A DNA stretch of 36,950 nucleotides, taken from the NCBI GenBank assembly GCA_013044075.1, contig JABEVG010000092.1:1-36950 (forward strand), read 5' to 3'. Positions 1 to 36,950 of this stretch are shown in pieces. The translations under genes and the position numbers were made by a program. The DNA is from Gallionella sp. GTDB taxonomy: Bacteria > Pseudomonadota > Gammaproteobacteria > Burkholderiales > Gallionellaceae. Positions within the stretch are counted from its first letter, which is position 1, and the number at the start of each line of letters is the position of its first letter. The notes under the pieces are model-generated. The model worked only from the letters and a program-made list of their open reading frames with translations. It did no database searches and had not been told where the DNA came from.

Positions 1-876
1 GAAATTGCGCGTGATGGGATGCGGTGTGTAGCTCGCGCCGATGGACCAGGTGGCGGGCGCGCGCATCTCGGTGGCGGCGGGGTCGATGACGGTGCCGGGC
101 GTGAGTACCAGATCGAGCTTCTCGGCGAGGCGTTCCAGACCGTGCAACGGTTCGGCATCGATGAGCCACAGCAGATTGCCGCCCCTGTCCACATAGCGCA
201 GTAACTTGTCCACTTCGCCGGGCAACAGATCGGCTTGCGGCTGGGTAATGACCAGCGTGCTGACGTTGTTCGGTACTTCCTGCGCCAGAGCCAGATTCAG
301 CGCGCCCAATTGATAGCCGTTCTGTTTGAGCTTCGCGCCGAACGGCACGCCGAGGTCGAAGTTGGCACCGCCCTCGAGACTGCGTTCGCCATGCCCGCTC
401 AGATACATCACCCGTTCCGATTTGGTGTGGGCCAGACGCAGCAAGGTGCTGGAGACCTGCTGTTCGTTGATCTGCGTCAGGTGCTCGGCGCGTCCGGCGT
501 ATTCGATGATCATTTCGCCGTTCATCTGGATGCGCGCTTCGCGGGCTTTTTCCGGTTCTTTTTCCGGGTCGATGAAGACCAGATGGATGTCGGGTTTGTA
601 GCGTTGATACAGCGACAGGAAATCGCGGATGATCTTGCGCACATCGCCCAGACGCGCGTCCTGTTCGGTCGCGTACACGGTGATGTTGACCGGCCCGACC
701 AGTTGTTTGAGCACGTCCACACTGCTGGCGGCCAGACTGTTGCTGGCGGTATAGGTCACATCGCGTTGCACATGATGACGTGTGGCCAAATAACTCAACC
801 CGCCCGCCGTGCCGCATAGCACCAGGACAAACAGGACATTGCGCAACGCGGCATGGTTGATGATTTTCTTCAGCAT
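1..876 (-). CDS. GldG-like ABC transporter auxiliary protein (partial, C-terminus off the window)
   Basis: The reading frame starts at the ATG complementary to 874-876 and stays open for 292 codons to the window edge, so the C-terminus is missing. The protein begins MLKKIINHAALRN and has one hydrophobic segment at about residues 14-30, followed by a long soluble, presumably periplasmic, region. It contains LSGHGER and, further on, GGNLLWLIDAEP, a pattern typical of the GldG/ABC_transp_aux family. It starts 3 bases after the stop of the permease gene, so it is the third gene of an ATPase-permease-GldG operon. In Bacteroidetes the GldAFG proteins are linked to gliding; proteobacterial homologues are generally uncharacterised exporters, often followed by a DUF4340 gene, which would lie outside this window. 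Family assignment is by motif recognition; the substrate is unknown. Confidence 0.8.
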   Translation of the reverse strand, partial: MLKKIINHAALRNVLFVLVLCGTAGGLSYLATRHHVQRDVTYTASNSLAASSVDVLKQLVGPVNITVYATEQDARLGDVRKIIRDFLSLYQRYKPDIHLVFIDPEKEPEKAREARIQMNGEMIIEYAGRAEHLTQINEQQVSSTLLRLAHTKSERVMYLSGHGERSLEGGANFDLGVPFGAKLKQNGYQLGALNLALAQEVPNNVSTLVITQPQADLLPGEVDKLLRYVDRGGNLLWLIDAEPLHGLERLAEKLDLVLTPGTVIDPAATEMRAPATWSIGASYTPHPITRNF

Positions 877-879
877 GGC

Positions 880-1623
880 TTATCCGTAAACGCGGTTGTT
901 GTTCAGACGCTTCATGGCCAGCAGCAGGAACACGGCACTGAACAGCACAAAATAAGCGGCATCGCCGCTGTCCAGCAACCCGTAGTTGAAATTCTGGAAA
1001 TGATTAAGCGGCGAAAGTTGATGCCAGGGCGAATCCAGCGCGCTGCTTCCGATGTCGGCCAGCCACAAACCCAGCAACACCGCCAGCGCGCCGATCGCGG
1101 CGATGATGGGTTGACTGGTGAGTGCGGAGATGTACAGGCCGAGCGCGGCATAGCAGGCACTCAACAGCACCAGTCCCAGCACATTGCTCCACAGCAGACC
1201 GTGATCGAGCGATGTACCCAGTTGCAGGGTGTAGAGCATCATCGGCGTGGTCGCCATCAGCACCATCAGGAACAACATCAGGCCGAAGAACTTTCCCAGC
1301 ACGATCTGCGCGCTGGACAAAGGCGACGAGAGCAGCAAGGTGAGCGTCTGGTTGCGGCGTTCTTCGGCGATCAAACGCATGGTAAACATCGGCACCAGCA
1401 TCATCAGCAACAGCGCGATCACATTGAACAAGGGGGCTGCGATGCTGGCGGTCACACCGGGCGCGTTGGCAACTTGCGCGAGCTGCGGTTGGATCTCCAG
1501 GAACGCATCCAGCCGCGCCAGAAAGAACCAGGCGAAGATGAATTGCAGCACGGCCAGCACGAACCAGGTGGACGGCATGGAAAACAGCGAGCGCAGTTCG
1601 CGCAGGGCGAGGAGCCGAATCAT
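880..1623 (-). CDS. ABC-2 type permease, GldF-like
   Basis: This is a 247-residue integral membrane protein with about six hydrophobic segments, including residues near 17-35, 65-85, 110-130, 145-165, 175-190 and the C-terminal segment LFSAVFLLLAM. The stretch RLIAEERRNQTLTLLLSSPLS is the conserved cytoplasmic element of ABC-2 permeases of the GldF/NosY type. Its start overlaps the stop of the upstream ATPase gene by 4 bases (ATGA), which implies translational coupling, and the GldG-like gene follows 3 bases downstream. It should form the membrane channel of the exporter energised by the ATPase encoded next to it. The substrate cannot be inferred from the sequence. Confidence 0.85.
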   Translation of the reverse strand: MIRLLALRELRSLFSMPSTWFVLAVLQFIFAWFFLARLDAFLEIQPQLAQVANAPGVTASIAAPLFNVIALLLMMLVPMFTMRLIAEERRNQTLTLLLSSPLSSAQIVLGKFFGLMLFLMVLMATTPMMLYTLQLGTSLDHGLLWSNVLGLVLLSACYAALGLYISALTSQPIIAAIGALAVLLGLWLADIGSSALDSPWHQLSPLNHFQNFNYGLLDSGDAAYFVLFSAVFLLLAMKRLNNNRVYG

Positions 1624-2624
1624 TTATTTACTCCTTCAACGGTTCGTGCCGCGACGGACTCGGTACGAGCGACATCTTTGATGTCCGTGGACTGTTCATC
1701 GGTGATCTTCACGAACACGTCTTCCAGTCTGGCTTGCAACGGGGTGAGTTGTTCCAGCTGCCAGCCGTGTTGCGCGGCCAGCGTGAGCAGTTCGGCACTG
1801 GGGTTGTGTTCGGTTGTGTGCAACACGCGGAATTGTCGTTCGCTTAATTGTTCGACATGGGTCACCCCGATGATGTCCTGCAAGGCACTCAACGCGGGCG
1901 GGTTGCGCAGGCTGACGGTGAAACCGGACACCTGACCGTATTGCTGCATGCGCGCGCTGGTGTCGCCGTAGATAAGCTTGCCGTGCTGCATGATCTCCAC
2001 GCGGTCGCAGATGCTCTCCACCTCGCCCAGCAGATGCGTGGACAGGATCACGCTGTGCCGGTTGCCCAGCTCGCGGATCAGCGCGCGTATCTCGCGTATC
2101 TGCGTCGGGTCGAGACCCACCGTCGGCTCGTCCAGAATGATCACGGCGGGCTGATGGATGATGGCTTGCGCGATGCCGACGCGCTGCTGATAACCCTTCG
2201 ACAGCGTGCCGATCAACTTCTTGCTTTTGTCCGTCAAGCCGCAGCGTTGCAGGGCCAAAGCCAGTGCGGCCGGCACGTCGGCGGACTGCATGCCGCGTAA
2301 TCTGGCGGCGAAGACCAGATAATCGCGCACCGTGAGTTCGCGATACAGCGGCGGGGTCTCCGGCAGATAACCGATGTGCGCCTTGGCCTGGGTGGGGTGG
2401 CGCAGCAAGTCGATGCCGCATATTTCTATCGATCCGCTATCCGGCAGCAGACATCCCGTGAGCATCTGCATGGTGGTGCTCTTGCCCGCACCGTTGTGTC
2501 CCAGCAAGCCCAACACCTCGCCGCGCTTTAATTGCAGCGAGACATCGTGAATGACGGGTTGGTTGCCAAAGCTGCGGGTGAGCTTGCGCGCAGTAAGAGT
2601 GAGATCAGGAGTGGCGTTAGGCAA
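1620..2624 (-). CDS. ABC transporter ATP-binding protein, GldA-like
   Basis: This 334-residue ATPase is the first gene of the exporter operon. Walker A GHNGAGKST is at residues 42-50, the signature LSKGY at 141-145, Walker B and its catalytic Glu in VIILDEP at 161-167, and the H-loop His at 197. After the nucleotide-binding domain there is a C-terminal extension of about 100 residues ending in LEDVFVKIT, typical of ABC-2 (CcmA/GldA-type) ATPases. The ATG at 2622-2624 is the first good start. The gene overlaps the permease by 4 bases. It powers transport by the permease encoded at 880-1623; what is moved is unknown. Confidence 0.9.
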   Translation of the reverse strand: MPNATPDLTLTARKLTRSFGNQPVIHDVSLQLKRGEVLGLLGHNGAGKSTTMQMLTGCLLPDSGSIEICGIDLLRHPTQAKAHIGYLPETPPLYRELTVRDYLVFAARLRGMQSADVPAALALALQRCGLTDKSKKLIGTLSKGYQQRVGIAQAIIHQPAVIILDEPTVGLDPTQIREIRALIRELGNRHSVILSTHLLGEVESICDRVEIMQHGKLIYGDTSARMQQYGQVSGFTVSLRNPPALSALQDIIGVTHVEQLSERQFRVLHTTEHNPSAELLTLAAQHGWQLEQLTPLQARLEDVFVKITDEQSTDIKDVARTESVAARTVEGVNK

Positions 2625-2654
2625 AGTGTGTGACTCGTGGTTGGAAGTGCGCTA

Positions 2655-2684
2655 AATATAACCGAATATCCGCTGCGGCATCAA
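2655..2684 (-). promoter_or_regulatory. Candidate sigma70 promoter for the ABC exporter operon
   Basis: On the minus strand, a -35-like TTGATG (2684-2679) and a -10-like TATATT (2660-2655) are separated by 18 bases and lie 30 bases upstream of the ATPase start. The match is moderate and rests only on the hexamers and spacing. Confidence 0.3.
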
Positions 2685-2735
2685 AAAACCAAATTGACAA
2701 GTCCGGGATGATTTTCAGATGGCACTAACGAGGCC

Positions 2736-5639
2736 CTAAATCAGCCGCTCCTGCACAGGCATCCCATTCATTCGTACTCGTGCGAATTTCAACAATTCCA
2801 CCATGCCGGCTGCCTTGTCGCGCCATTCGTAAAATTGCGTTTCACCCAGCAACACGTAATGCCAATCGCGCCCCATGCGATCACCAGCTTGCAGCGTGTT
2901 GACCCGCTCGCACCATGCGGCGGCGGATTTTAATTTGCGCTGCACGTTGGCGGTGCGCACGTCTTTTTGTGCCTTGGTTTCCACCAGAAAAATCTCCGTT
3001 TCTGTCTTGACCAAAAAGTCCGGCGAGTACATCGCGGGCAGTCCATCGTCCTTGAGATAACGCAGGCGACAAAAGCCGTGTTTGGTCTCGTTGATTTTGC
3101 AGAACGCCTGCACCAGCGCATCTTTTTGCGCCCACTCCATAAAGGCTTTTTCCAGTCCGCCATTGCGCGAGGGAAATGGCTGTCGCTCGTAAATACATTT
3201 GCGCGTCGGGATGGAAAACTCATCGCGCATCGGCAGTTTTTCGACTTCCGACAAATGCCGTTGCGCCACTTCAAATCCGCTGATTTGCTCCGATTCTTCC
3301 GCGCGTAAAATCGCTTCGGCAAATACCTTGATGATGTGTTGCAGCAATGGGTCGAGCAGCAGCAACCGCCAATTTTCGTCTATCAGCGGATTGAATTTTT
3401 CGCCGAATAATTGTGATCGGATATACGTGTCCAGTGCTTGCACCAAGCCCACGGTATGAATTTGCAAATAGGGAAACTTCGCCACGCCGCCGCCGCTTTT
3501 TCCGGTGAGCGGCTGATTCAACACTTGCGACAAACGCGCCGTCATGCGGCTCAGATACTCGTTGTAACCCGTTGCCGTCATCACGCCGCCCTGCACGCGG
3601 TAATCACCGAAGCGTGTGCCGGATTGCACATCGTGCGAGGCGAACACATCGCCTTTCCCCAGCATCTCTTTGAGCTGTTGCTGTGTGTAGCTGCTGAACT
3701 TTGCGATGCCTTCCACCGCCACATTCAGCACGCTCAACTCTTCGTCGTCCTCGCTCAAAATAAACGGAATCGCGAAATCGTATTCCTGATAATTTTCGAC
3801 CAAGCCCACCGAAACCAAATCGCCGATGCTGCTGCCACTGTCTTCACCGCCGTCTATTCCAACCAAGCCTTCTTGCATCAGCTCGTCGTAGAACGATTGA
3901 AAAGCGGGATGCTCAATGACGGACAGCACATCTATCATGCTGTTTGGCTCTTGACCGTTGTGGATGCGCGTGCGGTTTTCTTCTTTGATGTCGCTGTACT
4001 CGTGGTCGCGCCACATCAGCCGCAAGCCGCGTCCGATCGTCTGCTCGAGCAAAATCTGTGCGCCCGTAGTGCGCAGCGGCACGATGACGCAGATGTTGGA
4101 TACGTCAAACCCTTCGCGCAGCATCAGCACGCTGACCAGCACACGCGGCGTTTGATGCTTGTCCACATCGAACAATCGCTCGCGCACTTTTGCCCATTCG
4201 TCCGGTTTCAGCTCGCCTTTTTTACTGCTGTCGATTGCCATCACCTCATCGGCGTGCAGCCCTTCATCCATCAAGAATTGCGCGACCAGCGGCGACACGG
4301 TGGTGTCCTCGCACACCACCATCATTTTTGGGTAACGCTGCGGTGCGATGCGCGCAAAATCCGCCTCCAATTTTTTCAGCTTCGACAGCCCGGCGCGCAG
4401 CATCACGCGCTGCCCCTCCGCCAATATCGGGTTGCCTTCTGCATCGCGCTCGGCCTTGAACTCCAGCGGCAATGCACCGATTTCTTTGCGCTTGTCCAGC
4501 ACCAGCGATTTCACCAAACCTTGACGCATTGCCGCCTTCAAATCGAAGTCCACCGCGATATGCGGGAAGTACGCCTTGCGCGTTTTCGCGCCTGTGCCGA
4601 TCTGGTTGTATGGCGTGGCGGAAAAGTCCAATTGCAGAAAGCGCGCACCTTTGCTCTCGGCGATACGGCTCAAACTCTTTTGCCATTCGACTTCTGTTTG
4701 CTCGCCTTCTTTTTTCAATTCGTGAATGTGGTGTGCCTCGTCGTTCACCACCATCAAGTCGGGCAAGTCAGCGAGAAAATCCAGCACCCCACCGCGTGCA
4801 TAACGTCGGTCTAAAACTTCCAGCGCATTGCCCGTCGCCCGCCCCGGAGTTAATGGCAACAAGGCATTCAATACTTTGATTGGATCAATGTCCGCACCCG
4901 GCGTTGCAATAGCCTCTTCCTCGTCCAGCTCCTCCCCTTCTGCCACCAAAGAATGCCAATTGGTGATGGCAATCAAACCGCCGCTGGTCGCTTGATTGCC
5001 GATAGCTTCTTTGTTGCACACATTGGTTTGCACAAAGCGGAATACCGTGTCGCGGTGAAATTCGGGAATAAACAAATCGGCATATTGGGTCATGTCGGAA
5101 GTCGCAAAATCTCGCTCACCGTTTTTCAGCTTGCCGCTAAAGGCATCCAGCAAACGGTCATACACAATCAAACCGGGCGCGACCAGCAAAAAGTTTTTGG
5201 TGAAGCGTTTGTCGTTAGGTTCGGCGAGTTTGTTCAACAACTGCCACACCAGCAGGGCTTGCAGCACCCACGTCTTGCCTGTGCCTGTTGCCATTTTCAA
5301 ACAGTATTTCGGGTGGCGATGTTTGGCTTGGTCAACTTCCAGCAAGCGACCGCCTGCCAGTAAATCTTCAGGTGCAACTTGCTCATACAGCCCGCGCAAA
5401 CTGGTGACCCCCAACACCTCATGGGCATAAATCACATTCAGAATCGCCTGCCGCTGCCCCACGTGAAAATTAAAACTGCGCATCGCGCAGTAGTCCGCCT
5501 GAAACCACCACTTCAACAATTCCGCCGTGGTGGGGGTGACTAAATCGAGCAGATCGGCAACGCCGTCTTCAAGGCCGATACACACGGCATTGGTCTTGGC
5601 GGTCAGTCCGGCGGCTAGGGGCAAGGGTGAGTTTTTCAT
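2736..5639 (-). CDS. res: Type III restriction enzyme, Res (helicase-endonuclease) subunit
   Basis: This 967-residue protein is the ATP-dependent translocase and nuclease of a type III restriction-modification system. Walker A ATGTGKT is at residues 117-123 and the DEAH box at 300-303. The helicase C-terminal region includes [16 protein letters not shown]. Near the C-terminus, [19 protein letters not shown] gives a PD-(D/E)xK nuclease signature, with likely catalytic residues Asp874, Glu887 and Lys889. Its ATG overlaps the mod stop codon (ATGA), so expression is coupled to the methyltransferase. The reading frame is intact with no repeat insertions, in contrast to mod. The recognition sequence is set by Mod and cannot be read here. 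Confidence 0.9.
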
Positions 5640-8059
5640 GCCACCTCCTGCATTACTTCAGACTCAAAGCCAAACACATCCACCGCCCGCACGCACACGC
5701 GGCGCACCCCCGCCAGCGCAGGCACACTCAACACCGCACGGGTCACGCAGCGCAAAGCATCTTCATCATTCGCGGTGTTGCCGCGATAGTCCTGCCACAC
5801 CGAGCGGAACGTCACGCCGTCGTAAGCTGGGTCAACCGCCCAATACTCAATTAGCGCCAACGGTTCGTGGTTAATCACCTGCTGCAACTTGATGCGATTG
5901 GCTTCATCCAGATTGATGGCATCGGGGGATAGCAGCACATAGTTGTCCAGCTCCACCGTGAGCGTTTCGCTCCCCTCGTCATCTCCGCGCCCCACACTTT
6001 CGTCATTCCCGCGCAGGCGGGAATCCAGCGGGTTTATCAAAAGGGCATCTAGGTTTTGTTCCCCGCTTTGCGGGGAGTTGGTTTGATTATCTGGATTCCC
6101 GCCTGCGCGGGAATGACGGCTACGCATCACAGGCTTCACCGTCAGATATTGCAGCGTGGAAAAACGTATCTCCTTGCGCAGTTTGTCCAGCGCGCCTTTC
6201 TTTTTCAGCCTGTCCAGCAAGTCGGGCGGTATCACCAGCACTTCCAGTTGACCATCGTTCAGCGCTTGCAAATCATGCCCAATCGCGGGGTCGAAATTCC
6301 AACCCAACACCAGCACTTTGTCCCAACCGCCCAGCAAGGTATCACGCAAGGCGATGGCTTTTTTCAGCGTGGCAAGCCCCGTCATCTTGGCGGGCGAATC
6401 CACCAGCACCAACACCTTCCCCCCTCGCCCTTCGGGAGAGGGCTGGGGTGAGGGAGCACTTGAGGGAGCACTTTGTGTACGCGGCAAATACCCCAGATTG
6501 CGATTCGGATTGTCTTCTGCCGCCAGCGGCAACGCGCCGTAAAGCTGCAACACAATCTGCGACAAATCGCCCACTTTGAATTTGCGCCCCAGCGTGGTCT
6601 TGGCACTTTCCACTTGGTAATCGCCGATGGCTTGATACAAAAACGGCTGCGCGTTTTGGTCGATGAGACGTTTGCGCATCACCATGCAGGCGGGCTTGCC
6701 GAGGTCTGTGGTGATCCAGCGACGACCCAGCTTTTCCGCCACCGCAGCTGTCGTGCCGGAGCCGCCGAAGAAATCGGCGACGACGCCGTTTTCGGGGCAT
6801 GAGGCGCGAATAACGCGGCTGAGGAGTTTCTCTGGTTTCTGAGTGTCGTAACTTGTTTTTTCTTTTTGACCCTTCGACAGGTTAATGATGTCGATCCAGT
6901 TTGAGCCAATTGAAAATGCAGCTTCATCTAAATAGTATTTTTTGTAATCACGACCGCTGGAGGATGTGTAAATCAAATTCTCTAACCGCATACGCTCTAT
7001 TGAAGTTTTTGAATAATCGCCAAGTGTCACTTTTTTGAATGCTCGTCCATCGGGGTCTTTATAAATATATTCGCGAAGTTGAGTGTTAGTCAGTTCTTCT
7101 TTGTATAGTTGAGAAAAAAATGTTTTTTCTGTTTTTCCAAAAAACATCAAATGATCGTTTTCTCTCGACCACTGTTTTGACGTACCTTTCGCACCTTTTC
7201 CTGCTGAATCTCTCAGCCAAATAATTTCATTCCTAAAATTTTCTTTCCCAAAAATTTCATCCATCACAATCTTGACGTAATGCCCGACATGCCAATCCAG
7301 ATGCACATAGATCGAACCGCTGTCGCTCAATAGCTCGCGCATCAAAATCAAGCGCGGGGTAATCATCGCCAGATAAGAAGCCGTGCCGTCGCTCCAGGTG
7401 TCGGAGTAGGCGAACTGTTCGATGACGGTGGGCTTTTGTTCCAGCTCCATGCTGCTACTTCCCCCTTTAACAAAGGGGGAGAGCTCGCGAGGGGGCAGAG
7501 GGGGATTTTCGCCCGCTGAAATCCCCCCTAGCCCCCCTTTTGCAAAGGGGGGAGCAATGGCGGGGAGGATCACCTTGGTGCGGTAGTCGGCTTTGGAATC
7601 GAACGGCGGGTCGATGTAAATCAAATCCACTTTGCCGCGCAAGCTGGGCGTGTGTTCGTCGCCCGCCAGCATTGCCGCGATCGCCAGCAAGTTGTCGCCG
7701 TAGATGAGGCGGTTGCTCCACGCACTTTCCAATCCGTCATTCCCGCGCAGGCGGGAATCCAGTGTGTTTGTCGAAAGGGCATCTGGGTTTTGTTCCCCGC
7801 TTTGCGGGGAGTTGCTTTGATTGTCTGGATGGCCGTCCCTCGAAACTTCGCCATACTGGCTCGTTTTCCCGCCTGCGCGGGAATGACGGGCGGGTTGGCG
7901 CAGCAAATCTTTTTGTACCGCGTCTTTGGCAGGGAACACCATCTCGCGGGTTTGCAGAGTGACGCGGTGGCGACTTTCCAGATTTTCTAAAACACGTTCG
8001 GCTTCTTTGCGGGCATTGCTGACGATTTCGGGGAGTTGTTCGAGTAGCGTTTTTGACAT
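5636..8059 (-). CDS. mod: Type III DNA methyltransferase (Mod), with four in-frame repeat insertions
   Basis: This is an 807-residue beta-class N6-adenine/N4-cytosine methyltransferase. Motif IV DPPF is at residues 150-153 and the AdoMet motif [10 protein letters not shown] at 429-437, in that order. The target-recognition region lies between them, at about 275-415. Four stretches read as translated repeats rather than enzyme sequence: residues about 58-108, 167-200, 528-547 and 648-688. Removing them leaves roughly 660 residues, nearer the usual Mod length. The catalytic motifs are not interrupted; insertion 167-200 falls in the loop soon after motif IV. The DNA for the target-recognition part (about 6830-7270) is much richer in A+T than its surroundings; 7081-7140 has 17 G/C in 60. 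Mod is first in a mod-res operon and divergent from an XRE regulator. Whether the invaded enzyme is active is open. Confidence 0.85.
6002..6117. repeat. NIME-like element with dRS3-type ends, copy in the 3' part of mod
   Basis: This 116-bp element has perfect 27-bp terminal inverted repeats (6002-6028 and 6091-6117). Each end contains a palindrome of the form ATTCCC-N8-GGGAAT, the consensus known as dRS3 in Neisseria. The core contains a second hairpin, CCCCGC-TTT-GCGGGG, at 6061-6075. The element is read through in frame by mod, giving the residues HSRAGGNP...DSRLRGND. No target-site duplication is obvious. Confidence 0.8.
6418..6473. repeat. REP-like hairpin in mod plus a 12-bp tandem duplication
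   Basis: A GC-rich hairpin (CCCCTCGCCC-TTC-GGGAGAGGG) followed by GGGGTGAGGG is a common proteobacterial extragenic repeat that translates here as [10 protein letters not shown]. It is followed directly by two copies of GAGGGAGCACTT (6450-6461 and 6462-6473), which add the repeated residues SAPS to Mod. A related repeat lies at 36793-36831. Confidence 0.6.
7458..7555. repeat. Paired TCCCCCTTT/AAAGGGGGA palindromes inserted in mod
   Basis: Two palindromes flank a GC-rich core: TCCCCCTTT-aac-AAAGGGGGA (7460-7480) and CCCCCCTTT-tgc-AAAGGGGGG (7532-7552). The segment is translated in frame as a loop ([11 protein letters not shown]...LSPFVKGGS) right after methyltransferase motif IV. It resembles abundant intergenic repeats of other proteobacteria and is unlike methyltransferase sequence. 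Confidence 0.65.
7736..7887. repeat. NIME-like element with dRS3-type ends, copy in the 5' part of mod
   Basis: This is a second copy of the element at 6002-6117, in the same orientation. It is 152 bp because 36 extra bases (7831-7866) interrupt it next to the right-hand dRS3-like palindrome. The left 27-bp end (7736-7762) is identical to that of the other copy. The extra 36 bp add 12 residues to Mod and keep the frame. Confidence 0.75.
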
Positions 8060-8158
8060 CGTAGTTAGTTACGTAATTTGCGCAACTAATAGTCTATCTT
8101 ATGACTAGACTTTGATGTGGGTTACGTCGTGACTATTGCAACTCAGTAACGTAACCGG
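8060..8158. promoter_or_regulatory. Divergent mod/XRE control region with inverted repeats
   Basis: The 99-bp gap between mod (minus) and the XRE regulator (plus) is AT-rich and full of symmetry. TTAGTT (8065-8070) pairs with AACTAA (8084-8089). TAGTC (8090-8094) pairs with GACTA (8103-8107). The word GTTACGT occurs at 8068-8074 and 8121-8127, and inverted at 8149-8155. This arrangement suggests operators for the neighbouring HTH protein and two back-to-back promoters. I cannot place the promoters with confidence. Confidence 0.5.
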
Positions 8159-8590
8159 ATGAAAACTCCACAACAGAAATTTGCCGAACGGTTGCGCGCT
8201 GCAATAGAGAAGGCAGGCTATAGAGCGGAAGCTGCCGTGTTAGAGCGGGAGTTTAATCAACGTCATTACGGCAAGGGAGTTACGTTGCACGGCGTGAACA
8301 AATGGCTCAAGGGGCAATCGCTTCCACGCTTGGACAAGATTGAGACTTTGGCGAAATGGTTACGTATTCCGCCCGAGGAATTGACCTTCGGCTTGGCGAT
8401 CAAGCAGCAGATTAAAGAAGATCGCGCCCGCTGGGACGACGGCATCGGCTTTCAGGAGCGCGAAGTGTTCGAGGCGTTTCTGGCTTTGCCCGCGCCGCAG
8501 CGCAAGATCGTGCGCGAGGTGATCCAAACTTTCGCCAAGGCGTTTCCTGCCGAAGTGGTTACGAAACATCATCCCTCCAAAAAACCTTAA
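8159..8590 (+). CDS. XRE-family (Cro/CI-type) HTH regulator next to the type III R-M system
   Basis: This is a 143-residue protein. Residues about 8-75 form a lambda-repressor-like helix-turn-helix domain: QKFAERLRAAIEKAGY, then GVTLHGVNKWLKGQSLPRLDKIETLAKWLRI as the recognition part, then PPEEL. The C-terminal half is helical, with LPAPQRKIVREVIQTFAKAF and no recognisable ligand domain. It is divergent from mod across a 99-bp region rich in inverted repeats, so the simplest reading is a controller of the R-M operon and of itself. Controllers of this kind are well known for type II systems (C proteins) but are less usual for type III. The ATG at 8159 is the only good start. The regulatory role is inferred from position. 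Confidence 0.75.
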   Translation: MKTPQQKFAERLRAAIEKAGYRAEAAVLEREFNQRHYGKGVTLHGVNKWLKGQSLPRLDKIETLAKWLRIPPEELTFGLAIKQQIKEDRARWDDGIGFQEREVFEAFLALPAPQRKIVREVIQTFAKAFPAEVVTKHHPSKKP

Positions 8591-8627
8591 GACCAGACTG
8601 CTCCTCAGCCATTCGTGCCGGACATCG

Positions 8628-8648
8628 TCCCGCAGCGGGAGGCTTTTT
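8628..8648 (+). terminator. Possible weak terminator after the XRE gene
   Basis: A short stem TCCCG-CAG-CGGGA (8628-8640) is followed by GGCTTTTT. The stem is only 5 bp with a 3-base loop, so this is tentative. Confidence 0.3.
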
Positions 8649-8684
8649 GCTAAGATGTGCGCCCGCGTCGAAACTCCCATCGTT

Positions 8685-10466
8685 ATGAACCCAGTGAAAT
8701 ATCTAGTTGTCGCCAGTCTGTTGCTCACCGCTTGCGCGCAAGTGCCGCAGCATGCCGCGCCTGCCTCCCCCGCTCCCGCCGCAGCGACCGCGCCGGACAG
8801 CGCGCCGTCCGGCGATGACGGGCAGGCCGATGCCGCCGAACCTGTTGCCACGCAGACACCCGCAGCGAATTTGCCCAAACAGGAATTGACCCAGGCGATG
8901 CTGTACGAATACCTGCTGGCCGAGATCGCCAACCAGCGCGGCTACACCGCACTGGCGGTGAACGGCAGCGAAGATTTGGCGATCCAGACCCGCGATCCGC
9001 GTCTGGCGAAACGCGCGGCGCAATTGGCGTTCGAGTCGGGCGATATGGAGAAGTCGATCGCCGCGTTCAAATTCTGGCAGGAGGTCGAGCCAGGCGCGTC
9101 GGTACCTACACGTATGCTGGCCTCGATCTGGTTGCGCGGCGGCGATCTGGGACAGTCAACGGCGGAATTCGCCAAAGTGTTGAAAGACGATGCGGCGAAT
9201 GCCGGCGACACGTTCTTGCAGATCGCGCAAATGCTGGCGAACTATCCCGACAAGCCCGCCGCATTGGCGATGATGCGCGAGTTGGCCGCGCCGTATCCGA
9301 AAGTGGCGGAAGCGCATTGGGCGGTGGCGCAGTTGGCGCGTGCCGCCGGGGATGCGCCGCTGGCACTGGGTGAGGTGAAGCAGGCGCGCAGCTTGCGTCC
9401 CGAGTGGGACATGGCGGTGGCATTGGAGGCGGAGCTGTTGCAAAAATCCGCGCCGCAGCAGGGCTTGCAGGTGTTGCACGATTATTTGGCGAAATATCCG
9501 AAGGCTTATGAGATACGGTTGCAGTACGCCCGCGCCCTGGTGGAGCAACAACAATATCCGGCGGCGCGCGATGAGTTCCGGCGTGTCGCGGAGCACAATC
9601 CCGACAACCCCGATCTCGCCTTCGCCATCGCGCTGCTTTCTTTGCAGATGAACGATCTGCAAGGTGCGGAAACCGAGCTCAAGCATGCGTTGGGCAAGGG
9701 TAAAAAAGATCAGGATACGGTGCAGTATTACCTCGGCCAGTTGAGCGAGGCGCAGAAGCAAGACAACGAGGCCATCGCCCATTACCGCGAAGTGCGGGAA
9801 GGCGAACATGCGTTCCCGTCCAAGATGCGCGTCGCCTATCTGCTGAGCAAGCAGGGCAAGCTGGACGAGGCCAGGCAATTCTTGCACCAGCTGCAACCCG
9901 CCGACAATCTGCAACGCTCGCAGATGGTGTTGATCGAGGCGCAGTTGTTGCGCGACGCGCAGCAATATGACGAGGCTTATCAGGTGCTGCAACAGGGTTT
10001 GGAGAAACTGCCCAATAATCCGGTGCTGCTGTACGAGACCGCGATGATGGCGGACAAAATCGGCAAGTACGACGTGACCGAACAATATCTGCGCAAGCTG
10101 ATCCAGATGAACCCGCAGGATGCGAACGCATACAACGCGCTGGGCTACAGTCTGCTGGAGCGCAACGTGCGCATCCCGGAAGCACTCGCTTTGGTCCAGC
10201 AGGCTTTGCAGCTCGCTCCCGACGATGCTTCCATCATCGACAGCGTGGGTTGGGGTTATTACCGCAGCGGAAATTTGGACGACAGCGTGAAGATGTTGCG
10301 CCGCGCGTACGCCGCCAATCCCGATCCCGAAATCGCCTCGCATCTGGGCGAGGTGTTGTGGGCGCGCGGTGACAAAGCCGAAGCGCGGCAGATCCTGCAA
10401 ACCAGCCTGAAAGCCCATCCCGATAACGAGCCCTTGCAAGCCGTCATCAAAAAGCTCAACCCTTAA
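8685..10466 (+). CDS. TPR-repeat lipoprotein
   Basis: From the ATG at 8685 the protein (593 residues) opens with a lipoprotein signal, MNPVKYLVVASLLLTAC, with the lipidated Cys at residue 17. An in-frame ATG 30 bases upstream (8655) would add ten residues before the signal; it is less likely, although a GGGAGG lies ahead of it. After an Ala/Pro-rich linker the rest is helical tetratricopeptide repeats, for example NAYNALGYSLLERNVRIPEALALVQQALQLAPDDASIIDSVGWGYYRSGNLDDS towards the C-terminus, quoted only to show the repeat pitch by its start NAYNALGYSLLE and end GYYRSGNLDDS. It is followed 3 bases later by lolB. The order TPR protein-lolB-ispE is conserved in betaproteobacteria, which suggests an envelope or lipoprotein-assembly role, but the exact function is unknown. 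Confidence 0.85.
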   Translation: MNPVKYLVVASLLLTACAQVPQHAAPASPAPAAATAPDSAPSGDDGQADAAEPVATQTPAANLPKQELTQAMLYEYLLAEIANQRGYTALAVNGSEDLAIQTRDPRLAKRAAQLAFESGDMEKSIAAFKFWQEVEPGASVPTRMLASIWLRGGDLGQSTAEFAKVLKDDAANAGDTFLQIAQMLANYPDKPAALAMMRELAAPYPKVAEAHWAVAQLARAAGDAPLALGEVKQARSLRPEWDMAVALEAELLQKSAPQQGLQVLHDYLAKYPKAYEIRLQYARALVEQQQYPAARDEFRRVAEHNPDNPDLAFAIALLSLQMNDLQGAETELKHALGKGKKDQDTVQYYLGQLSEAQKQDNEAIAHYREVREGEHAFPSKMRVAYLLSKQGKLDEARQFLHQLQPADNLQRSQMVLIEAQLLRDAQQYDEAYQVLQQGLEKLPNNPVLLYETAMMADKIGKYDVTEQYLRKLIQMNPQDANAYNALGYSLLERNVRIPEALALVQQALQLAPDDASIIDSVGWGYYRSGNLDDSVKMLRRAYAANPDPEIASHLGEVLWARGDKAEARQILQTSLKAHPDNEPLQAVIKKLNP

Positions 10467-10469
10467 AAA

Positions 10470-11036
10470 ATGCGCGGGCTGTTATTGGTTTTGCTGCTGG
10501 CATTGGGCGGTTGCGCCAGCGTGGTGCATGAACAATCTGTCGTGGTCTCTTCCCAGCGTGAAGCGAGCGCGTTCAATCTCAACGGGCGTTTTGCGGTGCA
10601 GCACCGGGACAAACATTATTCCGGCGGCTTGCGTTGGCAGCATCAAAGCTCGCGCGATGAATTGTTGCTGCAAGGACCGCTGGGCATCACCGCCGCGCGT
10701 ATCGTCAGCGATGCCCAGTCGGCGACACTGGAGCAGAACGGCAAGCGTTATGTGGATGGCGATGTCGAAGCACTGATGCAACAGGTGTTGGGCTGGGGCC
10801 TGCCGCTGCCCGTGTTGCACCACTGGCTGATGGGTGCGGCGGACGCGGCGAGTCCCGCCGAAATCGAGCGCGATGAGCGGGGACGCATTGCGGTATTGCG
10901 CCAAGCGGGCTGGGAAGTGCGCTACTTGCGCTACGCCGACGACAGTGCGGACAGCTTGCCATCGCGCATCGCGTTAAATCATGATGATTTGCAAGTGCAG
11001 CTAATCGTCGACGAATGGGAATGGAATCCGCAATGA
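10470..11036 (+). CDS. lolB: Outer-membrane lipoprotein LolB
   Basis: LolB receives lipoproteins from the periplasmic carrier LolA and inserts them into the outer membrane. The 188-residue product has a short lipoprotein signal, MRGLLLVLLLALGGC, with the lipidated Cys at residue 15. It is followed by FNLNGRFAVQHRDKHYSGGLRWQHQ, the characteristic first beta-strands of LolB, including the conserved GRFAV and RWQ pattern. Length is normal for the family. It lies 3 bases after the TPR gene and overlaps ispE by 4 bases (ATGA), so the three genes form one operon. Confidence 0.9.
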   Translation: MRGLLLVLLLALGGCASVVHEQSVVVSSQREASAFNLNGRFAVQHRDKHYSGGLRWQHQSSRDELLLQGPLGITAARIVSDAQSATLEQNGKRYVDGDVEALMQQVLGWGLPLPVLHHWLMGAADAASPAEIERDERGRIAVLRQAGWEVRYLRYADDSADSLPSRIALNHDDLQVQLIVDEWEWNPQ

Positions 11037-11911
11037 CTGCCACTCGCTTGAGCTGCCCGGCTCCGGCCAAACTGAATCTGTTCCTGCACGTCACGGGTCG
11101 CCGTGCCGATGGCTATCACTCGCTGCAAACGCTGTTCCGCTTCATCGATCTGCACGACACGCTGAATTTCGCTTTGCGTGAAGACGGCCAGGTGCGGCGC
11201 ACCAATGCGGTCGAGGGGGTGGCGGAAGATCAGGATCTGTGCGTACGCGCCGCTCGGCTGCTGCAAAGCGAGACGGGCCACACTCAAGGCGTCAACATCC
11301 ACGTGGAGAAGCGCATCCCCATGGGCGGCGGATTGGGCGGCGGCAGCTCGGATGCCGCGACGACTTTGCTCGCGTTGAACCGTTTGTGGTCGCTGGGTCT
11401 GTCGCGCGAAAAGCTCATGCAGCTGGGGTTGCGGCTGGGGGCGGATGTGCCGGTGTTCGTGTTTGGCGAGAGTGCCTTTGCCGAAGGCGTGGGCGAACAG
11501 TTGCAGGCTTTCCCGTTACCCGCGACCTGGTATGTGGTGCTGTTCCCGCCCGTGCATGTGCCGACCGCAAAGATTTTTACGCATCCGGAATTGACACGCG
11601 ATTCTGTTTCCATCACAATGCGCGCCCTCCCGATAGGGCAGTCGAAACACGTGGCTGATTTATCGGGACTGCAACTTCGCAACGACCTGCAATCCGTGGT
11701 GTGCAAGCTCTACCCGGAAGTGGCGCGATATCTCGCCCGGCTGGACAAATATAGTCCGGCGATGATGACCGGATCGGGAGCGTGTGTGTTTGCCGAATTC
11801 GCGACACGCGAGGCCGCACAAGGGACATTGCGGGAGTTGCAGGAAAAGTTTGATGTGCGCGGTGTCGTCGCGCAAGGTTTAACAAAACATCCGTTGCATG
11901 ATTGGGTGTGA
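11033..11911 (+). CDS. ispE: 4-diphosphocytidyl-2-C-methyl-D-erythritol kinase
   Basis: IspE phosphorylates CDP-methylerythritol in the MEP pathway of isoprenoid synthesis. The ATG at 11033 overlaps the lolB stop codon (ATGA) and gives 292 residues starting MTATRLSCPAPAKLN. An upstream in-frame ATG at 11015 lies inside lolB and is less likely. The GHMP-kinase phosphate loop PMGGGLGGGSSDAA is at residues 96-109. Lys13 in APAKLN and the Asp of LGADVPVF match the known active-site positions. The C-terminal GHMP motif MTGSGACVFAEF is present. A tRNA-Gln gene follows 10 bases after the stop, then prs, as in many betaproteobacteria. Confidence 0.95.
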   Translation: MTATRLSCPAPAKLNLFLHVTGRRADGYHSLQTLFRFIDLHDTLNFALREDGQVRRTNAVEGVAEDQDLCVRAARLLQSETGHTQGVNIHVEKRIPMGGGLGGGSSDAATTLLALNRLWSLGLSREKLMQLGLRLGADVPVFVFGESAFAEGVGEQLQAFPLPATWYVVLFPPVHVPTAKIFTHPELTRDSVSITMRALPIGQSKHVADLSGLQLRNDLQSVVCKLYPEVARYLARLDKYSPAMMTGSGACVFAEFATREAAQGTLRELQEKFDVRGVVAQGLTKHPLHDWV

Positions 11912-11921
11912 AAACAGTTAT

Positions 11922-11996
11922 TGGGGAGTCGCCAAGTGGTAAGGCAACGGGTTTTGATCCCGTCATTCGTAGGTTCGATCCCTACCTCCTCAGCCA
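11922..11996 (+). tRNA. tRNA-Gln (anticodon UUG)
   Basis: The 75-base gene folds as a full cloverleaf. The acceptor strands TGGGGAG and CTCCTCA pair with one G-U, the discriminator is G and CCA is encoded. The anticodon stem ACGGG/CCCGT encloses the loop TTTTGAT with anticodon TTG at 11954-11956. The T arm contains GGTTCGATCC. It sits between ispE and prs, a position conserved in betaproteobacteria. Confidence 0.95.
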
Positions 11997-12116
11997 ATAC
12001 GCAGTACCGGCGCAGGCCAGCGTGAACGTAGCAAGCGTCAAACTCGCTTAAGCGGGTGGCCGTAGCCAAATTCTCGGGCGTGTGCCCTTAATGTTTTTGC
12101 TTAAAAGGGAGCACAC

Positions 12117-13067
12117 GTGTCCAACGACAGCTTGATGGTATTCACGGGAAATGCCAATCCCAAGCTCGCTGCAGCCGTCACCCATCACCTCCATATTCCG
12201 CTGGGGCGCGCCTCGGTCGGGCGTTTCTCGGACGGTGAGGTGATGGTCGAGTTGCTGGAGAACGTGCGCGGCAAAGATGTGTTCGTGCTCCAATCGACCT
12301 GCGCCCCGACCAATGACAGCCTGATGGAAGTGATGGTGATGGTGGACGCGCTCAAACGTGCCTCCGCCGGACGCATCACTGCCGCGATGCCGTATTTTGG
12401 CTACGCGCGCCAGGATCGCCGTCCGCGTTCGGCGCGTGTCGCGATCACCGCCAAGGTGGTGGCCGATATGCTGACCGGCGCGGGTGTGAACCGTTTGCTG
12501 ACGATGGATCTGCACTCCGACCAGATCCAGGGATTCTTCGATATTCCCGTGGATAACATCTACGCCAGCCCGATTTTGTTGTCCGATGTGTGGAAACACA
12601 ACTACCCCAACCTGATCGTGGTGTCGCCGGATGTGGGCGGTGTGGTGCGCGCACGCGCGCTGGCTAAACAGCTGGATGCAGATCTGGCGATCATCGACAA
12701 ACGCCGCCCCAAGCCCAATGTGGCCAAGGTGATGAACATCATCGGCGACGTGGTGGGACGCACTTGTATCATCATGGACGACATGGTGGATACCGCGAAC
12801 ACCTTGTGCGAAGCGGCCAATGCGCTCAAGGAGAGAGGCGCGTCGCGCGTGCTGGCCTACTGCACCCATCCCGTTTTGTCGGGCTCGGCTATCGAGCGCA
12901 TCGACCAGTCTGCGCTGGATGAACTGGTTGTGACCGACACTATTCCGCTGAATGAGGCCGGTCGCAACTGCAAAAAAATTCGCCAGCTGAGCACGGCGGA
13001 ATTGCTCGCGGAAACCATACGCCGCATCAGCAATGAAGAGTCGGTGAGCTCGCTTTTCGCTGAGTAA
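12117..13067 (+). CDS. prs: Ribose-phosphate pyrophosphokinase
   Basis: This enzyme makes PRPP from ribose 5-phosphate and ATP, for nucleotide, histidine and tryptophan synthesis. The product is 316 residues, the standard length. The start is GTG at 12117, preceded by AAAAGGGAG at a good distance. The ATP-binding flexible-loop region [11 protein letters not shown] is at about 94-104, the catalytic [11 protein letters not shown] at 131-141, and the PRPP loop [14 protein letters not shown] at 217-230. A leader of about 120 bases separates it from the tRNA. The his genes at 29665-34439 use the PRPP it makes. Confidence 0.96.
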
Positions 13068-13103
13068 AAGTTTCGCGTTGATCATTTTGGTCAGCGCATT
13101 TTT

Positions 13104-13135
13104 GCATCATCTGGTCGCGGATGATGCTGTTTTTT
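13104..13135 (+). terminator. Terminator-like hairpin directly ahead of the rplY ribosome-binding site
   Basis: A perfect 8-bp stem GCATCATC/GATGATGC (13104-13111 and 13120-13127) with an 8-base loop is followed by TGTTTTTT. The rplY Shine-Dalgarno GGAGA begins at once at 13136. It could end prs transcripts, or act as an attenuator in the rplY leader. Confidence 0.6.
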
Positions 13136-13145
13136 GGAGAAGTAA

Positions 13146-13808
13146 ATGACTATCGAAATCAACGCAACAAATCGTAAAACGCAAGGTACGGGTGCGAGCC
13201 GCCGTCTGCGTCACACCGGCCGCGTGCCAGGTGTGGTGTATGGCCTGGGTGAAGTCGGCATGATCGACATCGACCACAACGAGCTGTACCACAAGCTGCG
13301 CTCCGAAGCATTCCACGCTTCTGTTTTGAGCCTGGTATTGGAAGGCAAGAAAGAACCCGTGATGTTGCGCGCTTTTGAGATGCACCCGTTCCGCCAACAA
13401 GTGATGCACGTCGATTTCCAGCGTGTGGATCTGAACAAGAAACTGCATATCAAAGTGCCGTTGCACTTCCTGAACTCGGACATCGCGCCGGGCGTCAAGG
13501 CCGGCGGAAAGATCAGCCACGTGCTGAACGAACTGGAAGTGGCATGCCTGCCCAAAGACCTGCCAACTTTCATCGAGATTGATTTGGCTGAATTGACTCT
13601 GGGCCATTCTATCCACGTGGGCGATGTCAAGTTGCCAGCGGGCGTGGAAGTTGCCGGTCACCATCACGTCGCCGATGCCGTGGCGACTGTGCAAGTGCCA
13701 CGCGGCGTAGTCGAAGCGGTTGCCGCTGAAGCCGCTGCTGAAACCGCCACACCGGCTGCCAAAGCTGCCGCACCAGCCGCCGCAGCAAAACCAGCTGCCA
13801 AGAAGTAA
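13146..13808 (+). CDS. rplY: 50S ribosomal protein L25/general stress protein Ctc
   Basis: L25 binds 5S rRNA in the large ribosomal subunit. The 220-residue product is the long TL5/Ctc form: an N-terminal 5S-binding domain (residues 1 to about 90, with [23 protein letters not shown]) plus the C-terminal beta domain (about 95-190, with [23 protein letters not shown]). An Ala/Pro/Lys-rich tail covers about 191-220. A strong Shine-Dalgarno GGAGA lies 5 bases before the ATG. A terminator-like hairpin precedes it and a clear terminator follows. The order prs-rplY-pth-ychF is standard for the class. Confidence 0.95.
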
Positions 13809-13821
13809 TACGCAACAAGAC

Positions 13822-13859
13822 AAAACCCGCCAGTGCTGATAAGCGCGTGGCGGGTTTTT
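13822..13859 (+). terminator. Rho-independent terminator after rplY
   Basis: AAAACCCGCCA (13822-13832) pairs with TGGCGGGTTTT (13848-13858) around a 15-base loop, ending in a T run. It lies 14 bases before the pth ATG, so pth needs read-through or its own promoter. Confidence 0.85.
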
Positions 13860-13872
13860 GCATTTGAAAGCC

Positions 13873-14448
13873 ATGACTGCGATACGTTTGATAGTGGGTC
13901 TGGGGAATCCCGGACGCGAATACGAAAGCACGCGCCACAACGTCGGATTCCGGTGGGCAGATGAACTCGCCCGCGAACACAAGCTGAGCTTCAACAGCGA
14001 GGCCAAGTTCCACGGGCTGACGGCGCGCGGTTCTTTGCACGGCCATGAGCTGTGGTTGCTCAAGCCGCAGACCTTCATGAATGTCAGCGGTCGCGCGGTA
14101 GGCAGCCTGGCGCAGTTCTATAAAATCACGCCTGCCGAGATGCTGGTGGTGCATGACGAACTGGATCTCCCGCCCGGCGTGGCACGTTTGAAAATGGGTG
14201 GTGGGCACGGCGGACACAACGGGCTGAAAGACATCATTGCCCACCTCGGCACCAAAGACTTCTGGAGGCTGCGTGTCGGCATAGGACATCCGGGCGAGCG
14301 CAACGAGGTGAGCAACTATGTGTTGAACCAAGCGCGCCGCGAAGAAAGCGAACTGATAGACGATGCCATCCGGCGTTCGCTGGCGGTCGCAAATCTGGTC
14401 ATCGAAGGCAAGACCGAAGCGGCGATGTTGAAGTTGCATAGCGCGTAA
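13873..14448 (+). CDS. pth: Peptidyl-tRNA hydrolase
   Basis: Pth recycles peptidyl-tRNAs that drop off the ribosome. From the ATG at 13873 the protein has 191 residues and opens MTAIRLIVGLGNPG. The catalytic His22 lies in STRHNVGF, with Asn12 in GLGNPG. KPQTFMNVSG, HDELDLPPG and GGHGGHNGLKDI are the other family signatures. A TTG 15 bases upstream is an unlikely alternative because it overlaps the rplY terminator. No strong Shine-Dalgarno is visible. Confidence 0.95.
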   Translation: MTAIRLIVGLGNPGREYESTRHNVGFRWADELAREHKLSFNSEAKFHGLTARGSLHGHELWLLKPQTFMNVSGRAVGSLAQFYKITPAEMLVVHDELDLPPGVARLKMGGGHGGHNGLKDIIAHLGTKDFWRLRVGIGHPGERNEVSNYVLNQARREESELIDDAIRRSLAVANLVIEGKTEAAMLKLHSA

Positions 14449-14534
14449 AACCCACACCCCTACCGGCCTCCCCTCATCAGGTGAGGAGTCTCGGCCCTTC
14501 CACTGATAAGGGGGAGTTGGAGGGAGCTGGGGTT
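14449..14534. repeat. Composite GC-rich inverted repeat between pth and ychF
   Basis: The stretch holds nested symmetry: CCTCA-TCAGG-TGAGG, then CCCTT...AAGGG. The flanks (ACCCCTACCGGCCTCCC and GGGAGTTGGAGGGAGC) are imperfectly complementary. It resembles the family of C-run repeats found in mod at 7458-7555. It may also end pth transcripts. Confidence 0.45.
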
Positions 14535-14557
14535 GAAATTAAAAAAAGGAAACAACC

Positions 14558-15649
14558 ATGAGTTTGAAATGCGGAATCGTAGGTTTGCCTAACGTAGGTA
14601 AAAGCACTCTCTTTAACGCTTTAACTAAAGCTGGAATAGCCGCCGAGAATTATCCCTTCTGCACCATCGAGCCCAACGTCGGCATCGTGGAAGTGCCGGA
14701 TGCGCGCATGGACGCACTTGCCAAGATCGTCAAGCCGCAACGCATGCAGCCTGCCATCGTCGAGTTCGTGGACATCGCCGGTCTGGTGGCGGGTGCATCA
14801 AAAGGTGAAGGTCTGGGCAATCAGTTTCTTGCCAACATCCGCGAGACCGATGCCATCGTCAACGTGGTGCGTTGCTTCGATGATCCCAACGTGATTCACG
14901 TGGCCAACAAGATCGATCCGCTGGCCGACATCGAAACCATCATCACCGAGTTGGCATTGGCAGATATGGCGGTGGTGGAACGCACCCTGCATCGCGATAC
15001 CAAAAAGGCACGCTCAGGCGACAAGGATGCGCAGAAACTGGTGGGCGTACTGGAAAAATTATTGCCGCATTTGAATCAGGGTCAGCCCGCGCGCACTTTG
15101 AAATTGAGCGAAGAAGACAAGTTCATGCTCAAGCCGCTGTGTCTGCTCACCATCAAGCCCGCGATGTATGTCGGCAACGTGATGGAAGACGGCTTCGAGA
15201 ATAATCCGCATCTGGACAGGCTGCGCGAACACGCAGCCAAAGAAGGTGCACCTGTGGTTGCGCTGTGCGCCAAGATCGAAGCCGAACTGGCCGATCTCGA
15301 CGATGCCGACAAGCAGGAGTTTTTGACCGACTTAGGGCTGGATGAACCCGGCTTGAACCGTTTGATCCGCACCGGCTACGAACTGCTGGGCCTGCAAACG
15401 TATTTCACCGCAGGCGTGAAGGAGGTACGCGCCTGGACTATCCATAAGGGCGATACCGCACCGCAGGCGGCGGGGGTGATTCATACCGATTTCGAGCGTG
15501 GCTTCATCCGCGCCCAGACCATTTCATATTCCGATTTCATCGCCTGCGGCGGCGAGGCAGGCGCGAAAGAAAAAGGCAAATTGCGCGTCGAAGGCAAGGA
15601 CTATGTCGTACAGGATGGTGATGTGCTGAACTTCCTGTTCAACGTCTAG
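14558..15649 (+). CDS. ychF: Redox-regulated ATPase YchF (OLA1 family)
   Basis: YchF is an Obg-family P-loop protein that prefers ATP and binds ribosomes. The 363-residue product has P-loop GLPNVGKST at residues 9-17 and the G3 region [22 protein letters not shown]. The C-terminal TGS domain contains [18 protein letters not shown] and [16 protein letters not shown]. Length is normal. The Shine-Dalgarno is AAAGGAAACAACC before the ATG. Its stop codon (15647-15649) lies inside the CIRCE element that precedes rpoH, so the two genes are tightly packed. Confidence 0.96.
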
Positions 15650-15672
15650 CACTCGCCTAGCGAGAGTGCTAG
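15646..15672 (+). promoter_or_regulatory. CIRCE element (HrcA operator) in the rpoH leader
   Basis: CTAGCACTC (15646-15654), nine bases, then GAGTGCTAG (15664-15672) is a perfect inverted repeat. It matches the CIRCE consensus TTAGCACTC-N9-GAGTGCTAA at all but the outermost base of each arm. It overlaps the ychF stop codon and ends 22 bases before the rpoH ATG, just ahead of the Shine-Dalgarno AGGAGG. HrcA bound here would be expected to repress rpoH until heat or unfolded protein titrates it away. Confidence 0.88.
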
Positions 15673-15694
15673 AATTGACTCAGGAGGATTTGCC

Positions 15695-16552
15695 ATGAAT
15701 ACCACGATGATGAATTTGCCCATGCCTTCCGCGCTCGGCAGTTTGGAAAGCTACGTGCAGGCGGTCAATAGGTTTCCGATTTTGTCGCATGATGAGGAAG
15801 TGAGTCTTGCGCGGCGTTTGCATGACCATAATGACTTGGATGCCGCGCGGCAGCTGATTGTTTCGCATTTGCGCGTGGTGGTCAGCGTGGCGCGCGGATA
15901 TGCGGGATACGGTTTGCCACAGGCAGACCTGATCCAGGAGGGGAACATCGGCCTGATGAAGGCGGTAAAACGCTACGACCCTGAACGGGGAGTGCGTCTT
16001 GTCTCCTTTGCCCTGCATTGGATACGCGCCGAGATACACGAATTCGTGGTGCGTAATTGGCGCATGGTGAAAATTGCCACCACCAAATCACAGCGAAAAC
16101 TCTTCTTTAATCTGCGCAGCCTGAAGCAGGGTTTGCAACCGCTAAAACCCCATCAGGTCAGCGAAATTGCGCAGCAACTTAACGTCTCCGAACACGATGT
16201 CGTGGATATGGAAAGCCGCTTTGCCGGCCATGAGCTGGCTCTTGAATCGGGAAGCCACGATGAGGAAGACGCTTATGCGCCGATACAATATCTGGCGGAC
16301 AGTCCCGAGTACGAGCCTTCGCAGATACTCGAAGCCAATCAACGCGAGCAACTCCAGTCGGCTGGATTGGCGCACGCGCTGGCGGGGTTGGATGAACGCA
16401 GCCGTCGCATCGTGGAAGCACGCTGGCTGAGTGAAGATCATTCCGCCACACTGCACGAGCTGGCCGCCGAGTTCAATGTTTCCGCAGAGCGCATCCGCCA
16501 GATCGAGCAAAAGGCACTGAGCAAGATGCACACGGCGTTGCAGCAGCAATGA
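15695..16552 (+). CDS. rpoH: RNA polymerase sigma-32 (heat-shock sigma factor)
   Basis: RpoH directs RNA polymerase to heat-shock promoters. The 285-residue protein has region 2 (DLIQEGNIGLMKAVKRYDPERG; LVSFALHWIRAEIHEFVVRNWRMVKIAT), the RpoH-box region QRKLFFNLR and region 4 with a helix-turn-helix near the C-terminus (LHELAAEFNVSAERIRQIEQKAL). Length and motifs fit sigma-32 rather than the primary sigma factor. A strong AGGAGG precedes the ATG. The CIRCE element immediately upstream suggests HrcA control, linking the two heat-shock systems. A bidirectional terminator follows. Confidence 0.94.
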   Translation: MNTTMMNLPMPSALGSLESYVQAVNRFPILSHDEEVSLARRLHDHNDLDAARQLIVSHLRVVVSVARGYAGYGLPQADLIQEGNIGLMKAVKRYDPERGVRLVSFALHWIRAEIHEFVVRNWRMVKIATTKSQRKLFFNLRSLKQGLQPLKPHQVSEIAQQLNVSEHDVVDMESRFAGHELALESGSHDEEDAYAPIQYLADSPEYEPSQILEANQREQLQSAGLAHALAGLDERSRRIVEARWLSEDHSATLHELAAEFNVSAERIRQIEQKALSKMHTALQQQ

Positions 16553-16571
16553 CCGTCGGGTAGGTGGGTGT

Positions 16572-16600
16572 AAAAAAGCCGCAGGATACTGCGGCTTTTT
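16572..16600. terminator. Bidirectional terminator between rpoH and sspB
   Basis: AAAAAAGCCGCAG-gata-CTGCGGCTTTTT is a symmetrical stem with an A run on one side and a T run on the other. It can stop rpoH from the left and the act-ssp operon from the right. Confidence 0.9.
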
Positions 16601-16619
16601 CATTTAAGGCTGACTAGCG

Positions 16620-17009
16620 TTACTTGACTATTTTCAATCTCGGCACTTGCGCAACCTGCTTGTCAGGACTCGTAGACTTGGCTTCGGGTGGCGGCCCATC
16701 CTCGGGCTGAAACATCAAACCCTGTCCGTTCTCTTTGGCAAATATCCCAATCACCGCGCCGACCGGAACAATTACGTTGAATGATGCACCGCCGAACCGT
16801 CCAGCGCAGGTGATGTATTCGTTGCCCAACTCCAGGTTACGCACGGCACTGCTACTCAAGCTCAACACGATCTCGCCATTTTTCACATATGCGACCGGGA
16901 CTTCGGTTTGCCCGTCAACTTTGACCGCGAGATAGGGAGTGAGCGCGCTGTCCACACACCATTCGTAGATCGCACGAATCAGATACGGGCGGGTGGACAA
17001 CTCGTTCAC
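16620..17009 (-). CDS. sspB: ClpXP protease specificity-enhancing factor SspB
   Basis: SspB delivers ssrA-tagged and other substrates to ClpXP. The 129-residue protein begins MNELSTRPYLIRAIYEWCVDSALTPYLAV, the hallmark SspB N-terminus, followed by the substrate-binding beta domain (residues about 35-100, with FGGASFNVIVPVGAVIGIFAKENGQGLMF). It ends with a flexible tail and a basic hydrophobic LKIVK, which matches the short ClpX-binding tail known in SspB. It overlaps sspA by 4 bases and is the last gene of the act-ssp unit. Confidence 0.93.
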   Translation of the reverse strand: MNELSTRPYLIRAIYEWCVDSALTPYLAVKVDGQTEVPVAYVKNGEIVLSLSSSAVRNLELGNEYITCAGRFGGASFNVIVPVGAVIGIFAKENGQGLMFQPEDGPPPEAKSTSPDKQVAQVPRLKIVK

Positions 17010-17605
17010 TTACGCATCGCTCTTTCGGGAGCCGTCAGCGCGTCGATGAAGCCTTGACGTGAAAAGATACGCTCGGCGTATTTCATCATCGGCGCGGCAT
17101 CTTTGCTCATTTGTATGCCGTATTTATCCAACCGCCACAGCAAAGGAGCAATCGCCACATCCAGCATGGAGAACTCGTCACCCAGCAGGAATTTTTGCTT
17201 GGTGAGGATCTGCGACAACTGCGTGAGATTGTCGCGGATGATGATCCTCGCCTTATCCGCCACCTTCGGCACACCTTGCTCGATCGCATCGACATGGTTA
17301 TAGAGTTCCTGCTCGAAGCGATGCAGGAACAAACGCGTGCGACCGCGCAGCACCGGATCAGGCGGCATCAGTTGCGGATGCGGGAACCGCTCGTCGATAT
17401 ATTCGTTGATGATATTGGCTTCATACAAGATCAGATCGCGTTCAACCAGCACCGGCACCTTGTTGTAGGGATTGATTGCGGCGACATCCTCGGACTTGTT
17501 TTGCAAGTCCACGTCTATCACCTCGAAGTCCATCCCCTTTTCAAACAACACGATGCGACAGCGGTGGCTATAGGGACAAGTCGTCCCGGAATACAATCTC
17601 ATCAT
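17006..17605 (-). CDS. sspA: Stringent starvation protein A (GST-fold)
   Basis: SspA is an RNA-polymerase-associated protein with a glutathione S-transferase fold but without GST activity. The likely start is the ATG at 17603-17605, which overlaps the actF stop (TGATG) and gives 199 residues; two upstream GTG codons would add two residues. The N-terminal thioredoxin-like domain starts MMRLYSGTTCPYSHRCRIVL and includes NPYNKVPVLVERDLILYEANIINEYIDE. The C-terminal helical domain contains KFLLGDEFSMLDVAIAPLLWRL. sspA-sspB normally follows petABC in betaproteobacteria; here it follows the ACIII genes without a gap. Confidence 0.93.
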   Translation of the reverse strand: MMRLYSGTTCPYSHRCRIVLFEKGMDFEVIDVDLQNKSEDVAAINPYNKVPVLVERDLILYEANIINEYIDERFPHPQLMPPDPVLRGRTRLFLHRFEQELYNHVDAIEQGVPKVADKARIIIRDNLTQLSQILTKQKFLLGDEFSMLDVAIAPLLWRLDKYGIQMSKDAAPMMKYAERIFSRQGFIDALTAPERAMRK

Positions 17606-18657
17606 CACCACTTACCCCGAATCAACTGTGTGCGCTGCATCAACCCGCGCACCAGGAAGAAACCTGCCGTGGCGACCACGCCGCTGACCAGAACGGCGGC
17701 CAATACCGGATAGGCTCCGGTACCGTTGATTCCGCCGATCCAAAGATAACGCTCGAACAGCGTACCGGTGATGATGCATCCTGCCACCGCATTGATCGCG
17801 ATCGGATTATGTCGTGTCGCAGGGAAGGCCAGACTGACAAACGGGATCACAAACTTCAGTGCCAGCATAGACCACCAGAGGAAGGCGTAATCACCGTTCT
17901 GCATACCGAAGACAGGGCCGGATTCACCGGGCAGACTGCCAAATATGCGGCCTGTCTCATCGGGCAAGTTGCCGTACCAGATGGTCAGATATTGCGCGTA
18001 GAAGGTGTAAACCCACAACAGGGTAAACGCCAACATCATCTGCGCGATGTAGTTATAGATCTTGGTCGGCACAGGACGCAACAGGCGTTCGCGGGTGTTC
18101 AACACGTATATCCAAACCACCAGGAACGACAAAAACATGTTGAAGTTGCTGACGAACTGCTGCAAACCGTAAATCGCGCTATGCCATTGCGGGACCAGTG
18201 TCATTTCAAAGTCCCACGCCACCATCGTGCTATACAGCACGAAAAAGAACGGGATCCAGGTCGCGACCTGATGGAATTTCTGCGCGTCTTCCGGGCTGCG
18301 TTCGCTCACCGCCTGGCGTTTGATGAACACCCAGTACAAAGCCATCATGAACAGCATGCCGATAACTTCACGGGCGACCAACCAGTGGGGTTGATACCAG
18401 CCCGGCATGTGATACTCGCTGGTAACTGTTCCGTTCCACCACGGGAAGGTGTGGTCGCCGCCGGCCAGCAACACCAGCAGCAGCACGAACGCCAGAGGGA
18501 ACAGCGCGTACAAAGAACTGGCCAGATGACGGACTTCAAAACGCCACTTCGCATTCACCAGATGCAGCACGGCGCACAACGCCACACCGCTCAATGCCAG
18601 CGACAAAACCACGACAAAATTTACGGTCAACACCGCCCAATTACTGTATTCAAACAT
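17605..18657 (-). CDS. actF: Alternative complex III, subunit ActF (NrfD-like membrane protein)
   Basis: ActF is one of the two NrfD/PsrC-related membrane subunits of ACIII, the quinol oxidase that substitutes for cytochrome bc1. The 350-residue protein has about ten hydrophobic segments. It carries conserved stretches such as GGDHTFPWWNG, FPLAFVLLLVLLAGG and YAQYLTIWYGNLPDE, the last being typical of NrfD-like quinol-site subunits. It lies 11 bases downstream of actE and overlaps sspA. The full subunit order on either side supports the assignment. The quinol chemistry is known for the family, not shown here. Confidence 0.9.
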   Translation of the reverse strand: MFEYSNWAVLTVNFVVVLSLALSGVALCAVLHLVNAKWRFEVRHLASSLYALFPLAFVLLLVLLAGGDHTFPWWNGTVTSEYHMPGWYQPHWLVAREVIGMLFMMALYWVFIKRQAVSERSPEDAQKFHQVATWIPFFFVLYSTMVAWDFEMTLVPQWHSAIYGLQQFVSNFNMFLSFLVVWIYVLNTRERLLRPVPTKIYNYIAQMMLAFTLLWVYTFYAQYLTIWYGNLPDETGRIFGSLPGESGPVFGMQNGDYAFLWWSMLALKFVIPFVSLAFPATRHNPIAINAVAGCIITGTLFERYLWIGGINGTGAYPVLAAVLVSGVVATAGFFLVRGLMQRTQLIRGKW

Positions 18658-18668
18658 TTTGTTGTCTC

Positions 18669-19223
18669 CTATTTCGCCTGGGTCGCGGCCGCCATGGGCG
18701 GAGCTTTTTGCAAGACTTTACGCACATAGTTCACGACGTGCCAACGTTCCGTGGGTGACAGGTCATTGGCATAACTTGGCATCACCGCACCACCTAGAGT
18801 CATCATGCCAAAGATGTATCCGTCCGGATATTCCTTCGGATTCCACGAGTGCAGATCGTTGCTGTTGGTCAGATTGAACGGTTTCATGATCAGCTTTTCG
18901 CCGACCGGGCCGTCACCCGTTCCAGATGTGCCGTGACATGGCGTGCAATAAACAGTGAACAAACGCCCCCCCATTGCGACGGATTTTTCATCCGCCGCAA
19001 TGGGATTATTCATGGCGCGTGCCGCATCGGCATCCTTGACGAAAACGGTCGTTCCTTTGACGGGTACCGAACGCGAGGGGAATGGCTGCATGCCAGGATG
19101 ATCCGGGTCAACACTCTCCTGTGGCTTGATGCTGACGTTGTTCGCCATATCCATGGACCAGGGCCATGCCTGTGCCAGCGATGGTAGAACGATCAAAATA
19201 ACTGCTAAGGATAATTTCTTCAT
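18669..19223 (-). CDS. actE: Alternative complex III, subunit ActE (monoheme cytochrome c)
   Basis: ActE is the monoheme c-type cytochrome of ACIII on the periplasmic face. The 184-residue protein has a Sec signal peptide, MKKLSLAVILIVLPSLAQA, with cleavage likely after residue 19. One heme site CTPCH is at 93-97, with Met148 in GGAVMPSYA as a plausible axial ligand. There is no lipobox cysteine, so it is not an obvious lipoprotein here. Its ATG overlaps the actD stop by 4 bases and actF follows after 11 bases. Confidence 0.9.
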   Translation of the reverse strand: MKKLSLAVILIVLPSLAQAWPWSMDMANNVSIKPQESVDPDHPGMQPFPSRSVPVKGTTVFVKDADAARAMNNPIAADEKSVAMGGRLFTVYCTPCHGTSGTGDGPVGEKLIMKPFNLTNSNDLHSWNPKEYPDGYIFGMMTLGGAVMPSYANDLSPTERWHVVNYVRKVLQKAPPMAAATQAK

Positions 19224-19750
19224 TTCCCTGCCTCTTCTTGAATTTCTAATGCTTCGTGCTTGGTAAAAATCCCCTTCAACACGCCGGCTGATTCCTCATC
19301 CGTCTTGACCAGAATACCGATCTGATCCTCGGAAACTTTGGAGCTATACAAAGGCGAGCGTCGCGCCGGCAACCCGGCGCAAATCAAGAAGCCCAGGATA
19401 CTGATATAGACACCACCCAAGATGAACATCTCGTAAGTCAGCACAAAGTTGGGTGGGAACGGCACGACCGGCTTGCCGCCTTTAACCTGGTCGAAAAAGT
19501 TGGCCTGCGAGCCGGAGATCAGGAAAAATGCCAGCAGCCCGCCAGTCAATGCACCGCACAATGTGAACCATTGCACATAGACCGGTTTGTTGCCGAGAAA
19601 CTCTTCCACCTCGGGGTGTTCGATAGGCGACTTAACAATCAAATCCTGGTTCGCATCGAACCCTTTGATGGATGAATTGCGCAATTCTTTGACTGCCGCT
19701 TCAGCTTCGTGAAAATTGCTGAATATGGCCAGTAAATGACGTTTGCTCAT
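19220..19750 (-). CDS. actD: Alternative complex III, subunit ActD
   Basis: ActD is a small membrane subunit of ACIII. The 176-residue protein has a cytoplasmic N-terminal part, with FSNFHEAEAAVKELRNSSIKGFD, and two transmembrane segments (about 62-80 and 105-126, the second being YEMFILGGVYISILGFLIC). A C-terminal tail follows, with DQIGILVKTDEESAGVLKGIFTKHEALEIQEE. This architecture matches the DUF3341/ActD family. Its ATG follows directly on the actC stop (TAAATG) and its stop overlaps actE. Confidence 0.9.
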   Translation of the reverse strand: MSKRHLLAIFSNFHEAEAAVKELRNSSIKGFDANQDLIVKSPIEHPEVEEFLGNKPVYVQWFTLCGALTGGLLAFFLISGSQANFFDQVKGGKPVVPFPPNFVLTYEMFILGGVYISILGFLICAGLPARRSPLYSSKVSEDQIGILVKTDEESAGVLKGIFTKHEALEIQEEAGK

Positions 19751-21130
19751 TTAGTGTGCTCCCTTTCCGGATTCTTGCATCCCCGCGACTTCCAGCTTCT
19801 TGCTGGCCAGACTGCGGTGATAGACCATTTCTTTCACTTCGTACATGGAGACTGATGGGAATATCTTACAGAACACCATGAACAGGAATGTGAACCAGCC
19901 GAAACTGCCGAACACGACACCCCACTGCACCCAGGAAGGCCATTGATCGTGGTCCCATGTCCAAGGGTAATAACCGTGGGAGAAAGTCGGTGAAACAATC
20001 ATCCAACGCTCAAGCCACATACCCATGTTCAGCAACAGCGATACCACCATCATCACCGGGATATTCGTTTGGAAACGCTTGAATGCCATGATCAGCGGAA
20101 CGATAGAACCGCAGAAGTTCATCATCCACCAGAACGGCGCATAGGTACCCGTAGCCTTCTGGATCAGGACGGCCTTCGATACTTCGTCATGGCTATACCA
20201 GACCGTGGCGTACTCGATCAGATTCAGGTATGTCCAGACCATCGCAATCGCGAACGTCAGGCGAACCACCTTCTTGAGGATGGCCAACGTCATGTATTCC
20301 TCGAACTTGAAGACATAGCGCAAGATGATGAACAGCGTGATGATCGCAGCACAACCGGAATACAGCGCACCCGCCACAAAATAAGGAGGGAACGAAGTCA
20401 CATGCCAGCCTGGCTGTTGCGACATCGCAAAGTCCGATGCCACGATGGAATGAACCGATACCGCCAAAGGAATCAGGAAGCACGCGATGGTCAGGTAAGT
20501 GACGCGGAAATTACGCCATTGCCTATCCGTACCTTCCCAACCCAATGACAACAAGGTGTATAACTTCTTGCGCCAGCCGGTATGGATGTTGTCGCGGCAA
20601 ATCGCCAGATCGGGGATCATACCCACGTACAGGAACAGGATCGATGAACTCAGGTAGGTGAAAATAGCCATCGCGTCCCACAACAACGGAGACTGGAAAT
20701 TCGGCCATATCCAACGTTCATTGGGATAAGGAACCGCGTAATAGAATTGCCACAACCGCCCCAGATGCACCATCACAAACAGACCCGCCGTCATCAACGA
20801 GAACGTGGTCATCGCTTCGGCAAAACGATAGATCGGTTTGCGCCAGTCGGCATGCATCAGATGCAAGATCGCCGACAACAACGTGCCGGAGTGACTCATA
20901 CCGATCCAGAAGATGAAGGTGGCGATATACAGCCCCCACACGTGCGGATTGTCCAGATTCGCCACACCCAGACCCATGTTGTACTGGTACAACTCACAGG
21001 CGACACCAATACCAAACACGGTCAGCGCACTGATTATTATCACCCAGAACAGCTTGCGGGGTGACTCCAAGCTCTTGAGCACGTCAGTATTGATCTTTGC
21101 CCAAGCGATGTCTTCGCGGATATCTTTCAT
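19751..21130 (-). CDS. actC: Alternative complex III, subunit ActC (NrfD-like membrane protein)
   Basis: ActC is the second NrfD-like membrane subunit, expected to hold the quinol site below the iron-sulphur subunit. The 459-residue protein has about ten hydrophobic segments. Family signatures include FIFWIGMSHSGTLLSAILHLM (the His-rich first core helix), YAVPYPNERWIWPNFQSPLLWD and WMMNFCGSIVPLIMAF. Length agrees with known ActC proteins. It lies 28 bases after actB2. Its relation to actF explains the similar hydrophobic pattern of the two proteins. Confidence 0.93.
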   Translation of the reverse strand: MKDIREDIAWAKINTDVLKSLESPRKLFWVIIISALTVFGIGVACELYQYNMGLGVANLDNPHVWGLYIATFIFWIGMSHSGTLLSAILHLMHADWRKPIYRFAEAMTTFSLMTAGLFVMVHLGRLWQFYYAVPYPNERWIWPNFQSPLLWDAMAIFTYLSSSILFLYVGMIPDLAICRDNIHTGWRKKLYTLLSLGWEGTDRQWRNFRVTYLTIACFLIPLAVSVHSIVASDFAMSQQPGWHVTSFPPYFVAGALYSGCAAIITLFIILRYVFKFEEYMTLAILKKVVRLTFAIAMVWTYLNLIEYATVWYSHDEVSKAVLIQKATGTYAPFWWMMNFCGSIVPLIMAFKRFQTNIPVMMVVSLLLNMGMWLERWMIVSPTFSHGYYPWTWDHDQWPSWVQWGVVFGSFGWFTFLFMVFCKIFPSVSMYEVKEMVYHRSLASKKLEVAGMQESGKGAH

Positions 21131-21158
21131 TGTTATTCCCTAAACAAGTTGCAGCGGA

Positions 21159-22013
21159 TTAAATCGCGCTTTCGCGCACGCGTTCCATGTACATGACCGA
21201 CGGGTAAGGACGCAACTCTTCCAAGATACGATAACCCCGCAGATCGCTGCCACCTTCCTCTGTATCCTTTGTTTGTTCATCCACGGCCAGCTCGACACGC
21301 TGAGCCTTCCACTGCTGATGAACTTTGGACTCGGTATCGATCAGATTACCGAAAGTGATGGCGTTGGTCGGACACACTTGCTGGCAGGCTGTCTGCACCT
21401 CGCCGTCTCGTAATACGCGACCTTCGTTTTTCACGTTACGCTGGCCAACACGGATACGCTGGATACAGAAGGTGCACTTTTCCATCACACCTTTACCACG
21501 CACAGTGATGTCCGGATTGAGCTGCTGTGTCATTTCGGCCGGCCAGACATTTTCGGTTGTCGGGTAGTCGTACCAGTTGAAATAACGAACCTTGAACGGG
21601 CAGTTCGCCGAGCAATAACGCGAGCCGATGCAGCGGTTGTAGATCTGCGAATTCAAACCGTCCGGCGTATGGTTGGTCGCACCGACCGGGCACACGGTTT
21701 CGCAGGGAGCGGCTTCGCACTGCTGGCACATCATCGGCAGGAACTGTGCGCCCTGATCCGGGAATTCTCGGTCATCTTCCGGCCAGTAACGCTCGATGCG
21801 CATCCAATGCATCGCCTGTCCGTGCGCATACCTTTCCTTGCCCACGACCGGCAGATTGTTCTCTGCGTAACAGGCAACGCTACACGCGTTGCATCCGGTA
21901 CACGCGTCCAAGTCGATGCTCATCGCCCATTTGTACGGGTCATGCGGCACATCCTCTACCGGGTGTTTATGCCGAAAATCCGACCAATTCTCCAACAAGT
22001 TACTTACCGACAT
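21159..22013 (-). CDS. actB2: Alternative complex III, iron-sulphur part of ActB (ActB2)
   Basis: This 284-residue protein corresponds to the C-terminal, cluster-binding half of the fused ActB known from Rhodothermus. Four cysteine groups are visible: C38/C41/C44/C48, C96/C99/C104/C108, C128/C134/C138, and C180/C183/C210/C214. The third group has only three evident cysteines, consistent with the single [3Fe-4S] cluster described for ACIII. It has no signal peptide, so it probably reaches the periplasm as a partner of the Tat-exported ActB1, whose gene ends 2 bases upstream. It should carry electrons from the quinol site towards the heme subunits. Confidence 0.9.
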   Translation of the reverse strand: MSVSNLLENWSDFRHKHPVEDVPHDPYKWAMSIDLDACTGCNACSVACYAENNLPVVGKERYAHGQAMHWMRIERYWPEDDREFPDQGAQFLPMMCQQCEAAPCETVCPVGATNHTPDGLNSQIYNRCIGSRYCSANCPFKVRYFNWYDYPTTENVWPAEMTQQLNPDITVRGKGVMEKCTFCIQRIRVGQRNVKNEGRVLRDGEVQTACQQVCPTNAITFGNLIDTESKVHQQWKAQRVELAVDEQTKDTEEGGSDLRGYRILEELRPYPSVMYMERVRESAI

Positions 22014-22015
22014 GT

Positions 22016-24223
22016 TTAGACCTCCTCCGAAAGATCAACCTGATCGCTGGATACCGTCACAGCGATTTTCCTGCCCTGCTGACTTCCGCCTACAGGCCCC
22101 TCTTCTTTAACCACGATGATGCGCTTGCCGGTTTTGCTGAGCTTGACCTGCGTTTCATGCATCGCCAGTTCGCCGGTTTCATTGTCAAACACGCGGCTCA
22201 GTATCTGGAATGCATTCACACCAAAGCCTTTGGCATAACGGCCCATCGCATCGTGTCCGTTCCCCAGGGGAATGGACACTGCATCAGGATGAATGCCGGG
22301 GAACAAATAAGCTTGCGCTTTGATCGAGCCGTTCTTGGACGAGACTTCCACAATGTCGCCCTCGACGATGCCCAGTTCAGCCGCTTTCTTGGGATGGATC
22401 TCGACCCATGAATCCCACACGATGGTAGTCAAGGGGTCAGGGGATTCTTGCAGCCAGGGCTGGTTGGCATTGCGGCCATCGCGCAGACTGGCGGTTACAC
22501 TCGGGATCAGCGTCAATGGATAGTTCTGGTCGCGCTCGGCTGGTGCAGGCAACTGGATATTTGCGCTGTACTTACCGGCGAGCTTATTGCTTGCGCCACC
22601 GACGTTGATGATGCCGCCACTCAGCAAATCATTCCAATAGACATCGTCGTCTGTTCCCGCAGCGGCGAACTCGCTCTTGTTCTTCAGCAACGCGGTGCGC
22701 AGGTAACTATAGAAATCATCAAAGGACTTGTATTCTTCGGCGCGACGCTGTTTGATCAGAGCCAGCAGAATATCACCCATACCGAGCGTGTTCGGATGCA
22801 GTTTTTCCATCAGGGGTTGCTGCACACCGATCTGCACACCGTCCGGCTGATATTCCGCAACGATGGTTCCCCAGTCTTCCAGCGCGGAATTCAAAGGCAG
22901 CACCAGATCAGCTTGCAGGGCGGTCTCATCCAGATAATGCGCGAAGGCGACCTTGAAGCCGGCCTTGGCCATATTCTCCTTGAACTTCAATTCTGCGGGA
23001 GCGGTGAACACCGGATTTGTCCCGTAGGTAAACAGCACCTTAGACTGCCCGTCGGCCAGTCGATTATTCACCATCCGCAGCCCGGCTGAATTACCCGTTG
23101 CCGGCGCGATTTGCGGATAAGGTACGGCAGCGGAAGCCTCTACCGTTTTACCCACGTTACCCAGAACATGATTGAGCAAATTGATGGCGGCCGCGTTTTC
23201 TGATCCGTGCGCATAGCCTTCTGCGGCACTACCCAGCAACACCAGACTCGGCGTGCGCTCCTTCAACAGTGCCGCAAGCTTGGTCAGATGTTCGGTACTC
23301 ACACCAGTATCCTTGCTGACGCGCTCTTTGTCGTAATCCTTCACCGCAGCGGCTACATCCGCAGGCAATTGCAGGCCCGCAGCACCGAGCGCGTTGACCA
23401 CGCCCAAAGCCAGAATACCTTCTGTACCGGGACGAACCACCAACCAACGATCGGCGTTCGCACCGGTAAGCGTCATCTTCGATTCGACTTGCACCAGTAC
23501 ACCGCGCTGCCCGTCCACACCTTTGCGGAACTCTGCGTACTGCTGGGAGAAATGCACCGGAGAGACCCACGCACCCAGGAAATCGGCACCGAACGACACC
23601 ACGACCTTGGCCTTGTTGATATTGAAGCGCGGCATTTCCATGCCATATGACTTCAAGTTGGCCGCGCGTTGCACCGCAGGGGAAACCGCCTCGTACACAA
23701 AATGATTTTTGCTCGACAGACTGTCCAGATAATTACCCAGCAAGACCTTCAGGTGACCACTCACCGTCCCGGTCAGAAAGTCGATCTGGTCGCCGCTCAC
23801 ACCGTTCAATTTTTCCGCGATCAACGCGTAAGCCTTTTCCCAAGTAATCACCTCTCCCTTGTCGCCGCTGCGCAACAACGGTTCGCGCACCCGGTCGGGA
23901 TTGTAGTGGTGCTGCACTCCCGCCTGCCCCAGACCGCACATCTTGCCGTGATTGATTACCGAATCGGGATTGCCTTCCAACTTCAGCACGCGACCCTCGC
24001 GCACCCTGCCGCTGATGCTGCAACCCGCCTCGCACTGTGCACAGGTCGAATTGAAGTACACGGAAATACCGGGAATAACATAATCTGCCGCATGCACATA
24101 GGAGACCACCGTCTCTTTACCGTCTTCTATCGACGTGTTGCCACAGCCGGATAACGCCACCGCGGCACCACCCCAACCCAACACCTTAAGAAAATCACGT
24201 CGATCAAAATTGTTGTCTATCAT
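22016..24223 (-). CDS. actB1: Alternative complex III, molybdopterin-oxidoreductase-like part of ActB (ActB1)
   Basis: From the ATG at 24221-24223, preceded by GTGAGGTT, the protein has 735 residues. It opens with a Tat signal, MIDNNFDRRDFLKVLGWGGA, that runs into a lipobox LSGC with Cys27. An upstream in-frame extension to 24325 has no ribosome-binding site and would bury the signal. The body resembles the DMSO-reductase family. ActB of known ACIII lacks the molybdenum cofactor, so it is probably structural. A C-x2-C-x3-C-x27-C motif (C61, C64, C68, C96) typical of a [4Fe-4S] site remains. The C-terminal domain includes DIVEVSSKNGSIKAQAYLFPGI. In many ACIII enzymes this and ActB2 are one polypeptide; here they are separate genes. 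Confidence 0.9.
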   Translation of the reverse strand: MIDNNFDRRDFLKVLGWGGAAVALSGCGNTSIEDGKETVVSYVHAADYVIPGISVYFNSTCAQCEAGCSISGRVREGRVLKLEGNPDSVINHGKMCGLGQAGVQHHYNPDRVREPLLRSGDKGEVITWEKAYALIAEKLNGVSGDQIDFLTGTVSGHLKVLLGNYLDSLSSKNHFVYEAVSPAVQRAANLKSYGMEMPRFNINKAKVVVSFGADFLGAWVSPVHFSQQYAEFRKGVDGQRGVLVQVESKMTLTGANADRWLVVRPGTEGILALGVVNALGAAGLQLPADVAAAVKDYDKERVSKDTGVSTEHLTKLAALLKERTPSLVLLGSAAEGYAHGSENAAAINLLNHVLGNVGKTVEASAAVPYPQIAPATGNSAGLRMVNNRLADGQSKVLFTYGTNPVFTAPAELKFKENMAKAGFKVAFAHYLDETALQADLVLPLNSALEDWGTIVAEYQPDGVQIGVQQPLMEKLHPNTLGMGDILLALIKQRRAEEYKSFDDFYSYLRTALLKNKSEFAAAGTDDDVYWNDLLSGGIINVGGASNKLAGKYSANIQLPAPAERDQNYPLTLIPSVTASLRDGRNANQPWLQESPDPLTTIVWDSWVEIHPKKAAELGIVEGDIVEVSSKNGSIKAQAYLFPGIHPDAVSIPLGNGHDAMGRYAKGFGVNAFQILSRVFDNETGELAMHETQVKLSKTGKRIIVVKEEGPVGGSQQGRKIAVTVSSDQVDLSEEV

Positions 24224-24266
24224 CACAACCTCACTGAAAAATTCTCTAAATGCGCGCCCATCAAAA

Positions 24267-24986
24267 TTAGTAATGGCACGACGAACAATCGTTAGGGCCT
24301 TTGGCGACCACCACCCCGGCCGCATCGACAGCGGGCTTCTTCATGCTGTACCAATAAGCCTGATCACCAACCGGCATACCGCCCGCAGCAATCGGCCCCA
24401 TGGGCGAAGCCTTGTATGTTTCGTCGCCAGCCGGCATCGCGCCTGCAGTCGTCACAACATGCTCTTTCTCGTGGCAGCTGATGCACCAGCCCATCGACAA
24501 CGGTTTTTGGCGGCGCGCAACGGTCATCTCTTTCACGTCGCCGTGACATGCCCCGCAAACCTCCTGAACCGGACGGTTTTGCTGGAACACAAAACGCTTG
24601 ATATGTCGCTCATGGTTGAAGCGCACGAAGTCAGGCAAGTCATGAACCTTCTTCCAAGGGATGGCTTTATTGGCCTCCCAATACTCGAAGAGTTTTTTGA
24701 TGCGCGGGCTTTCACGCACAGACTCGATGCTTTGATGGCATCCGATACATTTTTGTATCGGCGGAATCCCTGCCACGGACGAACGACGCGCATAGGTATG
24801 GCAGTACATGCAATTTATTTGCATGTCTTTGGCGTGTCGAAAATGCGGGAATTCTATGGGCTGCTCAATCGCTGGGCCCAAATCATCGGCGGTTGTCAAA
24901 GGGGCCAGATGTGCTTCAGCTGAATAACTGCTGCTTGCGGCAAACAAACCCATCAACAAGATAGAAAATCGAATAAATCGGTGCAT
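24267..24986 (-). CDS. actA: Alternative complex III, subunit ActA (pentaheme cytochrome c)
   Basis: ActA is the multiheme c-type cytochrome of ACIII. With the ATG at 24984-24986, preceded by GGGGGAG, the protein has 239 residues, a hydrophobic signal segment (about 5-22) and five CxxCH motifs at 59-63, 80-84, 144-148, 168-172 and 234-238. The last one is next to the C-terminus. An in-frame start 21 bases upstream would put seven residues ahead of the signal and is less likely. Additional His residues (HFRHA, HERH) are likely axial ligands. It is the first gene of the operon and is preceded by a candidate promoter. Confidence 0.92.
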   Translation of the reverse strand: MHRFIRFSILLMGLFAASSSYSAEAHLAPLTTADDLGPAIEQPIEFPHFRHAKDMQINCMYCHTYARRSSVAGIPPIQKCIGCHQSIESVRESPRIKKLFEYWEANKAIPWKKVHDLPDFVRFNHERHIKRFVFQQNRPVQEVCGACHGDVKEMTVARRQKPLSMGWCISCHEKEHVVTTAGAMPAGDETYKASPMGPIAAGGMPVGDQAYWYSMKKPAVDAAGVVVAKGPNDCSSCHY

Positions 24987-25093
24987 CGTTAGTGGCTCCC
25001 CCAACAAACAATTTAACCCACGTCAATCTTTGAGAGATGACGTGATAAAGAACAAAGCGGATTATTTTTGCTGCGGCGTGTCGCGTAATAATT

Positions 25094-25123
25094 ATTATCT
25101 TGATTTATATTACATACAGTAAA
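25094..25123 (-). promoter_or_regulatory. Candidate promoter of the act-ssp operon
   Basis: On the minus strand, TTTACT (25123-25118) and GATAAT (25099-25094) are 18 bases apart in the AT-rich gap between actA and the divergent gene at 25281. That leaves a leader of about 100 bases before actA. The rest of the 294-base gap is AT-rich, with no gene visible in it. Confidence 0.35.
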
Positions 25124-25280
25124 GTTCAATACTGTGACACGGGTCGAATAATGTCGGCTCTAAAAAACAATGTCAACACCTCATACCTAATTAAAATACT
25201 AGTGAATTAAAAAACCTATTAAACACATTAAGCTACAGAGTTTGCTTATATAGATTTGGGAACATACTCGGGATATTTTT

Positions 25281-25916
25281 ATGCAAGAAGAACAAGCCGT
25301 TTTGGAATTTTTCGCCCGGCCGGAAAACCTGCCATTGGCCTTATCCGTGGCCGAACAGACCGACCTGATCCGGGAGCAACTCAACAACCGGTTTTGGCTG
25401 GACTCGATGCAGGATATGCGCACCTTCATCGATCAGCACGATTTGCGCTGGCAACTGACCGCCACCGAAGACCGCAACGCGCCGGACAGCGTGGTGGGGT
25501 TTCATTGCGCACCAGACAGTGACCAGCCGCTATACCTGCGTCCCATGATGGAACAACAAAATTTGGGCACCGGATTGCGTATCTATTTCGGTTTGATGTG
25601 GAGCGGCACCCCCACGCCAGAGAACCTGGCCTTACCTGCCGTCCGCACACTGCTTGAGACACTCAAAGAATCGGGATACAAGAACAATGAAAACTACCTG
25701 GGCTGGCAATGGACCAACCTTCGCCCCCGCACTAAAAGTTTTTTGCTGCGCTTCACCCAGCAACCGGCAACCTTGCTTTCGGAAATCGAATCCAGCCTGG
25801 GCAAACTGCTGCTGAACAATCGCGAGCCTATCGATCTGGCCAATGCCGCGCTGCGTTCCGCTCCGCGCAGCATGACCATCTCGCTTGACCAGCTGCGCGC
25901 CAAGCGCACCACCTGA
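25281..25916 (+). CDS. Hypothetical protein, divergent from the ACIII operon
   Basis: I do not recognise this 211-residue protein. It has no signal peptide, membrane segment or cysteine-rich motif, so it is probably cytoplasmic. It is mixed alpha/beta by eye. Segments with some character are GTGLRIYFGLMWSG (about 95-108), NNENYLGWQWTNLRPRTKSF (about 134-153) and SMTISLDQLRAKR at the C-terminus. Codon use looks like that of its neighbours. It is transcribed away from actA, and towards the Nif3-like gene, ending 9 bases before that gene's stop. A weak start region (GGGATATTTTT before the ATG) precedes it. It shares an upstream region with the ACIII genes but no functional link can be shown. Confidence 0.75.
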   Translation: MQEEQAVLEFFARPENLPLALSVAEQTDLIREQLNNRFWLDSMQDMRTFIDQHDLRWQLTATEDRNAPDSVVGFHCAPDSDQPLYLRPMMEQQNLGTGLRIYFGLMWSGTPTPENLALPAVRTLLETLKESGYKNNENYLGWQWTNLRPRTKSFLLRFTQQPATLLSEIESSLGKLLLNNREPIDLANAALRSAPRSMTISLDQLRAKRTT

Positions 25917-25925
25917 ATCGCATAG

Positions 25926-26672
25926 CTAGACCGGATTTTCCTGGTTGAAAAACCGGTGGTGCAAGCCGAACTTTTCTGACAAATGCAGACCGAGTGCCTG
26001 GATGCCGAATTGCTCGGTGGCGTGGTGACCTGCGGCAACGAATGCCACACCGCTCTCTTGCGCCAGATGAAAGTTTTGTTCGGATATTTCTCCCGTGATG
26101 TAGGCATCCACTCCCTGTGCAATGGCCAGCTCGAAATAGCCTTGTGCTCCCCCGCTGCACCAGGCCACCCGTTTGATTGGTCTGCCATCCCCCGCGATGA
26201 CTTGCGCCGCGCGTTGCAATTTGCTTTCGATGAAGAGTGCGAATTGCCCCAACGATTGAGCAACGCTCAAGCTTCCCGAACAGAGCAGATTCTGCTCGCC
26301 GCACCGCACCGTTGTTTGCAAGCCCAGCATGAGACCGAGTTGCGCGTTGTTGCCCAAAGTCTCATGCGCGTCCAAAGGCAAGTGGTAAACCAATAAGCTC
26401 ATGTCGTGTTGCAACAGTTTTGCCAGTCGGCGTTTCTTGATGCCGACGATCGCGGCATCTTCATTGCGCCAAAAAAATCCGTGATGCACCAGCAGCGCGT
26501 CCGCCCCCCAAGCAACCGCCGCATCAATCACCGCCTGCGAAGCGGTCACAGCAGTCGCGATACGTTTGACCTCGGCGCGACCTTCCACCTGCAAGCCATT
26601 TGGGCAGTAATCCTTGAACAAATTGGTTTGCAACAGGCTTGCGTTATAATCGCGCAGTTCGTAAAGCTGCAT
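25926..26672 (-). CDS. Nif3-like dinuclear metal centre protein (YbgI family)
   Basis: The family forms hexameric rings with a dinuclear metal site; related proteins are often annotated as GTP cyclohydrolase I type 2 homologues, and the in-cell role is unsettled. The 248-residue product has the ligands His63-His64 in LLVHHGFFW, Asp101 and His103 in HLPLDAH, and His217 with Glu220 in GHHATEQFG. The N-terminal NGLQVEG motif is also typical. It is divergent from the protease at 26714 across 41 bases. Nif3, the protease and tat genes beside respiratory genes are a conserved betaproteobacterial arrangement. Confidence 0.92.
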   Translation of the reverse strand: MQLYELRDYNASLLQTNLFKDYCPNGLQVEGRAEVKRIATAVTASQAVIDAAVAWGADALLVHHGFFWRNEDAAIVGIKKRRLAKLLQHDMSLLVYHLPLDAHETLGNNAQLGLMLGLQTTVRCGEQNLLCSGSLSVAQSLGQFALFIESKLQRAAQVIAGDGRPIKRVAWCSGGAQGYFELAIAQGVDAYITGEISEQNFHLAQESGVAFVAAGHHATEQFGIQALGLHLSEKFGLHHRFFNQENPV

Positions 26673-26713
26673 GCAAACTCCCTAAATATTGACCCGACCG
26701 AGTTCATCATACC

Positions 26714-27865
26714 ATGCGTAAACATTGGCTTTTATTCTCCCAAGCGGTCACGATAGCACTCGCTTTGCTGTTTATCGTCACCACGCTCAAACCTGAACTG
26801 CTGCCGACTGCCGCACGCAACGGTGTCGTCACTTTGTATGAAAGCGCACCCGCTCCGGGCGATGCGAAATCCACGGGTCTTAGCCTGAATAGCGCGGCGC
26901 AAAAAGCCATGCCGTCCGTGGTCAACATCTTCACCCGCACGGAAGTCAAAGTGCCGGAATCTCCTTTCAAGGACGATCCACGTTTCAAATTCTTTTTCGA
27001 CGAGCAGGGCGATGCCGAACCGCAAAGCAGTTCCAGCCTCGGTTCGGGCGTGATCGTGAGTCAGGATGGCTACATCCTCACCAACCAGCATGTCGTCGAA
27101 GCCGCCGATCAAATCGAGGTCGCGCTGTCGGACGGACGCAAAGCCAGCGCGCATGTCATCGGTTCGGATCCCGAAACCGATCTGGCCGTCATCAAGGTTG
27201 ACCTGCCGGGAAAATTGGCAGCGATCACTTTTGCCCATGCCGACCAGGCGCGCATCGGTGATATCGTGCTCGCCATCGGCAACCCTTTCGGCGTGGGCGA
27301 GACCGTCACCATGGGCATCGTCAGTGCGCTCAAGCGCGACCACCTGGGACTCAACACGTTCGAGAATTTTATCCAGACCGATGCCGCGATCAATCCCGGC
27401 AATTCGGGGGGCGCGCTGGTCGACACCAACGGCAATCTGATCGGCATCAACAGTGCCATCTATTCCCCGAATGGCGGCTCATTAGGCATCGGATTCGCCA
27501 TCCCGGTCAGTACCGCCAAGAAGACCATGGAACAGATAATCCAGCACGGTTCGGTGACACGCGGCTGGATCGGCGCGGGAGTGCAGGAACTCACCCCGGA
27601 ACTGGCGGCATCGTTCAAGCTCAGCGAGACCAAAGGATTACTCATTACCGAAGTGGTCAAAAACAGCCCCGCCGAGAAATCGGGGATCAGGGCTGGCGAT
27701 ATCCTGGTGTCGATCGATGCCAAGCCCATCAGCGATTGGTCCACCATGCTCGAAACAATCGCCAATACCGCACCCGGTAAAATCATCGCGGTCGATGTGA
27801 CACGCGACGGAACCAGGCAAAGCCTGCAAATAAAAGTAGGCAAGCGTCCGCAAGCCAACCGCTGA
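26714..27865 (+). CDS. Trypsin-like periplasmic serine protease, DegS/DegQ type with one PDZ
   Basis: HtrA-family proteases handle misfolded envelope proteins; DegS-type members trigger the sigma-E response. The 383-residue protein has an N-terminal hydrophobic segment (about 8-24) that looks like an anchor rather than a cleaved signal. The protease domain has the triad His126 (TNQHVV), Asp156 (ETDLAV) and Ser231 (NPGNSGGAL). A single PDZ domain covers about 275-375 (TKGLLITEVVKNSPAEKSGIRAGDILVSIDAKPI). One PDZ and an anchor fit DegS/AlgW better than DegP, but I cannot name it with certainty. It converges with tatC. Confidence 0.9.
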   Translation: MRKHWLLFSQAVTIALALLFIVTTLKPELLPTAARNGVVTLYESAPAPGDAKSTGLSLNSAAQKAMPSVVNIFTRTEVKVPESPFKDDPRFKFFFDEQGDAEPQSSSSLGSGVIVSQDGYILTNQHVVEAADQIEVALSDGRKASAHVIGSDPETDLAVIKVDLPGKLAAITFAHADQARIGDIVLAIGNPFGVGETVTMGIVSALKRDHLGLNTFENFIQTDAAINPGNSGGALVDTNGNLIGINSAIYSPNGGSLGIGFAIPVSTAKKTMEQIIQHGSVTRGWIGAGVQELTPELAASFKLSETKGLLITEVVKNSPAEKSGIRAGDILVSIDAKPISDWSTMLETIANTAPGKIIAVDVTRDGTRQSLQIKVGKRPQANR

Positions 27866-27876
27866 CAACCGCACTC

Positions 27877-27904
27877 GCAAAAACAGCCGCTGCAGGCGGC
27901 TGTT
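27877..27904 (-). terminator. Terminator for the his-tat operon (after tatC)
   Basis: AACAGCCGC (27882-27890) pairs with GCGGCTGTT (27896-27904). On the minus strand the stem is followed by a T run (complement of AAAA just before it), 26 bases past the tatC stop. It may also slow transcripts of the protease gene from the other side. Confidence 0.75.
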
Positions 27905-27930
27905 CTCTGAACCATAAAACCATCTCCAGG

Positions 27931-28656
27931 CTACGCAACAGATGTCGCGGGCTTCATCCAGCTTGCCACCACGATGCCGGCCTCGTAGAGCAGCCATAGC
28001 GGCATCGCCAGCATGAACTGCGACACCACATCGGGCGGTGTGAATATCGCGCCGACCACGAAAGACGCAACGATCACATAGCGGCGAATATCGCGCAGCT
28101 TTTCCACCGAGACCAGCCCCATGCGCACCAGCACCACCACCGCGACCGGGACTTGAAACGTGATGCCGAAAGCCATGAACATGCCCAGCACGAAACTGAG
28201 ATACTTGTCGATGTCGGTCATCACCGCCACACCCTGCGGCGCGCTGGCGGTGATGAATCCGAACACCACCGGAAACACGATGAAATAAGCGAAGGCCATA
28301 CCGCAGAAGAACAACACCGTGCTGGCCAGGATGAGCGGCCAGACCAGCTTCTTTTCGTGCGCATACAAACCGGGTGCAACGAACCGCCAGATTTGGTAGA
28401 GGATGTAGGGCAACGCTATCAAAAACGCCGCCATCATGGCGACTTTGAGCGGGACGAAAAACGGTGTGGTGACATCGGTCGCGATCATCTGCGCGCCTTT
28501 GGGCAACTTGGCGAGCAAGGGATGCGCGAGCCAGGTGTAAAGATTCGCCGCCCAGGGAAACAGCGCGATGAACACCAGTAACAGAGCCACCGCAGAATGC
28601 AACAAACGCGTGCGCAACTCGATCAGGTGTGCGATGAAACTTTCGGTGGTGGTCAT
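27931..28656 (-). CDS. tatC: Sec-independent protein translocase TatC
   Basis: TatC recognises twin-arginine signal peptides and forms the Tat export complex with TatA and TatB. The 241-residue protein has six hydrophobic segments. The N-terminus has the family motif SFIAHLIELRTRLLHS and the first periplasmic loop reaches FFVPLKVAMMAAFLIALPYILYQIW. YEKK-like FVAPGLYAHEKK is also conserved. The start codon shares one base with the tatB stop. Substrates in this window include ActB1 with its RRDFLK signal. Confidence 0.95.
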   Translation of the reverse strand: MTTTESFIAHLIELRTRLLHSAVALLLVFIALFPWAANLYTWLAHPLLAKLPKGAQMIATDVTTPFFVPLKVAMMAAFLIALPYILYQIWRFVAPGLYAHEKKLVWPLILASTVLFFCGMAFAYFIVFPVVFGFITASAPQGVAVMTDIDKYLSFVLGMFMAFGITFQVPVAVVVLVRMGLVSVEKLRDIRRYVIVASFVVGAIFTPPDVVSQFMLAMPLWLLYEAGIVVASWMKPATSVA

Positions 28657-29039
28657 CAGGATTGTGCTGGCGTGGCCGGTGCGGATTCAGTCGCAGCAGT
28701 TGCGGGCGGCAGCGGAAGTTGTGCCTGCTGCTTGATCTCCTGCAGCGGTTCTACGACAGTCGCATTGAGTTGCTGAACCTCGTGTTCCAGATGCCGATCC
28801 AGTTGTTTGACTGATCGTTGTGCGGCTTCCGCCTCGGCCTGAACCTTTTCTTTCAACTGGCGGAATTCCTCCATGGCCATATCGCGCTCGATATCGGCTT
28901 TGACCCCGTTCACATAGCGTTGCGCGCGCCCCCACAACAGCCCCATCGTGCGCGCGACCTTCGGCAGGCGTTCCGGCCCGATGACCACGAGAGCCACGAC
29001 CATAATCACCAGCAACTCCGAGAAACTGATCTCAAACAT
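28656..29039 (-). CDS. tatB: Sec-independent protein translocase TatB
   Basis: The 127-residue protein has a single N-terminal transmembrane helix, MFEISFSELLVIMVVALVVIGPERLPKVART, with the TatB-specific Glu in the helix and the conserved GPERLP hinge. A long amphipathic and acidic helical region follows. The tail is rich in Ala, Pro and Gln. It lies between tatA and tatC in the usual order. Confidence 0.93.
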   Translation of the reverse strand: MFEISFSELLVIMVVALVVIGPERLPKVARTMGLLWGRAQRYVNGVKADIERDMAMEEFRQLKEKVQAEAEAAQRSVKQLDRHLEHEVQQLNATVVEPLQEIKQQAQLPLPPATAATESAPATPAQS

Positions 29040-29066
29040 GAACTATCGCCTTATCGCCCGGCATGC

Positions 29067-29285
29067 TCAGACGTGGGTGGTTTTCTTGTCTTTCACTTCA
29101 CCCTCGATGGTCTGCCCGCCTTCTTTCAATTGGGGCGCGGCATCGCTCTCGCTCTTCATGCCTTCCTTGAAACCCTTCACCGCGCCGCCCAGATCGCTGC
29201 CGATGTTGCGCAACTTCTTGGTGCCGAAAATCAACACGATGACCAGCAGTACGATCAGCCAATGCCAGATGCTCAATGAACCCAT
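29067..29285 (-). CDS. tatA: Sec-independent protein translocase TatA
   Basis: TatA forms the pore-like part of the Tat system. The 72-residue protein has one N-terminal helix ([17 protein letters not shown]), the hinge [24 protein letters not shown] and a short charged tail. It is preceded by hinT and followed by tatB 27 bases on. The ATG at 29283-29285 has GGAGAG upstream. Confidence 0.95.
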
Positions 29286-29314
29286 GACGCTCTCCTCAAA
29301 AAAGTAAAGACTAA

Positions 29315-29662
29315 CTAGTCTCGTTTCACCATGGGCGGCAACTGTCCGCCGCCGATGATGTGTATATGCAAATGAAACACTTCCTGTCCGCCGCCCTTGC
29401 CGGTGTTGATGACCGTGCGAAACCCGTTGTCCAATCCTTGCTCGCGCGCCAGGCGCGGAGCTAACACCATCATCCTGCCGAGCAAGGCAGCATGTGCCTC
29501 GTCTATCTGTAACAGCGAATCCAGGTGCAGCTTGGGTATCAACATGAAATGCACCGGCGCGGCCGGATGAATATCGTGGAATGCCAGGATCTCTTCGTCT
29601 TCATAGACCTTGCGACAGGGAATCTCACCGCGCGCGATCTTGCAAAACAGACACTCGCTCAT
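29315..29662 (-). CDS. hinT: HIT-family nucleotide-binding protein (HinT-like)
   Basis: HinT-type proteins hydrolyse nucleoside phosphoramidates. With the ATG at 29660-29662, preceded by AAAGGAG, the protein has 115 residues and begins [19 protein letters not shown] two codons earlier overlaps the ribosome-binding site and is unlikely. The histidine triad [11 protein letters not shown] is near the C-terminus. It sits between hisE and tatA, its usual position in betaproteobacterial his-tat clusters. Confidence 0.93.
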
Positions 29663-29664
29663 CG

Positions 29665-30003
29665 TCACTCCTTTGTCCGGCTATTTTTTTCGGCGATGCC
29701 GGACAAGCCCTCGCGGCGTGACAATTCATCCAGCACATCCTGCGCGCTCAAGTCGTGATGCGCCAGCAACACCATGCAGTGAAACCACAGATCGGCGGTC
29801 TCGTACACCAGATGTGTCTTGTCGCCCTCCTTGCTGGCGAGTATCACCTCGGTGGCTTCTTCCCCGACTTTTTTCAGGATGGCATCCTCGCCCTTGCCGA
29901 ACAACTTCGCCACGTAGGAAGTATCGGGAAGCGCGTGTTTACGCGCCTCCAGCGTTGCGGTCAAGCGTTTCAAAATATCTGTTTGCATATCATCAACACT
30001 CAT
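29665..30003 (-). CDS. hisE: Phosphoribosyl-ATP pyrophosphatase
   Basis: HisE catalyses the second step of histidine synthesis, PR-ATP to PR-AMP. The 112-residue protein is all-helical, of the MazG type, with [18 protein letters not shown] and [14 protein letters not shown] carrying the metal-binding acidic residues. The ATG at 30001-30003 overlaps the hisI stop (ATGA). The separate hisI and hisE genes contrast with the fused enzyme of enterobacteria. Confidence 0.95.
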
Positions 30004-30389
30004 TTTTTATAAATCTCGTCGGGTGATTTCAACACCCCATCGACCTCGACCCACCGGCCGTTTTCCAATCGGCTGAAGAAACAGCTTGCGCGCCCGGTAT
30101 GGCAGGCGATGCCGCCTTGTTGTTCGATTTGCAGCAGGATCACATCGGCATCGCAATCCGTGCGTATCTCCTTGACGAGCTGAAAATGCCCGGACTCTTC
30201 GCCCTTGTGCCACAGCTTCTTGCGCGAACGTGACCAATACACAGCCTGCCGTTTCTGCCAGGTCAGAAGCAAAGCCTCGCGATTCATCCAGGCCACCATC
30301 AGCACCCGCCCCGTCGCCGCATCCTGCGCGATCGCAGGAACGAGCCCATCGTCAGACCAGTTGATCTTATTCAACCACGCTTCACTCAT
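30000..30389 (-). CDS. hisI: Phosphoribosyl-AMP cyclohydrolase
   Basis: HisI opens the adenine ring of PR-AMP, the third step. The 129-residue protein has the conserved [15 protein letters not shown], the metal site [10 protein letters not shown] and the zinc-binding [10 protein letters not shown]. It overlaps hisF by 4 bases at its start and hisE by 4 at its end. Confidence 0.96.
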
Positions 30390-31144
30390 AACCTGACTTC
30401 GATTCCTTGTTGCGCCATGAACCGCTTGGCTTGCGGCACGGTGTATTCACCGAAGTGGAAAATGCTCGCGGCCAGCACGGCATCCGCGCCGCCCAGTTTC
30501 ACACCATCAGCCAGATGCTGAAGATTTCCCACCCCGCCGCTGGCGATCACGGGGATCTCCAAAGCATCGGTCACGGCGCGCGTCAAAGCCAGATCAAAAC
30601 CGTTCTTCTGCCCGTCCCTGTCCATGCTGGTCAGCAGGATCTCGCCCGCGCCCAATTGCTGCATCCTGCTTGCCCACGCCACCACATCCAACCCGGTCGC
30701 CTTGCGTCCGCCGTGGGTATAAACCTCCCAGCGATCCGGCGCGACCTGTTTCGCATCTATCGCCACCACGATGCACTGCGAACCGTAGCGCGATGCCGCA
30801 TCGGCCACCAGTTGCGGATTCACCACCGCAGCGGTATTGATGCTGACCTTGTCCGCACCGGCATTGAGCAGATTGCGCACGTCCCGCACCTCGCGCACCC
30901 CGCCGCCCACGGTCAAGGGAATGAACACTTGCGAAGCGACTTGTTCGATGATGCGGAAGAGTATCCCCCGGTCGTCGGAGCTGGCAGTGATGTCCAAAAA
31001 CGTCAGTTCATCCGCCCCCTGATCATCGTAGCGTTTGGCGATCTCCACCGGATCACCCGCATCGCGCAGCTCGACGAAGCTCACGCCTTTGACCACGCGA
31101 CCTGCGGTCACATCGAGACAGGGAATGATGCGTTTGGCGAGCAT
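30386..31144 (-). CDS. hisF: Imidazole glycerol phosphate synthase, cyclase subunit
   Basis: HisF is the (beta/alpha)8 cyclase that pairs with the glutaminase HisH. The 252-residue protein has the catalytic Asp11 in [14 protein letters not shown] and the second catalytic Asp in [10 protein letters not shown]. The phosphate-binding loops are VGGGVRE and [11 protein letters not shown]. It lies between hisA (5-base gap) and hisI (4-base overlap). Confidence 0.97.
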
Positions 31145-31149
31145 GGAAA

Positions 31150-31911
31150 TTAACGCAGCGTGGAAAGTTTGATCGGGGTCAACTCATCCGCCAAAGCTTG
31201 CGCCTCGCGCAAATCCAGCGAGCCTTCATAGATCGCACGACCCGTAATCGCGCCGGTGATGCCTTCCTGATACACCGCGCACAGCGCGCGCACATCATCG
31301 AGATTGGTGATGCCGCCACTGGCGATCACCGGCACATGCAAAGGCTTGGCGAGCTCCACCGTGGCGGGGATATTCACCCCGGACAACATGCCATCGCGGC
31401 CGATGTCGGTGTAAATGATCGCCTCCACGCCATAGTCTTCAAAGCGTTTCGCCAAGTCGCCCACATCGTGTCCGGTCAGCTTAGACCAACCGTCCACCGC
31501 CACCTTGCCGCCCTTGGCATCCAGACCCACCATGATGTGGCCGGGAAACGCGTCGCAGGCTTCATGCAGAAAGCCCGGCACTTTTACCGCCGCCGTGCCG
31601 ATGATGATGTAGGTCACGCCCAGATCGAGATAACGTTCGATGGTCACCAGATCGCGTATGCCACCACCCAGTTGCACCGGCACATCCAGCCCCACCGCTT
31701 CGATGATGCTTCTCACCGCCGCTTCATTCTTTGGCTTGCCCGCAAACGCGCCATTCAGATCGACCAGATGCAGCCGTCTCGCGCCCTGCGCCAGCCAATG
31801 CTTCGCCATGGCGGCGGGGTCTTCGGAGAACACCGTGGCATCTTCCATCAAGCCTTGTTTGAGGCGCACACAATGACCGTCTTTTAAATCAATCGCAGGA
31901 ATAATTAGCAT
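31150..31911 (-). CDS. hisA: Phosphoribosylformimino-5-aminoimidazole carboxamide ribotide isomerase
   Basis: HisA catalyses the Amadori rearrangement that makes the HisF substrate. The 253-residue (beta/alpha)8 protein starts [20 protein letters not shown] with catalytic Asp8. Further signatures are [24 protein letters not shown], which contains the second catalytic Asp, and [11 protein letters not shown]. It is placed between hisH and hisF. Confidence 0.97.
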
Positions 31912-31929
31912 GGCAGTACGTTAAATAAT

Positions 31930-32568
31930 TTAAGGATTCCATCGGGTAAAATTTTGCAGCAACCGCAAGCCCGCCGCGTGGCTTTTTTCAGGGTGAAACT
32001 GCACCGCAAATAAATTGTCCCGCGCCACGGCGCACACGAAGGGCTGGGGATAATCGCTGGTCGCCTGGATCAGGTTCGTCTGCTCCGGTTGCACATAATA
32101 GCTGTGTACATAATAGAAACGCGCATCTTGTTCTATGCCGTCCCACAAGGCGTGCGCGGGGGCAACGTGCTTCACCCGGTTCCAACCCATGTGCGGAACT
32201 TTCAGGCGGTTGCCTTGCGCGTCATGCAATCCACCGGCGAAACGCAACACCTTGCCGGGCAACAACCCCAATCCTGCAACATCGCCCTCTTCACTATGCT
32301 CGAACAGCATTTGCAGGCCGATACAGATACCGAGGAAGGGTTTGCTGCGCGCGGCTTGCATGACCGCACCGCGCAAATCGCGCGCATCCAGCTCGCGCAT
32401 ACAATCGGGCATCGCGCCTTGTCCGGGGAACACCACGCGCGCCGCAGTGGCGATCACCCCCGCATCATCCGTGACCACGACCTCTGCATCGGGAGCGACT
32501 TTGCGCACCGCCTGTTCGACCGAGCGCAAATTGCCCATGCCGTAATCAACAATCGCCACATCAACCAT
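31930..32568 (-). CDS. hisH: Imidazole glycerol phosphate synthase, glutamine amidotransferase subunit
   Basis: HisH releases ammonia from glutamine for HisF. The 212-residue class I amidotransferase has the nucleophile Cys82 in [12 protein letters not shown], and His192 and Glu194 in QFHPEKS. The oxyanion region [10 protein letters not shown] is present. It is 39 bases after hisB. Confidence 0.96.
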
Positions 32569-32607
32569 CTGACTCTATCCGGGAAAAACCTGCATTTCCA
32601 TTTTCAT

Positions 32608-33195
32608 TTACAGCGAACCCTTGGTGGAAGGCATCATGCCCGCCATGCGCACATCCTGTTCCAGTGCCATACGCAGGGCGCGACCAAACGCCTTGAAGAT
32701 CGTCTCGGCTTGATGGTGGGCATTGTTGCCCGCCAGATTATCGATATGCAGGGTGATCAGCGCATGGTTCACGAAACCCTGGAAAAATTCATGGAACAAA
32801 TCCACATCGAACTGGCCAATGCTGCCGCGCACGAAGTCGCAGTTGAACGTCAGACCGGGGCGACCCGAAAGATCGAGTACCACGCGCGACAACGCCTCAT
32901 CCAGCGGCACGAAGGCGTGGCCGTAACGGCGCAAGCCCTTCTTGTCGCCCACCGCCTGATTGAATGCCTGACCCAGGGTAATGCCGATGTCTTCCACCGT
33001 GTGATGCGCATCGATGTGCAAATCGCCTTTGGCAGCGATGCTCAAATCCAACAAACCGTGCCGCGCGATCTGGTCCAGCATGTGGTCGAGAAACGGCAAT
33101 CCCGTGTCGAACTGCGATTTCCCTGTCCCGTCCAGATTCAGCTCCACACTGATCTGGGTTTCCAGCGTATTTCGTGTAACGCTTGCGCTACGCAT
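32608..33195 (-). CDS. hisB: Imidazoleglycerol-phosphate dehydratase
   Basis: HisB removes water from imidazole glycerol phosphate. The ATG at 33193-33195 has GGAGTG at a good distance and gives 195 residues, the usual length of the stand-alone dehydratase. Longer in-frame starts (to 33258) would read through the inverted repeat just upstream. Metal-binding repeats [10 protein letters not shown] and [11 protein letters not shown] are intact, as is LPFLDHML. It does not carry the phosphatase domain found in enterobacterial HisB. Confidence 0.95.
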
Positions 33196-33212
33196 AATTT
33201 TCACTCCGTTCA

Positions 33213-33271
33213 TGTAGGAGCACGCCCCGCGTGCGATTGTTTTTTCATTCGCGAGCAAGGCTCGCTCCTAC
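33213..33271. repeat. REP-type inverted pair (BIME-like) between hisC and hisB
   Basis: The 59-bp element is bounded by TGTAGGAGC (33213-33221) and GCTCCTACA (33263-33271). Each half forms its own small hairpin: CACGC-ccc-GCGTG and CGAGC-aag-GCTCG. This resembles paired REP sequences known from Pseudomonas and others. It ends 17 bases before the hisB ATG and so would be transcribed within the his mRNA. Confidence 0.75.
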
Positions 33272-33353
33272 AAAAGACATCCCTTGAAAGCTGATATAAA
33301 CCGCTCGTTTTGGTTACGACACAACCTGAAGGTGAGTCTCCACCGAAACTCGC

Positions 33354-34439
33354 TCATATAGCTTGCAAGCTTTCTTTCAGTGCTGCGACAAACCGCTCGT
33401 TTTCCGCCGGCGTGCCCACCGTCACGCGCAAACAATCTTCCAGCATCGCATGACTGCCGTGCAGATTTTTTATCAGCACACCGCGCTGCTTCAGTGCCTC
33501 GAAAATCGCTTTGGCGCGCGCGACGCGCAACAACAAAAAATTCGCGGCACTCGGATAGACCCGCACTCCGTCTACCGCACCCAATTGCTGTGCCAATTTG
33601 CTGCGATCCTGTTTGATTTGTTCGGCCTGTGCCAACAGCACATCGTGATGATCCAACAATATCTCCGCCACCAACTGCGGCAAAACGCCGACATTATACG
33701 GCAAGCGCAACTTTTCCAGCTCATTCAACCACAGCTCGCTGCCCGCCAAAAACCCCAGCCGCAATCCGGCCATGCCGAGCTTGGAAAAAGTGCGCATCAC
33801 CAACAGATTCGGATACTCCGCCAGATGCGGAATAAAGCTATCGTCGGCAAAGGCGTAATACGCCTCATCGACCACCACCAAGCCCGGAGCGGCAGCGATG
33901 ATGGCTTTAATGTCCCGGGCAGAGTAGGGATTGCCGGTGGGATTGTTCGGGTACGCCAAAAAAATCAGCGCGGGTTGCTCGCGTTCGATCGCACTCAGCA
34001 TCGCACCCATGTCCAGCGAAAAATCCCGCGTCAGCGGCACGCCCGCATAGCGCATGCCGAGGAAGGTTGCGATCATCTTGTACATGACGAACGACGGCTC
34101 GACACCCAGCAAAGTTGCACCGGGTTTATTCACCGCCATCGCCAGCAACTGGATCAACTCATCCGAACCGTTGCCCAACAGGACCTCCATCCCCTGAGGT
34201 AATTCCAGCAAGGCGCGGATTTTTTGTTTGAGAATTTGTGGGTTCGGATCGGGATAGCGATTGATCGCCGCATTGCTCACCGCCGCCGCGATTTCCTCGC
34301 GCAAAAATGCAGGAACGAGATAGGGATTTTCCATCGCATCCAGCTTGATGAAGCCGTCGCTGACCGGCACATGATAAGCATGCAACGCTAAAATTTCAGG
34401 GCGAATTAACTGATGCACTAACGCAGAAATGAACGACAT
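33354..34439 (-). CDS. hisC: Histidinol-phosphate aminotransferase
   Basis: HisC is the PLP enzyme that makes histidinol phosphate. The ATG at 34437-34439 gives 361 residues beginning [17 protein letters not shown]; a GTG 24 bases upstream is possible, and neither has a strong ribosome-binding site. Family signatures are [36 protein letters not shown] and the PLP-lysine site [15 protein letters not shown]. It is the first his gene present; hisG and hisD, which often precede it in betaproteobacteria, are not seen. Confidence 0.94.
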
Positions 34440-34526
34440 AAATGGACGTGTGAACGGTTGCACTACAGGGCTGCGCAGCTTACCACAGCAAGGATTTTCC
34501 GTGGTTGTAGCGATGGCGCATACATT

Positions 34527-34826
34527 TCAAACGGAAGTTATTCGGTGATGCCAAAAGCCCGGCTCACGATGACAATGCATCACCGCAACAATCAAAATGC
34601 AATCGCTCTCAATCGTATACAGCACAGCATAAGGAAAAACTTTGGTCAAAAATCGACGTACATCCTCTTCCAGCACTCGATAAGACTCCGGGGCAATAAC
34701 GATGTGATCAATTGCAGATTGAACTGCCGCCATAAAACGGACACCCAATCCGTTTTGCTGTGCCTCATAGAATATGACTGATTCTTGGAACTCTGAAAGC
34801 GCATCGGGATGAAACTCGTAATTCAT
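34527..34826 (-). CDS. ParE/RelE-superfamily toxin
   Basis: The ATG at 34824-34826 overlaps the stop of the upstream gene (ATGA) and gives 99 residues: MNYEFHPDALSEFQESVIFYE is the N-terminus. An in-frame longer reading to 34931 runs inside the antitoxin gene and is rejected. The pattern FHPDALSEFQESVIFYEAQQNGLGVRF, a central helical hairpin and RRFLTKVFPYAVLYTIESDCILIVAVMHCHREPGFW are typical of ParE/RelE folds, the latter with the conserved R-x-L...FPY. Whether it cuts mRNA or targets gyrase cannot be told from sequence. No target or activity is shown. Confidence 0.85.
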   Translation of the reverse strand: MNYEFHPDALSEFQESVIFYEAQQNGLGVRFMAAVQSAIDHIVIAPESYRVLEEDVRRFLTKVFPYAVLYTIESDCILIVAVMHCHREPGFWHHRITSV

Positions 34827-35056
34827 CTCCCGATTGCAGCCTTTACTTGAGCAAATGCAACTTCTCCGGGGATAGTTGACACCGCTCCGCTGCGTACCTG
34901 AGCAATGCGCCGCTGCGCTTCTGTTACCCATAGCTGCCGAATATATCCATCGTCTGCGGGATCAAGGCTTTCCACCAAACGATCCGCCAACAAGGCACGA
35001 GCTTCACTTGGCAGCGCAAGCGCACCTTCGGCTATTTGTTCCAGTGTAATTTGCAT
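34823..35056 (-). CDS. Addiction-module antitoxin (TIGR02574-like)
   Basis: The 77-residue protein begins MQITLEQIAEGALALPSEARALLADRLVESLDP. This matches the small helical antitoxins named putative addiction module component that accompany ParE/RelE-type toxins. It lies directly upstream of the toxin with a 4-base overlap. There is no obvious DNA-binding domain. The pair sits between the hisC gene and the Cyc2-like gene. Confidence 0.82.
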   Translation of the reverse strand: MQITLEQIAEGALALPSEARALLADRLVESLDPADDGYIRQLWVTEAQRRIAQVRSGAVSTIPGEVAFAQVKAAIGR

Positions 35057-35120
35057 GATGTACCCCTAAGTAGCAGACAATGACTCGCATTGTACGGATA
35101 GCGGTTATTGTTGCAAGCGC

Positions 35121-35152
35121 AAAAAACAGGGGAGACCGAAGTCTCCCCTGTT
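35121..35152 (-). terminator. Strong terminator after the Cyc2-like gene
   Basis: On the minus strand a 12-bp perfect stem (35152-35141 pairing with 35136-35125) closes a TTCG tetraloop and runs into TTTTTT. It lies about 73 bases past the stop of the gene at 35225 and upstream of the toxin-antitoxin pair, isolating the two units. Confidence 0.93.
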
Positions 35153-35224
35153 CATCACAGCTGATGGTACTTGCTCACACTTGTGTCGCTCGCCACACAT
35201 TTAAGTGCGGCGAATGACGGCAAA

Positions 35225-36586
35225 TTAGAACAGGACGTACATGTTCAGCATCGTGGTGTTGCTACCCAAGACCTGGGCATTCGTACCGCCGCCTGCCGCG
35301 TTTTGCAGATTCCAGTAATCGCCAGTCTGATGGACATAAGACAGACGCGCCAACATGTTCTGCTGGATCTTGTAAGTGCCAGTCAGCATGATCGCATTAT
35401 CGCTCGCGTTACCACCGGTCGCACTCGCAAAACCGCTGTTGCCTCGACGGATCGCCGCACCCACGGTCACGATTTCAGGCACGACACCCACTTCGGCATC
35501 GAGGTTGATCGAACTGCGAGTCAACGGACCTACGTTGTAAGCGTTTTGCAAAACAGCACCATTTCCAGTAGGTGCTGTCGCATAGCTGGCGTAGAAGCCG
35601 ACCGGCATGCCGCCCAACGAGCCTTGCATCTGACCGTCGATCGCCGTTGCTTTGGTTTGATACAAAGTCAAAGCCGCACCACCAACAATAGGATTGATAG
35701 CACCACCATAAGCACCAGGTTGGATGCCTGACAGAGATTCACCACTCCAGCCTTGAATTCCGACACCGGTGTCCCAACCTGCCACATCAAACATAGCCGC
35801 TGCACGCGCGTAAGTCGAAGTCAAAGATCCGATAGCAGCACTCGCGATACCGGCCTGATTGAACTTGGTCAAGTTAACGAAATACTTGTCGTTAGTCACC
35901 ACCAGACCCGCACCGTCTGCGGCACCGGCAGTGTTCAAGTATTGCTGGGCAGACATCGCGTTGGCAAACTCGTTGTTAAAACCAACGGTGTTGCTCATCA
36001 TGTGCACGGCGTTCGCACCGGTGTTCAACAACTCCATACCGTAGGAAGCACCCTGGGCATCAGTTGCAAACGGAACCACACCCGCGCGCACGCCATCGGC
36101 GACTTCGTACAGAATAGGCAACTTGGCGGAACCCAGCGCGGCACCCGCACCACCCAGACCCAATTCGGCGAGGAAACCGGCGTTGTCACTCACATGGCCA
36201 CCGAAAAACAACGATGCTTCATTCATACCGCCGCCAGCACCTGAACCAATAATCCCAAATGCACCATTGCCGGCATTTTTTGTGACGGCTGTCGTATCAG
36301 CAGTTTGGTTAGTCTTGCCGTAACCAAAACTGGTCAGCACTGCCATGTTCAGTTCAGCAGGGATAGACAGGCTACCCGCTTCTTCGACTTTGCCTTGCGC
36401 GCCCATCATGGTGAAGCCGGCTGCCTTGAATGCGCGACCGAAACCGTTCAGCAAGGGGAAGTGTTGGAAGTGACATGCGGAGCAAGCCATGCCGGTTTGA
36501 CGTGCGAATACTGGAAGTGCCGATGCTTCTGGCGCAAATGCCACAGCAGCCATCACGCCTGCCAGTGAGAGAACGATTTTCTTCAT
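35225..36586 (-). CDS. Cyc2-like fused monoheme cytochrome c and outer-membrane porin
   Basis: The 453-residue protein has a Sec signal (MKKIVLSLAGVMAAVAFAPEASA, likely cut after residue 23). One heme site CSACH follows at 35-39, in the context FARQTGMACSACHFQHFPLL, and then GRAFKAAGF. The long remainder is Gly/Ala/Asn-rich with alternating hydrophobic stretches and ends in LNMYVLF. A terminal aromatic residue is a typical outer-membrane barrel signature. Signal, single N-terminal CxxCH and barrel are the layout of Cyc2, the outer-membrane Fe(II) oxidase of neutrophilic iron oxidisers. Length is also similar. It is a stand-alone gene with a good ribosome-binding site (AGAGGA) and a strong terminator. 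It may be a Cyc2 relative of unknown substrate rather than a proven iron oxidase. Confidence 0.65.
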   Translation of the reverse strand: MKKIVLSLAGVMAAVAFAPEASALPVFARQTGMACSACHFQHFPLLNGFGRAFKAAGFTMMGAQGKVEEAGSLSIPAELNMAVLTSFGYGKTNQTADTTAVTKNAGNGAFGIIGSGAGGGMNEASLFFGGHVSDNAGFLAELGLGGAGAALGSAKLPILYEVADGVRAGVVPFATDAQGASYGMELLNTGANAVHMMSNTVGFNNEFANAMSAQQYLNTAGAADGAGLVVTNDKYFVNLTKFNQAGIASAAIGSLTSTYARAAAMFDVAGWDTGVGIQGWSGESLSGIQPGAYGGAINPIVGGAALTLYQTKATAIDGQMQGSLGGMPVGFYASYATAPTGNGAVLQNAYNVGPLTRSSINLDAEVGVVPEIVTVGAAIRRGNSGFASATGGNASDNAIMLTGTYKIQQNMLARLSYVHQTGDYWNLQNAAGGGTNAQVLGSNTTMLNMYVLF

Positions 36587-36792
36587 TGTGTTTTCCTCTG
36601 AGTTTATAAGTTTATTCGGGTGACCAGAATACTATCCCTTCGTGCCAATAAGACCTCCCTACCAGCACTGGGTGCGGACTGTATAGAAGCCCGTATGGCA
36701 ATGTCAAAGCATTTTGCGCGTTGTTGCATTTTTGCAACACGCTGCAAATACGGCTTCCAGTCAAGCTGAATAATCCGTCGGCAACCGACAAT

Positions 36793-36831
36793 CCCATCCC
36801 CCACCCTAACCCTTCCCTTGAATGGGAGGGG
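36793..36831. repeat. REP-like GC-rich repeat
   Basis: CCCATCCCCCACCCTAACCC is followed by the hairpin CCCTTCCC-ttgaat-GGGAGGGG. It belongs to the same general family as the repeat inside mod at 6418-6473. Confidence 0.5.
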
Positions 36832-36881
36832 AAAACCTGCAGAGCCCGAATTTATTGATCCGGCACTCTTTATCCAAGAAT

Positions 36882-36947
36882 CCGTTCGCATTGAGCTTGT
36901 CGAAATGTGAATGGATTCTTGTGCTTCGACAGGCTCAGCACGAACGG
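36882..36947. repeat. Long inverted repeat, GTCGAA/TTCGAC type
   Basis: The left arm (36882-36904, starting CCGTTCG and containing GAGCTTGTCGAA) and right arm (36925-36947, TTCGACAGGCTCAGC then CGAACGG) pair over most of their 23 bases across a 20-base loop. Repeats with the core TTCGACAGGCTCAG are common in proteobacterial intergenic DNA. Confidence 0.65.
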
Positions 36948-36950
36948 CAA

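Follow-up and report, generated by a model that had tools for sequence, protein, structure and literature searches.

Neisserial dRS3/NIME repeats consist of ATTCCC-N-GGGAAT half-sites paired around a spacer. Short palindromic repeats within coding sequences are represented by the Rickettsia palindromic elements (RPEs), in-frame palindromes in protein-coding genes (PMC10969869), and by the GTAG- and CGTC-tagged REPs, which are intragenic in several species and show a bias toward DNA-repair genes, with linkers and loops suggested as the tolerated sites (Di Nocera et al. 2013, PMC3733652). According to the same paper, where dRS3 is also mentioned, recB genes of two Xanthomonas species contain a CGTC/GTAG REP at about the same site, and a dedicated transposase was reported to be lacking for CGTC REPs. 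None of the words restriction, methylase, methyltransferase or hsd appears in its main text. Here, we describe a restriction-modification gene with four in-frame inserts from three repeat families; judging from its sequence and those of its homologues, this is a case of recurrent, tolerated colonization of Mod and not of decay.

The window, that is, the entire 36,950-nucleotide stretch analyzed, is contig C58 of a 2.2-Mb draft MAG that is ~93% complete. On its minus strand, mod (5636..8059) is an 807-aa ORF that starts with ATG and, as the sequence-only reading had claimed, remains open, with no internal stop, through a REP hairpin, a pair of C5T3 palindromes and two NIME-like elements. The mod stop codon is overlapped by the start of res (2736..5639, minus strand), a 967-aa ORF for the Type III restriction subunit that matches PF04851 (ResIII, 1.3e-12) and PADLOC REase_III. 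For Mod itself, PADLOC MTase_III matches at 1e-63, PF01555 covers residues 144-458 (5e-38), and EcoP15I Mod (4zcf) is the best structure match by sequence (1e-13). Because the AlphaFold2 model of the insert-bearing Mod was poor (pTM 0.41), the fold search was rerun on the model of an insert-free homologue, P0010, for which EcoP15I Mod 4zcf was the best match (E 1e-22, TM 0.40/0.42). The family models, the sequence, the helicase-type domain of the adjacent res product and the fold predicted for the insert-free homologue together identify Mod as the modification subunit, a DNA methyltransferase, of a Type III system. In its methyltransferase domain, DPPF (residues 150-153; 7601..7612, minus strand) precedes FFGGSGT (residues 430-436; 6752..6772, minus strand); we take these to be motifs IV and I, and their order to be that of the beta class (N6/N4 methyltransferases). 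Residues ~285-400 (6860..7207, minus strand, boundaries drawn by eye) presumably form the target-recognition region, which is AT-rich (GC 0.37, GC3 0.33) and unlike that of the nearest homologues.

All four elements noticed in the sequence-only reading were found on the minus strand, at sites that we denote S1 to S4, but the lengths given there for the two NIMEs, 116 and 152 bp, had to be corrected to 119 bp (NIME-A) and 156 bp (NIME-B). S1 is a NIME/CGTC-REP dimer (NIME-B, 7734..7889) in the N-terminal linker, with 45 residues between the flanking core columns; S2 consists of paired C5T3/A3G5 palindromes (7461..7551, with the two palindromes at 7461-7479 and 7533-7551) in a two-residue beta-turn, with 36 residues; S3 is a REP hairpin of the CCCTCACCC-CCCTCTCCC type (about 6424..6456) in a beta-turn, with 19 residues; and S4 is another NIME/CGTC-REP dimer (NIME-A, 6001..6119), also in a beta-turn, with 45 residues. 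The sum is 145, in agreement with the initial estimate of about 145 added residues; a few of these are native to the loops, given that the median homologue has 0-2 residues there. The arms of NIME-A (6001-6028/6091-6118) are perfectly complementary over 28 bp and those of NIME-B over 24 bp, and the two elements share a 101-nt body with 91% identity. With their CGTCATTCCCGCGCAGGCGGGAATCCAG arms arranged as an inverted pair, both fit the description of HH dimers of CGTC-tagged REPs (8-9 bp stem, CGTC end and CCA-type tail). The observations that the inserts avoid motifs IV and I, with both DPPF and FFGGSGT clear of them, and that the adjacent res contains no repeat motif held as well.

To place the inserts within the family, we aligned the Mod of the window with 120 listed protein homologues, found using the insert-bearing query, and with 87 Mod ORFs taken from retrieved loci. 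The resulting alignment of 208 entries has a 638-column core; ten entries repeat another, leaving 198 distinct ones (the duplicate Mod loci are L031, L123, L124 and L171), and four entries (P0005, P0017, P0021 and P0062) contain no S1 sequence. Insert-free homologues exist, and marked length variation among the 208 entries occurs at five points only, namely, loops S1 to S4, within which the four inserts of the window sit, and the target-recognition region. Entries at least 8 residues above the median number 74 at S1, 37 at S2, 36 at S3, 55 at S4 and 54 at the target region, compared with at most 7 of the 208 at any other core point; many of the long S1 and S3 loops are native sequence and were excluded from the repeat counts. 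In the AlphaFold2 model of the insert-free P0010 (mean pLDDT 81, pTM 0.76), S1 lies in a low-confidence, disordered linker, and S2, S3 and S4 lie in turns of two to three residues that connect strands.

The three repeat families recur in the 2.2-Mb genome far above control, so that chance is not the explanation. With up to 2 mismatches allowed, the pattern of the NIME half-site is matched 59 times, in 40 clusters, against 0 for the reversed control; the C5T3 pattern is matched 18 times (9 places, both strands) against 0, and the REP pattern 4 times against 0. A looser REP pattern gave 17 matches with 8 in the control, partly because this pattern nearly matches its own reverse, and its list was used only for places read by eye. 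The initial description of such repeats as normally intergenic is too strong for this genome, which as a whole is permissive to in-frame repeats: REP or C5T3 copies lie in frame in a second mod gene and in genes with domains of valS, folC, rlmI, class II RNR, mutY, Memo, a flavin monooxygenase, aceF and hsdS, and half a NIME lies inside a UvrD/PD-(D/E)XK gene. Among the host genes with in-frame repeats, Mod and MetG are the two that were aligned with uninterrupted homologues. Among the NIME matches read in 76 genomes of this genus, the full-length copies that are clearly internal are in mod (twice in G000, and in G011 and G049), in a second Type III-like mod (G011:C6), in an N6-methylase gene (G010:C36, identified by eye) and in hsdS (G000:C83); a second hsdS (G000:C1) has a NIME near its N-terminus. 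Of the 14 long-ORF NIME matches read elsewhere in the genus, those not named here were set aside as N-terminal read-through, antisense, spurious or stop-containing. In G011:C40, Mod residues 1-51 are followed by a NIME in a 173-aa frame that may be a broken mod copy.

The two subunits of the system were also compared across relatives. Strict repeat motifs are present in 13 of 88 Mod ORFs and in none of 77 Res ORFs (Fisher 2e-4), a contrast that leans on the window and its Gallionella relatives (8 of 9 Mods versus 6 mostly partial Res sequences); for GTDB loci chosen regardless of inserts, the counts are 5/79 and 0/74 (p ~0.06). The same motifs were found in none of 205 other ORFs of at least 200 aa. 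In the relative G049, the Res frame read from stop to stop takes in a NIME motif, which, however, precedes the likely start of res and sits in the interval separating it from mod.

Repeats of the same families also flank nuclease genes in the same genome, a physical association. On contig C43, a DUF559 gene lies between C5T3 palindromes; on C63, NIME halves surround a GIY-YIG gene in which a short internal duplication has probably caused damage; and in metG on C7 and an MmeI-like methyltransferase gene on C110, a REP-bounded DUF559 domain is in frame. An HrpA-like helicase gene (named by eye) contains an in-frame DUF559 domain in three relatives. Flanks extended from the domain match over 250 bp for DUF559 and for the controls, and over 300 bp for GIY-YIG. 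Within the genus, DUF559 has inverted repeats on its flanks at 21 of 29 loci (controls, 1/54); for other genera of the class, the count is 16 of 29 (same-locus controls, 0/54). Hairpins with stems of at least 7 are present on both DUF559 flanks at 16/29 loci in the genus (versus 3/54) and 19/29 in the class (versus 1/54). For the L309-type GIY-YIG gene, inverted repeats flank 17 of 22 testable loci in other genera, or 18 of 23 when the copy from this genome is included (controls, 0/44), and a CGTC half-site is found on both flanks at 12/23 and on either flank at 15/23, compared with 0/44 and 1/44 in controls. These counts leave out 7 of 30 GIY-YIG loci of the class (one with a short flank and six without the motif) and 1 of 30 DUF559 loci of the genus (short flank). 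The top PF01541 matches in the genus, mostly of another GIY-YIG type, are flanked by inverted repeats in only 3 of 30 cases, and hence the association is with the L309 GIY-YIG subtype. A cross-paired control was high (78/290 for DUF559 and 18/293 for GIY-YIG) because different loci have the same repeat family, and same-locus, random-interval (3/600) and gene-bounded (1/134) controls were used in its place.

The MetG linker shows occupied and empty forms of one site. All of the 33 loci that were read are in frame: the linker is empty in 25, contains a bare REP or C5T3 in 4, and contains a REP-DUF559-REP unit in 4; the loci come from 76 genomes with a match, the four with the nuclease having been chosen for it and the other 29 being the best matches, with labels assigned by pattern. 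No intein-splicing match was detected in the MetG and MmeI-like DUF559 proteins. A DUF559 or GIY-YIG motif was found in none of the 208 Mod entries, so the Mod inserts would represent the bare form.

These associations suggest that REPs without a RAYT could be mobile elements driven by nucleases, with CGTC/NIME repeats as the ends of a GIY-YIG element and the CCCTCTCCC-type REP and C5T3 as the ends of DUF559 elements; such elements would insert in frame, without splicing, and their targets would be the flexible linkers of genes that are conserved and often act on DNA or RNA, with the element either armed (MetG, HrpA-like, MmeI-like) or bare (the four Mod loops). We put the chances of this broader proposal at roughly even. 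The Y1_Tnp/RAYT domain (PF01797) has no match in this ~93% complete genome and is matched in 5 of 14 control genomes. The nuclease genes might instead be passengers, inserted into or adjoining REPs that they do not mobilize. What links the two is association, REPs are common between genes, only the minority of the top genus-wide GIY-YIG matches noted above is flanked by inverted repeats, and a mismatch-repair role has been proposed for a Caulobacter DUF559 protein (PMC12907096). That protein is also required for the SOS response in cells without a cytosine methyltransferase (PMC12907096), which fits a nuclease. We nevertheless consider passengers rather unlikely, given that the gene-bounded control, 114 of whose 134 intervals are from other genomes, yielded a single flanked case, that different nuclease types go with different repeat families in many genera, and that entire REP-nuclease-REP units are in frame in the MetG, HrpA-like and MmeI-like genes.

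Within the Mod family, the four loops have been occupied repeatedly. Repeat families in the alignment were labeled by our own peptide patterns, with multi-copy status checked, in the genome of the window, for NIME, C5T3 and REP only. At least one labeled repeat insert is present in 79 of 208 entries (75 of 198 distinct ones), and in 9 of 79 GTDB loci chosen by conserved motifs regardless of inserts, these 9 spanning several Pseudomonadota genera; some of the loop repeats in relatives read as hairpins at the DNA level. The entries without a recognized repeat number 180 at S1, 171 at S2, 179 at S3 and 147 at S4. Across the loops, there are 23 site-by-family combinations, each of which implies at least one original insertion, and Fitch parsimony on the core tree places 20, 25, 14 and 36 gains at S1 to S4, respectively, about 95 in total, a number that recombination between mod alleles could inflate without new insertion. 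The nearest homologue (P0012, from Gallionella sp.) is 97.4% identical to the Mod of the window over 491 core columns and has in common with it the C5T3 insert at S2 alone; S1, S3, S4 and the target region differ, so that the loops turn over fast. As with RPEs, the insertions are in frame in a gene that homologues have uninterrupted. The outcome that the sequence-only reading named as a refutation, the same segments kept as protein in distant genera, was not observed: homologues have the four sites in common and not the segments.

The diversity of the loops could have come mostly from recombination among insert-bearing mod alleles, with few fresh insertions. Target regions clearly differ among cores that are ~97% identical, and, in 2336 non-independent pairs whose cores are at least 85% identical, 581 of 9344 loop comparisons show one loop occupied by different families. 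Set against this are the 23 combinations, each of which, label-dependent as they are, needs an original insertion, and the occurrence of the same families in unrelated genes of the same genome, so that we regard this explanation as unlikely. With recurrent insertion as the preferred reading, the repeated filling by different families would make Mod a conserved chassis in which the target domain and the four loops can be exchanged.

Another possibility raised initially is that the inserts have been co-opted. They might be selected for tuning of Mod activity, Mod-Res assembly, expression via RNA hairpins, or target-domain swapping by recombination. A bias toward restriction-modification genes speaks for such a role. 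A search with the 43-aa NIME peptide against 5.8 billion proteins, covering those of 444-1412 aa, gave 17 matches among 20 candidates; all 17 proteins contain DNA-methyltransferase domains (16 PF01555 and one N6_Mtase/Methylase_S), and at least 8 belong to this Mod family, while the corresponding search with the C5T3 peptide gave 2 matches, both Mod homologues. The inserts also flank the target region on both sides, and the loops and the target region vary together. Co-option is nonetheless improbable, and we count it as unsupported: each loop is free of recognized repeats in most entries and holds unrelated sequence in near-identical relatives, and AceF, the linker of MetG and further proteins contain these elements too. 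A general role as homology arms for target-domain exchange is rejected in particular, since neighboring alleles hold inserts of different families, which cannot serve as such arms.

Decay, in which mod is a pseudogene where repeats pile up after the loss of selection, was likewise entertained at the outset and has in its favor the draft state of the MAG, the presence of four inserts in one gene and the NIME-containing frame of G011:C40, which may be a broken mod copy. We find it very unlikely. The frame stays open through four inserts that lie only in turns or a linker, res is a 967-aa open frame, and the matched parts of eight close relatives, including insert-bearing ones, contain no internal stops (one relative is split over two contigs and one is cut by a contig end). 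In comparisons with eight relatives (dS 0.8-1.3), dN/dS of the core is 0.08-0.20, an average over time that possibly predates the inserts in the lineage of the window; over the divergence from these relatives, the codon comparisons indicate that the mod core is under purifying selection. We infer that Mod is functional, with tolerated loops, and the fact that homologues have other repeat families in these four loops bears out the suggestion that mod tolerates insertions well. An assembly or sequencing artefact, conceivable in a draft MAG with 91%-identical repeats inside one gene, is extremely unlikely, given that assemblies of related species have the same architecture at the same sites.

The account that we favor, and consider likely, is that the four inserts are non-autonomous palindromic mobile elements that recurrently land in tolerant loops of Mod, the core of which is under selection. 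Short palindromic elements of three families would land in four turns or linkers that tolerate extra residues; only insertions that keep the frame and contain no stop would survive, hence a gene that stays open and a chassis under purifying selection; and in relatives, the same four loops would be filled repeatedly by different repeat families. The elements would be spread by nuclease-bearing relatives, REP and C5T3 by those carrying DUF559 and NIME/CGTC by those carrying GIY-YIG, with candidate copies of such relatives in the same genome on C7, C43, C110 and C63.

If this account is correct, Mod is a standing record of the repeated landing of nuclease-driven elements, and the association with GIY-YIG is a candidate answer to the 2013 question of what mobilizes CGTC REPs. 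Mod is a restriction-modification enzyme in which repeat DNA rewrites loops at a higher rate than the core changes, with the core still under selection; its loops amount to a natural experiment in insertion tolerance, and new segments of proteins might arise by this route. For REP biology, the gain would be testable candidate machinery, GIY-YIG for CGTC REPs and DUF559 for two other families, in many genera.

Compared with known systems, the locus combines familiar and unfamiliar features. Like RPEs as described, the inserts are short in-frame palindromic repeats of several families in unrelated genes; here, however, a single restriction-modification gene holds four inserts of three families, and its loops are variously occupied across genera. 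The CGTC tag, the HH dimers and the in-frame location are those reported for intragenic GTAG/CGTC REPs, the difference being the GIY-YIG nuclease gene between CGTC REPs. With the neisserial dRS3/NIME repeats, the inserts share ATTCCC-N-GGGAAT half-sites paired around a spacer, but the host is a Gallionella-type bacterium and the location is coding. As in RAYT/REPIN systems, REP hairpins occur with a candidate mobility enzyme, except that this genome has no Y1_Tnp match and the enzymes that accompany the repeats are nucleases of the DUF559 and GIY-YIG types. As with homing endonucleases and inteins, a conserved gene, here that of MetG, has a nuclease domain in frame, and the site is empty in relatives, whereas, with no intein-splicing match, the REP-bounded insert would remain in the protein. 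A literature search, outside which most subscription papers fall, found no gene with the same four loops refilled by many families and, by title or start of abstract, no pairing of REPs with DUF559 or GIY-YIG. In-frame palindromes are thus of a known kind; what appears to be new is the hot spot of four loops, together with the forms that carry a nuclease.

The linker of methionyl-tRNA synthetase (MetG) was found to be a single site with three states among 33 metG loci, four of which were chosen for the nuclease (L297, L298, L299, and L300) and 29 as best matches (L373-L401): it is empty in 25, carries a bare REP or C5T3 repeat in four, and carries a REP-DUF559-REP unit in the remaining four. 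The reading frame is kept in all three states.

DUF559 nuclease genes associated with these repeats also occur elsewhere. On another contig of the Gallionella genome that holds the window, a free-standing DUF559 gene (G000:C43:4611-5170, locus L306) has C5T3 palindromes on either side and adjoins hsdS, which itself contains an in-frame C5T3 cluster after its first target domain (C43:3764-3871). In three relatives, an HrpA-like RNA helicase (L301, L302, and L303; gene named by eye) contains an in-frame DUF559 with REP peptides at its bounds. MmeI-like methyltransferases with an internal in-frame DUF559 (L305, G000:C110:4622; L304, G057:C39) include further REP-like peptides besides this insert. 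A class II ribonucleotide reductase (L233, G000:C93) has an in-frame REP as well as intein/LAGLIDADG matches.

In a relative, a fragment at G011:C40:22058-22309, in a frame of 173 aa, matches Mod residues 1-51 and continues directly into a NIME peptide, and is possibly a broken mod copy. In the same genome, a second Type III-like Mod (L122, G011:C6:42500-48000) seems, by eye, to have REP, C5T3-like, and NIME-type inserts at three places. In G049 (L123), the interval separating mod from the res gene downstream contains a NIME; it is within the stop-to-stop Res frame, yet upstream of the likely Res start. In the window, the protein encoded by res (2736-5639) showed at its C-terminus a weak match, under the family cut-off, to a TnsA-like nuclease (PF08722).

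CGTC/NIME repeats flank GIY-YIG nuclease genes in many genera (L308, L309, and L307; class loci L342-L371), making the repeat-flanked GIY-YIG nuclease a candidate mobility enzyme for the CGTC REPs. The copy in the Gallionella genome itself (G000:C63:2069-2266, L105) may be inactive, because it contains a short tandem duplication and its C-terminal match is lost. Other GIY-YIG genes (L276, L281, and L282) have a different palindromic repeat, of the CCGTTCGTCCTGAGCTTGTCGAAGG type, on their flanks; in translated form, this repeat also seems to be present in Mod loops. Two relatives have a GIY-YIG gene (G049:C2:48148-48369 and G041:C205:2848-3069) upstream of the Mod homologue and within 1 kb of it.
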